Positions 1 through 53,551 of a DNA stretch of 53,551 bases are shown here, in pieces. Both the position numbers and the translations under genes were made by a program. The notes beneath the pieces were generated by a model. The model saw nothing but the letters and a program-made list of their open reading frames with translations, was not told the origin of the DNA and did no database searches. How positions within the stretch are numbered: the first letter of the stretch is position 1; each line of letters starts with the position of its first letter. This stretch comes from Acidobacteriota bacterium (GTDB taxonomy: Bacteria > Acidobacteriota > Terriglobia > Bryobacterales > Bryobacteraceae), in NCBI GenBank assembly GCA_025350695.1, contig JANXXI010000069.1, forward strand, positions 1-53,551, given 5' to 3'.

Positions 1-158
1 TGCAAATTGTGTTCGAATTGGCCCAGTGTGTTAACCTAAAGCTCATGGGACAAATTCAAAAAGTGGCGGAAACCTTAGTCATACCCTACTTTTGCCCCTA
101 CTTTCAAGAAATTACGAAGACCAAAAATCACAGTAAGTGACTGAAAGCAAAAGAGTTA

Positions 159-234
159 GAGCCGGTAGCTCAGTTGGTAGAGCATCGCACTTTTAATGCG
201 GTGGTCGCGGGTTCGACCCCCGCCCGGCTCACCA
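159..234 (+). tRNA. tRNA-Lys (anticodon TTT), CCA encoded
   Basis: A full cloverleaf can be drawn. The acceptor stem GAGCCGG pairs with CCGGCTC, the D stem is GCTC/GAGC, the anticodon stem TCGCA/TGCGG holds the loop CTTTTAA with anticodon TTT, and the T arm is GCGGG-TTCGACC-CCCGC. It is followed by discriminator A and a genomically encoded CCA. The anticodon reads lysine AAA/AAG codons. The 158 bases before it hold nothing I recognise. A decayed integrase lies just downstream, so the 3' end of this gene may once have been an attachment site, but I see no second copy of that 3' end in the window. Confidence 0.96.
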
Positions 235-391
235 TTATCTGTTTATAATTAATATGTAATTAGCAATCGTCGATTGCTGTCTCCAAAAAGTGCAATTCTC
301 CGGTCATGCCCGCGCCCAAACGGAGGCATCTTCAGCACTGTTCACAGTACGGCACATTCGGGACGGTGCGTCCATCCCAGTCTAAATTGAA

Positions 392-1415
392 TTGCCCGTA
401 CATCGTGGACTGCTAACAGAAGAATGGCAAGCGGCGGCAAAATCGCTCAAAACGTCCGATTGGGAGACGGCTACTAGGATCGTCAACCAGATGGTTCTCA
501 CTGGCAAAATGGAGCCAACCAAGACGTTAGTGACGGTGGAAGCGGCCAAGTGCCGATTACTTTATGGCGGAGAAATCTAGGGGCATCGGAGACTCCGCTC
601 AGGAGCTTTCACAAATTCCTTGACCGTAAATCCCAATCCAAACCGGAACTCATAATACTCGCCCACACTCCTGCAATTCGCACTGAGGAACAGGGTCGAG
701 TTCACCAAGGATTTTACTCCCGACCTCGTTGCGATGTTCCGGCGGAACTAAAAGGTGAACGGTCATGCGCTCACGATCCAAAGTGAACGTCCAAAACAAT
801 TCTTCGGCCATGCTCATCGCATGGGATGGATACCGGGCAATCTGGCGGACGCATTGAATCCACCGAAGATTAACGAAGACAAGCGGGCGCGCCCCGTCGT
901 CCATCCTGGAAGCGTGCGGAACCAACGAATAACCTTCGGACATTCAATCTGCTCATGCGCTACTTGGGGCTGGAAACGGTTGATGCCGTGAAGCTAGGGC
1001 CGGATTATTTGGAAGGATCGCATCTCAAGTTGTACCGAACCAAGTCCGGAGCGTGGGTGAAGGTGTTGCTCCCTCCCGTGATCGTCCAACGGATGAAGGC
1101 GTTCCTATTCTTTCTGGCGGCGGATGGTTTTGGAACCGAAAGGGGGGCGAATCCGATCACCAGACGGCCATAGGGAACATGCGTTGAATGTTTGCGGCCA
1201 ATCTTTAGGGCTCGACAGCTCTGGAAATCCTCGGCACAGACCTCCCTAACAGTGGCGGCACACGTTTGTGAACGAGCAGCTAATCGCGGAGTGGATTTTA
1301 CTTGCATCGCTGAACTGCTTGGCGAAAAACCGTCAACCGCCAGGACAGCTACGCTCACTTCGATATTGGACCGCAAAAGCCCTTGGACGAGACCGTGAAG
1401 CGACGTTGGGACTAG
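392..1415 (+). pseudogene. decayed phage-type tyrosine recombinase (integrase)
   Basis: Pieces of a tyrosine recombinase can be read in all three plus frames, in the right order. Bases 392-580 (frame 2) give an N-terminal part with KSLKTSDWETATRIV. About 690-880 (frame 2) continues with FTPDLVAMFRRN, a TAA at 749-751, then GWIPGNLADALNPPKI, the usual end of the core-binding domain. From 955 (frame 1) comes MRYLGLETVDAVKLGPDYL, the start of the catalytic domain. Near 1255-1340, RHTFVNEQLI and GVDFTCIAELLGEK lie in different frames, matching the R-H-x-x-R and LLGHK boxes. SYAHFDIGPQKPLDETVKRR (frame 3), with the likely nucleophilic tyrosine, ends at TAG 1413-1415. Several frameshifts and stops mean it cannot make a working enzyme. 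Its place 160 bases after a tRNA gene is typical of integrative elements. Confidence 0.85.
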
Positions 1416-1981
1416 GATGAACTGGAGGAACGAGGCTGCTTCTAACCGCGTCTCATCACACGGACTGTTTTCGGTGTGGTAACTCTAATTGCGCACAAGT
1501 GGGTTATTTCCCGCGAGCGCCGAAGCTTCAGTGCCAATCACAATCACGATAAGGGCAGCCTTAGCATCTTCACCGCGGGGGTAATCGTGAAAGAGGGTCG
1601 ACTGCGGATCAGGTGTCGAAGTGAACACTCTTCCGGGGGAACGTGAAAAGGATTCGGGGCCGCGAACAGAACGTCAATCACTTACGCGCCTTCGCTCGGC
1701 TATCATGGCCCTCCCTTTTCATGCCACACTGCACGGGCTCATCGTGAAAACCATTCCGGGATAGGCGGAAAACCGTTCGGCTTTCGGCAACGGCGGCTTG
1801 GCGCACGAGCGCCCAGGCCCACCTTCGGGGCGGAAATCCTGCCCGGTCCGGAGGGTCCTTTGTCGTGAGCTATACGGGGCATTTCTCGCGAGCGCCGAAG
1901 CACTGAGGCGACGGGACGCGGTGAAAACTTAAGGTTTTTCTACTGCCCAGAATGACTCTTGTTGATCCGTTATAGAGATTC
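1416..1981. other. gene-free stretch, probable remnant of inserted DNA
   Basis: No open frame with a recognisable family was found on either strand. The only structure I see is an imperfect direct repeat at 1506-1526 and 1881-1901. The stretch lies between the decayed integrase and the 3' end of pgsA, so it is probably eroded cargo of the same element. That is an inference from position only. Confidence 0.5.
1506..1901 (+). repeat. pair of 21-bp direct repeats, 20 of 21 identical
   Basis: ATTTCCCGCGAGCGCCGAAGC at 1506-1526 recurs at 1881-1901 with a single C-to-T change at the sixth base. The copies are 375 bases apart. Sequence outside the copies does not match. They may be remains of a duplicated segment or of a mobile element end; nothing in the sequence decides between these. 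Confidence 0.6.
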
Positions 1982-2641
1982 TTAGGCAGGCGGAGTGTTG
2001 CTGGCCGAAGCGGCCATGGCGCGCGAATCGCGGCGCCTCTTGCGTTCTTCGAGCAGCAGTTCACGCCGCCTGCTAACCTTGATGCTTTCATCTACTTTAC
2101 GCCAGAACTTCTGAAAGTAGCCGATGGCGCTCGCCACGCCGAATCCTACAACTACCCACATTGAAAACATAGCGAAGTACCGAAGTTGTGGCCAATGGAT
2201 GCTGATCAGGATTAGGCTGACTGCAATCACTTGCGTGACGGTTTTAGTCTTACCAAGGTCACTGGCCTTGATCGTGTATCCCTCGGCGGCGGCGATAGAC
2301 CGTAATCCGGTTACAGCGAATTCGCGGCCGATGATCAAGATCGCCATCCAGCCTGGAATCTGCCGCACCTGCACCAAGGAAATTAGGGCTGCCGAGATTA
2401 GCATCTTGTCAGCGATTGGATCTAACAATGTTCCAACGGTTGTGACCTGCTGCCAGCGACGCGCAAGGTAACCGTCAAGGATGTCTGTTATCGCAGCCGC
2501 GAGAAAAATAGCCAAGGCAAGGAACTCCGTCGCAACCGGTATGCCCGCCAGTTGGACGTTCAGATTCTCCTGCACCAACGCAGCCACCATTATGGGCACG
2601 AAGAAGATTCGGAGGAGCGTTAGTAGATTGGGAAGATTCAT
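1982..2641 (-). CDS. pgsA: CDP-diacylglycerol--glycerol-3-phosphate 3-phosphatidyltransferase
   Basis: The enzyme makes phosphatidylglycerol phosphate from CDP-diacylglycerol and glycerol 3-phosphate, the committed step to phosphatidylglycerol and cardiolipin, in the inner membrane. The 219-residue protein has the CDP-alcohol phosphatidyltransferase signature D-x2-D-G-x2-A-R-x9-G-x3-D-x3-D at about residues 53-79 (DILDGYLARR followed by GTLLDPIADK), with all acidic residues kept. It begins MNLPNLLTLLRI, the usual start of PgsA, and has several hydrophobic segments. The ATG overlaps the hflX stop as ATGA, so it is translationally coupled and shares the hfq-hflX transcript. The C-terminal tail is rich in Arg and Glu and extends a little beyond the last helix. 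Confidence 0.93.
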   Translation of the reverse strand: MNLPNLLTLLRIFFVPIMVAALVQENLNVQLAGIPVATEFLALAIFLAAAITDILDGYLARRWQQVTTVGTLLDPIADKMLISAALISLVQVRQIPGWMAILIIGREFAVTGLRSIAAAEGYTIKASDLGKTKTVTQVIAVSLILISIHWPQLRYFAMFSMWVVVGFGVASAIGYFQKFWRKVDESIKVSRRRELLLEERKRRRDSRAMAASASNTPPA

Positions 2642-3954
2642 TCCGCCTTATCAATATACTCCTTCAAGCGCGTCCTTAGCGAGGCTGGCGCTAGCGCTTC
2701 AATCAACACATCCTCATTCTCAAGTTTTTTCTCGATCACCTTGGCGCTTGAATGCACCGAACTCAGCGACGCTCCATCGGAGGATGGGATTCGAAAGCGG
2801 CAGATTTCGAGCGGATCCAACATCAACGCGTTGTCGATTGCCGTCAGCAGTTTGTCAATCCCTAAACCGGTCGAGGCGGAAATAGCGGTAGCTCCTTCCG
2901 GTAAATTCGAGTTGCTCTGTAAGTCCACCTTATTGCCAACCAATAAACGCGGCGTATCCCTCGCCCCGATTTCATCAAGAACCGCTTCTACATGGCGCGA
3001 ATGTTCCTGCCAGTGCGGATGGGAGCAATCGAATACATGGAGCAGCACGGAAGCTTCGCAAACTTCTTCGAGCGTTGCACGGAAAGCCTTCACCAACGTG
3101 GTCGGCAACTGACGGATGAATCCTACCGTGTCGCTTAAGAGCACTTTGCGCTTGGACGGCAAATCGAGTGCTCGTACCGTTGGATCGAGCGTTGCGAACA
3201 TGCGCGCATCGGCGTCAACAGCCGAGCGAGTGAGACGGTTAAAAAGCGTGGATTTTCCCGCGTTCGTATAGCCCACCAATGCAATGGTCGCAAGAGGCAC
3301 TGATTGCCGCTGACGGCGTTGAATTGATCTGGATCCACGCACTCCATCGATTTCTTTACCAATTTTGCTGATGCGCGTGCGAATTCGGCGGCGATCGGTT
3401 TCGAGCTTAGTCTCGCCGGGGCCGCGTGCGCCAATCCCGCCACCCATTCGTGACATCGATATGCCTTGGCCTGACAGCCTGGGAAGGATGTAGTTGAGTT
3501 GCGCCAGTTCAACCTGAAGTTGACCTTCCCTCGTTCGGGCGCGACGGGCGAAGATGTCGAGAATTAGCTGAGTCCTGTCAATCACTCTTGTCTCGAGGAT
3601 ACGATCAAGATTGCGTTGTTGGGAGGGGGTTAATTCCTGGTCGAAGATGACCAGATCAGCTTCGGTGGCTTTTACGATCGCACGAAGCTCTTCTACTTTA
3701 CCGGAGCCTAATAGGGTGGCGGCATCAACGGCGCCGCGTGATTGCAGAATTTTATCTTGAATTTCCGCTCCAGCGCTGATCGCCAGGGTATGGAGCTCCT
3801 CAAGAGAATCTTCAACGGAAAAATCCGAGGAGGCGAGGTGGGCCTTCTTGGTCTTTAGATCCAAGGCGACTAGAACGGCTTTTTCTTTTCGGGTTTGGCG
3901 CAAATTAATACTCGGTTTGGCGGCAGGGGAGTTTGGCCGGAAGTTTAAGTTCAA
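2638..3954 (-). CDS. hflX: GTPase HflX
   Basis: HflX is a ribosome-binding GTPase that splits stalled or heat-damaged 70S ribosomes. The 438-residue protein shows the family glycine-rich segment GGGIGARGPGETKLETDRRR before the G domain. The G domain has G1 GYTNAGKSTLF, G3 DTVGFIRQLP and G4 NKVDL in order, and a short C-terminal domain follows. The chosen start is TTG at 3952-3954, because no upstream ATG is in frame and the first in-frame ATG lies deep inside the conserved region. The Shine-Dalgarno signal is weak, so the exact start is uncertain. The gene follows hfq by 55 bases, an arrangement common in bacteria, and overlaps pgsA by four bases. Confidence 0.93.
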   Translation of the reverse strand: MNLNFRPNSPAAKPSINLRQTRKEKAVLVALDLKTKKAHLASSDFSVEDSLEELHTLAISAGAEIQDKILQSRGAVDAATLLGSGKVEELRAIVKATEADLVIFDQELTPSQQRNLDRILETRVIDRTQLILDIFARRARTREGQLQVELAQLNYILPRLSGQGISMSRMGGGIGARGPGETKLETDRRRIRTRISKIGKEIDGVRGSRSIQRRQRQSVPLATIALVGYTNAGKSTLFNRLTRSAVDADARMFATLDPTVRALDLPSKRKVLLSDTVGFIRQLPTTLVKAFRATLEEVCEASVLLHVFDCSHPHWQEHSRHVEAVLDEIGARDTPRLLVGNKVDLQSNSNLPEGATAISASTGLGIDKLLTAIDNALMLDPLEICRFRIPSSDGASLSSVHSSAKVIEKKLENEDVLIEALAPASLRTRLKEYIDKAE

Positions 3955-4009
3955 AAGGCCAACGTAGTCGCCAAGAGAATTGCAAATTTGCGCCTTCGTT
4001 TACGGCTGA

Positions 4010-4324
4010 TTAGCCTTCGGTGTGCGGATCTGACCCAACAGCAGCGGTTGCCGCCATCGGGGATCCCGGGGCGCTTGTGTGCATTGATGGGTGTGGTGGG
4101 CCTGCGCTGGAATGCATCGGCTTAGCTACTACAACAGTTGAGATCGCATGCTTAAAGATCAACTGTTCTTGATTGTTTGATTCCAGAATTACCGAGTACT
4201 TGTCAAAGCTCTTAATACGACCGGAAAGCTTGACGCCACTCATCAAGTAAATCGTGAGGAATGTTTTATCTTTGCGAGCGTTGTTAAGGAACGCCTCTTG
4301 TATATTTTGCGCTAATTTGTCCAC
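4010..4324 (-). CDS. hfq: RNA chaperone Hfq
   Basis: Hfq forms a hexameric ring that pairs small RNAs with mRNAs. The 104-residue protein has the Sm fold. The start [17 protein letters not shown] carries the proximal-face QN residues, the Sm1 region is [20 protein letters not shown], and Sm2 contains IFKHAIST with the Lys-His pair of the proximal pocket. After about residue 67 the tail is low-complexity and rich in Ser, Pro, His and Ala, longer than in many phyla. Translation begins at GTG (4322-4324) with AGAGG eight bases upstream. It is the first gene of hfq-hflX-pgsA and has a candidate promoter at 4404-4412. Confidence 0.95.
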
Positions 4325-4403
4325 GTCAGATCCTCTTCATCCGCAGGTAAGTTTAGAAGGTCCACCTGACGGAAGTCCAATTAAGGGCTGCACTTATCAC
4401 CAG

Positions 4404-4412
4404 ATTGTATCA
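4404..4412 (-). promoter_or_regulatory. candidate extended -10 promoter for hfq
   Basis: On the minus strand the sequence reads TGATACAAT: a TGn extension and a -10 hexamer matching TATAAT at five of six positions. It lies about 80 bases before the hfq start codon. No convincing -35 box sits at 16-18 bases, which is common for extended -10 promoters. Confidence 0.45.
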
Positions 4413-4463
4413 CTAAAACAACAGCTTAGCTATCTGTTCATCGACGAAAAGCAAACGCTAAAG

Positions 4464-5480
4464 CTAGGCGTAAGCCAACGTGCCCAGGGCCACCGCAAAC
4501 AGAATCGCTCCTGCTCCTAACAGTAAAGGGGTCCTTCCAGAAGCTCCGGCGAACTCTTTCCAGAGCAACATTCCAATAATTATGCTCAGCAGAGGAGATC
4601 CGTGAACAAGAGCATAGGAGAGGGGACTCGAAACCGAATTCTGCTTGGGTACTGACAGTGCAACTAAAGTACCCATCAGTCCGCAACAAGTCATAGCGCC
4701 GCCAAGCAGGCCAAGAAGGTGTTGTTTTATTGAACCGCGTCCATACATTGCAAATCCTATCGATTCGCCGGTTACCGGCAGATTCATAAAATAGAGGTTT
4801 AGCGGGAAGACCATGATGAATGCCCCTATCGCTATGAAAAGCCCTGCCGTATAAGGTCCAAGTCCGAGTTCCGATGCCCGAGCCAAATTCACAACGGGAA
4901 AAAAGAACGCCATGAAAAAGCCGGAGATGCAACTGAGGAGGATGCCCTTGCCTGCCTGATCCTTTTTCTTTCTCGCCCCAGGGGGGAGAGTTTTCAGGAT
5001 ATCCATTGTGTGCAACGAATGGGCCATGGCAATCGCGGCGGCGGAGACCCCCATTAGCGCCGTGCCGATTCCAATCGATAGAGCTTGACCCGGCGCTGCC
5101 GTGAAAAAACTAATAGCAACGCCAAGAATGATTGAGACGGAAAAGGAAATGGGGAAGGCCACCGACATTCCCGCCACCGAAAGCGCCGCCGATAGAAGCA
5201 TGTTAGAAAAGGCGAATATGGCGCCAGCCGCCAAACCGTATGCAATTTGCCTTTTTCCGCAAATCTGAAGGTTGTCTTCAACGGAAATATCGTTTCCCAA
5301 CGTTCCAAATGTTAGGGCGATGGCAATCCCGCACAACAGCATTCCCAGCGAAAAATCCAAATAATAAAGCTCGAACCGCCACTTCCCCGTGGCTTTTTGA
5401 GTATTGGCCCACATGGCGAAACACACCATTGAAAAGGCGAGCAACAAGAGAGTAGTAAAACTGCTTCCCGGTAAGATCAT
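4464..5480 (-). CDS. ten-helix membrane transporter, ureide-permease/DMT-like
   Basis: The 338-residue protein is almost entirely hydrophobic, with about ten predicted membrane helices and short loops. One larger basic loop (PPGARKKKDQ) sits near the middle, as expected of a two-repeat 5+5 transporter of the drug/metabolite transporter superfamily. The glycine-rich helices and the segment SVAGMSVAFPISFSVSIILG recall the ureide-permease and sugar-transporter branches. No residue I can see fixes the substrate. It starts at ATG 5478-5480 without a clear Shine-Dalgarno. It ends 139 bases before hfq in the same direction and is divergent from gyrA. An L-rhamnose or multidrug exporter remains possible. 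Confidence 0.6.
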   Translation of the reverse strand: MILPGSSFTTLLLLAFSMVCFAMWANTQKATGKWRFELYYLDFSLGMLLCGIAIALTFGTLGNDISVEDNLQICGKRQIAYGLAAGAIFAFSNMLLSAALSVAGMSVAFPISFSVSIILGVAISFFTAAPGQALSIGIGTALMGVSAAAIAMAHSLHTMDILKTLPPGARKKKDQAGKGILLSCISGFFMAFFFPVVNLARASELGLGPYTAGLFIAIGAFIMVFPLNLYFMNLPVTGESIGFAMYGRGSIKQHLLGLLGGAMTCCGLMGTLVALSVPKQNSVSSPLSYALVHGSPLLSIIIGMLLWKEFAGASGRTPLLLGAGAILFAVALGTLAYA

Positions 5481-5613
5481 GAAGTCACGAGGGTACTATG
5501 GCGCGATGGTTTCGGTCAAGAGGAAAGTGAGTTGAGCTTGTTGGCTGCACTCGCCTACTTGCGTCAAGTTTTCGTATCGGACTCAATGATTTAGGTGATT
5601 AAGAGGCCGGATT

Positions 5614-5622
5614 TGGTATAAT
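5614..5622 (+). promoter_or_regulatory. extended -10 promoter for gyrA
   Basis: TGGTATAAT combines a perfect TATAAT hexamer (5617-5622) with a TGn extension. Transcription would begin near 5629 and give a leader of about 128 bases before gyrA. No good -35 box is visible. Leader and promoter fill most of the 276-base gap between the divergent transporter gene and gyrA. Confidence 0.6.
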
Positions 5623-5756
5623 TGCAGGCTCAGGGCAACCTTACAAATCAGGGCGAACAAACAACGAAATGCGCGAGAAACTTAGCGGTACTTATTTCGT
5701 TGAAGCCATGATTTTTCGCCCCAGCAAATTAAGCGCGTCAACTAAGGAGTTTCCAT

Positions 5757-8282
5757 TTGGCTGAAAACGATAATCAACTACCTCCCCAACCCCCGGCGGG
5801 GGGGCCGTTGCCGTTGGGCGGAGACAACAAGAATCTGATTCCGGTCAATATCGAAGACGAGATGCGCAAGTCCTATCTGGACTATGCGATGAGTGTCATC
5901 ATCGGTCGCGCGCTTCCTGATGTCCGTGACGGTTTAAAGCCGGTACATAGGCGAATTCTCTACGGCATGAGCGAGTTGGGTTTGAATTACAATCGGCCCA
6001 CGCGCAAGTGCGCCAAGATTGTTGGCGAAGTAATGGGTAAGTTCCATCCTCATGGTGATTCCGCGATTTACGACGCATTGGTTCGTATGGCCCAACCGTT
6101 TTCCTTGCGCTATCCGTTGATTGACGGACAAGGAAATTTCGGTTCAGTCGATGGCGACCCGCCTGCCGCGATGCGGTACACCGAAGCTCGTCTGGCCAAG
6201 ATCGCTGCTTCGCTAATCGAGGACATTGATAAGGAAACGGTCGACTTCAAGTCAAACTACGACGATTCGGAAAGTGAACCGGAAGTTCTCCCAACCCGAT
6301 ATCCTAATCTTCTGGTCAATGGTTCGCAAGGGATCGCCGTTGGTATGGCGACCAACATCCCGCCTCATAATCTAACGGAAATCATCAATGCGACGATTGC
6401 GTTGGTCAACAATCCCAACACTTCTCTGGCCGAAATCATGCAGATGGTTCCCGGTCCCGATTTCCCGACAGGTGGTTACATCTTAGGCAGAGCCGGAATC
6501 TACGACGCTTATACTCGCGGGCGCGGATCACTGAAGATGCGGGCTAAAGCTTCGGTCGAAAAAATAAGCCGCGATCGGGAAGCCATCATTGTCACGGAAA
6601 TTCCGTACATGGTGAACAAGGCGCGGATGATTGAAGCCACCGCCGGGTTGGTAAACGAAAAGAAGCTGGAAGGGATCTCTGAAATCCGGGACGAGAGCGA
6701 TCGCCAAGGTATGCGCATCGTGTTCGAGCTGAAGCGTGGCGAGCAGTCGGAAATTGTGCTGAACAATTTGTACAAGTTCACGCAGATGCAAACCAACTTT
6801 GGCGTGATCATGTTGTCGATCGTCAACGGCCAGCCGCGCGAGTTGGGCATAATCGACATGCTCAAGCGGTTCATCGACCACCGCATTGAAGTGGTCCGCC
6901 GCAGAACCGACTACCTGCTACGCAAGGCCCGTGATCGCGAGCACATCTTACTTGGCTTCCAAAAAGCTCTGGATCATCTAGATGAGCTGATTCGCTTGAT
7001 CCGCGCCGCGAAAAACCCTAAAGAAGCCAAGGAGTCGCTGATTGGCGCATTCGAGTTTAGCGAACGTCAAGCACAGGCCATTATTGAATTGCAGTTGCAA
7101 CGCCTTACGGGCATGGAACAGCAGAAGATTCTGGACGAGTTGGCTGAGATTCAACGGATGATTGCCGGCTACATGGAAATCCTAGGTTCTGAAACAGTTT
7201 TGCGTGCCTTAATCGTCAAGGAACTGAAGGAAGTTCAAAAGGACTTCGGCGATGCGCGGCGCACGGAAATTGTCGAGGATTCCGGGGATATCCGTCTGGA
7301 AGATCTGGTGCAAATGGAAGATGTGGCGGTGACGGTAAGCCGTGGCGGATACCTGAAGCGCACTTCGATGGACACCTATCGCCGCCAGACGCGCGGCGGC
7401 AAAGGCCGGATCGGAATGGGAACGCGCAGCGAAGATGTCGTCGAACACCTGGTTGTCGCCTCGACGCACGCCTACCTGCTGATTTATACAACCAAGGGCC
7501 GAGTGTATTGGCTGAAGATTTACGAGATTCCTGATGCCGGCACCACCGGCAAAGGGAAGCATATCTCCAATCTGATCGCCTTGCAGCCGGATGAACAGGT
7601 GAAAGCATTCCTGCCCGTAAAGGAATTCGTGGAAGGTCAGTTCATCGTAATGGTTACTCGTAATGGTGTGATCAAAAAGTGCGAGCTGACCGAATTCGAC
7701 AATCCGCTGGCAAGGGGCATCATTGCTATTTCACTCGACGAGGCCGATGAATTGATTGCCGCTCGTCTGTCGAACGGGGACAATTACATGTTTCTCGCCA
7801 CTTACGAGGGCATGGCCATTCGCTTCCTTGAAAAGGAAGTACGCGCAATGGGACGTCCAGCCAGAGGCGTTGCGGCAATGGATCTGGCCGAAGGTGATTA
7901 CCTGGTCGGAGCCGAGGTCGTTGAAAAAGATGGCTTGATGCTTTCTATCAGCGAAAACGGCTACGGCAAGAGGACGCCCCTTGAGGATTACCGGTTGACG
8001 CACCGCGGCGGTAAGGGTGTGATCAACATGAAGGTCACCAAGAAGATCGGCAACGTGGTCAGTGTATTGTCGGTGAAGGAAGACACGGACGTGGTGGTGA
8101 TTTCGGCGGAAGGTAAGATTCTACGAACGGAATCGAACAACATTCGTCAAGCGGGCAGGTCTACCCAAGGGGTAAGGTTGGTCAATCTGGACGAAGGGGA
8201 TAAGGTTGCCGCGGCAAGCGTGGTTCCTGAGAGCGAAGTAAAAGAAGGCGACGAGGATGGTCCGGGCGAAGTTACTAGCTAA
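5757..8282 (+). CDS. gyrA: DNA gyrase subunit A
   Basis: GyrA is the DNA-cutting and rejoining subunit of gyrase, working as A2B2 with GyrB to introduce negative supercoils. The 841-residue protein has the N-terminal breakage domain with the catalytic tyrosine at about residue 141 ([13 protein letters not shown]). The quinolone pocket ([17 protein letters not shown]) keeps Ser102 and Asp106, which correspond to E. coli S83 and D87, so no classic resistance change is present. The coiled-coil region is followed by the C-terminal beta-pinwheel with the GyrA-box form QTRGGKG near residue 545, where the second position is Thr rather than Arg. An acidic tail ends the protein. The start is TTG, fixed by AAGGAG seven bases upstream (5744-5749). 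A strong terminator follows at 8322. Confidence 0.97.
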
Positions 8283-8321
8283 CCAACTTACCTTTGGCTC
8301 AGATTGGTGATAAGGAAACTG

Positions 8322-8358
8322 GCGCCGTGGTTTATATTAACCACGGCGCTTTTTCTTT
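8322..8358 (+). terminator. rho-independent terminator after gyrA
   Basis: A perfect 11-bp stem GCGCCGTGGTT/AACCACGGCGC with a six-base loop (TATATT) is followed directly by TTTTTCTTT. It begins 40 bases after the gyrA stop. It separates gyrA from the following kinase gene and argues against any kinase start codon upstream of it. Confidence 0.9.
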
Positions 8359-8380
8359 CAGGGATTTTCTTTCTGTTCCG

Positions 8381-10801
8381 ATGAGGATCTTAGGCTTCTT
8401 GCCCTCAGATCCGATGATAAGAGAAACTTCAAATGTTAACGCACTCGATTTCCGCACATTAGGGGATCAATGTAGTTGCCTGTGTGCCGTCGTGGATGAA
8501 ACGGGAAGGATTGGTTACCTCAATCCGGCAACTCAGCTGCTGCTCGGTTTGGAGGCCGGCGCATGGGATGGGCTGAACCTATTTCACTTGCTTGAGGCTT
8601 TAAATTCAGACTGGTTCAGGCAACCTAACGGTTTTGTGGCTGAGGTGCGTATCCGCGCCCGGAATGGTGAATTCATACCGGTTCTGTTGAAAGGGACCCC
8701 CATCGGCGCAGGCTATTTGTTGACTGGTGACAATCTTGCGCAGCTTCGAGGCATACAAAAGACCAAAGACGAGTTCGCTTTGATCGTAAATAATAGCCCC
8801 AATTCAATTTTGTTATTGGCCACCGATGGCGTTCCAGTCTTTTTGAACCTTGCGGCCAAAGCTATGCTAGGCGTCGCGGGTTCCGCCGTTCCGCCGAAGA
8901 AAGTTATCGCCAGGCGGATTCACGCTCGTAGTCTGAAATTGCTCAGGACCATCGGTTTCCCGACTGCCCTTAGGGAAGGGCATTGGAAAGGTGAGATCAC
9001 GTATCTTCAGTCGGGCCATGAATTTCTGGATCTGGATTGCCATATATTTCCACTCCACGAAGCGGATGGAAGTATAGTCCGTTTGGCTATTATTTGCCGG
9101 GACATCACAGCGGAGCGGACGGCAGACAAGGAGTTGCGCATCTATACTTCGGAGCTAGAATACGCCCGGGCTTCCGAAGAAGCCAACGCTAGGCAATTGG
9201 CGCTGCTTGTCGACGATTTGAGCGAGGCCAACAACAGAGCTAGGTCGGCTAGCGAAGCAAAATCAAACTTCCTCGCGTCCATGAGTCATGAAATTCGAAC
9301 TCCAATGTGCGGTGTCATTGGAATGGCGGATCTGCTGCTTGAAACCAAGATGACATCCGAACAGCAGGAGTTTGCCGAGACGATCCGTAGTTCGGGGGAT
9401 GCGCTCCTTTCCATCATCAACGATATCTTGGACTTCTCCAAGATCGAAGCGGGAAAGATGACGATTGATCTGATCGAATTCGATTTGGGACAGGCGATTG
9501 ATCAGATCCTTGAATTGTTAGCAAGCAAGGCTTGGGAGAAGGGAATAAGGCTTTCCCTCCGCTATGCCCCGGGCACTCCAGAAAAGATCATAGGCGATCC
9601 GGGCCGGATACGGCAGATCCTGCTTAATTTAATAGGGAACGCCATCAAATTTACCGGACAGGGCAGAGTTACGTTAAATGTTTCGGTACCGAACAAGCCA
9701 GAGGACGGCGCTTCGGTTGAAGGACCCTTCCTTGAATTTTCGGTTAGCGACACCGGAATTGGGATTCCAGCGTCAAAGATCAGCAAGTTGTTCAACCACT
9801 TCACACAAGTGGATGCATCAACCACGAGGAAGTACGGCGGAACCGGTTTGGGTTTGGCAATTTGCAAGCGGTTGGTGGAACTTATGGGCGGCCAAATCGG
9901 GCTTACCAGCGAGGAAGGTCGTGGGTCTACTTTCACGGTGACAATGCCCCTCTTGGTCCGAGCACCTCTTCCAGCCGCTTCCAGTAAACTTGCAGGTGTG
10001 CGCGTCGCGTTGTTCGATGACGATCTTGAAGAGCGCCAGATTCTCGAAGAACAGCTTCGCTCTTGGGGTGTGGTTGTGGACCAGGAAAATGCGCAAGGCC
10101 CGCCGAGTTTCGTTTTGTATGGAGCAATGGCGCTGAACAAGCTGGCGGCGAATCCCGCCAGCGGGGACGCTTTACGGATATTCCTCTATTCCGGTCCCGG
10201 ATCTCTGACTCCGGAACAACTTCGTGAAGCTGGGTTTCAAGGATACCTCCATCGTCCTTGCCGTCCCAGGATGCTCAGGCAAATGATGGAATCAATGGTA
10301 GGTGGGAAATCTGAGGAGGTTGTAACCCGTCATTCTCTTGTCGCGCTTCATGCAACAACCGCGCCCGTCGAGTCGGTCACTGTTTCGTCGGCAACCTTGG
10401 GATGCACTGTGCTGTTGGTCGAGGATAATTTGGTGAACCAACGCCTTGGAATGAGGCTGCTCGAAAAGATAGGCTGCCGGGTTACGATCGCCAACAACGG
10501 TCTGGAGGCCATTGAAAAGTGGAAGCAGACCGAATACGACATTATTCTCATGGATTGCCAGATGCCGGAGATGGATGGCTATACAGCCACGCGTGAAATC
10601 CGTAAACTCGAAAAAGACCTGGGCCGGACTCCCATCATCGCCATGACCGCCAACGCCATGCCAGGGGACAAAGAAAAGTGTCTCGAAGCGGGCATGGACG
10701 ATTTCCTTTCTAAGCCGGTTGACACTGCGAAGTTCAAATCCTCAATTAATCTTTGGTTCGCTACAAGAAAGAGCACTCCGCAGCTAGTTAATCGCGGCTA
10801 A
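8381..10801 (+). CDS. cytoplasmic hybrid sensor histidine kinase with PAS domains
   Basis: The protein (806 residues from ATG 8381) has no membrane helix. Two PAS-like domains occupy roughly residues 30-130 and 135-250, then a short coiled coil leads to the HisKA domain with ASMSHEIRTPMCGVIGMADL, phosphoacceptor His near residue 303. The ATPase domain follows (NLIGNAIKFTG, DTGIGIP, GGTGLGLAICK). Next comes a degenerate receiver (ALFDDDLEERQILEEQLRSW) without a recognisable phosphoacceptor aspartate, then a complete receiver with VLLVEDN, ILMDCQMPEMDG and FLSKPVD. The open frame extends to a TTG at 8294, but the gyrA terminator lies inside that extension, so ATG 8381 or 8414 is preferred; neither has a good Shine-Dalgarno. 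Its output partner is not obvious. The stop overlaps the stop of the convergent ABC gene. Confidence 0.88.
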   Translation: MRILGFLPSDPMIRETSNVNALDFRTLGDQCSCLCAVVDETGRIGYLNPATQLLLGLEAGAWDGLNLFHLLEALNSDWFRQPNGFVAEVRIRARNGEFIPVLLKGTPIGAGYLLTGDNLAQLRGIQKTKDEFALIVNNSPNSILLLATDGVPVFLNLAAKAMLGVAGSAVPPKKVIARRIHARSLKLLRTIGFPTALREGHWKGEITYLQSGHEFLDLDCHIFPLHEADGSIVRLAIICRDITAERTADKELRIYTSELEYARASEEANARQLALLVDDLSEANNRARSASEAKSNFLASMSHEIRTPMCGVIGMADLLLETKMTSEQQEFAETIRSSGDALLSIINDILDFSKIEAGKMTIDLIEFDLGQAIDQILELLASKAWEKGIRLSLRYAPGTPEKIIGDPGRIRQILLNLIGNAIKFTGQGRVTLNVSVPNKPEDGASVEGPFLEFSVSDTGIGIPASKISKLFNHFTQVDASTTRKYGGTGLGLAICKRLVELMGGQIGLTSEEGRGSTFTVTMPLLVRAPLPAASSKLAGVRVALFDDDLEERQILEEQLRSWGVVVDQENAQGPPSFVLYGAMALNKLAANPASGDALRIFLYSGPGSLTPEQLREAGFQGYLHRPCRPRMLRQMMESMVGGKSEEVVTRHSLVALHATTAPVESVTVSSATLGCTVLLVEDNLVNQRLGMRLLEKIGCRVTIANNGLEAIEKWKQTEYDIILMDCQMPEMDGYTATREIRKLEKDLGRTPIIAMTANAMPGDKEKCLEAGMDDFLSKPVDTAKFKSSINLWFATRKSTPQLVNRG

Positions 10802-12876
10802 GGATGGGCGACAATCAGGATTGTCTTCGCTCGGCGAAGACAGCATTCCAGGGAGATCCGCAAGTTTTCCGGATCAAGAGCAGCGACGCTTTCGTCAAGG
10901 ATTACCAGGTCCCCTCTCTGCAAAAGCGCTCGAGCCAAAAATACGCGGCTCCGCTCTCCTTGGGAAAGTTGCCAACCGCTTTCACCCACCATTTGGGATA
11001 GCCCGCCCGGCATTCGCCGCAGCAGATCTCCAAGTCCTAACTCCTCACAAACCTCAGTTGCTTCCCCCACATCGTCTTTAGTTGGCGGCCAATGACGTCC
11101 CATTAACAAATTGAATAGCAGCGGGGCGGACAACAAATGATTCTCGTGGAATTGAGGGGCGCACGCAATCTGCTTGCGCCACGTTCCCATACCAAGTTCT
11201 TTCTGACTCACGCCACGGCTCGCCAACCATCCAGATGTTGGGATCTTCAGTCCGCAGAGTAAGGAAGCCAGCGTCGACTTGCCCGAGCCCGATTCGCCTT
11301 CAAGCAAGACTCGGTCGCCTTCGTTGATCTCAAGCTCTTCGCTACCTATGATCTGCCGCCCATCACCATGCCGGAATGTCAAACCATGAGTCTCAACCAC
11401 CGTTCCACACTTTTGATGGAACACGGCATATGGTCTAGTAGGATTTTCATCGATCGGAGCCCCTTCGACTAACGGTTGTACCTGTCTCCAAGCGATTTGC
11501 GCCCCCACCAGTTGAACCAGGCCTTGAGTAAATCGCCGAACGGCTTGGTAACCGCTTATAACTCCGCCCAGGCCGACCGCCATTGCAGTTGTGGAACCAG
11601 CAACGTTCATGACGACCACCAAGCCCGCGATCAGCCAACATCGCGGCGTAAGCCGCGAAAGAATCACTAAATGGCGGTCCAACGCAATAGACGTCCTCTC
11701 GTAGGCTTCGAACTGTTGGTCCTCAATAACGTGCCAATGCTCTGGCTTCTGCTGCGCCAGACGCGTTCTGTGGCCCGTCATTTTCTCAACCAATTCAAGA
11801 GTCATGGTCAAACGTGAGATGGTCCAAGAACTCCTCTTGTCGCGATACCGGACCGTCAACCAAACTACTAAGAACACGGCATAGAGAAACAGCGGGACCA
11901 GCAAATACCAAGCGTCAGTGTGCGTCAAAATCCAAAGCGTCAAACCCAAGTCAACCGTGGAGAGCAGTGCCGTCATGCCCCCGCTTAGCGCAAGGGACTC
12001 AACTCTTTCCGATTCAAGTGTGCGGCCCAGCAATATTCCCGCGCCTTCCGCGCGAAGCGTGGCCGGGTCAAGGTTCAACGCACCGGCCAGCAAACGCTTT
12101 TTCAGCAAACCACCAACGCTGATAGCCATTTTTCCTTGCATACGCATCGTCAGCATACGGAATGGCGCAATGCATAATAACAGCAGGGACCATTGATAGA
12201 ACCGGTCTACATCCAAATGGCCGGCCAGTGCACCTTGCCCGATGACGTACCAACTTGACAAAAAGAGAACCGTCTCGATTGCATGGCTGGTAAGCAGAAG
12301 CAAAAGTCTTTCAACGAGCCCAGTACCTGAAAGCTCCGAAATAAAACTAGAATTCCGCAAGGGGCGCAGTTGCCAAAGGGTCCCGATACGTTTGGAATGC
12401 AGCCGTTGCCGCAGGATCGCACTTCTGACCGTTTGCCGGCGCTCGCCTGCAATGTTACAACGGTTGAGCATTGTTTCCACGGCTGGCTGTAAAAGCTGCT
12501 CATCATGTCTTGAAACGAGCCCGCAAACATCCTCGATTGACGTCAGAATGATCTTCCCTGATGGCGTCAATACTCGCATCGTGCCCTTCAATCGCACCAG
12601 GGCCAGGAATCCTTCCGGCGTCTCAATAATGGCTGGGGCGGCTGACCTTATGCGATCCCGGAGCGTGACCCCGTCCAATCGAACGGGCTCAATGTCGCTC
12701 TTCATGAGTGCCGCTGAGGCCATAATCCATTCCGACAATCGCGAACCTTCAAGACCGGCCGGCGCCTTTGGAATCTCCGCTGACGCGTCACCGAGACCAG
12801 CAGCACTGCCCAGCGCTGCAATTAGAAAATGTAAATCCTCCCTGGGCCATAGAGCCTCGACTAACCCGCCGGTCAT
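10798..12876 (-). CDS. NHLM-type ABC exporter with ATPase domain, no C39 cysteine
   Basis: This 692-residue half-transporter has an N-terminal region of about 190 residues. Part of it (near residues 75-130, with AIIETPEGFLALVRLKGTMR) resembles the core of a C39-like domain but has no catalytic cysteine. Six hydrophobic helices follow at about 195-440. The ATPase domain has Walker A GESGSGKSTL, signature LSQGERSRVFLAR, Walker B LVILDE and ends just after the H-loop histidine (IVAHP). This layout fits the second ABC subunit of NHLM-type peptide export systems. The ATG overlaps the stop of the upstream C39 exporter as ATGA, so the two probably form a heterodimer. It is the last gene of a four-gene cluster and its stop overlaps that of the convergent hybrid kinase. 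Confidence 0.8.
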   Translation of the reverse strand: MTGGLVEALWPREDLHFLIAALGSAAGLGDASAEIPKAPAGLEGSRLSEWIMASAALMKSDIEPVRLDGVTLRDRIRSAAPAIIETPEGFLALVRLKGTMRVLTPSGKIILTSIEDVCGLVSRHDEQLLQPAVETMLNRCNIAGERRQTVRSAILRQRLHSKRIGTLWQLRPLRNSSFISELSGTGLVERLLLLLTSHAIETVLFLSSWYVIGQGALAGHLDVDRFYQWSLLLLCIAPFRMLTMRMQGKMAISVGGLLKKRLLAGALNLDPATLRAEGAGILLGRTLESERVESLALSGGMTALLSTVDLGLTLWILTHTDAWYLLVPLFLYAVFLVVWLTVRYRDKRSSWTISRLTMTLELVEKMTGHRTRLAQQKPEHWHVIEDQQFEAYERTSIALDRHLVILSRLTPRCWLIAGLVVVMNVAGSTTAMAVGLGGVISGYQAVRRFTQGLVQLVGAQIAWRQVQPLVEGAPIDENPTRPYAVFHQKCGTVVETHGLTFRHGDGRQIIGSEELEINEGDRVLLEGESGSGKSTLASLLCGLKIPTSGWLASRGVSQKELGMGTWRKQIACAPQFHENHLLSAPLLFNLLMGRHWPPTKDDVGEATEVCEELGLGDLLRRMPGGLSQMVGESGWQLSQGERSRVFLARALLQRGDLVILDESVAALDPENLRISLECCLRRAKTILIVAHP

Positions 12877-15515
12877 GATCCCTGCCCCGGCTTTACTGTT
12901 TGGTCCACGACTCTGCCGTCCTCAATTCTCCAGCGCCGCCACCCGCTCGAAAACCATAAATCAGCTCTGACCGATTCCTCCTCATTCAACAGGGCGCGGT
13001 AACGGGAACGCGGATCAAGATAGAGTGCCTCGGGACATCCGTCCTCCACAATAGACCCGGCTTCCATCACGATCACACGGTCAAAAGTACGCGTGCTCGC
13101 GATGTCATGCGTGATGCAAATCAGCGTGGATGTCCGCCATGAATTACGCGCGTTGCTAACCAGTTCCTTGCGCGCAGTGGATTCCAAACCACGCGCCGGT
13201 TCATCAAGAATCGCCAAGCGGACAGGGTCCTTTCCCATCGCCCGGCCCATGCGCACCCGCTGACCCTCCCCTCCTGAAACCAACCCTCCGCCCTCACCCA
13301 ATTGAGTCTGGAAGCCGTTCGGCAATCTATTGAGGACACCTCCGATTCGCGCGTTCTCCGTGGACTGCGCCATTCGTTCGTCGGCCGTTTCTTCGGCGCC
13401 ATAGCGAAGGTTTTCGAGAAGCGTTGCGTTCCATATTTGAATTTGAGGGTCAACCCAGACAGATTCCGAACGAAGTTGATCCAGCCGCGAAGCCGTCAGT
13501 GGTTGACCATCAACTAGAACGGCTCCTGACACGGGACGATGCCACCCCAGTAACAAGCCAACTAAGCTTGACTTTCCCGCACCCGAGGGGCCGATCACGG
13601 CGACATGCTCGCCCGGATTGATATGCAATCGAATTCCGTTCAGAATCGCGTGCCCCGCTGCGACGACGCTCACGTTGTCTAAGTCGATTTCCATTCCATC
13701 TTTGAGCGGAGGCTCTTTCCGCGTCGCGATCATATCACGCGGTTCTTCTGGGGCCGTCAATGGCTCCAGCAGACGAAGTAAGGTGTTGCGCAGTGATGGA
13801 TATCGCCAAGTGATGTTGGCGGTCTCCCGCGAGAGTGCGGGTATGCGCAGCGCCCAATAGATCAGTAATAACAGTCCTCCATAAGAGGGGCTTTGTGATG
13901 GGACCATCAGCTGCGTACGCAAAAGTATTATGCAAAGAAGAAAACCGCAGAAAGCTTGCAGGCCCTCAACGAGAACAACCAGGTTCTGCAACTCGAAGCC
14001 TGTTTTTGCCCAGGCTAGTAATTGATTAGACTGTTCGCGCCGAATGACTCGCTGTGCACCATGAGCCCGGATCGCTATTAATCCCAATAGCCCATCGAAA
14101 TAAAAACGATTCAATGCTGCGTTTTGATTTCGCCACCGAATATCAGGCTCGCGCATTAGGCGCTGGCCAATCAGGGGCAAGGCGCAACAGACTGCGGAGC
14201 CGATAATTGCAGAGACGGCGCACTCTGGAAAAAACCAGCACAACGCAGCCACCGTGAAAAATAATTCGGACCAAGTACGAAGAAGCTGCCCAGCAAGCTC
14301 CGGGACTTCGCGTAACTGTTCGGCGGTATGGATACGTTGCGCCATATCGCTCGAAAGTCTGCTGCGGAAATAGCGGTCATTTAACAAGGGAATCTTCCGC
14401 GCGAATTGTTTACGTAACATCAATTCCAAACGCCGCCCCATTCGAAGGAGTGCTGATGCAATCGGCAATTCCAATAGGGCGATGGCTATTGCGAAAGTGA
14501 TAACAATTGTAAGGTGGCGGGGCCGGTCGCCAGAAATTGGTGAGCTTCGGTTCATCTCAAACAGCGTGCGGAATATGGTTGCTTCCCACCCCGTTGAAAC
14601 TGCGGCCATCAGAATTGTAGCTGCAATGACAACCGGCGGCAAAAGACTATCAGCTTTAACCGCTTGCCAAAGAATTTGAAGGGGCCGGTCAGGTTGCTCT
14701 TCTAAAGCAGCTAGCAGTTCGGGGGACAAATCCGGTGCACGCCCGTGCGGCGACACGCCCTTGATCCGGACAAGGATTGCACCACGAAAATGCACTTCGC
14801 CCTCATTGTCCGAAGGCTGCACCGACCAGAATGCCGGCGGGATGGATCCAGGGTCCGCGGCAAGTTCGCGGACAAGTTTCAGCGCTTCAGTTCCGCCCGC
14901 AACGGCTTTCGATTTCTTCAGCGTCGCCACCAACCGAAGCGCCGCATCAAGGCTGGCGATGCCATTCCAGTCAGTGTCCGATTGGGCTGCATCCATCAAC
15001 TGGTTTGCAGATTCCAGTTCGATCCCCAAGTCCATCACTCGCCGCCGGAGAGCGACTTGAAACTCAGCCGACCCTGCCCATTCCCTCCAATCGGATGCGG
15101 CAACTGTTTGCGTGTGCCTGTAAATTTGCTCCACAAACGCGTCCGAGCGTTGCCATCGGCGGCCGATTGCAGGGTCCATTAGTTGCACCCAATTTCCAAC
15201 AATGCGCCATAAAACAACGAAGTGAGTTGCTCCTCCGGGCAGTTCAACTACTATCAGGCACGGCGTGTTCACAGGATCGGTAAGAAGGTGATCTACCGGG
15301 ACAAGCACTTGCTCCGCATCAAGGCCAAGCTTCTGCGCGATGTCTTCGATCGTGTTGATGGATGTGCCGTCAACGTCTGTTTGACAGGCCTCGCGAAGGC
15401 GGCCATAACTCGCCTTCACTCCGAATCCGTTTAGCAATGATTTGAGGGCGGCAGGGCCGCAATCCATAGCCGAAGTCTGGACGACTTCAGGGATGAGAAA
15501 ACGTCGCCGGCTCAT
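12873..15515 (-). CDS. C39-peptidase ABC exporter (bacteriocin/RiPP type)
   Basis: The protein is expected to cut leader peptides (typically after GG/GA) and export the product across the inner membrane. The N-terminal C39 domain has VVQTSAMDCGPAALKSLL with Cys19, THFVVLW with His98 and LMDPA with Asp114, so all three catalytic residues are present. About 170 extra residues lie between the peptidase and the helices, making the 880-residue protein longer than the usual 700-730. Six helices precede an ATPase domain with Walker A GPSGAGKSS near residue 640, signature VSGGEGQRVRMGR, Walker B LAILDEP and H-loop THD. The open frame reaches a GTG at 15572, but the ATG at 15513-15515 overlaps the methyltransferase stop and begins MSRRRFLIPEVVQ, the normal C39 start. 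No precursor gene is nearby. Confidence 0.87.
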   Translation of the reverse strand: MSRRRFLIPEVVQTSAMDCGPAALKSLLNGFGVKASYGRLREACQTDVDGTSINTIEDIAQKLGLDAEQVLVPVDHLLTDPVNTPCLIVVELPGGATHFVVLWRIVGNWVQLMDPAIGRRWQRSDAFVEQIYRHTQTVAASDWREWAGSAEFQVALRRRVMDLGIELESANQLMDAAQSDTDWNGIASLDAALRLVATLKKSKAVAGGTEALKLVRELAADPGSIPPAFWSVQPSDNEGEVHFRGAILVRIKGVSPHGRAPDLSPELLAALEEQPDRPLQILWQAVKADSLLPPVVIAATILMAAVSTGWEATIFRTLFEMNRSSPISGDRPRHLTIVITFAIAIALLELPIASALLRMGRRLELMLRKQFARKIPLLNDRYFRSRLSSDMAQRIHTAEQLREVPELAGQLLRTWSELFFTVAALCWFFPECAVSAIIGSAVCCALPLIGQRLMREPDIRWRNQNAALNRFYFDGLLGLIAIRAHGAQRVIRREQSNQLLAWAKTGFELQNLVVLVEGLQAFCGFLLCIILLRTQLMVPSQSPSYGGLLLLIYWALRIPALSRETANITWRYPSLRNTLLRLLEPLTAPEEPRDMIATRKEPPLKDGMEIDLDNVSVVAAGHAILNGIRLHINPGEHVAVIGPSGAGKSSLVGLLLGWHRPVSGAVLVDGQPLTASRLDQLRSESVWVDPQIQIWNATLLENLRYGAEETADERMAQSTENARIGGVLNRLPNGFQTQLGEGGGLVSGGEGQRVRMGRAMGKDPVRLAILDEPARGLESTARKELVSNARNSWRTSTLICITHDIASTRTFDRVIVMEAGSIVEDGCPEALYLDPRSRYRALLNEEESVRADLWFSSGWRRWRIEDGRVVDQTVKPGQGS

Positions 15516-16315
15516 ATGGATTCTTGTTCCGATATCCACAGGCCAAGGTTCTTCGCTCCACATTGCGGACACCTGAAACTTCCAATCAATCCCGGTTTAG
15601 CTACGGCAAGCTGCCGCAAATAAGAAGTTGCGTGAGCAGACCCGCACCGGACGCACATGTTCGGCAACGGGAGCCGATCCACATTGTTGACCGGACCAAA
15701 GTAGAAAGCCCAACCGTACACTCGAAGACGGGTACCAAAGGTTCTGTCGACTGCATGGAAGAACACCTGAGTCAATTTCAGACTCCATTCATAACCGCCG
15801 CCAACCAGCCACAAACGCCTGGGGCGGGGAACAGGTGAGTTGCAACGGTTCAGAAAAGAGAAACTGGAATATAGCAGACGCGTCATGGCATGGGGCCTTC
15901 CGGTCTTCATCGCCACCAGTTCAGAGAACCGTTCGGCATCGTCAAACGGGTTGAGGTGGCCGCCTCCCTTAGAGAGCCAGCGATAGATCCTGTCTGTAAG
16001 CGTGCTTGCGTCCGGAACGGCGACGTATAACATGGCGTTGGGCTTCAACACTCGCTTCAATTCAGCCAGTGCGCCTTCCAGATTCGCGAAGTGTTCAAGA
16101 GTGTGATTGGCAATCGCAGCTTCAAAACATGCGGCAGGGAAGGGCAGCGCAGCGGCATCAGCAATTGCGAGATTCGGTAGATCAGGATTATGCAGTTCCG
16201 AATCAATTCTAATCACCGTTGCCTTAGTATGGTTTGCCGGAAAACTTCCGGCAGGGCCGCTACCTAGATCCAACACGCGGTGGCCTACCTGAAGAGTGCT
16301 TAGGATCTCCTGCAT
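15512..16315 (-). CDS. SAM-dependent methyltransferase with C-terminal zinc ribbon
   Basis: A class I methyltransferase of 267 residues. Motif I is VLDLGSGPAGS at about residue 14, followed by an acidic motif II (IRIDSE) and ANHTLEHF and LKRVLKPNAMLYVAVP, as in the methyltransferase-11 family. The Rossmann core starts almost at the N-terminus. The last 55 residues carry two CxxC pairs, CVRC and CPQC, about 24 residues apart, which should form a zinc ribbon. The substrate is unknown; tailoring of an exported peptide or of a cell-envelope compound would fit its place between a sensor kinase and a C39 exporter. The start lies eight bases after the kinase stop; the stop overlaps the exporter start as ATGA. 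Confidence 0.8.
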   Translation of the reverse strand: MQEILSTLQVGHRVLDLGSGPAGSFPANHTKATVIRIDSELHNPDLPNLAIADAAALPFPAACFEAAIANHTLEHFANLEGALAELKRVLKPNAMLYVAVPDASTLTDRIYRWLSKGGGHLNPFDDAERFSELVAMKTGRPHAMTRLLYSSFSFLNRCNSPVPRPRRLWLVGGGYEWSLKLTQVFFHAVDRTFGTRLRVYGWAFYFGPVNNVDRLPLPNMCVRCGSAHATSYLRQLAVAKPGLIGSFRCPQCGAKNLGLWISEQESI

Positions 16316-16323
16316 TATGGCGC

Positions 16324-17733
16324 TTAGACGCTCGGCAAAGTCAGCTCCAGCCTGGCGCCGCCTTTCGGTAAGTTGCTGGCTTCAATGATGCCGCCATGTT
16401 GGTGCACAATGCCCTCAGCCACCGCCAACCCAAGCCCCGTGCCCCGCGCATCAAGCCGCGTCGTGATGAAGGCTTCGAAAATTTCCGGCAACACTTCCTC
16501 GGGGATTCCGGCGCCATTGTCATCGACCCTTACAATCACCCATCGCCCCCGAGCATCCTGCGCATATTCGCCGGTGACGTCTATCCTCCCTTTTTCCTTC
16601 AGCGCATTCAGTGCGTTGCGCAATAGGTTGACGAACACTTGCGCTAACCGATCAGCATTGCCGCGCACGACCATTTCTTTTTCCACGAGATTTCGAAATT
16701 CCACGACGCGCGCTTTCTCATCGATAGCCACCAGTTGCCAGGATTCATCCACCAAATTTCGCAGGTTGACATTTTCAGCATCCGTCTTCCTGACGCGGGC
16801 GAAATCAAGCAGACTTTCACTAATGGTTTTCAGGCGCGCTACCACGCGGTTCATCCGGGCCAGACGCTCCTTCACCGTAGTATCGGTGGTCGACCGCTCA
16901 AGCATTTCGATGGAACCCTGCAACACCGAAACCGGTGTGTTCATCTCATGCGCAACACTGGCGCTAAGCAGGCCGAGACTAACCAACCGATCCTGTTGTT
17001 CCAAGCTGCGTTTGGCAGCTTCCAGAAGCCGGTTGTTTTCTTCCAAGCGCTGTTCGTGCAATCTCAGCTGCCGGACGGTCTCATTGCGCGACGTCATAAT
17101 TTGCCCAATTTCGTCATCGCTTATTTCATCTGGTGGAATGAATTCATTTTCGTGGTCCCCCTCTCGGGTCGCCTCATCGGCGGCCAGCATTACTTGTAAC
17201 GGCCGATAAACATAGAGTGGGAGTATAGCGAATTCAAGTAACAGGACGGTGAAAAGATAGAGGGCGCCAAGAACGTAGAACAACGCATATTTCGCACGCC
17301 TCACGGCATCCACGTAGAACGAATGCGGCAAGTGGAGGATTCGGTAGGACCCACCCGCGGTCTTGCGTAACAAGTAGTCAGACTTGTCCGCGTCACCCCA
17401 AGTTCTACCGGGGTTCGAATCCAACCAAGCAAGCACTTGTTTGGAAATACCAAGTGTCTCAGGGGATCCTTCTTGAAAGGAATAGATGGAGAACTGCGGC
17501 AAATTGGGAAGCCGGGAATTAGACTGAAACAACTGAGTGACCAGACTGCTTTCACGCGCTCGCGCTCCAGCTACGCGCTGTTCAAACAGTGGAATGACGG
17601 TAAAGTAGATGGCTAGCGCCAGCAGCAGAAACAGGAAATTATGCAGAACTATAAGCTTCAGCCTTACCTTCAGATTTCCGAAGGCGCGGCCAATTCGGCC
17701 TGGTTGTCGCGGCTGGGCGAAAGGAACTTCCAT
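16324..17733 (-). CDS. membrane sensor histidine kinase, orphan, first gene of exporter cluster
   Basis: The 469-residue kinase has a membrane helix at about residues 28-50, a periplasmic sensor of about 100 residues and a second helix near 150-172. A HAMP-like linker and a coiled coil lead to HisKA with LSASVAHEMNTPVSVLQ (His near residue 262). The ATPase domain has NLLRNALNAL, DDNGAGIPEE and GTGLGLAVAEG. The kinase-domain style is NtrB/ZraS-like. No response regulator lies beside it, and the gene is followed after eight bases by the methyltransferase, so it is most likely co-transcribed with the C39 export genes. The partner regulator must be encoded elsewhere. Only 56 bases separate it from the divergent hydrolase gene, so both promoters must lie there. 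Confidence 0.87.
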   Translation of the reverse strand: MEVPFAQPRQPGRIGRAFGNLKVRLKLIVLHNFLFLLLALAIYFTVIPLFEQRVAGARARESSLVTQLFQSNSRLPNLPQFSIYSFQEGSPETLGISKQVLAWLDSNPGRTWGDADKSDYLLRKTAGGSYRILHLPHSFYVDAVRRAKYALFYVLGALYLFTVLLLEFAILPLYVYRPLQVMLAADEATREGDHENEFIPPDEISDDEIGQIMTSRNETVRQLRLHEQRLEENNRLLEAAKRSLEQQDRLVSLGLLSASVAHEMNTPVSVLQGSIEMLERSTTDTTVKERLARMNRVVARLKTISESLLDFARVRKTDAENVNLRNLVDESWQLVAIDEKARVVEFRNLVEKEMVVRGNADRLAQVFVNLLRNALNALKEKGRIDVTGEYAQDARGRWVIVRVDDNGAGIPEEVLPEIFEAFITTRLDARGTGLGLAVAEGIVHQHGGIIEASNLPKGGARLELTLPSV

Positions 17734-17807
17734 GAGAGGGCTTCCCTTGATTTTCCAACATTGAAGGTTCTGGCGCCGCTTAATTTGATATGCTTCGTTT
17801 CTTAACC

Positions 17808-19811
17808 ATGAAGTTTCTCACGTTTGTCCTTCTATCTATTTACGTCTTCGCGCAGCCGCGCCCCGCCCAACCGCCCCCGATTCAGCCAAAGCCTGAAGAA
17901 TTGCAGCGGGTTAAGGAACTGTCCGATTCCATTTCAGAGCGTCTTGCTAAAGTGCGAGCCAGTAAAGAGTTGATGGCGGACGTAGCAGTCTATGAAAAAG
18001 CCGGTCGCATGCTGCTTGAGTTTCCTGACGAATTCGGCACACAGGAAGGAATCACCCGCGCCATCTCCGTTCTTGAGGAAGGCAACCAAAGAGCGGAATC
18101 CCTGGCTCAAGGTCATGCTCCTTGGACTAAAGGGAAGAAGCGGACGCACGCCTTCGTGTCCGATCTTGACGGGTCGTTGCAGCCATACGGCGTTACTATT
18201 CCTGAATCCTACGACGGTTCGAAGCCTGTTCGCTTATACGTCTGGATGCACGGGCGCGCACAAAGGCTGACGGAATCGGAGTTCCTCTATACCTTTCCGC
18301 GTCAAAACGCCTCGCGCCCCCCGGTTGCTGATTACGGGCAAATTCAATTGGACGTTTACGGCCGTTGGAATGGCGCGGGGTGGCACTTCGCCGGGGAGGC
18401 GGAAGTGTTCGAGGCTATCGCCGCCGTATCCAAGCGCTATAAGATTGACCAAAACCGGATTCTCCTTCGAGGCTTTTCAATGGGTGGTGAAGGCGCCTGG
18501 CATATCGCTTTACACCATCCGGACCGATTCGCCGCGGCGGAAATTGGGGCGGGAACGTGGTCGCGCCGTGAGGAGAACCCAGACCTGGCGCCCTATCAAC
18601 GGGCGGCCCTGAAGATTTGGGAGAACATGCATGAATGGGCCTTGAACATCTTTAATTTGCCGTTGGCCGCCCATGATGGCGATACCGATACGCAAACGGC
18701 AGTTTTGCCTGGCTACGCACCAGGAATTCCCCATCGTGGGCAACTCGAATCGTCACTCCGCGTCCGAGATCAATTGATGAAAGAAGGATTTTCGATGGAA
18801 GGCGATCCCGATTTTCTGCGCGCGAGCGGCTCCCCCGGCATTTTCCTAATCTCGCGCAATACTGGCCACGGCACAAGTCCGCTAGTACGGGGGCGCCTGG
18901 ATAATTTCCTGAAGCAGTGGGGTGATAGCGGGCGCATGACACCCAACCACGTCCGCTTTGTCACCTTCACTACCCGCTACAATCGCGGTCACTGGGTTAC
19001 CTTAGAGGAATTGACAAAGATGTACGAGCGGGCCGAAATAGATGCGGAAAGATCGATGGATGGAACCAAAATTCAAATTAAGACACGGAACTTGAGCCGG
19101 ATCGCTGTGCGGGAAACGGCTAGGACAACCTCAATCGACATCGATGGTCGGCGCCTGATGGTGAGACCATCGCAATCCATTGTTCTGGAGAAAAGTGCGG
19201 CCGCATGGCAAGTTGCCGGTCCCATTGCCGGACTCCGCAAGGTACATGGCTTACAGGGGCCAATCGACGATGCCTTCCTCGATCCCTTTATCCTTGTTCG
19301 TCCAACCGGCGAACCATGGAACAAGGCCGTCCACGAGCAGTCTCTGCGGACCCTGAGCAGATTCGAGCGACTTTACGCCCGCTTCTTTAGGGCGCATCCC
19401 CGCATGATCGACGACAAGGATTTGAAGGTGACCGACTTGGCGAAATACCATGTCGTTCTCTTCGGCGACCCGGGTAGCAATTCTTGGATCGCGAAGTTGA
19501 ATGGCAAGCTGCCACTTGAATGGACAAAAGAGAAATTGGTTTTGAACGGGCAGGCCTACCCCGCATCAAAGCATTTCCCTGCGATGATTTACCCCAATCC
19601 GATGAATCCGTCTCGTTATGTTGTAATCAACACTGGCCTTACAATTGAGGATCGGGAATACCGCGGCGATTACAATATGCCTCGCTTGGGAGACTACGCC
19701 GTGATGAAAATTAAGGATGACGCTGAGGTGGCCGATGCGGTGGTTGCCGGTCTCTTCAATGGGCTATGGCGATTCTCTCCCGCTATTTCTTCGCGCCGCT
19801 ATCCACAATAG
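17808..19811 (+). CDS. secreted alpha/beta hydrolase, prolyl-oligopeptidase-like
   Basis: A protein of 667 residues from the ATG at 17808, which begins a clear signal peptide (MKFLTFVLLSIYVFAQP); an ATG at 17790 is also in frame. The central part has the nucleophile elbow LLRGFSMGGEGAWH, an oxyanion-side WMHGRAQRLTE, and RNTGHGTSP as the likely catalytic-histidine segment. This is the alpha/beta hydrolase fold seen in S9-like secreted esterases or peptidases of Acidobacteria, Planctomycetes and Verrucomicrobia. The C-terminal half (TTRYNRGHWVTLEEL onward) is a conserved extension of that family. The substrate is not readable from the sequence. Its 3' end overlaps the convergent isomerase gene by 29 bases. 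Confidence 0.75.
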   Translation: MKFLTFVLLSIYVFAQPRPAQPPPIQPKPEELQRVKELSDSISERLAKVRASKELMADVAVYEKAGRMLLEFPDEFGTQEGITRAISVLEEGNQRAESLAQGHAPWTKGKKRTHAFVSDLDGSLQPYGVTIPESYDGSKPVRLYVWMHGRAQRLTESEFLYTFPRQNASRPPVADYGQIQLDVYGRWNGAGWHFAGEAEVFEAIAAVSKRYKIDQNRILLRGFSMGGEGAWHIALHHPDRFAAAEIGAGTWSRREENPDLAPYQRAALKIWENMHEWALNIFNLPLAAHDGDTDTQTAVLPGYAPGIPHRGQLESSLRVRDQLMKEGFSMEGDPDFLRASGSPGIFLISRNTGHGTSPLVRGRLDNFLKQWGDSGRMTPNHVRFVTFTTRYNRGHWVTLEELTKMYERAEIDAERSMDGTKIQIKTRNLSRIAVRETARTTSIDIDGRRLMVRPSQSIVLEKSAAAWQVAGPIAGLRKVHGLQGPIDDAFLDPFILVRPTGEPWNKAVHEQSLRTLSRFERLYARFFRAHPRMIDDKDLKVTDLAKYHVVLFGDPGSNSWIAKLNGKLPLEWTKEKLVLNGQAYPASKHFPAMIYPNPMNPSRYVVINTGLTIEDREYRGDYNMPRLGDYAVMKIKDDAEVADAVVAGLFNGLWRFSPAISSRRYPQ

Positions 19812-20814
19812 AGTTAGCAAAGAAGTTCTCCACTTTGGCTTCATTACGAACCATTTCGTAATAGGCCTGCCGCCGAAGTTGATCCTTACGGTCCACCAAA
19901 GTCTGACGGATGGTTTGCTGCACCTTCGGATCCTTCAAATCCCGTTGTCCCGATGGCTCTTTCGAGATCACTTTCAAAATTCGGAAACCTTCTGGAGTGT
20001 TGATGATTCCTGATACTTGGCCCGGCGACATTTGCGTCAACAGCTTTCTCAGTTCAACACTGGCCTTGTCCAAAGCGGATATGGGCGTAAATCCAAGATC
20101 CCCACCGTTGGGCGCAGAGCTTGCATCTTCGGAATAGTTCTGGGCCAACATCGAAAAATCCTCACCTTTCCGAATACGATCCGCCAGGTCTTGAATCTTT
20201 TTGCGCGCCTGCTCCTCATTCTGCGCCTTGTCGTTCTTCAGGTTCCGCACATTGCTATCCGGCGCCGGTGAAACAAGAATCGTCGCCAGATGAATCTGCG
20301 GTTCGGGAAGGTTGAACGACGCTTTGTTGGCGTTGTAAGAATCCGTGACGTCCTTGTCGCTTATACTGATTTGCGAGGAAATCTCTTTCGTGATCAGTTT
20401 CTCAATCGAAAGATCACGGCGAATGCGTGTCTTAAGATCGTCCCCGGTCATCTTTTGGGCTGTCAGCTTCTTTTGGAATTCTTCCTGTGTATAAGGCGCT
20501 TTGTATTCTGCGAACTTGGCGTCGACATCGGTGTCAACCGCCAGCAACCCGAGTTTCTCCGCCCTTTGCATCATGATCTCCTGATCAATCATGGTGCGCA
20601 GTACTTCCAGCTTTTGGATCATTAGCTGGTCTTCGCTGGGCTTGTCCGCCGGTTGCGGAAATTGAACGGAAATCTGCTTATTAAGATCGGTGTAAGTAAT
20701 CGGCCGCCCATTGATTGAGGCTGCGACATCGGGCGACGGAGTGCGCTTGATGCACCCATGGCTGAAACCTAGGGACAACAAGAGAGCATAACTGGCGCAA
20801 CGGTCAAACGTCAT
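19783..20814 (-). CDS. exported parvulin-type peptidyl-prolyl isomerase (SurA/PrsA-like)
   Basis: It is expected to assist folding of exported or outer-membrane proteins in the periplasm. The preferred start, ATG 20812-20814, gives 343 residues beginning MTFDRCASYALLLSLGFSHGC, a signal sequence with a weak lipobox-like end. The frame extends to a TTG at 20886 inside the mntH gene. A SurA-type N-terminal chaperone region (AASINGRPITYTDLNKQISV, then an EIMMQRAEKLGL helix) is followed by a single parvulin domain (QIHLATILVS, AQNYSEDASSAPNGGDLGF, PGQVSGIINTPEGFRILKV). It ends in a charged helix. The gene follows mntH in the same direction and runs into the convergent hydrolase. Confidence 0.85.
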   Translation of the reverse strand: MTFDRCASYALLLSLGFSHGCIKRTPSPDVAASINGRPITYTDLNKQISVQFPQPADKPSEDQLMIQKLEVLRTMIDQEIMMQRAEKLGLLAVDTDVDAKFAEYKAPYTQEEFQKKLTAQKMTGDDLKTRIRRDLSIEKLITKEISSQISISDKDVTDSYNANKASFNLPEPQIHLATILVSPAPDSNVRNLKNDKAQNEEQARKKIQDLADRIRKGEDFSMLAQNYSEDASSAPNGGDLGFTPISALDKASVELRKLLTQMSPGQVSGIINTPEGFRILKVISKEPSGQRDLKDPKVQQTIRQTLVDRKDQLRRQAYYEMVRNEAKVENFFANSIVDSGAKK

Positions 20815-20837
20815 AATAGACAACAATTGTACCGCCT

Positions 20838-20853
20838 TTTGGTTGAAACCAAA
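20838..20853. promoter_or_regulatory. inverted repeat ahead of the isomerase gene
   Basis: TTTGGTTGAAACCAAA has 7-bp arms (TTTGGTT/AACCAAA). A TACAAT hexamer on the minus strand (20825-20830) lies between it and the isomerase ATG. It could be an operator over a short-leader promoter, or a weak mRNA hairpin after mntH; no T-run follows it. Confidence 0.3.
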
Positions 20854-20875
20854 GCGTAAACTGCATGCTCGGTTG

Positions 20876-22756
20876 CTATTTGACAATCAGAATAGGAATA
20901 TCCAAGGCGTGGCGAACGATGTTGATTGTATGCCCCATCACTAGATCGCCAATTAGCTTGTGCCCGTGCGATCCCATGATGATAAGGTCTGGGTGGTGTG
21001 ATTTGGCAACGGCTATAATCTGCTCGGAGGGGCTATTTGAATGGCGAACAACCACTTCCGACAAAATAGATTGCGTGTCCAATTCCTTCACTATGCTCTC
21101 AATGTAAGCGCGGCCGGCTTCCACCTCCGCCGTTGATGCCATCGTTCCGTACAGTAGACTAGTTACGTCCTCTTCCACATGCATCAAGATCAATTTGGCA
21201 TGGTGCTGCAAAGCGAATGCTGTGGCGTGCGAAATGGCTTTAGCATCCTTTGCCGAATGATCCAGTGGAACCAATATGGTCCGGTAAAGACTCAGGTTCG
21301 TGTCTTCTCTTGTTGGCGCCGGCATGGAGGTGGCCGTTTGCCCACTACGGCGCAACTGCGAAGGCAGAATAGGAACGAACAAAATCCACAATAGCAACAA
21401 GCCGACGCCGAACAGGATAGGGAAAAGCAACATCTGAACGAAGATCCCAGTCGGTCCTGCTTTTTCCAGCCATTCCGACAAAGTGCTAAATACAAGCCAT
21501 CCGTTCAGCCCGATAATGACAGTCGCGCACATCCAGGCAAGAATCTTTACCCATTTGGCATTGGCCATTGCTCCCATCTTGTTTTCGTCACTGGTGAAAT
21601 GGATTAGCGGGACCACCGCAAATGGGAGTTGCAGACTTAGTATGACTTGGCTCAGTATTAATAGTTTGTACGCCGAATTTTCCCCCGTTAAGTAAATCAC
21701 TAGAACGGCAGGAATCACCGCCAAAGAACGGGTGATCAGTCTCCGCAGCCACGGGCGCATGCGGAAGTTCAGGAACCCTTCCATCACAATCTGACCAGCC
21801 ATGGTCCCCGTTAGCGTGGAGGATTGCCCCGAACAAAACAGTGCTACGGCAAATAGTATCCCGGCTAATTTCACGCCCAGCAAAGGCGAAAGCAGCAAAT
21901 GAGCTTGCTGAATCTGGGTTACTTCGATTCCGTGTTTGAAAAACACGGCCGAAGAAACGATCAGGATTGCTGCATTCACGAACAAGGATGCGTTCAGGGC
22001 TACTGCCGAATCAATCAGATTGAACTTCGCCGCCGTGCGTTTGTCTTTTAACGAACTCCCGAATTGCCTCGTTTGTACCAACGCCGAATGGAGGTACAAG
22101 TTGTGTGGCATTACCGTCGCCCCCAAGATTCCGATAGCCACGTAGAGGTTTTCTTTATTCAAATGCGGAATCAGCCCCAGCGCCACTTCGCCGAAATCGG
22201 GCTTCGCTAAGTAGACCTCAATGGCGAAGCACATGCCGATAACAGCGATCAAGATCAGTATCATCCCCTCAAAAAATCGAATATTAATGCGACTAAACCA
22301 CAGCACCAGGAGTGTATCCATGGCCGCAAGCATCACACCGGCTAGCAAGGGCAAACCGAACAGAAGTTGCAGTGCAATTGCCGCCCCAATTACTTCGGCC
22401 AAGTCGCACGCGGAAATGGCAATCTCGCAAAGGACCCAAAGACTAATGGTGATCGGCTTAGGATACGACTCGCGGCATGCCTGCGCCAGGTCGCGACCGC
22501 AAACAATCCCCAGTCGGGCGCTGAGGGTCTGCAACAGAATCGCCATCGCGTTCGACAGAACCAGAACCCAAAGCAGTTGGTAGCCGAAACGTGCGCCGCC
22601 TTCAAGGTCCGTTGCCCAATTTCCGGGATCCATGTAGCCGACGCTGACAAGATAAGCTGGACCCGCAAAGGCGAACAAGCGCCTCCAGAAACCCTGATAG
22701 GTGGTTGAAACCGAACTGTGGACTTCCGAAAGGGACCGCGTGTCAGCGGTAATCAT
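20876..22756 (-). CDS. mntH: NRAMP manganese/divalent metal transporter fused to a universal-stress domain
   Basis: The first 450 or so residues form an NRAMP proton-coupled metal importer. The metal-binding DPGN motif of helix 1 is at residues 43-46 (GYMDPGNWATD) and the MPH motif of helix 6 is in ATVMPHNLYLHSALV. About eleven helices are visible. After a linker (about 455-485), a complete UspA domain follows (LYRTILVPLDHSAKDAKAIS, then IIMGSHGHKLIGDLVMGHT), including the G-x2-G-x9-G nucleotide motif. Manganese is the usual cargo of bacterial members. The ATG has GGAG seven bases upstream. It sits 20 bases after a sensor-kinase gene and probably shares its transcript. Confidence 0.92.
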   Translation of the reverse strand: MITADTRSLSEVHSSVSTTYQGFWRRLFAFAGPAYLVSVGYMDPGNWATDLEGGARFGYQLLWVLVLSNAMAILLQTLSARLGIVCGRDLAQACRESYPKPITISLWVLCEIAISACDLAEVIGAAIALQLLFGLPLLAGVMLAAMDTLLVLWFSRINIRFFEGMILILIAVIGMCFAIEVYLAKPDFGEVALGLIPHLNKENLYVAIGILGATVMPHNLYLHSALVQTRQFGSSLKDKRTAAKFNLIDSAVALNASLFVNAAILIVSSAVFFKHGIEVTQIQQAHLLLSPLLGVKLAGILFAVALFCSGQSSTLTGTMAGQIVMEGFLNFRMRPWLRRLITRSLAVIPAVLVIYLTGENSAYKLLILSQVILSLQLPFAVVPLIHFTSDENKMGAMANAKWVKILAWMCATVIIGLNGWLVFSTLSEWLEKAGPTGIFVQMLLFPILFGVGLLLLWILFVPILPSQLRRSGQTATSMPAPTREDTNLSLYRTILVPLDHSAKDAKAISHATAFALQHHAKLILMHVEEDVTSLLYGTMASTAEVEAGRAYIESIVKELDTQSILSEVVVRHSNSPSEQIIAVAKSHHPDLIIMGSHGHKLIGDLVMGHTINIVRHALDIPILIVK

Positions 22757-22772
22757 CGTTTCACTCCGATAG

Positions 22773-22787
22773 TTAACTATAGTTTAC
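22773..22787 (-). promoter_or_regulatory. CpxR-like binding box upstream of mntH
   Basis: The minus strand reads GTAAA-CTATA-GTTAA, one mismatch from the CpxR consensus GTAAA-N5-GTAAA. It overlaps the stop codon of the sensor-kinase gene and lies 17 bases before the mntH start. The surrounding 18 bases are also nearly palindromic (AGTTAACTATAGTTTACT), so a different dimeric regulator is possible. Confidence 0.4.
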
Positions 22788-24174
22788 TACAGAGAGCGAT
22801 AGTGTTGGGAATTAGGATGGCCATTTCAAGGCCGCCTTCTGGACGATTTTGGGGCAGAATTCTTCCACCGTGAAGCCGAATGGCCCGGTCGGCGATTGTC
22901 AATCCAAGGCCGATGCCTCCCGATTGTGCTTCACGCCCTTTTTGCACTCGGAAGAACGGGTCAAAAATCTTTGAAATGGAATCCTCTGGTATGCCTGGAC
23001 CTTCATCGGAAACGTCAAGTCGAACTTGATCGTTACCAAGCGCCATACGCACACAAACCGTTGTTCCCAAACCCGTGTGTCGAATCGCATTTCGTAGGAC
23101 ATTTTCTATTGCACTCGATAGCAGCTCCGAATCGCCTTCCACCAGGCAAGGGACAACTCCTAGCAATTGCACGGATTTTTCCTGGGCATTGGCCTCAATG
23201 CGGGCGTCGTCAACAACCTGCGTCACAAGTGCCGACAGATTCACGCTTTTGCGGGATATGGGCTGCCCATTCGCTTCGATCCGGTTGATGGCGATCACGC
23301 TGCTGACCAATTGGTTCAACTTTTCAGCCTCGCGTTCAATGCGATCGAGTGAAGGCAAGATGTCAGGCGTGGCATAGCGCCGTGCAATGCCAGTTGTCAG
23401 GGCAAGTCGGGTAAGTGGAGTGCGCAATTCGTGGGATACGTCTAACAGAAGACGTCTTTGTCCTTCCATCAATGTTTCGATGCGGGCGGCCATTTCGTCG
23501 AAATCCAGGACTAAATCGTGGATCTCGGTAACCCGATGGAGCGAGCTATCGGTGCCTCCTCTCGCGCTAAGATCGCCACCTGCGAATCGGCGGGCCGCCT
23601 CTCTCAGCCGCGTCAGGGGCATGGTCAGATGATGCGCCAACCAATAGCAGACTGCGGCCGCAATGCAAAGGCCCAGACCCACCCGTATGAGAACTGCCCC
23701 AACCGGGATGGGGAGTTCGATAAAGGGTTTATCGGGAATTATGTAACCAACTTTATAAGCTCTCGCTTGCTTACCATTCACCCAAACAACGGCAAGGGTA
23801 GCGTCGGGCGTAAATTTGAATAATATTTCCCCGGATGGGGAGGCTTTCCCATCCAGTTTGTCGAGCAACCCCGCCAATGCGGGATTGATTGGATTGCCTC
23901 TAAGCTCCTTACCTTCAGCATTCAGAACTATCGTTGTGACGCCCGCCGGCAAGGAGGTATGATTGTCCACGATTTGCAAACCGATTGCCCCACGAGATTC
24001 ATAAGCGTCCACCATTGTTTCTGATGCATAGCGAATCATTGGCCCCGCGTCACGTTGCCATAACAGCGCTAGCAAGTCCTCGCCTGTCCAAATCGTGATG
24101 GCCGTGAAGGCCGTGAATAGTAGCAGCACTCCGCCAAGAAACCAGCGGAAGACGATATCCCGGAGCCTACGCAT
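22777..24174 (-). CDS. CpxA-like sensor histidine kinase
   Basis: The 465-residue membrane kinase has a helix at about residues 10-30, a periplasmic domain of about 130 residues and a second helix near 160-180. A HAMP domain follows (LTMPLTRLREAARRFAGGDL), then HisKA with LLLDVSHELRTPLTRLAL (His near residue 247). The ATPase domain has NVLRNAIRHTG, DEGPGIPED and GIGLGLTIAD. It pairs with the OmpR-type regulator 14 bases upstream. The mntH-usp gene starts 20 bases after its stop, so metal supply or envelope stress is a reasonable guess for the stimulus. The periplasmic domain itself shows no metal-ligand pattern I can name. Confidence 0.9.
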   Translation of the reverse strand: MRRLRDIVFRWFLGGVLLLFTAFTAITIWTGEDLLALLWQRDAGPMIRYASETMVDAYESRGAIGLQIVDNHTSLPAGVTTIVLNAEGKELRGNPINPALAGLLDKLDGKASPSGEILFKFTPDATLAVVWVNGKQARAYKVGYIIPDKPFIELPIPVGAVLIRVGLGLCIAAAVCYWLAHHLTMPLTRLREAARRFAGGDLSARGGTDSSLHRVTEIHDLVLDFDEMAARIETLMEGQRRLLLDVSHELRTPLTRLALTTGIARRYATPDILPSLDRIEREAEKLNQLVSSVIAINRIEANGQPISRKSVNLSALVTQVVDDARIEANAQEKSVQLLGVVPCLVEGDSELLSSAIENVLRNAIRHTGLGTTVCVRMALGNDQVRLDVSDEGPGIPEDSISKIFDPFFRVQKGREAQSGGIGLGLTIADRAIRLHGGRILPQNRPEGGLEMAILIPNTIALCSKL

Positions 24175-24188
24175 GGAATTCCAATTGG

Positions 24189-24878
24189 TTAGGATTGTGG
24201 CGCCGCATAGAGGTATCCTACTCCACGGATGCTCTTGATCCGATCAGCCCCATTTGGATAGGAGCCTAACTTCTTGCGCAAACTCGACACGTGATTATCG
24301 ATGCCCCGATCGAAAACGCTGTACGGGCGCCCAAGGACGGATTCGAAAAGCTTGTCTCGCTCAAGGATTACTCCAGGCGAAGCAAGCAGCGCCGCCAAAA
24401 GATCGAATTCAGCAGTTGTCAAATCAACTGGCTGCTGATTGCTTTCCACCTGCCTTGACCTAGGATCGAGCGTGACGCCACCCTCACTGAGAATGCCGGG
24501 TTTCAGATCCGCCGCCGGACGGGCCCGTCGCAAGATCGCATGGATGCGAGCGGAGAGTTCTCTTAGATTAAACGGTTTTGGTAAATAATCGTCCGCGCCG
24601 ATCTCAAGCCCAACAATTCGGTCGGTCTCTTCACCGCGCGCGGTAAGCATCAATACTGGGATTTGCGAATTGGCCCGAAGCCTACGTAACGCCTCAAAGC
24701 CATTGATTCCAGGTAACATCACGTCCAGTAGAATCATGTCGTAATGCTTTTTCGAGACCCGCTCCAGCCCTTCTTCCGCCGTATGCGCCGGCTCGATGAG
24801 AAATCCCTCAGGTTTGAGGTATTCCGCCAACAATTCGAGCATTTCGCGGTCATCGTCTATGGCTAAAAGCGTAGGCAC
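24189..24878 (-). CDS. OmpR/CpxR-type response regulator
   Basis: The 229-residue regulator has a receiver domain with the acidic pocket LAIDDD, phosphoacceptor in LLDVMLPGING, conserved Thr in LMLTARG and Lys in YLPKPF. A winged-helix DNA-binding domain follows (LTTAEFDLLAALLASPGVIL, then VSSLRKKLG and IRGVGYLY). Translation begins at GTG 24876-24878; there is no ATG alternative. It heads an apparent operon with the sensor kinase and probably mntH. A TTGACAGTCAA palindrome at 24916-24926 lies about 38 bases upstream and might be an autoregulatory operator. Confidence 0.92.
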   Translation of the reverse strand: MPTLLAIDDDREMLELLAEYLKPEGFLIEPAHTAEEGLERVSKKHYDMILLDVMLPGINGFEALRRLRANSQIPVLMLTARGEETDRIVGLEIGADDYLPKPFNLRELSARIHAILRRARPAADLKPGILSEGGVTLDPRSRQVESNQQPVDLTTAEFDLLAALLASPGVILERDKLFESVLGRPYSVFDRGIDNHVSSLRKKLGSYPNGADRIKSIRGVGYLYAAPQS

Positions 24879-24899
24879 TGCTTAATCAAGAAGATCGGA

Positions 24900-25061
24900 C
24901 AAACGGCGACAAATCTTGACAGTCAAAACGCCATTATTGTTGCAGAATAGAAAGCATAGAGAAGATGTTCGGGCTGGTTAACCAAACCGAGTCGATATTC
25001 CCCTCCCTCCTCAACCCATAAGGCGGTGGCAAATTCCCTTGAGCCACCGCCTTTCCCTTCT
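24900..25061 (+). ncRNA. possible small RNA with C-rich stretch and terminator
   Basis: The space between two minus-strand genes holds, on the plus strand, a TTGACA (24916-24921), a pyrimidine stretch CCCCTCCCTCCTC near 25000-25012 that contains the anti-Shine-Dalgarno core CCTCC, and an 11-bp terminator hairpin followed by a T-rich tail. No open frame fits. Such a layout (single-stranded C-rich seed, terminator, no gene) is seen in small RNAs that mask ribosome binding sites, and hfq is present in this genome. No well-spaced -10 box could be found for the TTGACA, so the transcript is hypothetical. Confidence 0.3.
25020..25061 (+). terminator. strong hairpin, terminator-like on the plus strand
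   Basis: An 11-bp perfect stem AAGGCGGTGGC/GCCACCGCCTT with a 12-base loop is followed on the plus strand by TCCCTTCTT. On the minus strand it lies 28 bases after the stop of the orphan kinase but lacks a T-run. It can therefore end a plus-strand transcript, or act as an imperfect end for the kinase mRNA. Confidence 0.6.
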
Positions 25062-25081
25062 TATAATCCAACAAGCTGCTA

Positions 25082-26599
25082 TTAAGCCTTTTTGAACCGT
25101 TTACGTTTCGAACCAGCGTCCTTCAGGGATCGGTCCAACCCATTTGTAGGCAGGGCGACCTCGAACGTGGTTCCCTCACCCAATTTGCTCGTCACTTGAA
25201 TCGTACCCCCGTGGGCCTTAACAATCCAGGCGACGAAGCTAAGGCCCAAACCCAGGCCCTTTTCCGGGTTTGCGTTCGGTACCTTGTAGAAACGCTCAAA
25301 AATATGCGGAAGATGCACCTCCCCAATTCCTTCCCCGGTATCCGTAACTATAATATTTGCTTGAGTATTATCCGGTGTGCGTTTAAGAAAAACATTAATC
25401 GAACCTCCAGCAGGCGTGTACTTTACAGCATTAGACAGTAAATTCGAAAACAGGCGTCCTATCTGTACACGATCTGCTGGAATCACCAGGTCCTTTTCGG
25501 CCTCTAGAGTCAGTGTAACTTGCGCTTCCTCGGCCGGAATCTGAAATTGATCGGCTATGTCATTTAGAAGCAAAGTCATATCCACCGGCTGGCGCTGCAA
25601 GACGATCTGTCCCGTCTCCGCGTGAGAAAGCATCAGCAGAGCCCTGACGATATTACTCAACTGCTCGACGTCCTGTAACGAATTGAAAATTGCCTCTTTG
25701 TATTGATCGGTCGTTTTCGCGGTAAATAGAGCTACTTCCAGTTGCCCCCGTATTGCCGTAAGCGGGGTCCGAAGCTCATGCGATGCGTCGGTTGAAAATT
25801 GACGCATTTGTTCAAAGTTCGTCTTCAACCGGTCCATCATTTTGTTGAACGTTTCGATTAGGTTATCCAGTTCATCACCGGATCGACGGCTAGGAATTCG
25901 CACGTCCAGATTCGAACCGCTTATGCGCTGGGCCGCCTTTGCAACATCGGTAACCGGGGTCAGCGCGCGAGCGGCGATAAACCACCCGGCAATTCCCGTA
26001 AAGAGCAACAGGATTGGCAAAGCGGTGAAATAGTCCCGGGTGAACCGCTCGGGAATAATGGCATTGTCGGCCAGCCTCCTACCCACGGCGAGGTAGTATT
26101 GGATATTGCCTTGTCGGACTGCTCCAGTGCGGATTAGGACCCTATCCCCCTTAGAATCACTGCGAGTGATAAAGTCCTTGTTCCCGGACATTCCTAAAAT
26201 AAAGCGGCCCTGCAACACTTGTGTACTCTCGACTCCGAGCGCGCGATACCCGTTCGATGCCTCAAGAACTTTTCCTTTGTTATCAGCTATTAATATGATG
26301 CGTTGCAGTCTCTCGACAAAAGAGCTTTCCTCCGGATCCTTAGCGTCGAAGTACCATACTGGAACTTCGTTTTCGATCCTGAGATATCCTCTTACGGCCG
26401 CCCACTCCTGTTCCACTATTTCCCGCATGCGGTCATCGAGCGTTTCCCGCAGGCTCGCCCGGAAATAGAGTCCAATAGCCGCAAGAAGGATCGCGAAAAT
26501 AGCGAAGTAACTTAGGGTTAGACGGAATCGTAGCCCGCGCACCAGGCCCAAGAGGTTAGGTGGAAGCCTCACCGCCCTATTATAATGAACTTTACTCAC
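25082..26599 (-). CDS. membrane sensor histidine kinase, orphan
   Basis: The 505-residue kinase has a first helix near residues 28-48 and a periplasmic domain of about 140 residues. A second helix near 195-215 leads to a HAMP domain (ALTPVTDVAKAAQRISGSNL). HisKA carries RQFSTDASHELRTPLTAIRG (His near residue 275), and the ATPase domain has NLLSNAVKYTP, DTGEGIG and GLGLGLSFVAWI. This is the style of heavy-metal sensor kinases, but no regulator or metal genes lie next to it. The C-terminal tail is strongly basic (GSKRKRFKKA). The start is a GTG at 26597-26599. It is divergent from the act operon across 227 bases. Confidence 0.87.
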   Translation of the reverse strand: MSKVHYNRAVRLPPNLLGLVRGLRFRLTLSYFAIFAILLAAIGLYFRASLRETLDDRMREIVEQEWAAVRGYLRIENEVPVWYFDAKDPEESSFVERLQRIILIADNKGKVLEASNGYRALGVESTQVLQGRFILGMSGNKDFITRSDSKGDRVLIRTGAVRQGNIQYYLAVGRRLADNAIIPERFTRDYFTALPILLLFTGIAGWFIAARALTPVTDVAKAAQRISGSNLDVRIPSRRSGDELDNLIETFNKMMDRLKTNFEQMRQFSTDASHELRTPLTAIRGQLEVALFTAKTTDQYKEAIFNSLQDVEQLSNIVRALLMLSHAETGQIVLQRQPVDMTLLLNDIADQFQIPAEEAQVTLTLEAEKDLVIPADRVQIGRLFSNLLSNAVKYTPAGGSINVFLKRTPDNTQANIIVTDTGEGIGEVHLPHIFERFYKVPNANPEKGLGLGLSFVAWIVKAHGGTIQVTSKLGEGTTFEVALPTNGLDRSLKDAGSKRKRFKKA

Positions 26600-26700
26600 G
26601 TAATGGCTATTCCGTCCGATGAGGTACTAGGCTTGGCGAGAAGGTTGTAAACGAAATTCCTGTCAAAGAAGAATTTTTCTTACAATTGCGGAAAACTTCT

Positions 26701-26709
26701 TGTTATGAT
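26701..26709 (+). promoter_or_regulatory. candidate extended -10 promoter of the act-cox operon
   Basis: TGTTATGAT combines TGn with TATGAT, five of six matches to TATAAT. It lies about 118 bases before actA and gives a leader of roughly 110 bases. A TTACAA about 18 bases upstream could be a weak -35. A perfect TATAAT at 26581-26586 is further away and inside the divergent kinase gene's 5' end. Confidence 0.45.
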
Positions 26710-26826
26710 GGAGGCTAGTTGTACACTGTTTGGCGCTCCATCGGGGAAAGTACTATTCATGGTTCTTGAAGTTCCAACAATATTGCACGGCTACAGTATG
26801 CTCGACATTCCGAGGATTGAATTGGC

Positions 26827-27477
26827 ATGGCACTGATATTTCCCAAGCATTTGGACGCAATTGTCCGGACGCTCGCTCCCCTGTTAGGCCTGGGAGCTCT
26901 GAGTGGAATTGGATTGGCTTTCTTTGCCACTCTTCCCGATAATTTGGAGCCCGGCTACATGCCGGTGCAACCTGTACCGTACAGTCACAAATTGCATGCA
27001 GGCAATTTGGGTCTAGATTGTCTGTACTGCCATAGCACGGTAGACAAGTCGTCCTTCGCCGCCGTGCCGGCGAGCCAAACCTGCATGAATTGCCATAAAC
27101 AGGTTAAGAAGGATAGCGAATCAATCCGCCCGATCAAGGAGAGCTTTGAATCTGGGATGCCCGTGAATTGGCTCAAGGTCCACAAGCTACCCGATTACGT
27201 CTATTTCAATCACAAGGCTCATGTGAATGTTGGCGTCAGTTGCGTAAGCTGTCATGGACGAATCGATCAAATGGTGGAAGTTAAGCAGTTCGCAAACCTT
27301 TCCATGAGTTGGTGTCTTGAATGTCATCGGAATCCGGCGCCAAATATCCGGCCCGTTGAATTGGTGACAAAACTCGACTGGAAACCGGAGGGGCGTGATC
27401 CGGCGGACATCGGGCGCGAACTAATTGCCCAGAAACATATTAATCCGCCAACTAACTGCTCGGGGTGCCATCGATGA
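26827..27477 (+). CDS. actA: alternative complex III subunit ActA, pentaheme cytochrome c
   Basis: ActA is the multiheme cytochrome subunit of alternative complex III, a quinol-oxidising complex that replaces bc1. The 216-residue protein has one N-terminal helix (about residues 16-36) that anchors it in the membrane and exports the rest. Five CxxCH sites follow: CLYCH 65-69, CMNCH 86-90, CVSCH 139-143, CLECH 163-167 and CSGCH 211-215. Extra His residues (SHKLHAG, FNHKAH) are likely distal ligands. It is the first gene of the operon and its stop overlaps the actB start. Confidence 0.95.
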   Translation: MALIFPKHLDAIVRTLAPLLGLGALSGIGLAFFATLPDNLEPGYMPVQPVPYSHKLHAGNLGLDCLYCHSTVDKSSFAAVPASQTCMNCHKQVKKDSESIRPIKESFESGMPVNWLKVHKLPDYVYFNHKAHVNVGVSCVSCHGRIDQMVEVKQFANLSMSWCLECHRNPAPNIRPVELVTKLDWKPEGRDPADIGRELIAQKHINPPTNCSGCHR

Positions 27478-30392
27478 TCGTTCAGATTCAAGGAAGCAAG
27501 CAGACCGGCAAGAAGTATTGGCGCAGTCTTGAGGAATTGGCCGATACAACCCAGTTCAAGCAATGGGTTGCTCAGGAGTTTCCCGCCACGGCAGAGGATG
27601 CCGCTGATGGCAATTCCCGCCGCAAGTTTCTAAACATAATGGCTGCTTCCATGGGATTGGCTGGCTTAACGGCTTGCCGCCGTCCTGAGGAGCATATTCT
27701 TCCCTACTCAAAGAGTATCGAAGAACAAATTCCCGGCGTGCCGCTTCGCTACGCTTCAGTCTTTTCTTTGGGCACTCGGGCGCAGGGACTGGTTGTCGAA
27801 TCGAGTGATGGACGTCCCACGAAAATAGAGGGAAATCCGCAACATCCCAATTCGTTAGGCGCAGCCTCGGGTTTTGCCCAGGCTTCTGTTTTGTGCCTTT
27901 ATGATCCGGACCGCTCGCGTTCGGTGCTGGAAGGCGGTAAAGCTTCCAAATGGGAAACTTTCAGCGAATCGTTGAAGGCGCAAAATTGGGGTGACGGTTC
28001 TGGGCTGCGCGTACTCAGCCAAGCTGTGAACTCTCCCACGCTATCAGCTCTCCGCGCGGAAATTCTCACCAAATATCCGAAGTCAGCCTGGGTAGAATAC
28101 GAACCAATCAACGAAGACACGTTGCTTGCAGGCTCCGCCCTCGCTTTCGGGCAGCGCCTGCGCCCAGTATACGATCTCGAAAAAGCCAAGGTGATTCTTT
28201 CCCTGGATAGCGACTTCTTGTTGCACGATTCTCCTGGACTTGAGGCGACTCGCGGATATGCCAAAGGCCGACGGAACGCCGAAGGGTTGAGCCGGCTGTA
28301 CGTTGCGGAGTCGAATTATTCGATAACCGGCGCCCAGGCCGATCATCGTTTGAGGTTAAAACCTTCGGAAGTGCTTGGATTTGCGAGCGATTTGGCGCGC
28401 GAAGCGGGGGCTCTGCCTCAGGGACTTAAGATCCTCGGCCAAAACGACAAATTCGGAAAGTGGACCAAATCAGTAGCCAAGGATTTGCTCGAAAACAAGG
28501 GTTCCGCTGTCGTAATTGCCGGAGCCCGGCAGCCCGCCGAAGTGCACGCGATTGCGGCACTGCTAAATCAAATCATTGGCGCAATAGGCTCCACTGTAAA
28601 TTACATTAAGCACGAACGGGAGTCGATGTCAGCTGGAGTTACTAAGCTGTCCGAGGATCTTACCGCAGGCATCGTAAAAACAGTCGTGATTTTGGGCGGT
28701 AATCCTGCCTACGACGCGCCTGCCCACACAAATCTGGCGGCGAATCTAAAAAAAGCCTCTGTCATTCACCTCGGCTATGAAGTCAACGAAACAGCCAAAC
28801 TTGCCGGTTGGCACATTCCGGAAGCACACTATCTTGAAAGTTGGGGCGACGCTCTGTGTGACGGAGTTGCCTCAATTCAGCAGCCGTTAATTGAACCAAT
28901 GTTTGGCGGAAAGTCGGCCATCGAAGTGGCCGCACTTCTGGCGGGTCTGAGCCCGAAGGGCTTTGAACTGGTTAAATCCCATTGGAAGCTCGATGACAAG
29001 TCTTGGCGCAAAGCGTTGCATGATGGTGTAATTGCCTCCGCGAAGGACGATTTCGTTAAAGTGGTGGCCGACCCGAAAAGAGTAGACGCCGCCGTTAGCG
29101 CCGCGCCAAAACTTGTATCGGGAATGGAAGTAGCCTTCTTTCCTAGCGCAACCGCCTATGATGGCCGCTTCGCCAATAATGGCTGGCTGCAGGAAACGCC
29201 CGATCCAATGCTGAAGTTGGTTTGGGACAACGCCGGAATCATTTCACCTAAGACCGCAAAAGTGCTTGCTGTAGAGAATGGCGACATGCTTGCCATCACA
29301 GTCGCAGGCAAAACCGCGAGCGTGCCTGCGATGATATTGCCGGGTCATGCCGATGAAACCGTTTCGGTAACGCTCGGTTATGGACGCAAGGAAATCGGTC
29401 GAGTTGGCAAGGATGTGGGTGTAGACGTCTACCCGATTCGCGCTAACGCCGGAATGGGTTTTTCCGCGGCTCAGATCGTGAAAGGCTCCGGTCACCATAA
29501 CCTCGTCACTACCCAGGAACATTTCTCGATGGAAGCGCGCCCTATTGTTCGCGAAGCGAAGGTTGAGGATTATCATCACCACAAGAATTTCGCCACGCAC
29601 GAAGATGAGGAGATCGAGCAATATTCCATCTACGGCTACCACGAATACGATAAGGGTAATCAATGGGGATTAGTTGTCGATCTCAATTCGTGCGTCGGCT
29701 GCAATGCCTGCATCACGGCTTGCCAGGCCGAAAATAACATTCCGATTGTTGGTAAGGATCAAGTCGAACGGGGCAGGGAAATGCACTGGATCCGACTGGA
29801 TCGTTATTTCTCCTCAACCAGCGAAGATGAAAACCATGTCGCCAGCGAGGATCCGCAGGTGGTCTACCAACCGATGGCTTGTCAGCAGTGCGAAACGGCG
29901 CCTTGCGAATCGGTTTGCCCGGTCGCAGCTACCAACCATTCACCTGAAGGATTGAACGATATGGCCTATAACCGCTGCGTGGGCACCCGGTATTGCGCCA
30001 ATAACTGTCCTTTCAAGGTGCGCCGCTTCAACTACTTGAATTGGCACAAGGATATGGAAGAGTCCACCAAAATGGTCTTCAATCCGAACGTGACCGTGCG
30101 TATGCGTGGAATCATGGAAAAGTGCACCTACTGTGTCCAACGCGTACAGGAAGCAAAGATCCAAGCAAAAGTGGAAGGCCGCCGTGATCTTCGAGACGGT
30201 GAAATAAAAACCGCTTGCCAGCAGACTTGTCCCGCCGAGGCAATTACCTTTGGCAATATTAACGATCCAAACAGCGCCGTGTCTAAATTAAAGAAGAACG
30301 ACTTGAACTACGGACTGCTGAAAGAATTGAATTTGAAGCCGCGCACCAGCTACCTGGCGAAGTTGCGCAACCCGAACCCGGAGCTCGCATAA
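27474..30392 (+). CDS. actB: alternative complex III subunit ActB, molybdopterin-like plus iron-sulfur protein
   Basis: A 972-residue periplasmic subunit. A Tat-type signal with R49-R50 ([15 protein letters not shown]) is followed by a molybdopterin-oxidoreductase-like region of about 650 residues. In known ActB proteins this region holds no cofactor. From about residue 730 comes a ferredoxin-like part with four cysteine groups: [35 protein letters not shown] and CTYCVQRV with CQQTC. These are the ligands of the iron-sulfur relay. ATG 27474 overlaps the actA stop as ATGA; a GTG at 27465 is in frame but less likely. The fusion of the two parts is normal for this subunit. It passes electrons between the quinol-binding subunits and the hemes. 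Confidence 0.94.
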
Positions 30393-30393
30393 G

Positions 30394-31785
30394 ATGGCTC
30401 AACAATTGACCCAGGAAATCGAAGAAAAAGACCGCCTGGCGCTGGCTGAGATGAACCAGCCGCTAATACTCGGCAACCCCTCCTATCACGATGTCACCCG
30501 CGTCGTAAGTGAAATCGTCGAAGTTCGCACTCCGAAAATTTGGTACATGGCTCTCGCGCTAACCGGCGGGATCACGGCCATTCTCGGTTCCATGCTCGCC
30601 TATCTGGTTTGGAATGGCATCGGCGTTTGGGGTAACAACTCTCCTGTTGGTTGGGGTTGGGACATCACCAACTTTGTGTTCTGGATCGGTATCGGCCACG
30701 CTGGAACTTTGATCTCTGCTATTTTGTTTTTGTTCCGCCAAAAATGGCGCACTTCGATCAATCGTTTCGCCGAAGCCATGACTCTGTTTGCCGTGGCGTG
30801 CGCCGGTATCTACCCGGCATTCCACGTTGGCCGCCCTTGGCGCGCCTACTGGCTGTTCCCCATCCCTATTGCCGATCACGGCATGTGGCAGAATTTCCGC
30901 AGCCCGCTTGAATGGGACGTTTTTGCCGTTTCGACTTATGCTACGGTGTCCTTGCTGTTCTGGTTTGTAGGTTTAATTCCAGATCTGGCCATTCTCCGCG
31001 ATCGCGCAACCACTAAAATACGCCGCACTATTTATGGCGTGCTTAGCCTCGGCTGGAGAAGTTCATCCACTCACTGGAAGAATTACGAAAAGGCTTACAC
31101 GATCCTTGCGGGTATTTCAACACCGCTAGTGCTCTCGGTTCACACCATCGTATCATTCGACTTCGCGGTTGCAATCCTCCCAGGTTGGCACACCACAATT
31201 TTTCCTCCATACTTCGTGGCGGGAGCCATTTTCTCGGGTTTTGCCATGGTTGTCACACTGATGGTAATTGCCCGTTGGGTTTTTAAGGTCGAACACATTG
31301 TAACCATGAAGCACTTGGAGAATATGTGCAAAGTCATGGTGGCCACCGGCACCATAGTCGGTTACGCTTATGCCACGGAAATGTTTATCGCGTGGTACTC
31401 CGGGAATCCTTACGAGCAATTCACTTTCATTAATCGCGCCACCGGCCCCTATTACTGGGCTTATTGGATCATGATTTCCTGCAACGTTCTCTCGCCCCAG
31501 CTGTTCTGGTTTAAGAGAATGCGAACCTCCATCCCCGTAATGTTCGTAGTCTCCATCATTGTGAACATCGGCATGTGGTTTGAGCGCTTCGTGATTATCG
31601 CCACCAGCTTGCACCGTGACTTTCTTCCGTCGAGCTGGGGTTATTTCCATCCGACAATTGTTGACATCTTGACGTTCTTTGGAACGTTCGGCTTATTCTT
31701 AACTCTGTTCCTGCTCTTCCTCCGCTTCTTGCCTATGATTGCCGTGCAAGAGGTTAAGGGGACCATGGCGGCGGAAAAACATTAA
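30394..31785 (+). CDS. actC: alternative complex III subunit ActC, NrfD-like quinol-binding membrane protein
   Basis: The 463-residue integral membrane protein of the NrfD/PsrC family has about ten helices, consistent with the two four-helix bundles of ActC plus extra helices. It is one of the two quinol-binding subunits. Typical features are [20 protein letters not shown], the GH-rich helix common to NrfD proteins, and [20 protein letters not shown] later in the chain. The ATG follows the actB stop after one base. It forms the membrane core together with ActF. Confidence 0.94.
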
Positions 31786-31797
31786 AGAGGACGAGCA

Positions 31798-32364
31798 ATG
31801 ATAAAAGCACTCATTGAAAAGCTCCTGACCCCGAAGAAGGGCACGTTCGGCGTAGCGGCCAACTTCGAGTCGGTGGAAGGCATCTTGTCGGCTGTCATGC
31901 GGGCTCGGGCAGAAGGTTATACCAAGCTTGAAACTTACACGCCGTTTCCGATCCATGGCATGGACGAAGCTCTTGGCAATCCCCCTTCTGTCCTGGGCTA
32001 CATCGTGATTTGCATCGGACTTTGCGGCACTGCCACGGCTATCGCGCTCACTTACTGGGTGGGAACCATCGCGTACCCATTAGTCATCGGGGGCAAGCCT
32101 TTGTGGGCAATCGAGTACACACTGCCGATCATCTTTGAGCTAACCATTCTGTTTTCCGCCTTCGCGTCAGTGCTCGGAATGCTTCACTTGAACCGGCTGC
32201 CTCAGTTCTACCACGCGCTGTTCAACTATTCAGGCTTCTCCAAGATCTCCGACGACGCGTTCGTTTTGGTCATCGAATCGCAGGATCCGAAATTCAACGC
32301 CGAGAGGGCCAAGCAGTTCCTAAATTCTATCGGTGGTCATGTGGTTGAGGTGGTGGAGGAATAA
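31798..32364 (+). CDS. actD: alternative complex III subunit ActD (DUF3341)
   Basis: The 188-residue protein has a soluble start (FGVAANFESVEGILSAVMRA) that resembles other ActD/DUF3341 proteins, including ETYTPFPIHGMDEALG. Two membrane helices follow at about residues 60-85 and 100-125, with a soluble C-terminus. It is a structural membrane subunit of the complex, without cofactors. GAGGACGAGC provides the ribosome binding site. The stop overlaps the actE start as TAATG. Confidence 0.93.
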   Translation: MIKALIEKLLTPKKGTFGVAANFESVEGILSAVMRARAEGYTKLETYTPFPIHGMDEALGNPPSVLGYIVICIGLCGTATAIALTYWVGTIAYPLVIGGKPLWAIEYTLPIIFELTILFSAFASVLGMLHLNRLPQFYHALFNYSGFSKISDDAFVLVIESQDPKFNAERAKQFLNSIGGHVVEVVEE

Positions 32365-32960
32365 TGAAATCTTCATCTCTTGGATTCGGAGTGCTAGCGA
32401 CAGTCCTATTCCTGTCAGCCTGTTCCGGTCCGCGCCAAACCCCGTTTGAGATTATTCCGGACATGGACCACCAAGCCAAATGGAAGGCGCAGATGGAAAA
32501 CCCCTTCTTTGCTGATCGGCGGGCTAGCCGCAAACCGGTTGAAGGAACGGTTGCACAGGGCAAACTGTTTGACGATGACGCTTATCACTTAGGTGTGGTT
32601 GATGGCACATACATTGGACGCAATCCGGAAAAATTGACGAAAGAACTTGTGGTATACGGGCAACGCAAATTCAACACATATTGCTCACCCTGTCATGGCC
32701 AAACGGGCGACGGGAAAGGTATCGTCGCGCAGCGAAGCCTGTGGCAAGTCGGAAATTTACAAGAGCCGCGGGTGAAGGACTATCCCGATGGCGAGATTTA
32801 CTCGATTGCCAGCGACGGGCGCCGTCAAATGAACGGCTATCGAAATCAAGTCAGCGACCATGACAGATGGGCGATTGTTTCCTACGTTCGAGCGCTACAA
32901 CGCGCAAGCGCCGCGCCGCTAACCGATGTCCCAACGGAACTGCAAGGTTCATTGCACTAA
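32364..32960 (+). CDS. actE: alternative complex III subunit ActE, monoheme cytochrome c lipoprotein
   Basis: The 198-residue lipoprotein has a signal sequence ending in the lipobox LSAC (Cys20). One heme site, CSPCH, sits near residue 110 in KFNTYCSPCHGQTGDGKG. RRQMNGY near residue 153 offers the likely methionine ligand. It is the terminal cytochrome of alternative complex III and hands electrons to the oxidase or a mobile carrier. It starts at the last base of the actD stop (TAATG). Confidence 0.94.
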   Translation: MKSSSLGFGVLATVLFLSACSGPRQTPFEIIPDMDHQAKWKAQMENPFFADRRASRKPVEGTVAQGKLFDDDAYHLGVVDGTYIGRNPEKLTKELVVYGQRKFNTYCSPCHGQTGDGKGIVAQRSLWQVGNLQEPRVKDYPDGEIYSIASDGRRQMNGYRNQVSDHDRWAIVSYVRALQRASAAPLTDVPTELQGSLH

Positions 32961-32981
32961 AGGAAAAGGATTCCAGAACAG

Positions 32982-34184
32982 ATGGCTCACGATCATCCTC
33001 ACGATACACCGGTGGACAGTTTCCGCATTCCAGCAGGGACTTGGACCCACGTCCGCAACGTTTTGGCGGCACTTGCGTTAGTCGGTTGGGCGGCCTGTTT
33101 GGCGGGTTACCTACAAAATCAAGACCAGTTCGCCAGATCCTACTTGGTCGCATTTTTGGCCACTATCTTCATGGCCCTTGGCGGCATGCTTTTTGTAATG
33201 ATCCAACACTTGACCAATTCCGTCTGGAGTGTCACGGTGAGACGGCTGATGGAATCGTTGATGATGTCGCTGCCGGTAGGCGCCGTGCTGTTTATTCCGA
33301 TCGCCTTAAACACGCATTCCCTCTACGAGTGGGTTCATCCAGAAGTCGCCAACCATTTCAGCGCGACGAAAGCAGCCTATCTATCCGAGCGCGGCTTCAT
33401 TTTGCGAGCCTTCATTTGCTTCTTCATCTGGACACTGCTCTCCTGGCGTCTTTGGTCCATATCCCGACAGCAGGACCACTCAGGGGCGGCCAGTCTTTGT
33501 TATTCCGCGGCCAAAGTAAGTGCTCCCGGAGTCTTTTTCTTATTCTTATCCGCAACCCTGGCGGCGTTCGATTGGAACATGTCGATCAACCCCCACTGGT
33601 ATTCAACGATTTACGGAGTGTACTGTTTAACCGGCGGGGCTTGGGCCTTTTTTGCGATTCTAATCTGGATCTGTCTAAGGCTTCGGGCCAATGGGATTCT
33701 TACTAACTCCATCACGCCCGAACATTATCATGATCTCGGCAAGTGGCAATTTGCTCTTACTGCGTTCTGGGCCTACATTGCCTTTTCTCAGTACATGTTA
33801 ATTTGGTACGCCAATCTTCCTGAAGAGACCATCTATTACAAAGTGAGGCTCGAAGGTTCATGGCAATTCTTAACCAAAGCTCTTCCTCTGATTCATTTCA
33901 TCTTTCCATTCTTCCTGTTGATAGCCCGGCCAATCAAGCGGAACTTGTCAGTCCTTGGATTCGTCGCCGCTTATGTATTGATCGTTCACTATTTAGATGT
34001 CTATTGGATGATCATGCCTAACTATTTCAAAAGTGGAATCCAGTTTCATTGGTTGGATTTGGCTTCCGTCGTTGCCGTCGTTGGGACTTTCGGCTTCTTT
34101 TTCTGGCAGCGTTTGAAGGATGCGCCAATTGTTCCCGAAGGCGATCCGCGTTTAGCCAAGTCTTTGAGGTTCCACAATGTCTAA
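32982..34184 (+). CDS. actF: alternative complex III subunit ActF, NrfD-like membrane protein
   Basis: The 400-residue membrane protein with about ten helices is the second, divergent NrfD-like subunit of alternative complex III. Features of the family include MFVMIQHLTNSVWSVTVRR and the segment WYANLPEETIYY in a loop between helices. Its end overlaps the next gene by eight bases, which ties the complex III genes to the oxidase genes. Confidence 0.93.
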   Translation: MAHDHPHDTPVDSFRIPAGTWTHVRNVLAALALVGWAACLAGYLQNQDQFARSYLVAFLATIFMALGGMLFVMIQHLTNSVWSVTVRRLMESLMMSLPVGAVLFIPIALNTHSLYEWVHPEVANHFSATKAAYLSERGFILRAFICFFIWTLLSWRLWSISRQQDHSGAASLCYSAAKVSAPGVFFLFLSATLAAFDWNMSINPHWYSTIYGVYCLTGGAWAFFAILIWICLRLRANGILTNSITPEHYHDLGKWQFALTAFWAYIAFSQYMLIWYANLPEETIYYKVRLEGSWQFLTKALPLIHFIFPFFLLIARPIKRNLSVLGFVAAYVLIVHYLDVYWMIMPNYFKSGIQFHWLDLASVVAVVGTFGFFFWQRLKDAPIVPEGDPRLAKSLRFHNV

Positions 34185-34686
34185 GAAATTTGCAGAGCAC
34201 GATCATCTGAAGCATGTTCCGCCCGGCACTCAGTTTGATGACTCCGAACCACGGAGCGGTCTGATTCTCGTGGGTGCGCTGGTCAGTGCCGTTTTTATTA
34301 TTCTCACCATAAATGGAGTCAACTCCTACTACACTTGGTATAGAGATAAAGCGCTTTACGAAAAACAGCTCGCCCCGCCATCTGTGGAGCTCAAGGTTAT
34401 CCGCGCGCAGGAAGATCAAGCACTCAACAACTACGGTTATGTGGAAAAGGACAAGGCAATCGTGAGGTTACCAATCGCACGAGCCATAGATTTAGTGGTG
34501 ACGGAATCTTCCGAAGGCAAAGAGAGATATCCGATTGCCGCGAAGGTTGTTCCACCACCGAAGGCTGACGACGCCCCCGCTGCTGCCGGGGCCGCCCCGG
34601 CGGGAACTCCGGCGGCTGGGCCAACTCCGGCAGCCTCACCAACTCCCGCACCGCCCAAGGAAATGCCGGCGAAGGAAAAGCATTGA
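34177..34686 (+). CDS. single-helix membrane protein between complex III and oxidase genes
   Basis: The 169-residue protein has a short cytoplasmic start rich in His, one helix at about residues 27-50, and a periplasmic part. The best-conserved-looking stretch is QALNNYGYVEKDKAIVRLPI, which ends in RAIDLVVTE. Similar modules accompany act-cox clusters in other phyla (general recollection, not searched). The last 50 residues are low-complexity Pro/Ala/Thr. It overlaps actF at the start and sco at the end. Its position suggests a small accessory or assembly subunit, perhaps in place of actG, linking the complex to the oxidase. The precise role is unknown. Confidence 0.75.
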   Translation: MSKKFAEHDHLKHVPPGTQFDDSEPRSGLILVGALVSAVFIILTINGVNSYYTWYRDKALYEKQLAPPSVELKVIRAQEDQALNNYGYVEKDKAIVRLPIARAIDLVVTESSEGKERYPIAAKVVPPPKADDAPAAAGAAPAGTPAAGPTPAASPTPAPPKEMPAKEKH

Positions 34687-35492
34687 TCTCAAAGATCTCA
34701 GTTGCGTTGCTTTTTGCAGGTCTTGTGCTGGCGAGCGGACCCACGGATCCCTCGGTAGTTCCCCAAGAACTTGTTGGAGTGGGTATTGATGAGAAACTGG
34801 GTACCCAACTGGATTTGGATCTCACTTTTATGGGCGCGGATGGCCATAACACGTCCTTGCGGCCATTCTTTAGCAAGCAGGGACGGCCGGTGGTTCTGGT
34901 CTTCGCGTATTACACTTGCCCTATGCTGTGTTCGATGGTCCTTAACGGCGCCTCCCAGTCTTTTCGAGAGCTCTCATGGACCATCGGAAATGAGTTCGAC
35001 GTAATAACCATCAGCATCGACCCGCGCGACGATTGGCAATTGGCTCTAAAGAAACAGCAGTCCTATTTGACGAACTACGAGAAATCAGCCACCGGATGGC
35101 GATTCTTTTCCGATTATGCGGGCCACGCAAAAATGTTGGCCGATCAGGCAGGATTCAAATACAAGTGGGACGGCACAAAAGAACAGTATGCACACGCTGC
35201 GGCGATGATTGTTCTCACCCCAGAAGGTGTCATCTCGCGCTACCTTTACGGGGTCAGATACAAGAGCCGCGACTTGAAGCTGGCTCTCACTGAGGCTAGC
35301 CAATCGAGAACCGGAATTTCCTTTGAGAAGCTCTTACTTTACTGTTTCCACTACGATCCGAATGCAAGATCGTACGTCTTTTTCGCCACCAATCTAATGC
35401 GCGGTGGAGGCGCTCTTGGTGTCGTGATTTTGGGTTTGATTCTTTGGCGTCTGTTTAAGTCCGAGAACGAAAAATTGAGGATGGCACAATGA
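34683..35492 (+). CDS. sco: SCO1/SenC-type copper chaperone for cytochrome oxidase
   Basis: SCO proteins deliver copper to the CuA site of oxidase subunit II or keep its cysteines reduced. The 269-residue protein has an N-terminal signal, then a thioredoxin-like fold with the copper-binding CPMLC (Cys-x3-Cys) in AYYTCPMLCSM and the third ligand His in QYAHAAAMIV. A C-terminal helix near residues 238-256 anchors it. The start codon is TTG 34683, overlapping the preceding stop as TTGA; there is no upstream alternative. Its stop overlaps coxB. Confidence 0.92.
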   Translation: MISKISVALLFAGLVLASGPTDPSVVPQELVGVGIDEKLGTQLDLDLTFMGADGHNTSLRPFFSKQGRPVVLVFAYYTCPMLCSMVLNGASQSFRELSWTIGNEFDVITISIDPRDDWQLALKKQQSYLTNYEKSATGWRFFSDYAGHAKMLADQAGFKYKWDGTKEQYAHAAAMIVLTPEGVISRYLYGVRYKSRDLKLALTEASQSRTGISFEKLLLYCFHYDPNARSYVFFATNLMRGGGALGVVILGLILWRLFKSENEKLRMAQ

Positions 35493-36433
35493 ACGAATGG
35501 CTCCGGTCAACTTTACCGATAGTGGGCAGTGAACACGCTAGGGATATTGATACTTTTTATTTCTTCGTTTTCTATCTCAGTCTATTTTTCTTCATCATCG
35601 TAGGTGGTTTGGCTGTCTATTTTCCGATTAAGTACCGGTTGAAGCCGGGCGAGACTCGCCGCTCCGCGCACATCACCGACAATTTTTTCCTGGAAATGCT
35701 GTGGACGGTAGTTCCTTCGCTTCTCTGCTTCGTCCTGTTTTTCTGGGGCTTTAACACCTATCTGGCTGCCTTTACCGTTCCTAACGATGCGATGGAGATT
35801 TATGTTCGAGGCCGCAAATGGAATTGGACATTCGAGTATCCTGACGGCATGGCCGGCGGCGGTACGCTCTACGTGCCTCTCAACAGACCAATCAAGTTGA
35901 TTATGGACAGTGAGGACGTGCTTCACGCCTTCTACATCCCCGCTATGCGGATCAAGCAAGACGTGATTCCGGGCCGTTATGTTTATATGACCTTTACTCC
36001 AACCGTAAAAGGCGAATTCCAAATATTTTGCGCCGAATACTGCGGCAAGGACCATTCCGGAATGTTGGCTATGCTGAAGGTGATGGATGACGCCGAATAT
36101 GAAGTCTTCAAGCGTGAGGGACCGCCAGAGTATAAAACAATGGATCCCAAGCTCATTGGAGAAACCATTTATAAAACCCGCGGTTGTCAGAGTTGCCACT
36201 CCCTTGACGGGACCAAAGGCGACGGTCCTTCTTTCAAAGGCATATGGGGCAAGACTGAACAGTTCGCGGACGGCACCAGCGGCGTGGTAGACGAGAATTA
36301 CATCCGGCAGTCCGTATTGGAGCCTCAAGCGAAGGTCGTCAAAGGCTTCGAACCCGTCATGCCGACTTTCCAAGGATCGCTTCGACCGGTTGAAATTAAC
36401 GGTATCATCGCATTTATAAAGGGCCAGAAGTAA
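35489..36433 (+). CDS. coxB: cytochrome c oxidase subunit II with fused cytochrome c (caa3 type)
   Basis: This 314-residue subunit receives electrons. Two N-terminal helices (about residues 22-45 and 65-87) are followed by a cupredoxin domain with the CuA ligands FCAEYCGKDHSGM and an upstream His in DVLHAFYIP. A C-terminal cytochrome c domain has CQSCH (near residue 233) and the methionine segment PVMPTFQGSL. The fused heme makes it a caa3-type oxidase. ATG overlaps the sco stop as ATGA; coxA follows after nine bases with AAAGGAG. Confidence 0.96.
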   Translation: MNEWLRSTLPIVGSEHARDIDTFYFFVFYLSLFFFIIVGGLAVYFPIKYRLKPGETRRSAHITDNFFLEMLWTVVPSLLCFVLFFWGFNTYLAAFTVPNDAMEIYVRGRKWNWTFEYPDGMAGGGTLYVPLNRPIKLIMDSEDVLHAFYIPAMRIKQDVIPGRYVYMTFTPTVKGEFQIFCAEYCGKDHSGMLAMLKVMDDAEYEVFKREGPPEYKTMDPKLIGETIYKTRGCQSCHSLDGTKGDGPSFKGIWGKTEQFADGTSGVVDENYIRQSVLEPQAKVVKGFEPVMPTFQGSLRPVEINGIIAFIKGQK

Positions 36434-36442
36434 AGGAGTCTT

Positions 36443-38080
36443 ATGGCAGACGTACTACATCATCAAATTCATGCCGCATCGGACCACCGCGAAGTCGACT
36501 ATCTGAGCGACGGACGCGGCATCCGGGACTGGCTTTACACCGTTGATCACAAACGTATCGGTGTGATGTACCTGTTTTTCATCATACTGTCGTTCTTTGT
36601 CGGCGGAATGCTGGCACTGGCTATACGTTTGGAACTGCTCTATCCGGGCCGCACCATCATGGATGCTGAGACCTACAACCGTGTCTTTACTTTGCACGGT
36701 GCGGTGATGGTTTTTCTATTCATCATTCCATCGATTCCCGCCGCTCTTGGGAATTTCGTACTTCCTTTAATGCTGGGGGCAAAAGACGTTGCCTTCCCCA
36801 AACTAAACCTCGCTAGCTTCTATATCTATTGTCTGGGAGCCACGATGATGATCGGAGCTATCATTAGCGGCGGCGTCGACACTGGTTGGACTTTCTACAC
36901 TCCGTATTCAACTTCCACTAATGGCGCCGTAACTCTAACCGCCATGGGCGTGTTCACACTTGGTTTCTCTTCCATTTTCACGGGCATCAACTTTATCGCA
37001 ACGATCCATAAACTCCGTGCGCCCGGTATGGGATGGTTTGAAATGCCGCTATTCGTGTGGGGGATTTATTCCACTTCAGTCATCCAGGTTTTGGCGACTC
37101 CGGTAATTGGCATAACCATGGTTTTGTTGGGGCTCGAACGCGCCTTCGGCATAGGGATCTTTGATCCTCGCATCGGCGGCGATCCGGTTCTGTTCCAACA
37201 TTTCTTCTGGTTCTATTCTCACCCGGCTGTTTACATTATGATTTTGCCTGGCATGGCAATTATCTCGGAAGTCATCCCTACCTTCTCACACCGGACCATT
37301 TTCGGTTATCGCGGAATCGCATTTAGCTCGGTAGCGATCGCTTTGGTCAGCTTCATCGTTTGGGGACATCACATGTTCACCAGCGGTCAGTCGCAATTGA
37401 TCAACGCTGTGTTTTCCTTCCTCACTTTTCTGGTCGGTATTCCTTCGGGCATCAAGGTCTTTAACTGGGTTGCGACCATGTATAAAGGCCGGATCACGCT
37501 TAAGGCTCCGATGCTTTTCGCCATCAGTTTCCTCTTGCTTTTCACTATCGGTGGGCTCACTGGTCTATTCCTCGGATCGTTATCGATCGACATCCACCTG
37601 CACGACACTTACTTTGTTGTCGCCCATTTCCACTACGTGATGATGGGCGGTACCGTCATCGCATTCCTGGCCGGCCTGCATTACTGGTGGCCCAAGATGT
37701 TCGGACGTATGTACAACGAAAGGTTGGCGGCTATCAGCTGCGCGCTAATCTTCGTCGGCTTCAATACCACGTTCCTTACTCAATTTGTATTGGGCAGCCG
37801 GGGCATGCCTCGCCGTTACTACAACTATTTAGATCAATTCCAGCAACTCCATATGTACTCCACGTTTGGTTCCTGGATTCTTGGGGCTGGGTTCTTCCTC
37901 ATGGCCGGATACCTGCTGGCTTCTCTGCGGGGGCCGAAAAATGCCCCTATGGATCCCTGGGGCGGAACGACTCTAGAATGGCAAACACAGTCACCGCCGA
38001 TCACCCACAATTTCCACGATGTGCCTGTGCTTAAACATGCGCCATACGACTATAGAAATATTCCTCAGGGGGAGGCGTAA
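36443..38080 (+). CDS. coxA: cytochrome c oxidase subunit I, A2-type
   Basis: The 545-residue catalytic subunit has twelve helices and the heme-copper ligands: TLHGAVMVF for low-spin heme, [14 protein letters not shown] for the CuB His-Tyr cross-link region, WGHHMFTSG for CuB, and [17 protein letters not shown] for the two heme irons. In the A1 family the residue after HP is Glu, the proton gate of the D-channel. Here it is Ala and the YS pair precedes HP, the hallmark of A2-type oxidases such as the caa3 enzyme of Rhodothermus. It pumps protons while reducing oxygen. Confidence 0.97.
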
Positions 38081-38761
38081 ATGAGCGTCGCCGAAAATAT
38101 TGAACACGGTCACGGCCACGCTGCCGAGCTCAGTCCGTTCCAGCAGCATCATTTCGCAACAGCCCAGCAGCAAAATGAGGCGTCCAAAATTGGGATGTGG
38201 CTTTTTCTCGTCACGGAAGTCCTGCTCTTTGGTGGCTTGTTTGTCGGCTACGGATTGTCGCACGCCAAGTTTCCGGAAGCTTGGAAATCGGCCCATCATC
38301 ACTTACAGCGCGAATTGGGTGCTCTGAACACGGTGGTGCTTCTGGTCTCATCCTTCACGATGGTAATGGCTGTTCAGGCGGCGAAATTAAACCGCCGCAA
38401 ACAATTGATTGGTAACCTCTGGGTAACGATCATCTGCGCCTGCATCTTCCTGGTCGTCAAGTATTTTGAGTACAGCCACAAGTATCATGAGGGCCTACTG
38501 CCCTTCAAAGCTTTCTACAGCTATCAGGGCCCCCAAGTTCCGGGAGAGTTTCATTTCTTCAGTTTCTACTTCATGATGACCGGGCTCCACGGCTTTCACA
38601 TTCTAGGCGGAATCGCTGTACTGCTTTGGGTCCTGAAACGTTCTTATGCGGGCGATTTCACGAGCGCATACTACACCCCGGTCGATCTGATTGGCCTCTA
38701 TTGGCATTTGGTAGATTTGATCTGGATTTATTTGTTCCCACTGCTTTATCTGATTAGCTAG
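38081..38761 (+). CDS. coxC: cytochrome c oxidase subunit III
   Basis: The 226-residue protein has about five helices, a His-rich start and the subunit III signature TGLHGFHILGGIAVL, then YWHLVDLIWIYLFPLLYL at the C-terminus. The ATG follows the coxA stop without a gap. It stabilises subunit I and the oxygen path. Confidence 0.95.
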   Translation: MSVAENIEHGHGHAAELSPFQQHHFATAQQQNEASKIGMWLFLVTEVLLFGGLFVGYGLSHAKFPEAWKSAHHHLQRELGALNTVVLLVSSFTMVMAVQAAKLNRRKQLIGNLWVTIICACIFLVVKYFEYSHKYHEGLLPFKAFYSYQGPQVPGEFHFFSFYFMMTGLHGFHILGGIAVLLWVLKRSYAGDFTSAYYTPVDLIGLYWHLVDLIWIYLFPLLYLIS

Positions 38762-38771
38762 GAGATCGAAA

Positions 38772-39173
38772 ATGAGTTCACACGCAAGCCATCACGACCA
38801 CACAAAACTCTACGCAGGCACGCTGCTAACTCTCCTGGTTCTCACCGGCATAACAGTTGCGGCTTCTTACTTTGATTTCGGTTCGGCCAACGTTGTTGTA
38901 GCGATGTTCATTGCTACGGTTAAGGCCTCCCTTGTCGCGCTTATTTTCATGCATCTAAAAGACGACAAGCCCGTGAACGCTGTCATTTTTTGCGGATCGA
39001 TGGTTTTTCTCAGCATATTTCTTGGCTTTTGCATGCTCGATGTTGATTCCCGTGAAAAAGTTTCCACTGGCAAATTAACCTGGGTCGAGGAACAGGATCG
39101 CGAGGAAGCGAAGAAGAAAGTGAAAGCCTCGCCACCGGCCGGACACAGCGCCCCGGCGGCGGAGCATCATTAG
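38772..39173 (+). CDS. coxD: cytochrome c oxidase subunit IV (prokaryotic type)
   Basis: The 133-residue protein has three short helices and the family segment VVVAMFIATVKASLVALIFM followed by HLKDDKP, as in bacterial CoxF/CyoD-type subunits. The C-terminal tail is charged and ends in a His pair. GGAG lies nine bases before the ATG. It is the last oxidase gene of the operon. Confidence 0.92.
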   Translation: MSSHASHHDHTKLYAGTLLTLLVLTGITVAASYFDFGSANVVVAMFIATVKASLVALIFMHLKDDKPVNAVIFCGSMVFLSIFLGFCMLDVDSREKVSTGKLTWVEEQDREEAKKKVKASPPAGHSAPAAEHH

Positions 39174-39196
39174 GGGACGTTTTGACAGGAAGCGCC

Positions 39197-40594
39197 ATGC
39201 GTCTGCTGATGCTCTTGCTGTTTTGTAGCATCCTCGACGCAGCGGAATGGCTCCGTCTTAAATCAAATAGCTTTGAATTGATCACCACGGCAGGCGAGGC
39301 ACAGGGCCGCGAAACCTTACAGCATTTTGAGCAGGTCTCCGATTTCTTTCAACAGCTCAACCAAACGGCGTCTTCAAGTCCGATCCCGATTCGAATAATT
39401 TTATTCGCCGACGACAAACAGTACGCGCCATACCGTGCCAACTCCGCAGCCGCCGCGTACTTCATCACTGCTCCAGATGCCGATTACATTGTAATGGCGG
39501 GTGCCTCCAAGGGTTTGTATACCGTCGCGCTTCACGAATACGTCCATTTGCTCATCCGTCGCTCTCGAGTAACCTTGCCTCTTTGGCTTGAGGAGGGCTT
39601 TGCCGATTTGTTCTCCACCTTGAAAGCCGCCGGGAATCAAACTCAAATCGGAGCCGCTCCGCCAGGCAGAACCCAAGGCTTGCTGACGGGAGCGATTCTA
39701 CCGCTGGGGACAATTCTTTCCGCCACTCGCAACTCGCCCCTGTACAACGAAGGCAATCGAATAGGCATGTTTTATAGCGAGTCCTGGGCGCTGACTCATA
39801 TGCTCCGCCTGAGTGACGATTTCCGCCCGGGCTTTGAAAAATTCTTCAATCTAATCGTTTCAGGTTATTCCGCCGAAGAAGCTTTGGAGAAGGCATACTC
39901 GAAGTCGCCAAGTGATGTTGAAGCTCATCTAATGTCCTATCTCGGACGTGGGCGCCTGCGCCTAGTTTTGGTCCCAATCAAGCTTAAAAAGGAGATGCCT
40001 TCCCCAGTCCGTCTGCCGGATGCTGAATTTACGGCAAAGCTGTCGCTGGCGACCCTACTACAAACGAAGGATTCCGGAAAGGCGGTCGAAGAGCTTGAAG
40101 CGCTGATCAAGGAATACCCTGCGCGTCCCGAACCGGTTGGTGCGTTAGCTTATTTGTGGGCTTCCAGCGGTCAAACCGAAAAGGGGATGGATGGAATGGC
40201 GCGAGCCATCGCTATGCAATATCGCAACCCAAGAATCCTCAAGGATTACTCGCTGCTTCTCTTGAATTCAGGCAACAACTCGATGTTTCTTTCGGCTGCA
40301 AAGCGTCAATTGGAGATTGAGCCGGACGACCATGAACAACGGCTCCGCATTGGCTCAGTTTTGTTTCAAATGGGAGATTGCGCCCAGGCTTTAAGTGAAT
40401 TAAGAAAGATCGAAAAGCCGCCGTCAAATATGGCGGTCCGCTATCAGCACGGGATTGCCGCTTGCTCCCTTAAGCTGGGCAATCTTGATCAAGCAAGAAG
40501 CGCAATAGCTGAGATCCGAAAGGTTGCGCATACTCCGCAAGAACTCGCCGAGTTGAATCAGTTAGAGCAAGCCCTAGCCTCAGCGGCTCGTTGA
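39197..40594 (+). CDS. exported MA-type zinc peptidase with TPR repeats
   Basis: The 465-residue protein begins with a signal peptide (MRLLMLLLFCSILDA). A gluzincin-like domain follows, with HEYVH in VALHEYVHLLIRRSR and a downstream glutamate in WLEEGFADL, the HExxH and Glu zinc pattern of the peptidase MA-like families. From about residue 270 to the end, helical repeats of TPR type can be seen (AVEELEALIKEYPARPEPVG and similar). ATG 39197 is preferred over a TTG at 39182 because the signal peptide starts there. It lies 23 bases after coxD and is probably on the same transcript, but no link to respiration is known to me. Confidence 0.72.
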   Translation: MRLLMLLLFCSILDAAEWLRLKSNSFELITTAGEAQGRETLQHFEQVSDFFQQLNQTASSSPIPIRIILFADDKQYAPYRANSAAAAYFITAPDADYIVMAGASKGLYTVALHEYVHLLIRRSRVTLPLWLEEGFADLFSTLKAAGNQTQIGAAPPGRTQGLLTGAILPLGTILSATRNSPLYNEGNRIGMFYSESWALTHMLRLSDDFRPGFEKFFNLIVSGYSAEEALEKAYSKSPSDVEAHLMSYLGRGRLRLVLVPIKLKKEMPSPVRLPDAEFTAKLSLATLLQTKDSGKAVEELEALIKEYPARPEPVGALAYLWASSGQTEKGMDGMARAIAMQYRNPRILKDYSLLLLNSGNNSMFLSAAKRQLEIEPDDHEQRLRIGSVLFQMGDCAQALSELRKIEKPPSNMAVRYQHGIAACSLKLGNLDQARSAIAEIRKVAHTPQELAELNQLEQALASAAR

Positions 40595-40604
40595 CCAAAT
40601 TCAC

Positions 40605-40882
40605 CATTCGACGGTGACAACACCAGGTTCCAGAGTCCAAAGTTCCGTCAACCGCGTGTTGCCAATCAGCCACGAATCCTTGGCGAGAATTTGGCCGCCA
40701 ATTCAGCTACTCCACTGATGTGATCGAAACGTCGTGGGTCACAAGGATTCCGTCCACGCGATTGAAGGTATAGTCTTTCGGAGACTTCGGATTCCCTCGA
40801 TCCACCGATCGATGACATAAACTTCTCCCGAATCTAAACGCAAAGAAAACGTGCCGTGACCAAGCCAGGTAATCGAACCAAA
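40605..40882 (-). pseudogene. fragment of an UPF0173 metal-dependent hydrolase
   Basis: On the minus strand, directly after the glycosidase stop, a recognisable piece of a metallo-beta-lactamase-fold hydrolase (UPF0173, YtkL-like) appears: ITWLGHGTFSLRLDSGEVYV in one frame, then NPKSPKDYTFNRVDGILVTH in a second frame and FDHISGVAELAAKFSPR in a third. The natural order of these pieces is kept, including the metal-binding THxHxDH region, which is split by the shifts. There is no start codon and most of the C-terminus is missing. It fills the 292-base gap between two genes. Confidence 0.75.
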
Positions 40883-40886
40883 GATC

Positions 40887-42635
40887 TTATTTTAGGGAAA
40901 TTACCATGCGCCCGGTGATGGGGATTTCTCCGGTCACCGCGCGCGCCGCAGCCGTCTCACTTGGCACGGTCGGCGAATAGGTGGTTAGGTACGCGGCGAC
41001 ATCAGGAAAACTGCGCAGAAGATATGGATTTCCGAGCGAAATCAGAACAACCGGCCGGCCGGTTTTTATGAAGCCTTGCACCAGGGCGGTGAAATTGCCG
41101 GGCAAGGGTGGGTCGCCTTGAAAGGACGGTAGAGTCACAAACGCGGCGACGACTATCGCTTGGCAATTGCGGGATTTTTCAAGCGTTTCGTCGAGCGCTC
41201 CCTGTAGCATGGTCGGGTCCAATAGGGTTTGTGAGGCATTGGGGGCAAGCTTGCTCATCTCCTCCATGAACTGCATTCCTTGCTGACTGGTGCGCCGCTC
41301 AATCAGGACCGTGAAGCAGGCGCCTTTTGTGTCTCGGATCGGCACGAGGTTCCCAACGTTCTTGAACATAGCCACTGCGCGATTTGCCACCGATTGCGCT
41401 AATTGGGCGTCTTCCGGCTGATCCAATACGCCGCTGGCCGCAACGGGATCAACTAAACGGTTCTTGAACAATCCCAGTTGGATCTTGGCATTCAACAGTC
41501 TTTCCACACTGGTCTCGATGCGTCTCACCGAAAGCCGCTTGGAAAGTACGGCTTTTTCGATTGCGGCAATGACGGCGTCGGGATTCTTGGGCATCAAAAG
41601 AATATCCACGCCGGCCTCAAGCGCCCGGACAGCTGCCTCACCGGGCGGGAACATCCGCGCAAGGCCTTGCATGTCCATGGCGTCGGTGGTGATCAACCCC
41701 TTGAAGTTCAGTTCCTCACGAAGTAGCTTGGTGATGACCTTTGAAGAAATGGTTGCGGGGATCTCCGCGGGTTCAATCGCCGGGACGGCAATGTGGGCCG
41801 TCATGATGGAGTCCACCTTGCTTAGAATCGCCGCCCGAAAAGGAGCCATCTCAACGGCGTCAATTCGTTCCCGGCTGGCCTCAATCTTGGCAAGGCCCAA
41901 ATGGCTGTCCAGGGCAGTATCGCCGTGACCCGGGAAATGCTTCGCGCAGACAAGAACCGGATAGTTGGGATCGGAGTGAGCTCCTTCAATGTACGCCTGA
42001 ACGTGGGCCGAGACCTCATCAGCGCGTTGTCCGAATGACCGGATACTGATCACCGGATTGTCGGGGTTGTTGTTGACATCGGCTACTGGGGCGAAAATCC
42101 AATGGACACCGAGGGTCCTTGCTTCACGGGCCGTTGCTGCTCCAAGCTGCTTGGTAGCTCCTAAGTCGCCTGCGGCGTTAAATGCCATGTTGTGCGGATA
42201 CTTCGTCGTTTTCGCCACACGCATCGAGGCGCCACGTTCCATGTCGCTTCCAACGATAAGAGGCAATTTGGATTGCTTTTGCAAGCCGTTCAACAACGTC
42301 ATCAATTCATATGGCTGTGCGTTTCGGACTCCGCTTCGGTCCACTCCGTTGATTACGATCAATCCGCCTACATCCAGCTGAGCGACGGCGTGGTTTAACC
42401 GGATTGCCTCAGCCGAACGCCTGGCAGGCACTTCACCATTGGCGGCCACAATGATCAATTGGGCAATTTTTTGACGAAGAGTTAGGTGGGCTAGGATTTC
42501 CCTGGCGCTGGCATCGCGGTTGTCGGCCCGCACTGTGGGTTTGGTTGGCGTCGAGCGGGGCTTCTGCTTCGGCTTGTTGTCAGCGCCGTGGCAGAGCGAC
42601 ATCAAAGCTAGTAAAAGAAGAGAGCTCCGAAACAC
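40887..42635 (-). CDS. nagZ: secreted glycoside hydrolase family 3, beta-N-acetylhexosaminidase-like
   Basis: The 582-residue protein has a signal peptide (MFRSSLLLLALMSLCHGA). The GH3 TIM barrel has VGSDMERGASMRV and the NagZ loop KHFPGHGDTALDSHLGLA with its catalytic His-Asp pair. The nucleophile aspartate lies in GLITTDAMDMQGL. A second, flavodoxin-like C-terminal domain follows, so it resembles two-domain NagZ. It likely removes N-acetylglucosamine from peptidoglycan fragments or chitin oligomers in the periplasm. The start is a GTG placed immediately after the TAG of the response-regulator gene, implying coupled translation. Confidence 0.87.
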   Translation of the reverse strand: MFRSSLLLLALMSLCHGADNKPKQKPRSTPTKPTVRADNRDASAREILAHLTLRQKIAQLIIVAANGEVPARRSAEAIRLNHAVAQLDVGGLIVINGVDRSGVRNAQPYELMTLLNGLQKQSKLPLIVGSDMERGASMRVAKTTKYPHNMAFNAAGDLGATKQLGAATAREARTLGVHWIFAPVADVNNNPDNPVISIRSFGQRADEVSAHVQAYIEGAHSDPNYPVLVCAKHFPGHGDTALDSHLGLAKIEASRERIDAVEMAPFRAAILSKVDSIMTAHIAVPAIEPAEIPATISSKVITKLLREELNFKGLITTDAMDMQGLARMFPPGEAAVRALEAGVDILLMPKNPDAVIAAIEKAVLSKRLSVRRIETSVERLLNAKIQLGLFKNRLVDPVAASGVLDQPEDAQLAQSVANRAVAMFKNVGNLVPIRDTKGACFTVLIERRTSQQGMQFMEEMSKLAPNASQTLLDPTMLQGALDETLEKSRNCQAIVVAAFVTLPSFQGDPPLPGNFTALVQGFIKTGRPVVLISLGNPYLLRSFPDVAAYLTTYSPTVPSETAAARAVTGEIPITGRMVISLK

Positions 42636-43088
42636 CTAGGAACTTGCGCCGGCCGCTTTCGCGCGCACTTTACTATGAGCGGAAGGCGGTTTTTTCATTG
42701 TACGACGCAATAGACGGTTCACCGAGCGCGTCAAGTGTGGAATCTCGTTTGCGTTCTTTTGAATGACCACATCCGCGCCCGTGCTGTTTTCGGTAAGCCC
42801 CATACCTTCTACGTAGCCTGATAGAAGAATCACAGTTACTTCTGGTTTGAGAAGTCTGACGGCGGCGATGAACGCCACTCCGTCGATTTTGGGTAGGCGG
42901 TGATCGGTAATCACCAGATCAAAGTTCATCTCCGGATACTTCTCTAGTGCCGCGCTAGGAGATGTCGCCGTCGTGATTTCAAACCCCAATTCGGTGAGAA
43001 CAGCCTTGCGCGCCGTAAGTCCGTTCTTGTTGTCATCCACCATTAGGATGCTTTGTTTTTTCGGTGAGGCTAAGGAGGAAGATCGCAT
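42636..43088 (-). CDS. single-domain response regulator
   Basis: From ATG 43086-43088 the protein has 150 residues, almost all a receiver domain: ILMVDDN, phosphoacceptor Asp in LVITDHRLPKIDG, Ser in ILLSGY and Lys in VIQKNANE. A basic tail follows (RRTMKKPPSAHSKVRAK). No DNA-binding domain is present. The frame is open up to 43199, but those residues are not receiver-like. It is joined to the glycosidase gene without a gap. It may serve as a phosphate relay partner for one of the orphan kinases, which the sequence cannot decide. Confidence 0.85.
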   Translation of the reverse strand: MRSSSLASPKKQSILMVDDNKNGLTARKAVLTELGFEITTATSPSAALEKYPEMNFDLVITDHRLPKIDGVAFIAAVRLLKPEVTVILLSGYVEGMGLTENSTGADVVIQKNANEIPHLTRSVNRLLRRTMKKPPSAHSKVRAKAAGASS

Positions 43089-43100
43089 CGGGAACAGTCG

Positions 43101-43130
43101 AAGGTAACAAAGGTACTGCGTACATGTCAA
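43101..43130 (-). promoter_or_regulatory. candidate promoter of the response-regulator gene
   Basis: The minus strand has TTGACA (43125-43130), an 18-base spacer and TACCTT (43101-43106). The -35 is perfect and the -10 matches TATAAT at three positions. Transcription would start only about six to eight bases before the ATG, giving a nearly leaderless mRNA; this agrees with the absence of a Shine-Dalgarno. Confidence 0.4.
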
Positions 43131-43223
43131 CGTGTTTCTATGCGGAAGAAAATGCATGGAAAAAACGGCTTGACTTTGATCGCGTACTGATTGTACCAAG
43201 CGGTTTCGCGCCCGGCGAGTTGG

Positions 43224-44363
43224 TTACTCCACTTCGCGAGGAGCCGTGTAGCCTTGCTTAGAGATAACAGAGTACTTCATTGGCTTGTTCTTCTCGTCGA
43301 CAATTTTCAACGGCTCGTTGGTTCCAGGGTTAATCAGTTCAACTTTCAGCTTGCGAAATTTGCCGTCTTTAGCCTGATTGGTGGATTGATAACCCAACGA
43401 ATACTGATTGCGCAATGATTCATGTATGCCTTGAAATACATTGCCCATCTCGCCCACGAACCGAGGGAAAAAAGCCTGGCCTCCAGTTTCTTTGGCGAAC
43501 GTCTTCAGCTGATTGTCAGCCTGAAGGAAATCCAAACGCTGAATTGCGCCCATTCCACCACGAGCATCGGCCATTTCCCTGGCCATTTGAAGGATACTGA
43601 TTGCGTATATCGGTACGCCCGCTAGTTGCAGCTTCTTGCGGGTTTGGTCGAACGTGATTTTGCTAAAGGTGTCGATTCCGCTGGCGAACAGCACTATGGC
43701 GCGACGCCCTTCAATTTCGGACATACGGTCAGCCGTGTCGGTTAGCGCGTCATACAAGTTGGATTCCCTAAATGCCGCAATGCGCAGCCGTTGCATGGCT
43801 TCCTGTGCTTTGCGCTTGTCCGTGGAAAAATCGCTCAGGATTTCTGGCCGTAGATCGTAAGCTACAACCGCCACGAAATCCTCCGGTTTCAGCGTTGAGA
43901 GAAACGCGTAGGTATAGGTAAGCGTCTCATACCAACCTTGGCTCCAATAGGATTGGAACAGGTTGCTGAACTCGATGACCATCGCAACAGTCATGGGAGC
44001 TTCGCCCATTCCGAAATTAGAAACTTGCTGCGGCACGCCGTCTTCCACAATGCGGAAACTGGCTCGAGGAATGTTGGGGATGAAATGGCCGTTCTTGTCG
44101 AGCACCGAAACATCCACCGTGACGGTGGAAACATCGCTACGGAAGGTAGGGGTTCCATCCGGGATCACGCCGCCTTTGTTGCGGTACTTCGACGGGATCT
44201 TCTCGGTTTCCGGTTCCGGCACTGCTTCGCCGCTACCGGACTTCTTCTTTGGGCGCGAGACGGTGGTGGAAGATTCAGTCTTCGGTCCCTGCTGAGCGGA
44301 AAGAAGGCCGAAGCCAAAAGAGGCTAAGGACAGGGCGAGTAGAATTCTGGAAAACGGTTTCAT
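43224..44363 (-). CDS. secreted VWFA-related protein of acidobacterial type
   Basis: The preferred ATG (44361-44363) begins a signal peptide (MKPFSRILLALSLASFGFG) and gives 379 residues; the frame is open to 44411. After a charged linker comes TVDVSVLDKNGHFIPNIPRA and FRIVEDGVPQQVSNF, the conserved lead-in of the VWFA-related family that is expanded in Acidobacteria. The von Willebrand A domain follows, but its metal site reads EFSNL in place of DxSxS. An AGGG lies eight bases before the start. Function is unknown; adhesion or surface assembly is usual for such domains. Confidence 0.8.
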   Translation of the reverse strand: MKPFSRILLALSLASFGFGLLSAQQGPKTESSTTVSRPKKKSGSGEAVPEPETEKIPSKYRNKGGVIPDGTPTFRSDVSTVTVDVSVLDKNGHFIPNIPRASFRIVEDGVPQQVSNFGMGEAPMTVAMVIEFSNLFQSYWSQGWYETLTYTYAFLSTLKPEDFVAVVAYDLRPEILSDFSTDKRKAQEAMQRLRIAAFRESNLYDALTDTADRMSEIEGRRAIVLFASGIDTFSKITFDQTRKKLQLAGVPIYAISILQMAREMADARGGMGAIQRLDFLQADNQLKTFAKETGGQAFFPRFVGEMGNVFQGIHESLRNQYSLGYQSTNQAKDGKFRKLKVELINPGTNEPLKIVDEKNKPMKYSVISKQGYTAPREVE

Positions 44364-44382
44364 TATATTCCCTATGGTTAAA

Positions 44383-44391
44383 ACTATAGCA
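44383..44391 (-). promoter_or_regulatory. candidate extended -10 promoter of the VWFA gene
   Basis: The minus strand reads TGCTATAGT: TGn plus a five-of-six match to TATAAT. Transcription would begin about 13 bases before the start codon at 44363. Confidence 0.4.
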
Positions 44392-44435
44392 ATTTGAAAG
44401 ACGCCGGACACTTTGCGAATGTAAACAGGGGAACG

Positions 44436-45197
44436 CTAATTTTTACGATTCTTGTTCATGTAAACTTGGAACTTTTTCCGGGCCCTATCCAATTTCCATT
44501 GCTTGTAGCTCTGTTGCGCTTTTTCTAGGAGCCCAGGTTCGCGGCGGCCGAATCGAGATGCCGGTTTCCCCAGTTGGCTTTTTAAAAAGATAAACCCCCA
44601 AAGTGCCCCACCAAGGTGCGCGAAGTGACTGATGCCCCCCCCGGTATCGGTGATCGTTAACAAGAAGGTGACTCCGCCAATGATTAACCCCATGTACTTT
44701 GCCTTAATGGGAAACAGGAAATTGAAGTTGACGATGCGCTCCGGATCCATTAGAACGAAGGCAAGAATCAGCCCAAAAATTGCCCCGCTCGCGCCGATAG
44801 TGGGGGTATAGGGACGTCCCCCAGGAAGTAGATAATTCGCCAGCACCACCGTGATGCCGGCTCCGACTCCGCAAAAGAAATAGTATTTGAGAAATTTGTG
44901 GGTTCCCCACGCATACTCCAAATCAGCGCCGAAGAACCAGAGCGAGAGCATGTTGTATATGATGTGTTGAAAATTAAGATGCAGAAATAAATAAGTGACA
45001 AGCTGCCACAGTTGAAGCTCTAACACCTTCGCTGGTACTAATTTAAAAGGCTCAAAAAGCCAACCAAATCCAAAGGCGTTGGCCAAATAGAAGATTACGA
45101 ACACGGCGGTGTTGGAGATTAGCAACCACTTTACCGCCACCGGAAAATTGAATTGAGCGCTGCCGCTGGGGGCGTAGGGCCTATCAGCAAATGCCAT
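44436..45197 (-). CDS. rhomboid-family intramembrane serine protease
   Basis: The 253-residue protein has six to seven helices. Family marks are HLNFQHIIYNMLSLWFFG in helix 2, the active-site Ser in TIGASGAIFGLI (near residue 135) and the catalytic His in HFAHLGGALWGF (near residue 194). It cleaves within membrane helices of other proteins. The C-terminal cytosolic tail is long and basic. The target is unknown; it lies behind two small membrane-protein genes on the same strand. Confidence 0.9.
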   Translation of the reverse strand: MAFADRPYAPSGSAQFNFPVAVKWLLISNTAVFVIFYLANAFGFGWLFEPFKLVPAKVLELQLWQLVTYLFLHLNFQHIIYNMLSLWFFGADLEYAWGTHKFLKYYFFCGVGAGITVVLANYLLPGGRPYTPTIGASGAIFGLILAFVLMDPERIVNFNFLFPIKAKYMGLIIGGVTFLLTITDTGGGISHFAHLGGALWGFIFLKSQLGKPASRFGRREPGLLEKAQQSYKQWKLDRARKKFQVYMNKNRKN

Positions 45198-45254
45198 AAA
45201 ACTATTTCAGCATAGCTCGAAAGCTACCGGAATACCTAGGAACGATCAAATCCA

Positions 45255-45497
45255 CTAGCGCGTCCGATGCCGCAACTGGTAGGCGGAGATTTCCGACAGG
45301 GCGGAGATCAATCCCCAGGTTTGCCAATGGGCGAATGGCCCGGCGGGCACGGGAAACTCACCGGCCAATCCAAGATCGGAACCCAAGCGCCAAATTGCCA
45401 AGGAACCAGAAACCACGGCGAAGGATGTCAGTAGAAAACTACCGACCCACTCTATCTCCTCTTGTCTAATCTTTGGATCCTCGAACGGTAAGGGCAC
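45255..45497 (-). CDS. small two-helix membrane protein, paralogue of the next gene
   Basis: An 80-residue protein starting at GTG (45495-45497), supported by AGGAG eight bases upstream. Two helices are likely (about residues 18-37 and 52-70). The stretch IWRLGSDLGLAGEFPVPAGP followed by FAHWQTWG matches the neighbouring protein at 45560-45856. Function not recognised. Confidence 0.65.
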   Translation of the reverse strand: MPLPFEDPKIRQEEIEWVGSFLLTSFAVVSGSLAIWRLGSDLGLAGEFPVPAGPFAHWQTWGLISALSEISAYQLRHRTR

Positions 45498-45559
45498 GAT
45501 GCAAACTCCTACCCTATGTGATGCTGTTTGGTTCGTTCGCGTTTCGAGTTGAACAGAAA

Positions 45560-45856
45560 TTATTCTTCAGCGGGAGATTCAGTAGATTCAGAACCACCAT
45601 AACGGTTCAAGGCAAAAGCGGCGGCTTCAATGGCGATTGCCAGAAACAACCAGACCTGCCAGTGGGAAAAAATACCGCTCGCGATGGCGAAGCCTTGGGC
45701 AATGCTAAGGTCGGCTGCAAGGCGCCAACAGGCCAGAACGAAGGCAAGCAGAGCGCCCGGCGTGAGGAATGCAGCCGCGATCAGCGCGAGTTTTTTGTTC
45801 TTGCCCCGTGCTTTGCGGATCTTAGATCCATGACCGAGGAAAAGGCGCACCCTCAT
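45560..45856 (-). CDS. small two-helix membrane protein, paralogue of the preceding gene
   Basis: A 98-residue protein with a basic N-terminus (KIRKARGKNKK), two helices and CWRLAADLSIAQGFAIASGI followed by FSHWQVWLF, which aligns with the 80-residue protein downstream. The pair lies in tandem, 62 bases apart, on the same strand as the rhomboid gene. No family is recognised. The ATG is divergent from the dehydrogenase gene at 45964. Confidence 0.65.
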   Translation of the reverse strand: MRVRLFLGHGSKIRKARGKNKKLALIAAAFLTPGALLAFVLACWRLAADLSIAQGFAIASGIFSHWQVWLFLAIAIEAAAFALNRYGGSESTESPAEE

Positions 45857-45963
45857 AATTCTTCGTTGAAGAGATTACAGTCTACCAGCATTTGAGTTAC
45901 ATTGTCTTGAGGTAGAGAATTGCTGTTCGTGAAAGAAATACTAGAAAGGAAACTGCCGTTGAT

Positions 45964-47106
45964 ATGCGCAAATTGAATACCGCCATTATTGGCACCGGAT
46001 TCATGGGCCGAGTCCATACAGAGGGAGTCCGCCGGTTGGGGAACGTGGAAGTGGTTGCCGTGGCGGGGAGCTCGGATGCTTCCGCCAAGAAGTTTGCCGA
46101 CTCGATTGGAATCGCCAAATCGACCGGAGATTACAGGACATTGCTGGACGATCCGAATTTGGACGCTGTTCACATTCTGACTCCAAATGCGCTGCACTAC
46201 TCGATGTCAATGGCGGCTATGAAAGCTGGGAAGGCTGTGCTGTGCGAGAAGCCGTTAACCATGAGCGCGGCCGAAGCCAAGGAGATGGTGAAGTTGGCGG
46301 AAAAGAAGAAACTGCCCAACGCGGTTTGCCATAATTTGCGCTACTACCCAGTTGTTCAACATGTGCGGCAGATGATTCTGGCCGGCGAGTTGGGAGCGAT
46401 CCTTCATACCCAGGGAACATACTCCCAAGACTGGTTGCTTTACGACACCGACTACAACTGGCGCATCGAGTCAAAAGCAAACGGGGCTTTGCGGGCGATG
46501 GGCGATATTGGCTCTCATTGGATGGATATGGTGCAACACTTGACTGGGCTGCCCATCACCTCGGTGTGCGCGGATTTGGCGACGTTCCACAAGACCCGGA
46601 AGAAGCCGAAGATGGCCATACAAACCTTTGCCGGCAAGAAGTTGAAATCATCGGATTACGAAGAAGTTCCAATTACGACCGACGACTATGGCGCCGTGCT
46701 GCTGCAATTGGGTGATTCGGCGAAGGGCTGTTTTACGGTTAGCCAAGTCGCGGCGGGGAACAAGAATCGGTTTACGTTCGAGATTTACGGGACGAAGATG
46801 GGCGTGCAATGGAATCAGGAGAAACCCGACGAGTTGTGGATCGGCCGGCGGAACGAACCCAATATGGTTCTGGTGAAAGATCCATCGTTGCTGAAAGGTG
46901 CGGCCGCCGGATTTGCCGATTTGCCAGGGGGCCACAGTGAGGGGTACGACGATAGCCATAAGCAGCTCTACAAGAGGTTTTACGCCCACGTGGCGAATCC
47001 GAAGGCGCCGGTGGAATATCCTACGTTTGCCGACGGCCTTCGTGGGATGATTTTGCTTGAAAAGGTGTTGGAGAGCTCGAAGAAGCGTGGCTGGGTCAAC
47101 GTTTAG
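45964..47106 (+). CDS. Gfo/Idh/MocA-family NAD(P)-dependent oxidoreductase
   Basis: The 380-residue enzyme has an N-terminal Rossmann fold with TAIIGTGFMGRVHTEGVRRL and the family signature CEKPLTMSAAEAKEM near residue 95. HNLRYYPVVQHVR and GDIGSHWMDMVQHL supply the usual Lys-Asp-His catalytic region in the second domain. These enzymes oxidise or reduce sugars, inositols and related compounds; the substrate is not deducible. The stop codon lies inside the first copy of a triplicated 12-base repeat. Confidence 0.88.
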   Translation: MRKLNTAIIGTGFMGRVHTEGVRRLGNVEVVAVAGSSDASAKKFADSIGIAKSTGDYRTLLDDPNLDAVHILTPNALHYSMSMAAMKAGKAVLCEKPLTMSAAEAKEMVKLAEKKKLPNAVCHNLRYYPVVQHVRQMILAGELGAILHTQGTYSQDWLLYDTDYNWRIESKANGALRAMGDIGSHWMDMVQHLTGLPITSVCADLATFHKTRKKPKMAIQTFAGKKLKSSDYEEVPITTDDYGAVLLQLGDSAKGCFTVSQVAAGNKNRFTFEIYGTKMGVQWNQEKPDELWIGRRNEPNMVLVKDPSLLKGAAAGFADLPGGHSEGYDDSHKQLYKRFYAHVANPKAPVEYPTFADGLRGMILLEKVLESSKKRGWVNV

Positions 47107-47135
47107 TAAAACGTTTCGTAAAAACGTTTAGTAAA
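47099..47135 (+). repeat. three tandem copies of ACGTTTMGTAAA over a stop codon
   Basis: ACGTTTAGTAAA occurs at 47099-47110, ACGTTTCGTAAA at 47111-47122 and ACGTTTAGTAAA at 47124-47135, with one extra A between the second and third. The first copy contains the TAG of the dehydrogenase gene. A local duplication is the simplest origin; extra in-frame stops or a binding site are possible effects. Confidence 0.85.
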
Positions 47136-47141
47136 TAAGTG

Positions 47142-47175
47142 AGGGAGCGCGGGATAGTCTTGCGCTCCCTTTGCT
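47142..47175 (+). terminator. hairpin after the dehydrogenase gene
   Basis: A 9-bp stem AGGGAGCGC/GCGCTCCCT encloses an 11-base loop and is followed by TTGCT, so the T-run is weak. It ends 17 bases before the next start codon and probably limits read-through. Confidence 0.55.
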
Positions 47176-47186
47176 AGAATTCAGAA

Positions 47187-47606
47187 GTGTCCCGAATTAT
47201 TCTTGCCCTTACCTTTGCTGGCGTCATAGCCTTGTCCGGCTGCCAGAAATCCAATCAAAACCCTGAAGCCGTTAAGCAAGCCATCATTGAGCATCTGTCT
47301 AAACGGACCGATAACATGCTGTCGGCGATGGACATTGACGTAAAGAACGTTAGCTTTCGCGCGGACGGAGCCGACGCGGCTGTAAGTTTCCGGCCCAAAG
47401 GGTCTAAAGAGGGCGGCCTGGACATGAACTACGAGCTGGAATTGAAGGGCGGCAAATGGACAGTAAAGCCGAAGCCCGCAGCAGTGCAAGGCGATCCTCA
47501 TGGCGGCTCCATGCCGCAAGGCGGCGCTCCTGCAATTGAAGGCGGGGCTGCTATGCCGCCTGGGCATCCTCCTCTACCGAATCAGCCGGTACATCCGAAA
47601 AACTAG
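47187..47606 (+). CDS. small lipoprotein, unknown function
   Basis: The 139-residue protein starts at GTG and has a signal sequence ending in the lipobox LSGC (Cys19). A compact domain of about 70 residues follows (EAVKQAIIEHLSKRTDNM, VKNVSFRADGADAAVSF, DMNYELELKGGKW). The last third is a low-complexity tail of Pro, Gly and Ala. No family is recognised. It is close to the flavoprotein gene downstream and may share its transcript. Confidence 0.7.
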   Translation: MSRIILALTFAGVIALSGCQKSNQNPEAVKQAIIEHLSKRTDNMLSAMDIDVKNVSFRADGADAAVSFRPKGSKEGGLDMNYELELKGGKWTVKPKPAAVQGDPHGGSMPQGGAPAIEGGAAMPPGHPPLPNQPVHPKN

Positions 47607-47667
47607 ATGGCTCATTCATGAAGCAGCGTTCAATGGTTGGAGCGTCAGACCAGGGGGGCCTCCGTTC

Positions 47668-48849
47668 ATGAAGCGGGTCGTTGTCATCGGTGGCGGACCG
47701 GCTGGATCAATGGCTGCTGCAAGGTTGGCCGAATCGGGACTTTCCGTTTCTCTATTTGATGAAAAACTGGCTTGGGAAAAACCTTGTGGCGGTGGGATCA
47801 CTTACAAGGCTTATTCGCAGTATCCCTTTCTGCGTGACAACGCCGTTCCCAAGCAAGAAGTATCCAATACATGGCTGCATTCGCCGAAAGTAGGCGGAGT
47901 GCGCGTGAATCTGAATCAACCTATCTTGATTTATTCACGAAAAGCTTTAAATGGTCTGATGCTGGAAAGGGCCGAGAAGGCCGGTGCGCAGATTGAACAG
48001 GAACGCATCACCGGGATCGAACGGCAGGAAGCGGGCTGGACCATTCGAACCAAACGCGGTTTGCTTGCGGCGGATTATGTTGTGGCCGCCACGGGAGCCA
48101 GGAACAATCTACCGGGCATGGGGACAGCGTTCAAACCCATGGATACGATGACGGCGCTAGGCTATTACGTTCCCTCCGAACGGCGTGACATCGACATTCA
48201 ATTTTTCGAGAGTTTTGAAGGCTACATTTGGGTATTTCCAAGACCGGGTCATTTGTCGGTAGGCATTTGCGGAAAGGGTGTATCGGCTCAGGCTTTACGG
48301 ACCCGCCTGGAAGAATACATGCGCCTGCATGATATTCCCTCAAAAGACGCCACTTTTTACGGGCACATGCTGCCATCGCTTGACCATGATTCCTGGCGAA
48401 ACAATCGCGTTGCCGGGGACCGGTGGATGGCGGTGGGTGACGCCGCCGGGTTCGTGGATCCGATCACTGGTGAAGGCATCTACTATGCCATTCGCTCTGG
48501 CGATTTGGCTGGTCAATTGATTGGAAGTGACCTGAACGCGCCGGACAAGCATCCGCAACTTTATGCCGAAACGTTGCGTGTCGACTTTACCGATGACTTG
48601 GCGTTTGCCGCCACGATTGCTAAACGCGTTTATCTTGGCAGCTTTCTGTTCGGGGCAAATCATGCGCGCATGGTGCAGTTCCTGCGGCGCAGCCCGACCT
48701 TTTCAGCCACGATGCAGGAAGTGTTTGCCGGTACGATCACTTATTTTGATTTCCGCAGGAAGTTGCTGGCTAACATCAACAGCTCACTTGGGGAAATCGC
48801 GACGAATTATCTACTGGGGCGGCCCTCGGCGGAATCAGTTAGAACATGA
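47668..48849 (+). CDS. FAD-dependent oxidoreductase, geranylgeranyl-reductase-like
   Basis: The 393-residue flavoprotein begins [20 protein letters not shown], a dinucleotide-binding motif. It shows the family substrate-side signature [12 protein letters not shown] (near residue 36) and the second FAD motif [20 protein letters not shown]. Geranylgeranyl-reductase-like enzymes saturate isoprenoid chains or oxidise other lipids, and related flavoproteins are halogenases. The frame is open upstream to 47500 through the lipoprotein gene; ATG 47668 is chosen because the Rossmann motif starts there. The stop overlaps the hemL start as ATGA. Confidence 0.87.
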
Positions 48850-50111
48850 ACCTTGAAAAATCTAAAATACTCCTTGCTCGCGCCTCGAAGTTAATTCCTG
48901 GCGGCGTGAATTCTCCGGTCCGTGCGTTTCGTAGCGTTGGCGGAACTCCGCCGTTCATTGCGCGTGCCAATGGGTCCTCGCTATATGACGTGGACGGGAA
49001 TGAATACATTGATTTCGTGGGGTCGTGGGGCCCGATGTTGTTAGGGCATCGGCCGCCTGAGGTAATTGCGGCGGTGACTGAGGCTCTGGAATCGGGGACG
49101 AGTTTCGGTGCGCCCACGGAGCGTGAAATCTTTTTGGCCGAAGAGATTCAAGCGGCTGTGCCATCAATGGAGATGATGCGCCTTGTGAACTCAGGCACTG
49201 AGGCTACGATGTCGGCTATTCGCGTGGCCCGCGGATTTACCGGTCGCGACCTGACGATTAAGTTTGAGGGTTGCTATCACGGTCACGTAGACTCTTTATT
49301 GGTGAAGGCCGGGAGCGGACTGGCCACTTTGGGGACCCCCGATTCCGCTGGTGTCCCGAAGGCGTTTGCGGACACGACTTTGTCGCTTCCTTACAATTCG
49401 TTTGAGGCCGTGGAGACGGCGTTTGCTGAGCACGGGTCGGAGATCGCTTCCATCATTCTGGAGCCTGTTGTGGGGAATATGGGTTGCGTGCTCCCGGCAG
49501 CCGGGTGGCTTGAAATGCTGCGGGCGATTACGGTCAAGCATGGAGCGCTGCTAATTTTCGATGAAGTAATGACCGGTTTCCGCGTGGCCCATGGCGGCGC
49601 TCAGCAACTGTTCAACATTAAGCCGGACTTGAGCACGTTTGGCAAGATCATCGGCGGAGGATTGCCGATTGGCGCCTATGGCGGCCGGGCGGATGTGATG
49701 TCGTCGGTGGCTCCCATTGGTAAGGTTTATCAGGCTGGGACACTTTCCGGAAATCCGGTGGCGGTTAGCGCCGGTACTGCGATGCTGCGTTATCTGCGAG
49801 CTCATAAAGGGGCAGTGTATGGAAGGCTAGAGACTCTGGCGGCGCGATTGACCGCCAATCCTCCGGCGGGTGTGACGGTGAACCGGGTTGGGTCAATGTT
49901 CACAACTTTCTTTGTTGACGGGCCGGTGACTAGTTGGGATTCCGCGAAGGGTGCCGATACGCAGCGGTTTGCGAAGTACTTTCACCATATGCTTGAGCGC
50001 GGGATCTATATGGCTCCTTCTCAGTTTGAGGCTGGATTTGTTTCCACGGCGCATACGGAGGAGCAGATTGACAAGGTGCGGGCGGCAGTTGCGGAGTTTT
50101 TTGCGAAGTAG
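48846..50111 (+). CDS. hemL: glutamate-1-semialdehyde 2,1-aminomutase
   Basis: HemL converts glutamate-1-semialdehyde into 5-aminolevulinate, the first tetrapyrrole intermediate of the C5 pathway, using pyridoxal phosphate. The 421-residue enzyme has [42 protein letters not shown] and the cofactor-binding lysine in [18 protein letters not shown] (Lys near residue 267). Length and motif order are normal. It overlaps the preceding flavoprotein gene. The 292 bases after it hold no gene, only a small palindrome (50281-50294). Confidence 0.96.
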
Positions 50112-50280
50112 TATTTTGTCTACTAGTATTTGAGCCTTGCTTGGATAGGAATGACTATAGCTCTATCGGATGATTAGTCCGGCACAACATGGCAGCTACG
50201 GGGATAGCGTTGGGCCTGTGGCGATGCCGAAGACGCCATCACCTGACAATTCAAACGAGCGTGAATTGCACCACCGCATC

Positions 50281-50294
50281 GGCTGAAATCAGCC
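50281..50294. promoter_or_regulatory. palindrome over a possible -10 box
   Basis: GGCTGAAATCAGCC has perfect 6-bp arms around AA. CATAAT (50294-50299) overlaps its end and could serve as a -10 for the secreted-protein gene at 50404. No good -35 is seen; the assignment is weak. Confidence 0.25.
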
Positions 50295-50403
50295 ATAATG
50301 ATTTATTACTATTTCTAGTGAACCTTTTTTGCTGCCGGGAGAGTCTATCTGAGCAGAGGGCGAATGAAGTAAAAAAGCCTTCAGCAGAAAGAGGAGAACG
50401 ACA

Positions 50404-50856
50404 ATGAAATACACCAAGATGATTGCAATCAATGCTCTTGCGGTAGCGCTGGGTGGAGGCTCTCTCCTGGCTGCCGATGGATTCTTCGGACACGACTATC
50501 GGGTTGATGTCCGGATTGGTAACTATGATCAAGACCGCAGCCGAGACCGGTTCTGGCGGCAGAAGGAAGACCTGCGGCGCGATGAGGCGAAGGCCGAAGC
50601 GTTGCGGTTCGAGATTGCCAGAGATCGGGAACGAATCCGCCATCACCTGTGGGAAGGTCGCAGGTTTGAGGCTTCGAGGGACGCTCGTGAACTGGAACGG
50701 GATGAGCATGCATATCGGGAATTAATGGCGCACATTGCCCGCGACAGAGCCCGGTTGTTTGGCGATGACAGGGAGTATCGTGGTGATTACCGCGGAGGGT
50801 ATCCCCCGGTGAGCGCGCCTCCTGCATATCCGCCCGACTATGGCTACAGGCGCTAA
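50404..50856 (+). CDS. small exported charged protein, unknown function
   Basis: The 150-residue protein has a signal peptide (MKYTKMIAINALAVALGGG to LLAAD) and a mature part dominated by Arg, Asp, Glu and His. Residues about 50-120 should form a long charged helix or coiled coil (QKEDLRRDEAKAEALRFEIA and onward). The end is a Tyr/Pro/Gly-rich tail. AGAGGAG lies nine bases before the ATG. Similar secreted YXXD-rich proteins of unknown role are common in soil bacteria. A bidirectional terminator follows. Confidence 0.75.
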   Translation: MKYTKMIAINALAVALGGGSLLAADGFFGHDYRVDVRIGNYDQDRSRDRFWRQKEDLRRDEAKAEALRFEIARDRERIRHHLWEGRRFEASRDARELERDEHAYRELMAHIARDRARLFGDDREYRGDYRGGYPPVSAPPAYPPDYGYRR

Positions 50857-50873
50857 TGATCTAGGACGAGGTT

Positions 50874-50905
50874 GAAAAAGGGGCCCGGTGAAAGCCGGGC
50901 CCCTT
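50874..50905. terminator. bidirectional rho-independent terminator
   Basis: An 11-bp perfect stem AAGGGGCCCGG/CCGGGCCCCTT with a six-base loop (TGAAAG) ends both converging transcripts. On the minus strand the stem is followed by CTTTTTC-type T residues, so it best serves the molybdoenzyme operon. On the plus strand the tail is only TTCTG. Confidence 0.8.
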
Positions 50906-51034
50906 CTGCGTAGTTCAGAACCTGAACAGGCGTACCTGCATGGTGTCTCCAAACCAAACAGGCGGCAACATGTTTGGACTCGGACAGTGGAATCTGCGAA
51001 AGCCGCCCGAGCCAGTCTTTGGCCGCAACCTATT

Positions 51035-51793
51035 TCAGATTCCCGCATACCATGCATAACCACCTTCCGGCGACGAGGCGCCTAGCCCTTTACCGAAGCC
51101 TTTCACGCTATCGGTGACCGTCATGTGGGTGATATATTTCAAACTCTTGTAGCCGAGTTGTCGAGGAACGCGTAGACGAAGCGGACCGCCGTTACCCGCA
51201 GGAAGATTTCCGCCATTCATCCCATAGGTTATGAGCGTTTGCGGGTGCAATGCATCCTCCATATCGACGCTGCCCCACCAACGGCGTTGTATCGTGAGAA
51301 AGACGACATACTTAGCCTGCGGGAGGATCCCCACCAGGTTCAAGACGTGAGAGAGAGGAACTCCTGTCCACTCCGCAATAAAAGACCAACCCTCTTCACA
51401 TGCCAAGTGAGTGATCTGCGTGCTTGAGGGGTAGCTCTTGAGTTCTCTAACCGAGAAGGATGCGGGGCGAGCGACCATACCATCGACGGTGAGCCGCCAA
51501 TCAGCGAACCCGCCCGCTTGCAGGCGCGTGAAGACCTCGTCTTTGGGGGGCTTGCCGTTTACGTACGCAGGATTCGAAATTTGGGAACGTGGGAATTCGC
51601 GAGCCAATGAGTTGTGAGTTAGCAGCCGGTGCGCGGCGTAGGTTAGCGTTTGACCGGGGCCGTATATGCCGCCGTGATCTGGCGGGATTAACCCATACTG
51701 GTCCGCTAGTTTAGCCGCCACTGCAATACCGGACGCGCCGGCTGTTGCAGCTAGCCCAGCAGTGATGAGTTTACGGCGCGAGGGGTTGCTCAT
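51035..51793 (-). CDS. Tat-exported molybdopterin oxidoreductase, sulfite-oxidase/MsrP fold
   Basis: The 252-residue enzyme begins with a twin-arginine signal (SRRKLITAGLAATAGASG). The catalytic region has the Mo-ligand cysteine in THLACEEGWSFIAEWTG (near residue 130) and MNGGNLPAGNGGPLRLRVPR for cofactor contacts. This fold serves methionine-sulfoxide reductases (MsrP) and other sulfite-oxidase relatives. It pairs with the four-helix cytochrome b upstream, with an ATGA overlap. The substrate is not known. Confidence 0.85.
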   Translation of the reverse strand: MSNPSRRKLITAGLAATAGASGIAVAAKLADQYGLIPPDHGGIYGPGQTLTYAAHRLLTHNSLAREFPRSQISNPAYVNGKPPKDEVFTRLQAGGFADWRLTVDGMVARPASFSVRELKSYPSSTQITHLACEEGWSFIAEWTGVPLSHVLNLVGILPQAKYVVFLTIQRRWWGSVDMEDALHPQTLITYGMNGGNLPAGNGGPLRLRVPRQLGYKSLKYITHMTVTDSVKGFGKGLGASSPEGGYAWYAGI

Positions 51794-52551
51794 GATTGCT
51801 CCTTAAGTGCATCGACGCGGCCCGTGATCATGGCTCGCATGCGGCTTTTGAAGCCGGCTAGACAAACCATCAAGATATGAACCAGAAGGAAGAGTACGAG
51901 AAACAGGGTGACGAAGAAATGAATGGTCCGTGCGGATTGTTGGCCGCCGAATACATTGACGGCGGCGGGAAACGCGGAGGTGAAGGCGGGAGACATTGCC
52001 AAGCCCGTCCAGATGATCAAGGGGAACAAAACGAAGATCACCAACAGGTAAGTAAGCCGTTGCAATATGTTATACGACCACGCTTCTGCCGCACTCGGCG
52101 GTTTGAAGCGCAGATGATTCCCGATCTCACGCCAGAGCACCCGTCTTGAAAGATCAGATTTAGCCGGGAGCAAGGTTTTCCGGAAATGCCCGGCATACAG
52201 GCCAGAGACCACGTAAAGGAAGCCGGTGAATACCATCAGCCAGCCCGCTTGAAAATGGAGACTTCGGCTCCAGCCGTTCTGGTCCGGTAGCACGAAGCTG
52301 TAGCCGGTCTTTACAGCACCCCTCGATGCAGGGATCGGGATGTCGAAGAGCGAAGGCGTTAATGCGTTGCCAACTTCGCCCCAATAGAACCGCGGGTGAG
52401 AGATAAGGATTTCAATTCCGGTGACGAGTAAGGCAAAGAAGCAGAGTGTGGTGATCCAGTGCGTGACGCGGACGAGAACCGTGTGGCGGGACGCACTCGT
52501 TTGTGTTGAGACAGCAGGGGCAATACTCGGGATCCAAGCAGAATCTGCCAT
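51790..52551 (-). CDS. membrane cytochrome b (b561/thiosulfate-reductase type)
   Basis: The 253-residue protein has four helices with His ligands in VLVRVTHWITTLCFFALL, RSLHFQAGWLMVFTG, LTYLLVIFVLFPLIIW-type segments and TIHFFVTLFLVLFLLVH. It carries quinol electrons to the molybdoenzyme encoded downstream. The long loop between helices 1 and 2 is periplasmic in this family. Its ATG is 76 bases from the divergent cytochrome c gene. Confidence 0.85.
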   Translation of the reverse strand: MADSAWIPSIAPAVSTQTSASRHTVLVRVTHWITTLCFFALLVTGIEILISHPRFYWGEVGNALTPSLFDIPIPASRGAVKTGYSFVLPDQNGWSRSLHFQAGWLMVFTGFLYVVSGLYAGHFRKTLLPAKSDLSRRVLWREIGNHLRFKPPSAAEAWSYNILQRLTYLLVIFVLFPLIIWTGLAMSPAFTSAFPAAVNVFGGQQSARTIHFFVTLFLVLFLLVHILMVCLAGFKSRMRAMITGRVDALKEQS

Positions 52552-52627
52552 GCAAGGTATGTTATCAAATAATCGGCGTGAATCGGTATCTGCGATATAA
52601 TCAACCGATCATTGAGGAGGTGCGACC

Positions 52628-53392
52628 ATGCTCTGGTGGCTGCCATTATTTTTCCTGCAAGCACCGCAAATGCCCGATCTACCAAACGTCGAGAAGAACC
52701 CACTCTCCGCAGCGTCCGACATTGCTTACGGTAAAAAATTATTCGCCGGGCGGTGCGCCGGATGTCATGGTCCGTTGGGTGACGGAGGAAAAGGCGCCAA
52801 CCTCGGCGTTCCGAAACTGCAGCGCGCGGCCGACGATCGATCTCTTTATCGCGTGATCCGCTACGGCCTTGCTGAAACCGAAATGCCCGGTACCAGCCTG
52901 ACGCAAAAAGAGGTTTGGCAGGTGGCCGCCTATGTCCGTACTCTTGGGCAATTGCCGCGTGAGAAAGCGCTTGGGGATGAGGCCAATGGTAAAACCTTGG
53001 TCCGAGGCAAAGGCGGGTGTCTGCAATGCCACTCATTGGGGACCGAAGGCGGACAACTTGGGCCGCCACTGGCCGACGTGGGAGCTCGGCGTAGCGCCGC
53101 GCATCTGCGGGCTAAACTTGTAAGCCCTGGGGACAATGTTCCGGATGATTACCGTATGGTGGACCTCGCCACAAGCGGCGGCAAGAAGATTAAGGGCATT
53201 CGGTTAAACGAAGATAGTTATACGATCCAGGTCCGCGATGCCGCCAACAAATTCTACTCGTTCGAAAAGAAAGACCTGACTGAATTGAAAGTCGAAAAAC
53301 GCACCATGATGCCCTCGTATCGTACCCGGCTTCGCCCGAACGAACTGGACGACGTGGTCGCCTATCTTTCCGGCTTAAGAGGTGAACAATGA
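52628..53392 (+). CDS. exported diheme cytochrome c
   Basis: The 254-residue protein has a short signal (MLWWLPLFFLQ), then two cytochrome c domains with CAGCH (near residue 42) and CLQCH (near residue 139). Methionine-containing segments ETEMPGTSL and KRTMMPSYRTRL provide the sixth ligands. The C-terminal domain carries DSYTIQVRDAANKFYSFEKK, a fold common in Acidobacteria and Planctomycetes proteins. The ATG has GAGGAGG eight bases upstream and a TATAAT at 52596-52601. It overlaps a PQQ dehydrogenase gene by four bases and is its likely electron acceptor. Confidence 0.9.
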   Translation: MLWWLPLFFLQAPQMPDLPNVEKNPLSAASDIAYGKKLFAGRCAGCHGPLGDGGKGANLGVPKLQRAADDRSLYRVIRYGLAETEMPGTSLTQKEVWQVAAYVRTLGQLPREKALGDEANGKTLVRGKGGCLQCHSLGTEGGQLGPPLADVGARRSAAHLRAKLVSPGDNVPDDYRMVDLATSGGKKIKGIRLNEDSYTIQVRDAANKFYSFEKKDLTELKVEKRTMMPSYRTRLRPNELDDVVAYLSGLRGEQ

Positions 53393-53551
53393 GAGCTCTG
53401 CTCTGCCTGGCTGCTGCCTTTCCTCTTCTGGGGCAAGTGACTCATGACCGTATACTGAACGCAGCGAAGGAGCCCGGCAACTGGCTGACGTACTCCGGTA
53501 ATTTCGCCGGGCATCGATTTTCCCCGCTCGACCAGATCAACGAAGCAAATG
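53389..53551 (+). CDS. PQQ-dependent dehydrogenase, N-terminal part only
   Basis: The gene starts with an ATGA overlap and runs past the window edge. The 54 visible residues are a signal peptide (MRALLCLAAAFPLLGQ) and ILNAAKEPGNWLTYSGNFAG followed by HRFSPLDQIN, the standard start of quinoprotein alcohol or glucose dehydrogenases of the beta-propeller type. Such enzymes oxidise alcohols, aldehydes or sugars in the periplasm and pass electrons to a cytochrome c, here probably the upstream diheme protein. Nothing can be said about active-site residues. Confidence 0.8.
   Translation, partial: MRALLCLAAAFPLLGQVTHDRILNAAKEPGNWLTYSGNFAGHRFSPLDQINEAN

Follow-up and report, generated by a model that had tools for sequence, protein, structure and literature searches.

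What is the product of the small open reading frame that stands between the genes of alternative complex III (ACIII) and those of a cytochrome oxidase, and does it hold the two complexes together? The question was raised by a stretch of 53,551 nucleotides from an Acidobacteriota bacterium (contig JANXXI010000069.1 of assembly GCA_025350695.1; called the window below), in which a sequence-only reading had marked positions 34177-34686 as coding for an unnamed linker protein, a candidate subunit or assembly factor joining complex III to the oxidase.

The open reading frame and its neighbors

The open reading frame (ORF) stands directly 3' of actF, inside the act cluster of the window, which is composed as follows.

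actA, 26827..27477, + strand: five CxxCH heme motifs; 6f0k_A, E=2.9e-57
actB, 27465..30392, + strand: 8k9e_B, E=2.3e-272
actC (NrfD-like), 30394..31785, + strand: PF03916, E=1.6e-26
actD, 31798..32364, + strand: PF11821, E=5.3e-57
actE, monoheme cytochrome c, 32364..32960, + strand: PF13442 and PF00034; position between actD and actF
actF, 32982..34184, + strand: 6f0k_F, E=4.1e-81
actG, 34177..34686, + strand: product of 169 aa with a single membrane helix (about 27-63), the conserved module at about 70-112, and a tail rich in Pro and Ala at about 121-169
SCO1/SenC family protein, 34683..35492, + strand: PF02630, E=1.3e-9; TTG start assumed
coxB, CuA domain plus C-terminal cytochrome c domain (caa3 type), 35489..36433, + strand: PF00116 and PF00034
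coxA, 36443..38080, + strand: PF00115, E=1.1e-152
coxC, 38081..38761, + strand: PF00510, E=1.7e-17
coxD, 38772..39173, + strand: PF03626, E=6.6e-15

Translation of the ORF gave 169 residues with no internal stop. A single hydrophobic helix was found (the top 19-residue window was 27-45, with a mean hydropathy of 2.58), and the AlphaFold model (mean pLDDT 73, pTM 0.39) places helices at residues 27-63, 70-84, and 100-112, in keeping with the one-helix protein that had been described. The compact motif of that description, NNYGYVEKDKAIVRLPI, occupies residues 84-100, most of it between the last two helices, and the tail at 121-169 is indeed rich in Pro and Ala (59% together). The module at about 70-112 reads helix, YGYV..AIVRLPI, helix; in its general form, helix-YGWVD..GxVRIPI-helix, it is presumed to be periplasmic on the inferred topology. 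The sequence of the window protein, with its one predicted membrane helix, held no CxxCH or other redox cofactor motif.

The overlap with both neighbors was also borne out: actF and the ORF share 8 nt (34177-34184), and the SCO ORF, if it starts at that TTG, shares 4 nt with it (34683-34686). The placement between complex III and oxidase genes was right on the ActF side; on the other side the next gene is that of a SCO1/SenC protein, and CoxB-A-C-D come only after it. The oxidase is of the caa3 type, since CoxB has both a CuA domain and, at its C-terminus, a cytochrome c domain. Elsewhere in the window's own genome lies another ActD-like match, a weak one (32 bits; L356, G000:C132:30181-30657); the profiles showed no act or cox neighbor within 3.5 kb of it, and the same profiles also missed the ActD-like match itself.

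Identification as ActG

Comparison of sequences makes it almost certain that the window protein is ActG, a small accessory subunit of ACIII, encoded here in an ACIII-caa3 operon. Pfam and NCBIfam gave no family match for it, a Foldseek search of the AlphaFold model against the PDB returned one meaningless match (E=7.7), and the sole match of the single sequence among PDB sequences, chain G of 8k9e, named ActG, was weak and not significant (E=0.94). Profiles led to that same chain, the ActG of a solved ACIII, with E=2.6e-9 for 28 relatives, E=1.4e-5 for 7 members of the window's own subtype, and E=4.5e-10 for 79 members. Tyr86, Pro99, and Ala103 were invariant across the 79 ActG sequences. The supposedly unnamed protein is thus an already known, but poorly understood, subunit of ACIII.

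Chain G of 8k9e (also of 8k9f, 8x2j, and 9ilt), which we take to be from Chloroflexus aurantiacus, resembles the window protein in having one helix followed by a Tyr...IPI..RAM module at its end, in the absence of a cofactor motif, and in the position of its gene directly after actF. It differs in being 112 aa long and in belonging to the act-only cluster type, whereas the window ActG has 169 aa, a Pro/Ala tail, and an act-SCO-cox operon. Two regions of one genome in our set (L212 and L213) have the gene orders of both published C. aurantiacus clusters, which is consistent with that presumed origin. The published clusters are actABCDEFG and one with B-E-A-G-SCO1-COX (Caur_0621-0627 and Caur_2133-2144; passages of PMC3150298).

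Rhodothermus marinus has, like the window, an ACIII with a caa3 oxidase operon (passages of PMC5928083). The same passages present its ActG as a subunit with one predicted helix, detected by peptide fingerprint, and as the act-encoded one that lacks density in the map, and state that it is not in all clusters; contrary to this, a passage of PMC9316378 has ActG not present in R. marinus. For Melioribacter roseus, the relevant part of PMC3534657 gives no actG and a fused ActD-ActE.

Genomic distribution of ActG

The sequence-only reading expected homologues in act-cox clusters and named homologues mostly without act or cox genes as the outcome that would speak against it. That outcome was looked for in all samples and was not found; in the first 30 loci, the 80 named loci, and the phylum samples, the relatives sit in act-cox clusters, in the manner of a conserved, subunit-like protein. 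The search based on the single sequence matched 37 of the 199 genomes sampled from the window's phylum. SCO adjoined ActG in 30/30 of the first loci (the window's own included), with ActF upstream in 27 (ActB/ActE in L029 and L030; L024 is cut) and CoxB visible in 28. The scan of named genomes matched 202 stretches, of which 197 were confirmed and the best 80 kept, and each of these best 80 lay beside act and/or cox genes. Five of them showed no cox gene (L038, L047, L074, L078, and L099), ActG being near a contig end in each, and two showed no SCO (L057 and L100).

With profiles, ActG was found in 88 of the 199 Acidobacteriota genomes, all of them among the 141 with ActD. The sample from the phylum of the named locus L060, Ignavibacteriae (Bacteroidota in GTDB; called Bacteroidota-side here), comprised 198 genomes, and its 56 matches all fell among the 147 genomes with ActD; one (G771) covered the helix only, at E=8e-4, far from its ActD. 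Among 251 Chloroflexota genomes 29 matched, 24 of them ActD-positive; a further one (G449) gave no ActD match but has ActF adjoining ActG, and four (G252, G262, G267, and G287) were discounted, being weak matches to the helix region in genomes negative for ActD. In the three phylum samples, act genes were present in every genome in which ActG was matched convincingly. Within the class of Bradyrhizobium, 4 of 190 genomes matched, all beside act and cox genes.

Two later profile searches added 34 loci; in 33 of them ActF lies directly upstream, and in 30 SCO is the next gene. CoxB was next in L256 and L258, and neither SCO nor CoxB was seen next in L250. The usual slot is ActF-ActG-SCO-CoxB. Because the relatives adjoin SCO in all of the first 30 loci and take the same type of slot in other phyla, this placement goes beyond chance. 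A different arrangement was seen in Bradyrhizobium (L094 and L097) and in the matching L241, in which actG heads the cox operon and the act genes lie divergently on the opposite strand; CoxB is next to ActG in L241.

Some relatives carry additional segments. Many Bacteroidota-side ActG proteins (L263-L272) have an N-terminal segment like a transposase helix-turn-helix, for which Pfam gave only HTH_Tnp_1 in L264, at E=0.35 and below its cut-off. The N-terminal domain in L255, L256, and L258 looks fibronectin-like to the eye, Pfam giving only SusE for L256 (E=0.057), and the ActG at L007:1117-1851 has an additional C-terminal domain of about 100 residues with no Pfam match.

Cluster types with and without ActG

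We then annotated 220 loci, namely 140 wider regions and the 80 named loci, which had been selected for ActG; 126 of the 220 had it. The wider regions included 40 from Acidobacteriota that were ActD positive and ActG negative (37 of 53 such genomes, the other 16 being left out), 20 from ActG-positive Acidobacteriota genomes (15 of them away from the ActG cluster), and 40 from the Bacteroidota side (20 ActG negative with a short ActD frame, 10 with a long ActD frame, and 10 ActG positive).

Clusters with a caa3 oxidase and an ActE that was separate or off the contig always had ActG (5 Acidobacteriota, 10 Bacteroidota-side, 15 Chloroflexota, and 72 named loci, ActE being off the contig in 5 of the 72). 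ActG was found in none of the 20 clusters with a separate ActE and a CoxB without heme c (Bacteroidota-side, Flavobacterium-like, and picked as ActG negative), in none of 8 Acidobacteriota clusters with ActC-D-F, a CoxB without heme c, and no ActA/B/E, and in none of 38 clusters with a fused ActD-E. CoxB was seen in 33 of the last group, 9 times without heme c and 24 times of the caa3 type, the caa3 clusters without canonical ActG being 23 Acidobacteriota and 1 Bacteroidota-side. Where no cox gene was seen and ActE was separate, ActG was present in 0 of 17 Acidobacteriota regions (8 of which reach under 5 kb downstream) and in 12 of 21 Chloroflexota regions (10 of the 12 extend >5 kb past ActG). 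In the remaining loci CoxB is cut or unseen (L088, L100, L110, L128, L148, L207, L216, and L240), cox is lost at contig ends, or the cluster is incomplete (L153 and L204). None of the 220 loci was a complete caa3 cluster with a separate ActE but without ActG, and none was an ActG cluster with a complete CoxB without heme c. CoxB follows ActF in the 20 Bacteroidota-side ActG-negative clusters, 240-558 nt separating the end of the ActF profile match from the start of the CoxB one, and in three of them that were read a long CoxB N-terminus takes up much or all of this space.

The requirement for ActG wherever ACIII and an oxidase meet, as a general linker needed in any ACIII-oxidase supercomplex, would suit the position of the gene, its overlaps, and the act and/or cox context of the 80 named loci. 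Such a protein would be expected wherever the two complexes are co-encoded, yet it is absent from the 20 Flavobacterium-like act-cox clusters, chosen as ActG negative, and from the 33 ActD-E-fused clusters with a seen CoxB, and it is present in oxidase-free Chloroflexota clusters. The Flavobacterium-like clusters differ from the window in lacking both ActG and heme c on CoxB (20/20), yet the ACIII-aa3 assembly of F. johnsoniae is reported as a supercomplex in passages of PMC8552683 and PMC5928083. Its act genes stand beside the oxidase operon as in the window (6btm; passages of PMC8552683), but this ACIII, isolated with its aa3 oxidase, is described there as ActA-F only, with a hexaheme ActA. 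The Flavobacterium-like absence and the act-only presence in Chloroflexota led us to drop the linker reading as too broad, and we consider it improbable; what stands of the earlier proposal is the subunit, as ActG of ACIII. The evidence agrees better with a role linked to a single type of oxidase, caa3. The notion that ActG needs a cox operon was likewise ruled out by the act-only Chloroflexota clusters.

Might ActG instead assist in assembling the oxidase, acting together with SCO at the CuA site in CoxB? SCO and then CoxB usually follow it, as the first and later loci show (30/30 and 30/34 for SCO), and in Bradyrhizobium it heads the cox operon. It is, however, a chain of a purified, solved ACIII, it occurs in act-only clusters, and it is absent from 28/28 clusters whose CoxB bears CuA but no heme c (20 Bacteroidota-side and 8 Acidobacteriota), so that this explanation appears very unlikely.

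Several further arrangements were noted. Eight Acidobacteriota loci (L112-L116, L151, L152, and L166) have ActC-D-F beside CoxA-C-D-B, a CoxB without heme c, and no visible ActA/B/E, possibly an act membrane module that serves an oxidase in the absence of the electron-transfer module. In L305, L308, and L313 a cytochrome c stretch that is CoxB-like but lacks CuA sits between ActE and ActF, and seven Chloroflexota loci (L223-L229) have ActA-B-C-D-E with low ActD scores and no ActF, ActG, or cox seen. The CoxB of ActD-E-fused clusters at one point appeared to lack CuA, which was an artefact of a strict CuA pattern, as the sequences show CTVICG and similar; the test was rerun with a wider pattern.

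Heme content of ActA and the location of the tethered cytochrome

ActA had six CxxCH motifs in 19 of the 20 ActG-negative Bacteroidota-side aa3 clusters and seven in the other one. It had five in 11/11 ActG-positive Bacteroidota-side clusters (the 10 above plus G669), in 9/9 ActD-E-fused Bacteroidota-side clusters examined, and in 47 of 48 named ActG clusters with caa3 (three in the remaining one). Five hemes alone do not predict ActG, as they also occur in ActD-E-fused and in act-only Acidobacteriota clusters, the latter including 16 ActG-negative ones without a seen CoxB. According to passages of PMC5928083, the extra domain of the F. johnsoniae ActA seems to stand in for the cytochrome domain of subunit IIc of the caa3 oxidase. 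From this remark, the cluster classes, and the heme counts, a pattern emerges: in cox-linked clusters with a separate ActE, ActG is present if CoxB carries the tethered terminal cytochrome and missing if ActA carries it. Part of the caa3 pattern may already have been published.

On an ActC tree of 167 clusters (FastTree, with long-branch warnings) ActG changes at least four times. Four independent pairs could be drawn, of which on average 3.7 agreed with the combination of caa3 and separate ActE and none disagreed (median p=0.125, in a sign test that cannot reach 0.05 with fewer than six pairs). With only about four changes on the tree, the cluster counts are therefore not independent observations.

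Cytochromes fused to ActG or standing in its slot

Two natural REARRANGEMENTS were encountered, an ActG-cytochrome c fusion in L100 and the slot cytochrome of ActD-E-fused clusters. In L100, a Chloroflexi MAG, the gene after ActF encodes ActG and a cytochrome c domain of 93 residues in a single frame. This domain is 37.5% identical to the end of the window CoxB (E=6.5e-21) and shares 55% identity with the CoxB of L105, against E=0.28 for the window ActE. No SCO and no other cox gene was seen on this 10-kb contig, and none of the other ActG frames read was such a fusion, so that L100 stands as one MAG contig.

In the slot between ActF and SCO, 34 clusters with a fused ActD-E (L122 and 33 others) encode a monoheme cytochrome c with a single helix and a C-terminal end similar to the ActG module, as in GEVIPNRIPVARAVDILCREYA of L122. 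Its profile comparison with ActG, chosen after the motif had been seen, scored 20.8, which was reached by 0/300 column permutations (maximum, 13.4) and by 0/55 windows of ten other families (maximum, 10.7); the probability given by hhalign itself was 12%. The protein shares with ActG the slot, the single membrane helix, and the ActG-like C-terminal stretch, and in L122 its gene adjoins or overlaps those of ActF and SCO in much the way that actG does in the window; unlike ActG, the protein has a cytochrome c domain between helix and motif. The likeness in sequence no more than suggests that the two are homologous.

Proposed docking role

We are evenly balanced on the statement as a whole, that the window protein is the ActG of an ACIII-caa3 operon and docks the tethered electron-accepting cytochrome. 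Anchored by its one membrane helix, ActG would place its module at the electron-exit side of ACIII, where it would dock the acceptor cytochrome tethered to the partner, in the window the C-terminal cytochrome c domain of CoxB. This would let ActE hand electrons straight to the oxidase. The proposed role fits the caa3 association, both rearrangements, and the published geometry, in which ActE of R. marinus is turned toward the cytochrome c domain of subunit IIc of caa3 (passages of PMC5928083). ActG co-occurs with heme c on CoxB with 0 exceptions in 220 loci (cox-linked, separate ActE, and about four independent changes). While the identity as ActG, the conserved slot, and the association with caa3 and a separate ActE come directly from the computations, we infer the topology, the partner in the contact, and the docking role, the last with confidence a little short of even.

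More tentatively still, ActG may be the docking subunit for a tethered cytochrome c feeding the oxidase, with the cytochrome placed in several ways in evolution. It would be carried by CoxB with ActG in trans (caa3), by a slot protein that is anchored in the membrane and has an ActG-like module of its own (ActD-E-fused clusters), by ActG itself (L100), or by ActA, ActG then being absent (the Flavobacterium type).

Against the docking role speak the 24 caa3 clusters with a fused ActD-E and no canonical ActG, and also the 12 Chloroflexota act regions that have ActG without a seen cox gene, which show that it does not serve oxidases only. The ACIII acceptor in phototrophs is auracyanin, as stated for Roseiflexus castenholzii in a passage of PMC8552683, and ActG there would therefore dock another acceptor or be simply structural. 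The latter could apply throughout: ActG would be an ordinary subunit of ACIII, structural or for assembly, that stabilizes ActA/B/E as a module at the membrane, and its association with caa3 would be inherited gene linkage. ActG is a chain of a solved ACIII, it accompanies ActB-ActE-ActA even in clusters without C, D, and F (L213, L214, L217, and others), it occurs in the act-only Chloroflexota clusters, and its independent changes number only about four, all of which would suit such a subunit. We nevertheless hold this explanation to be rather unlikely, given that ActG is missing from 17/17 Acidobacteriota act-only regions with a separate ActE (8 of them with under 5 kb of sequence downstream), that the caa3 association is without exception in the 220 loci, and that the L100 fusion links ActG to an oxidase-type cytochrome.

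The conserved motif lets ActG be spotted in several phyla, though the window protein carries no Pfam or NCBIfam name. If the presence of ActG follows the site at which the cytochrome is tethered, the role of this subunit becomes directly testable, and gene content would, if this is true, predict how an ACIII passes electrons to its oxidase.
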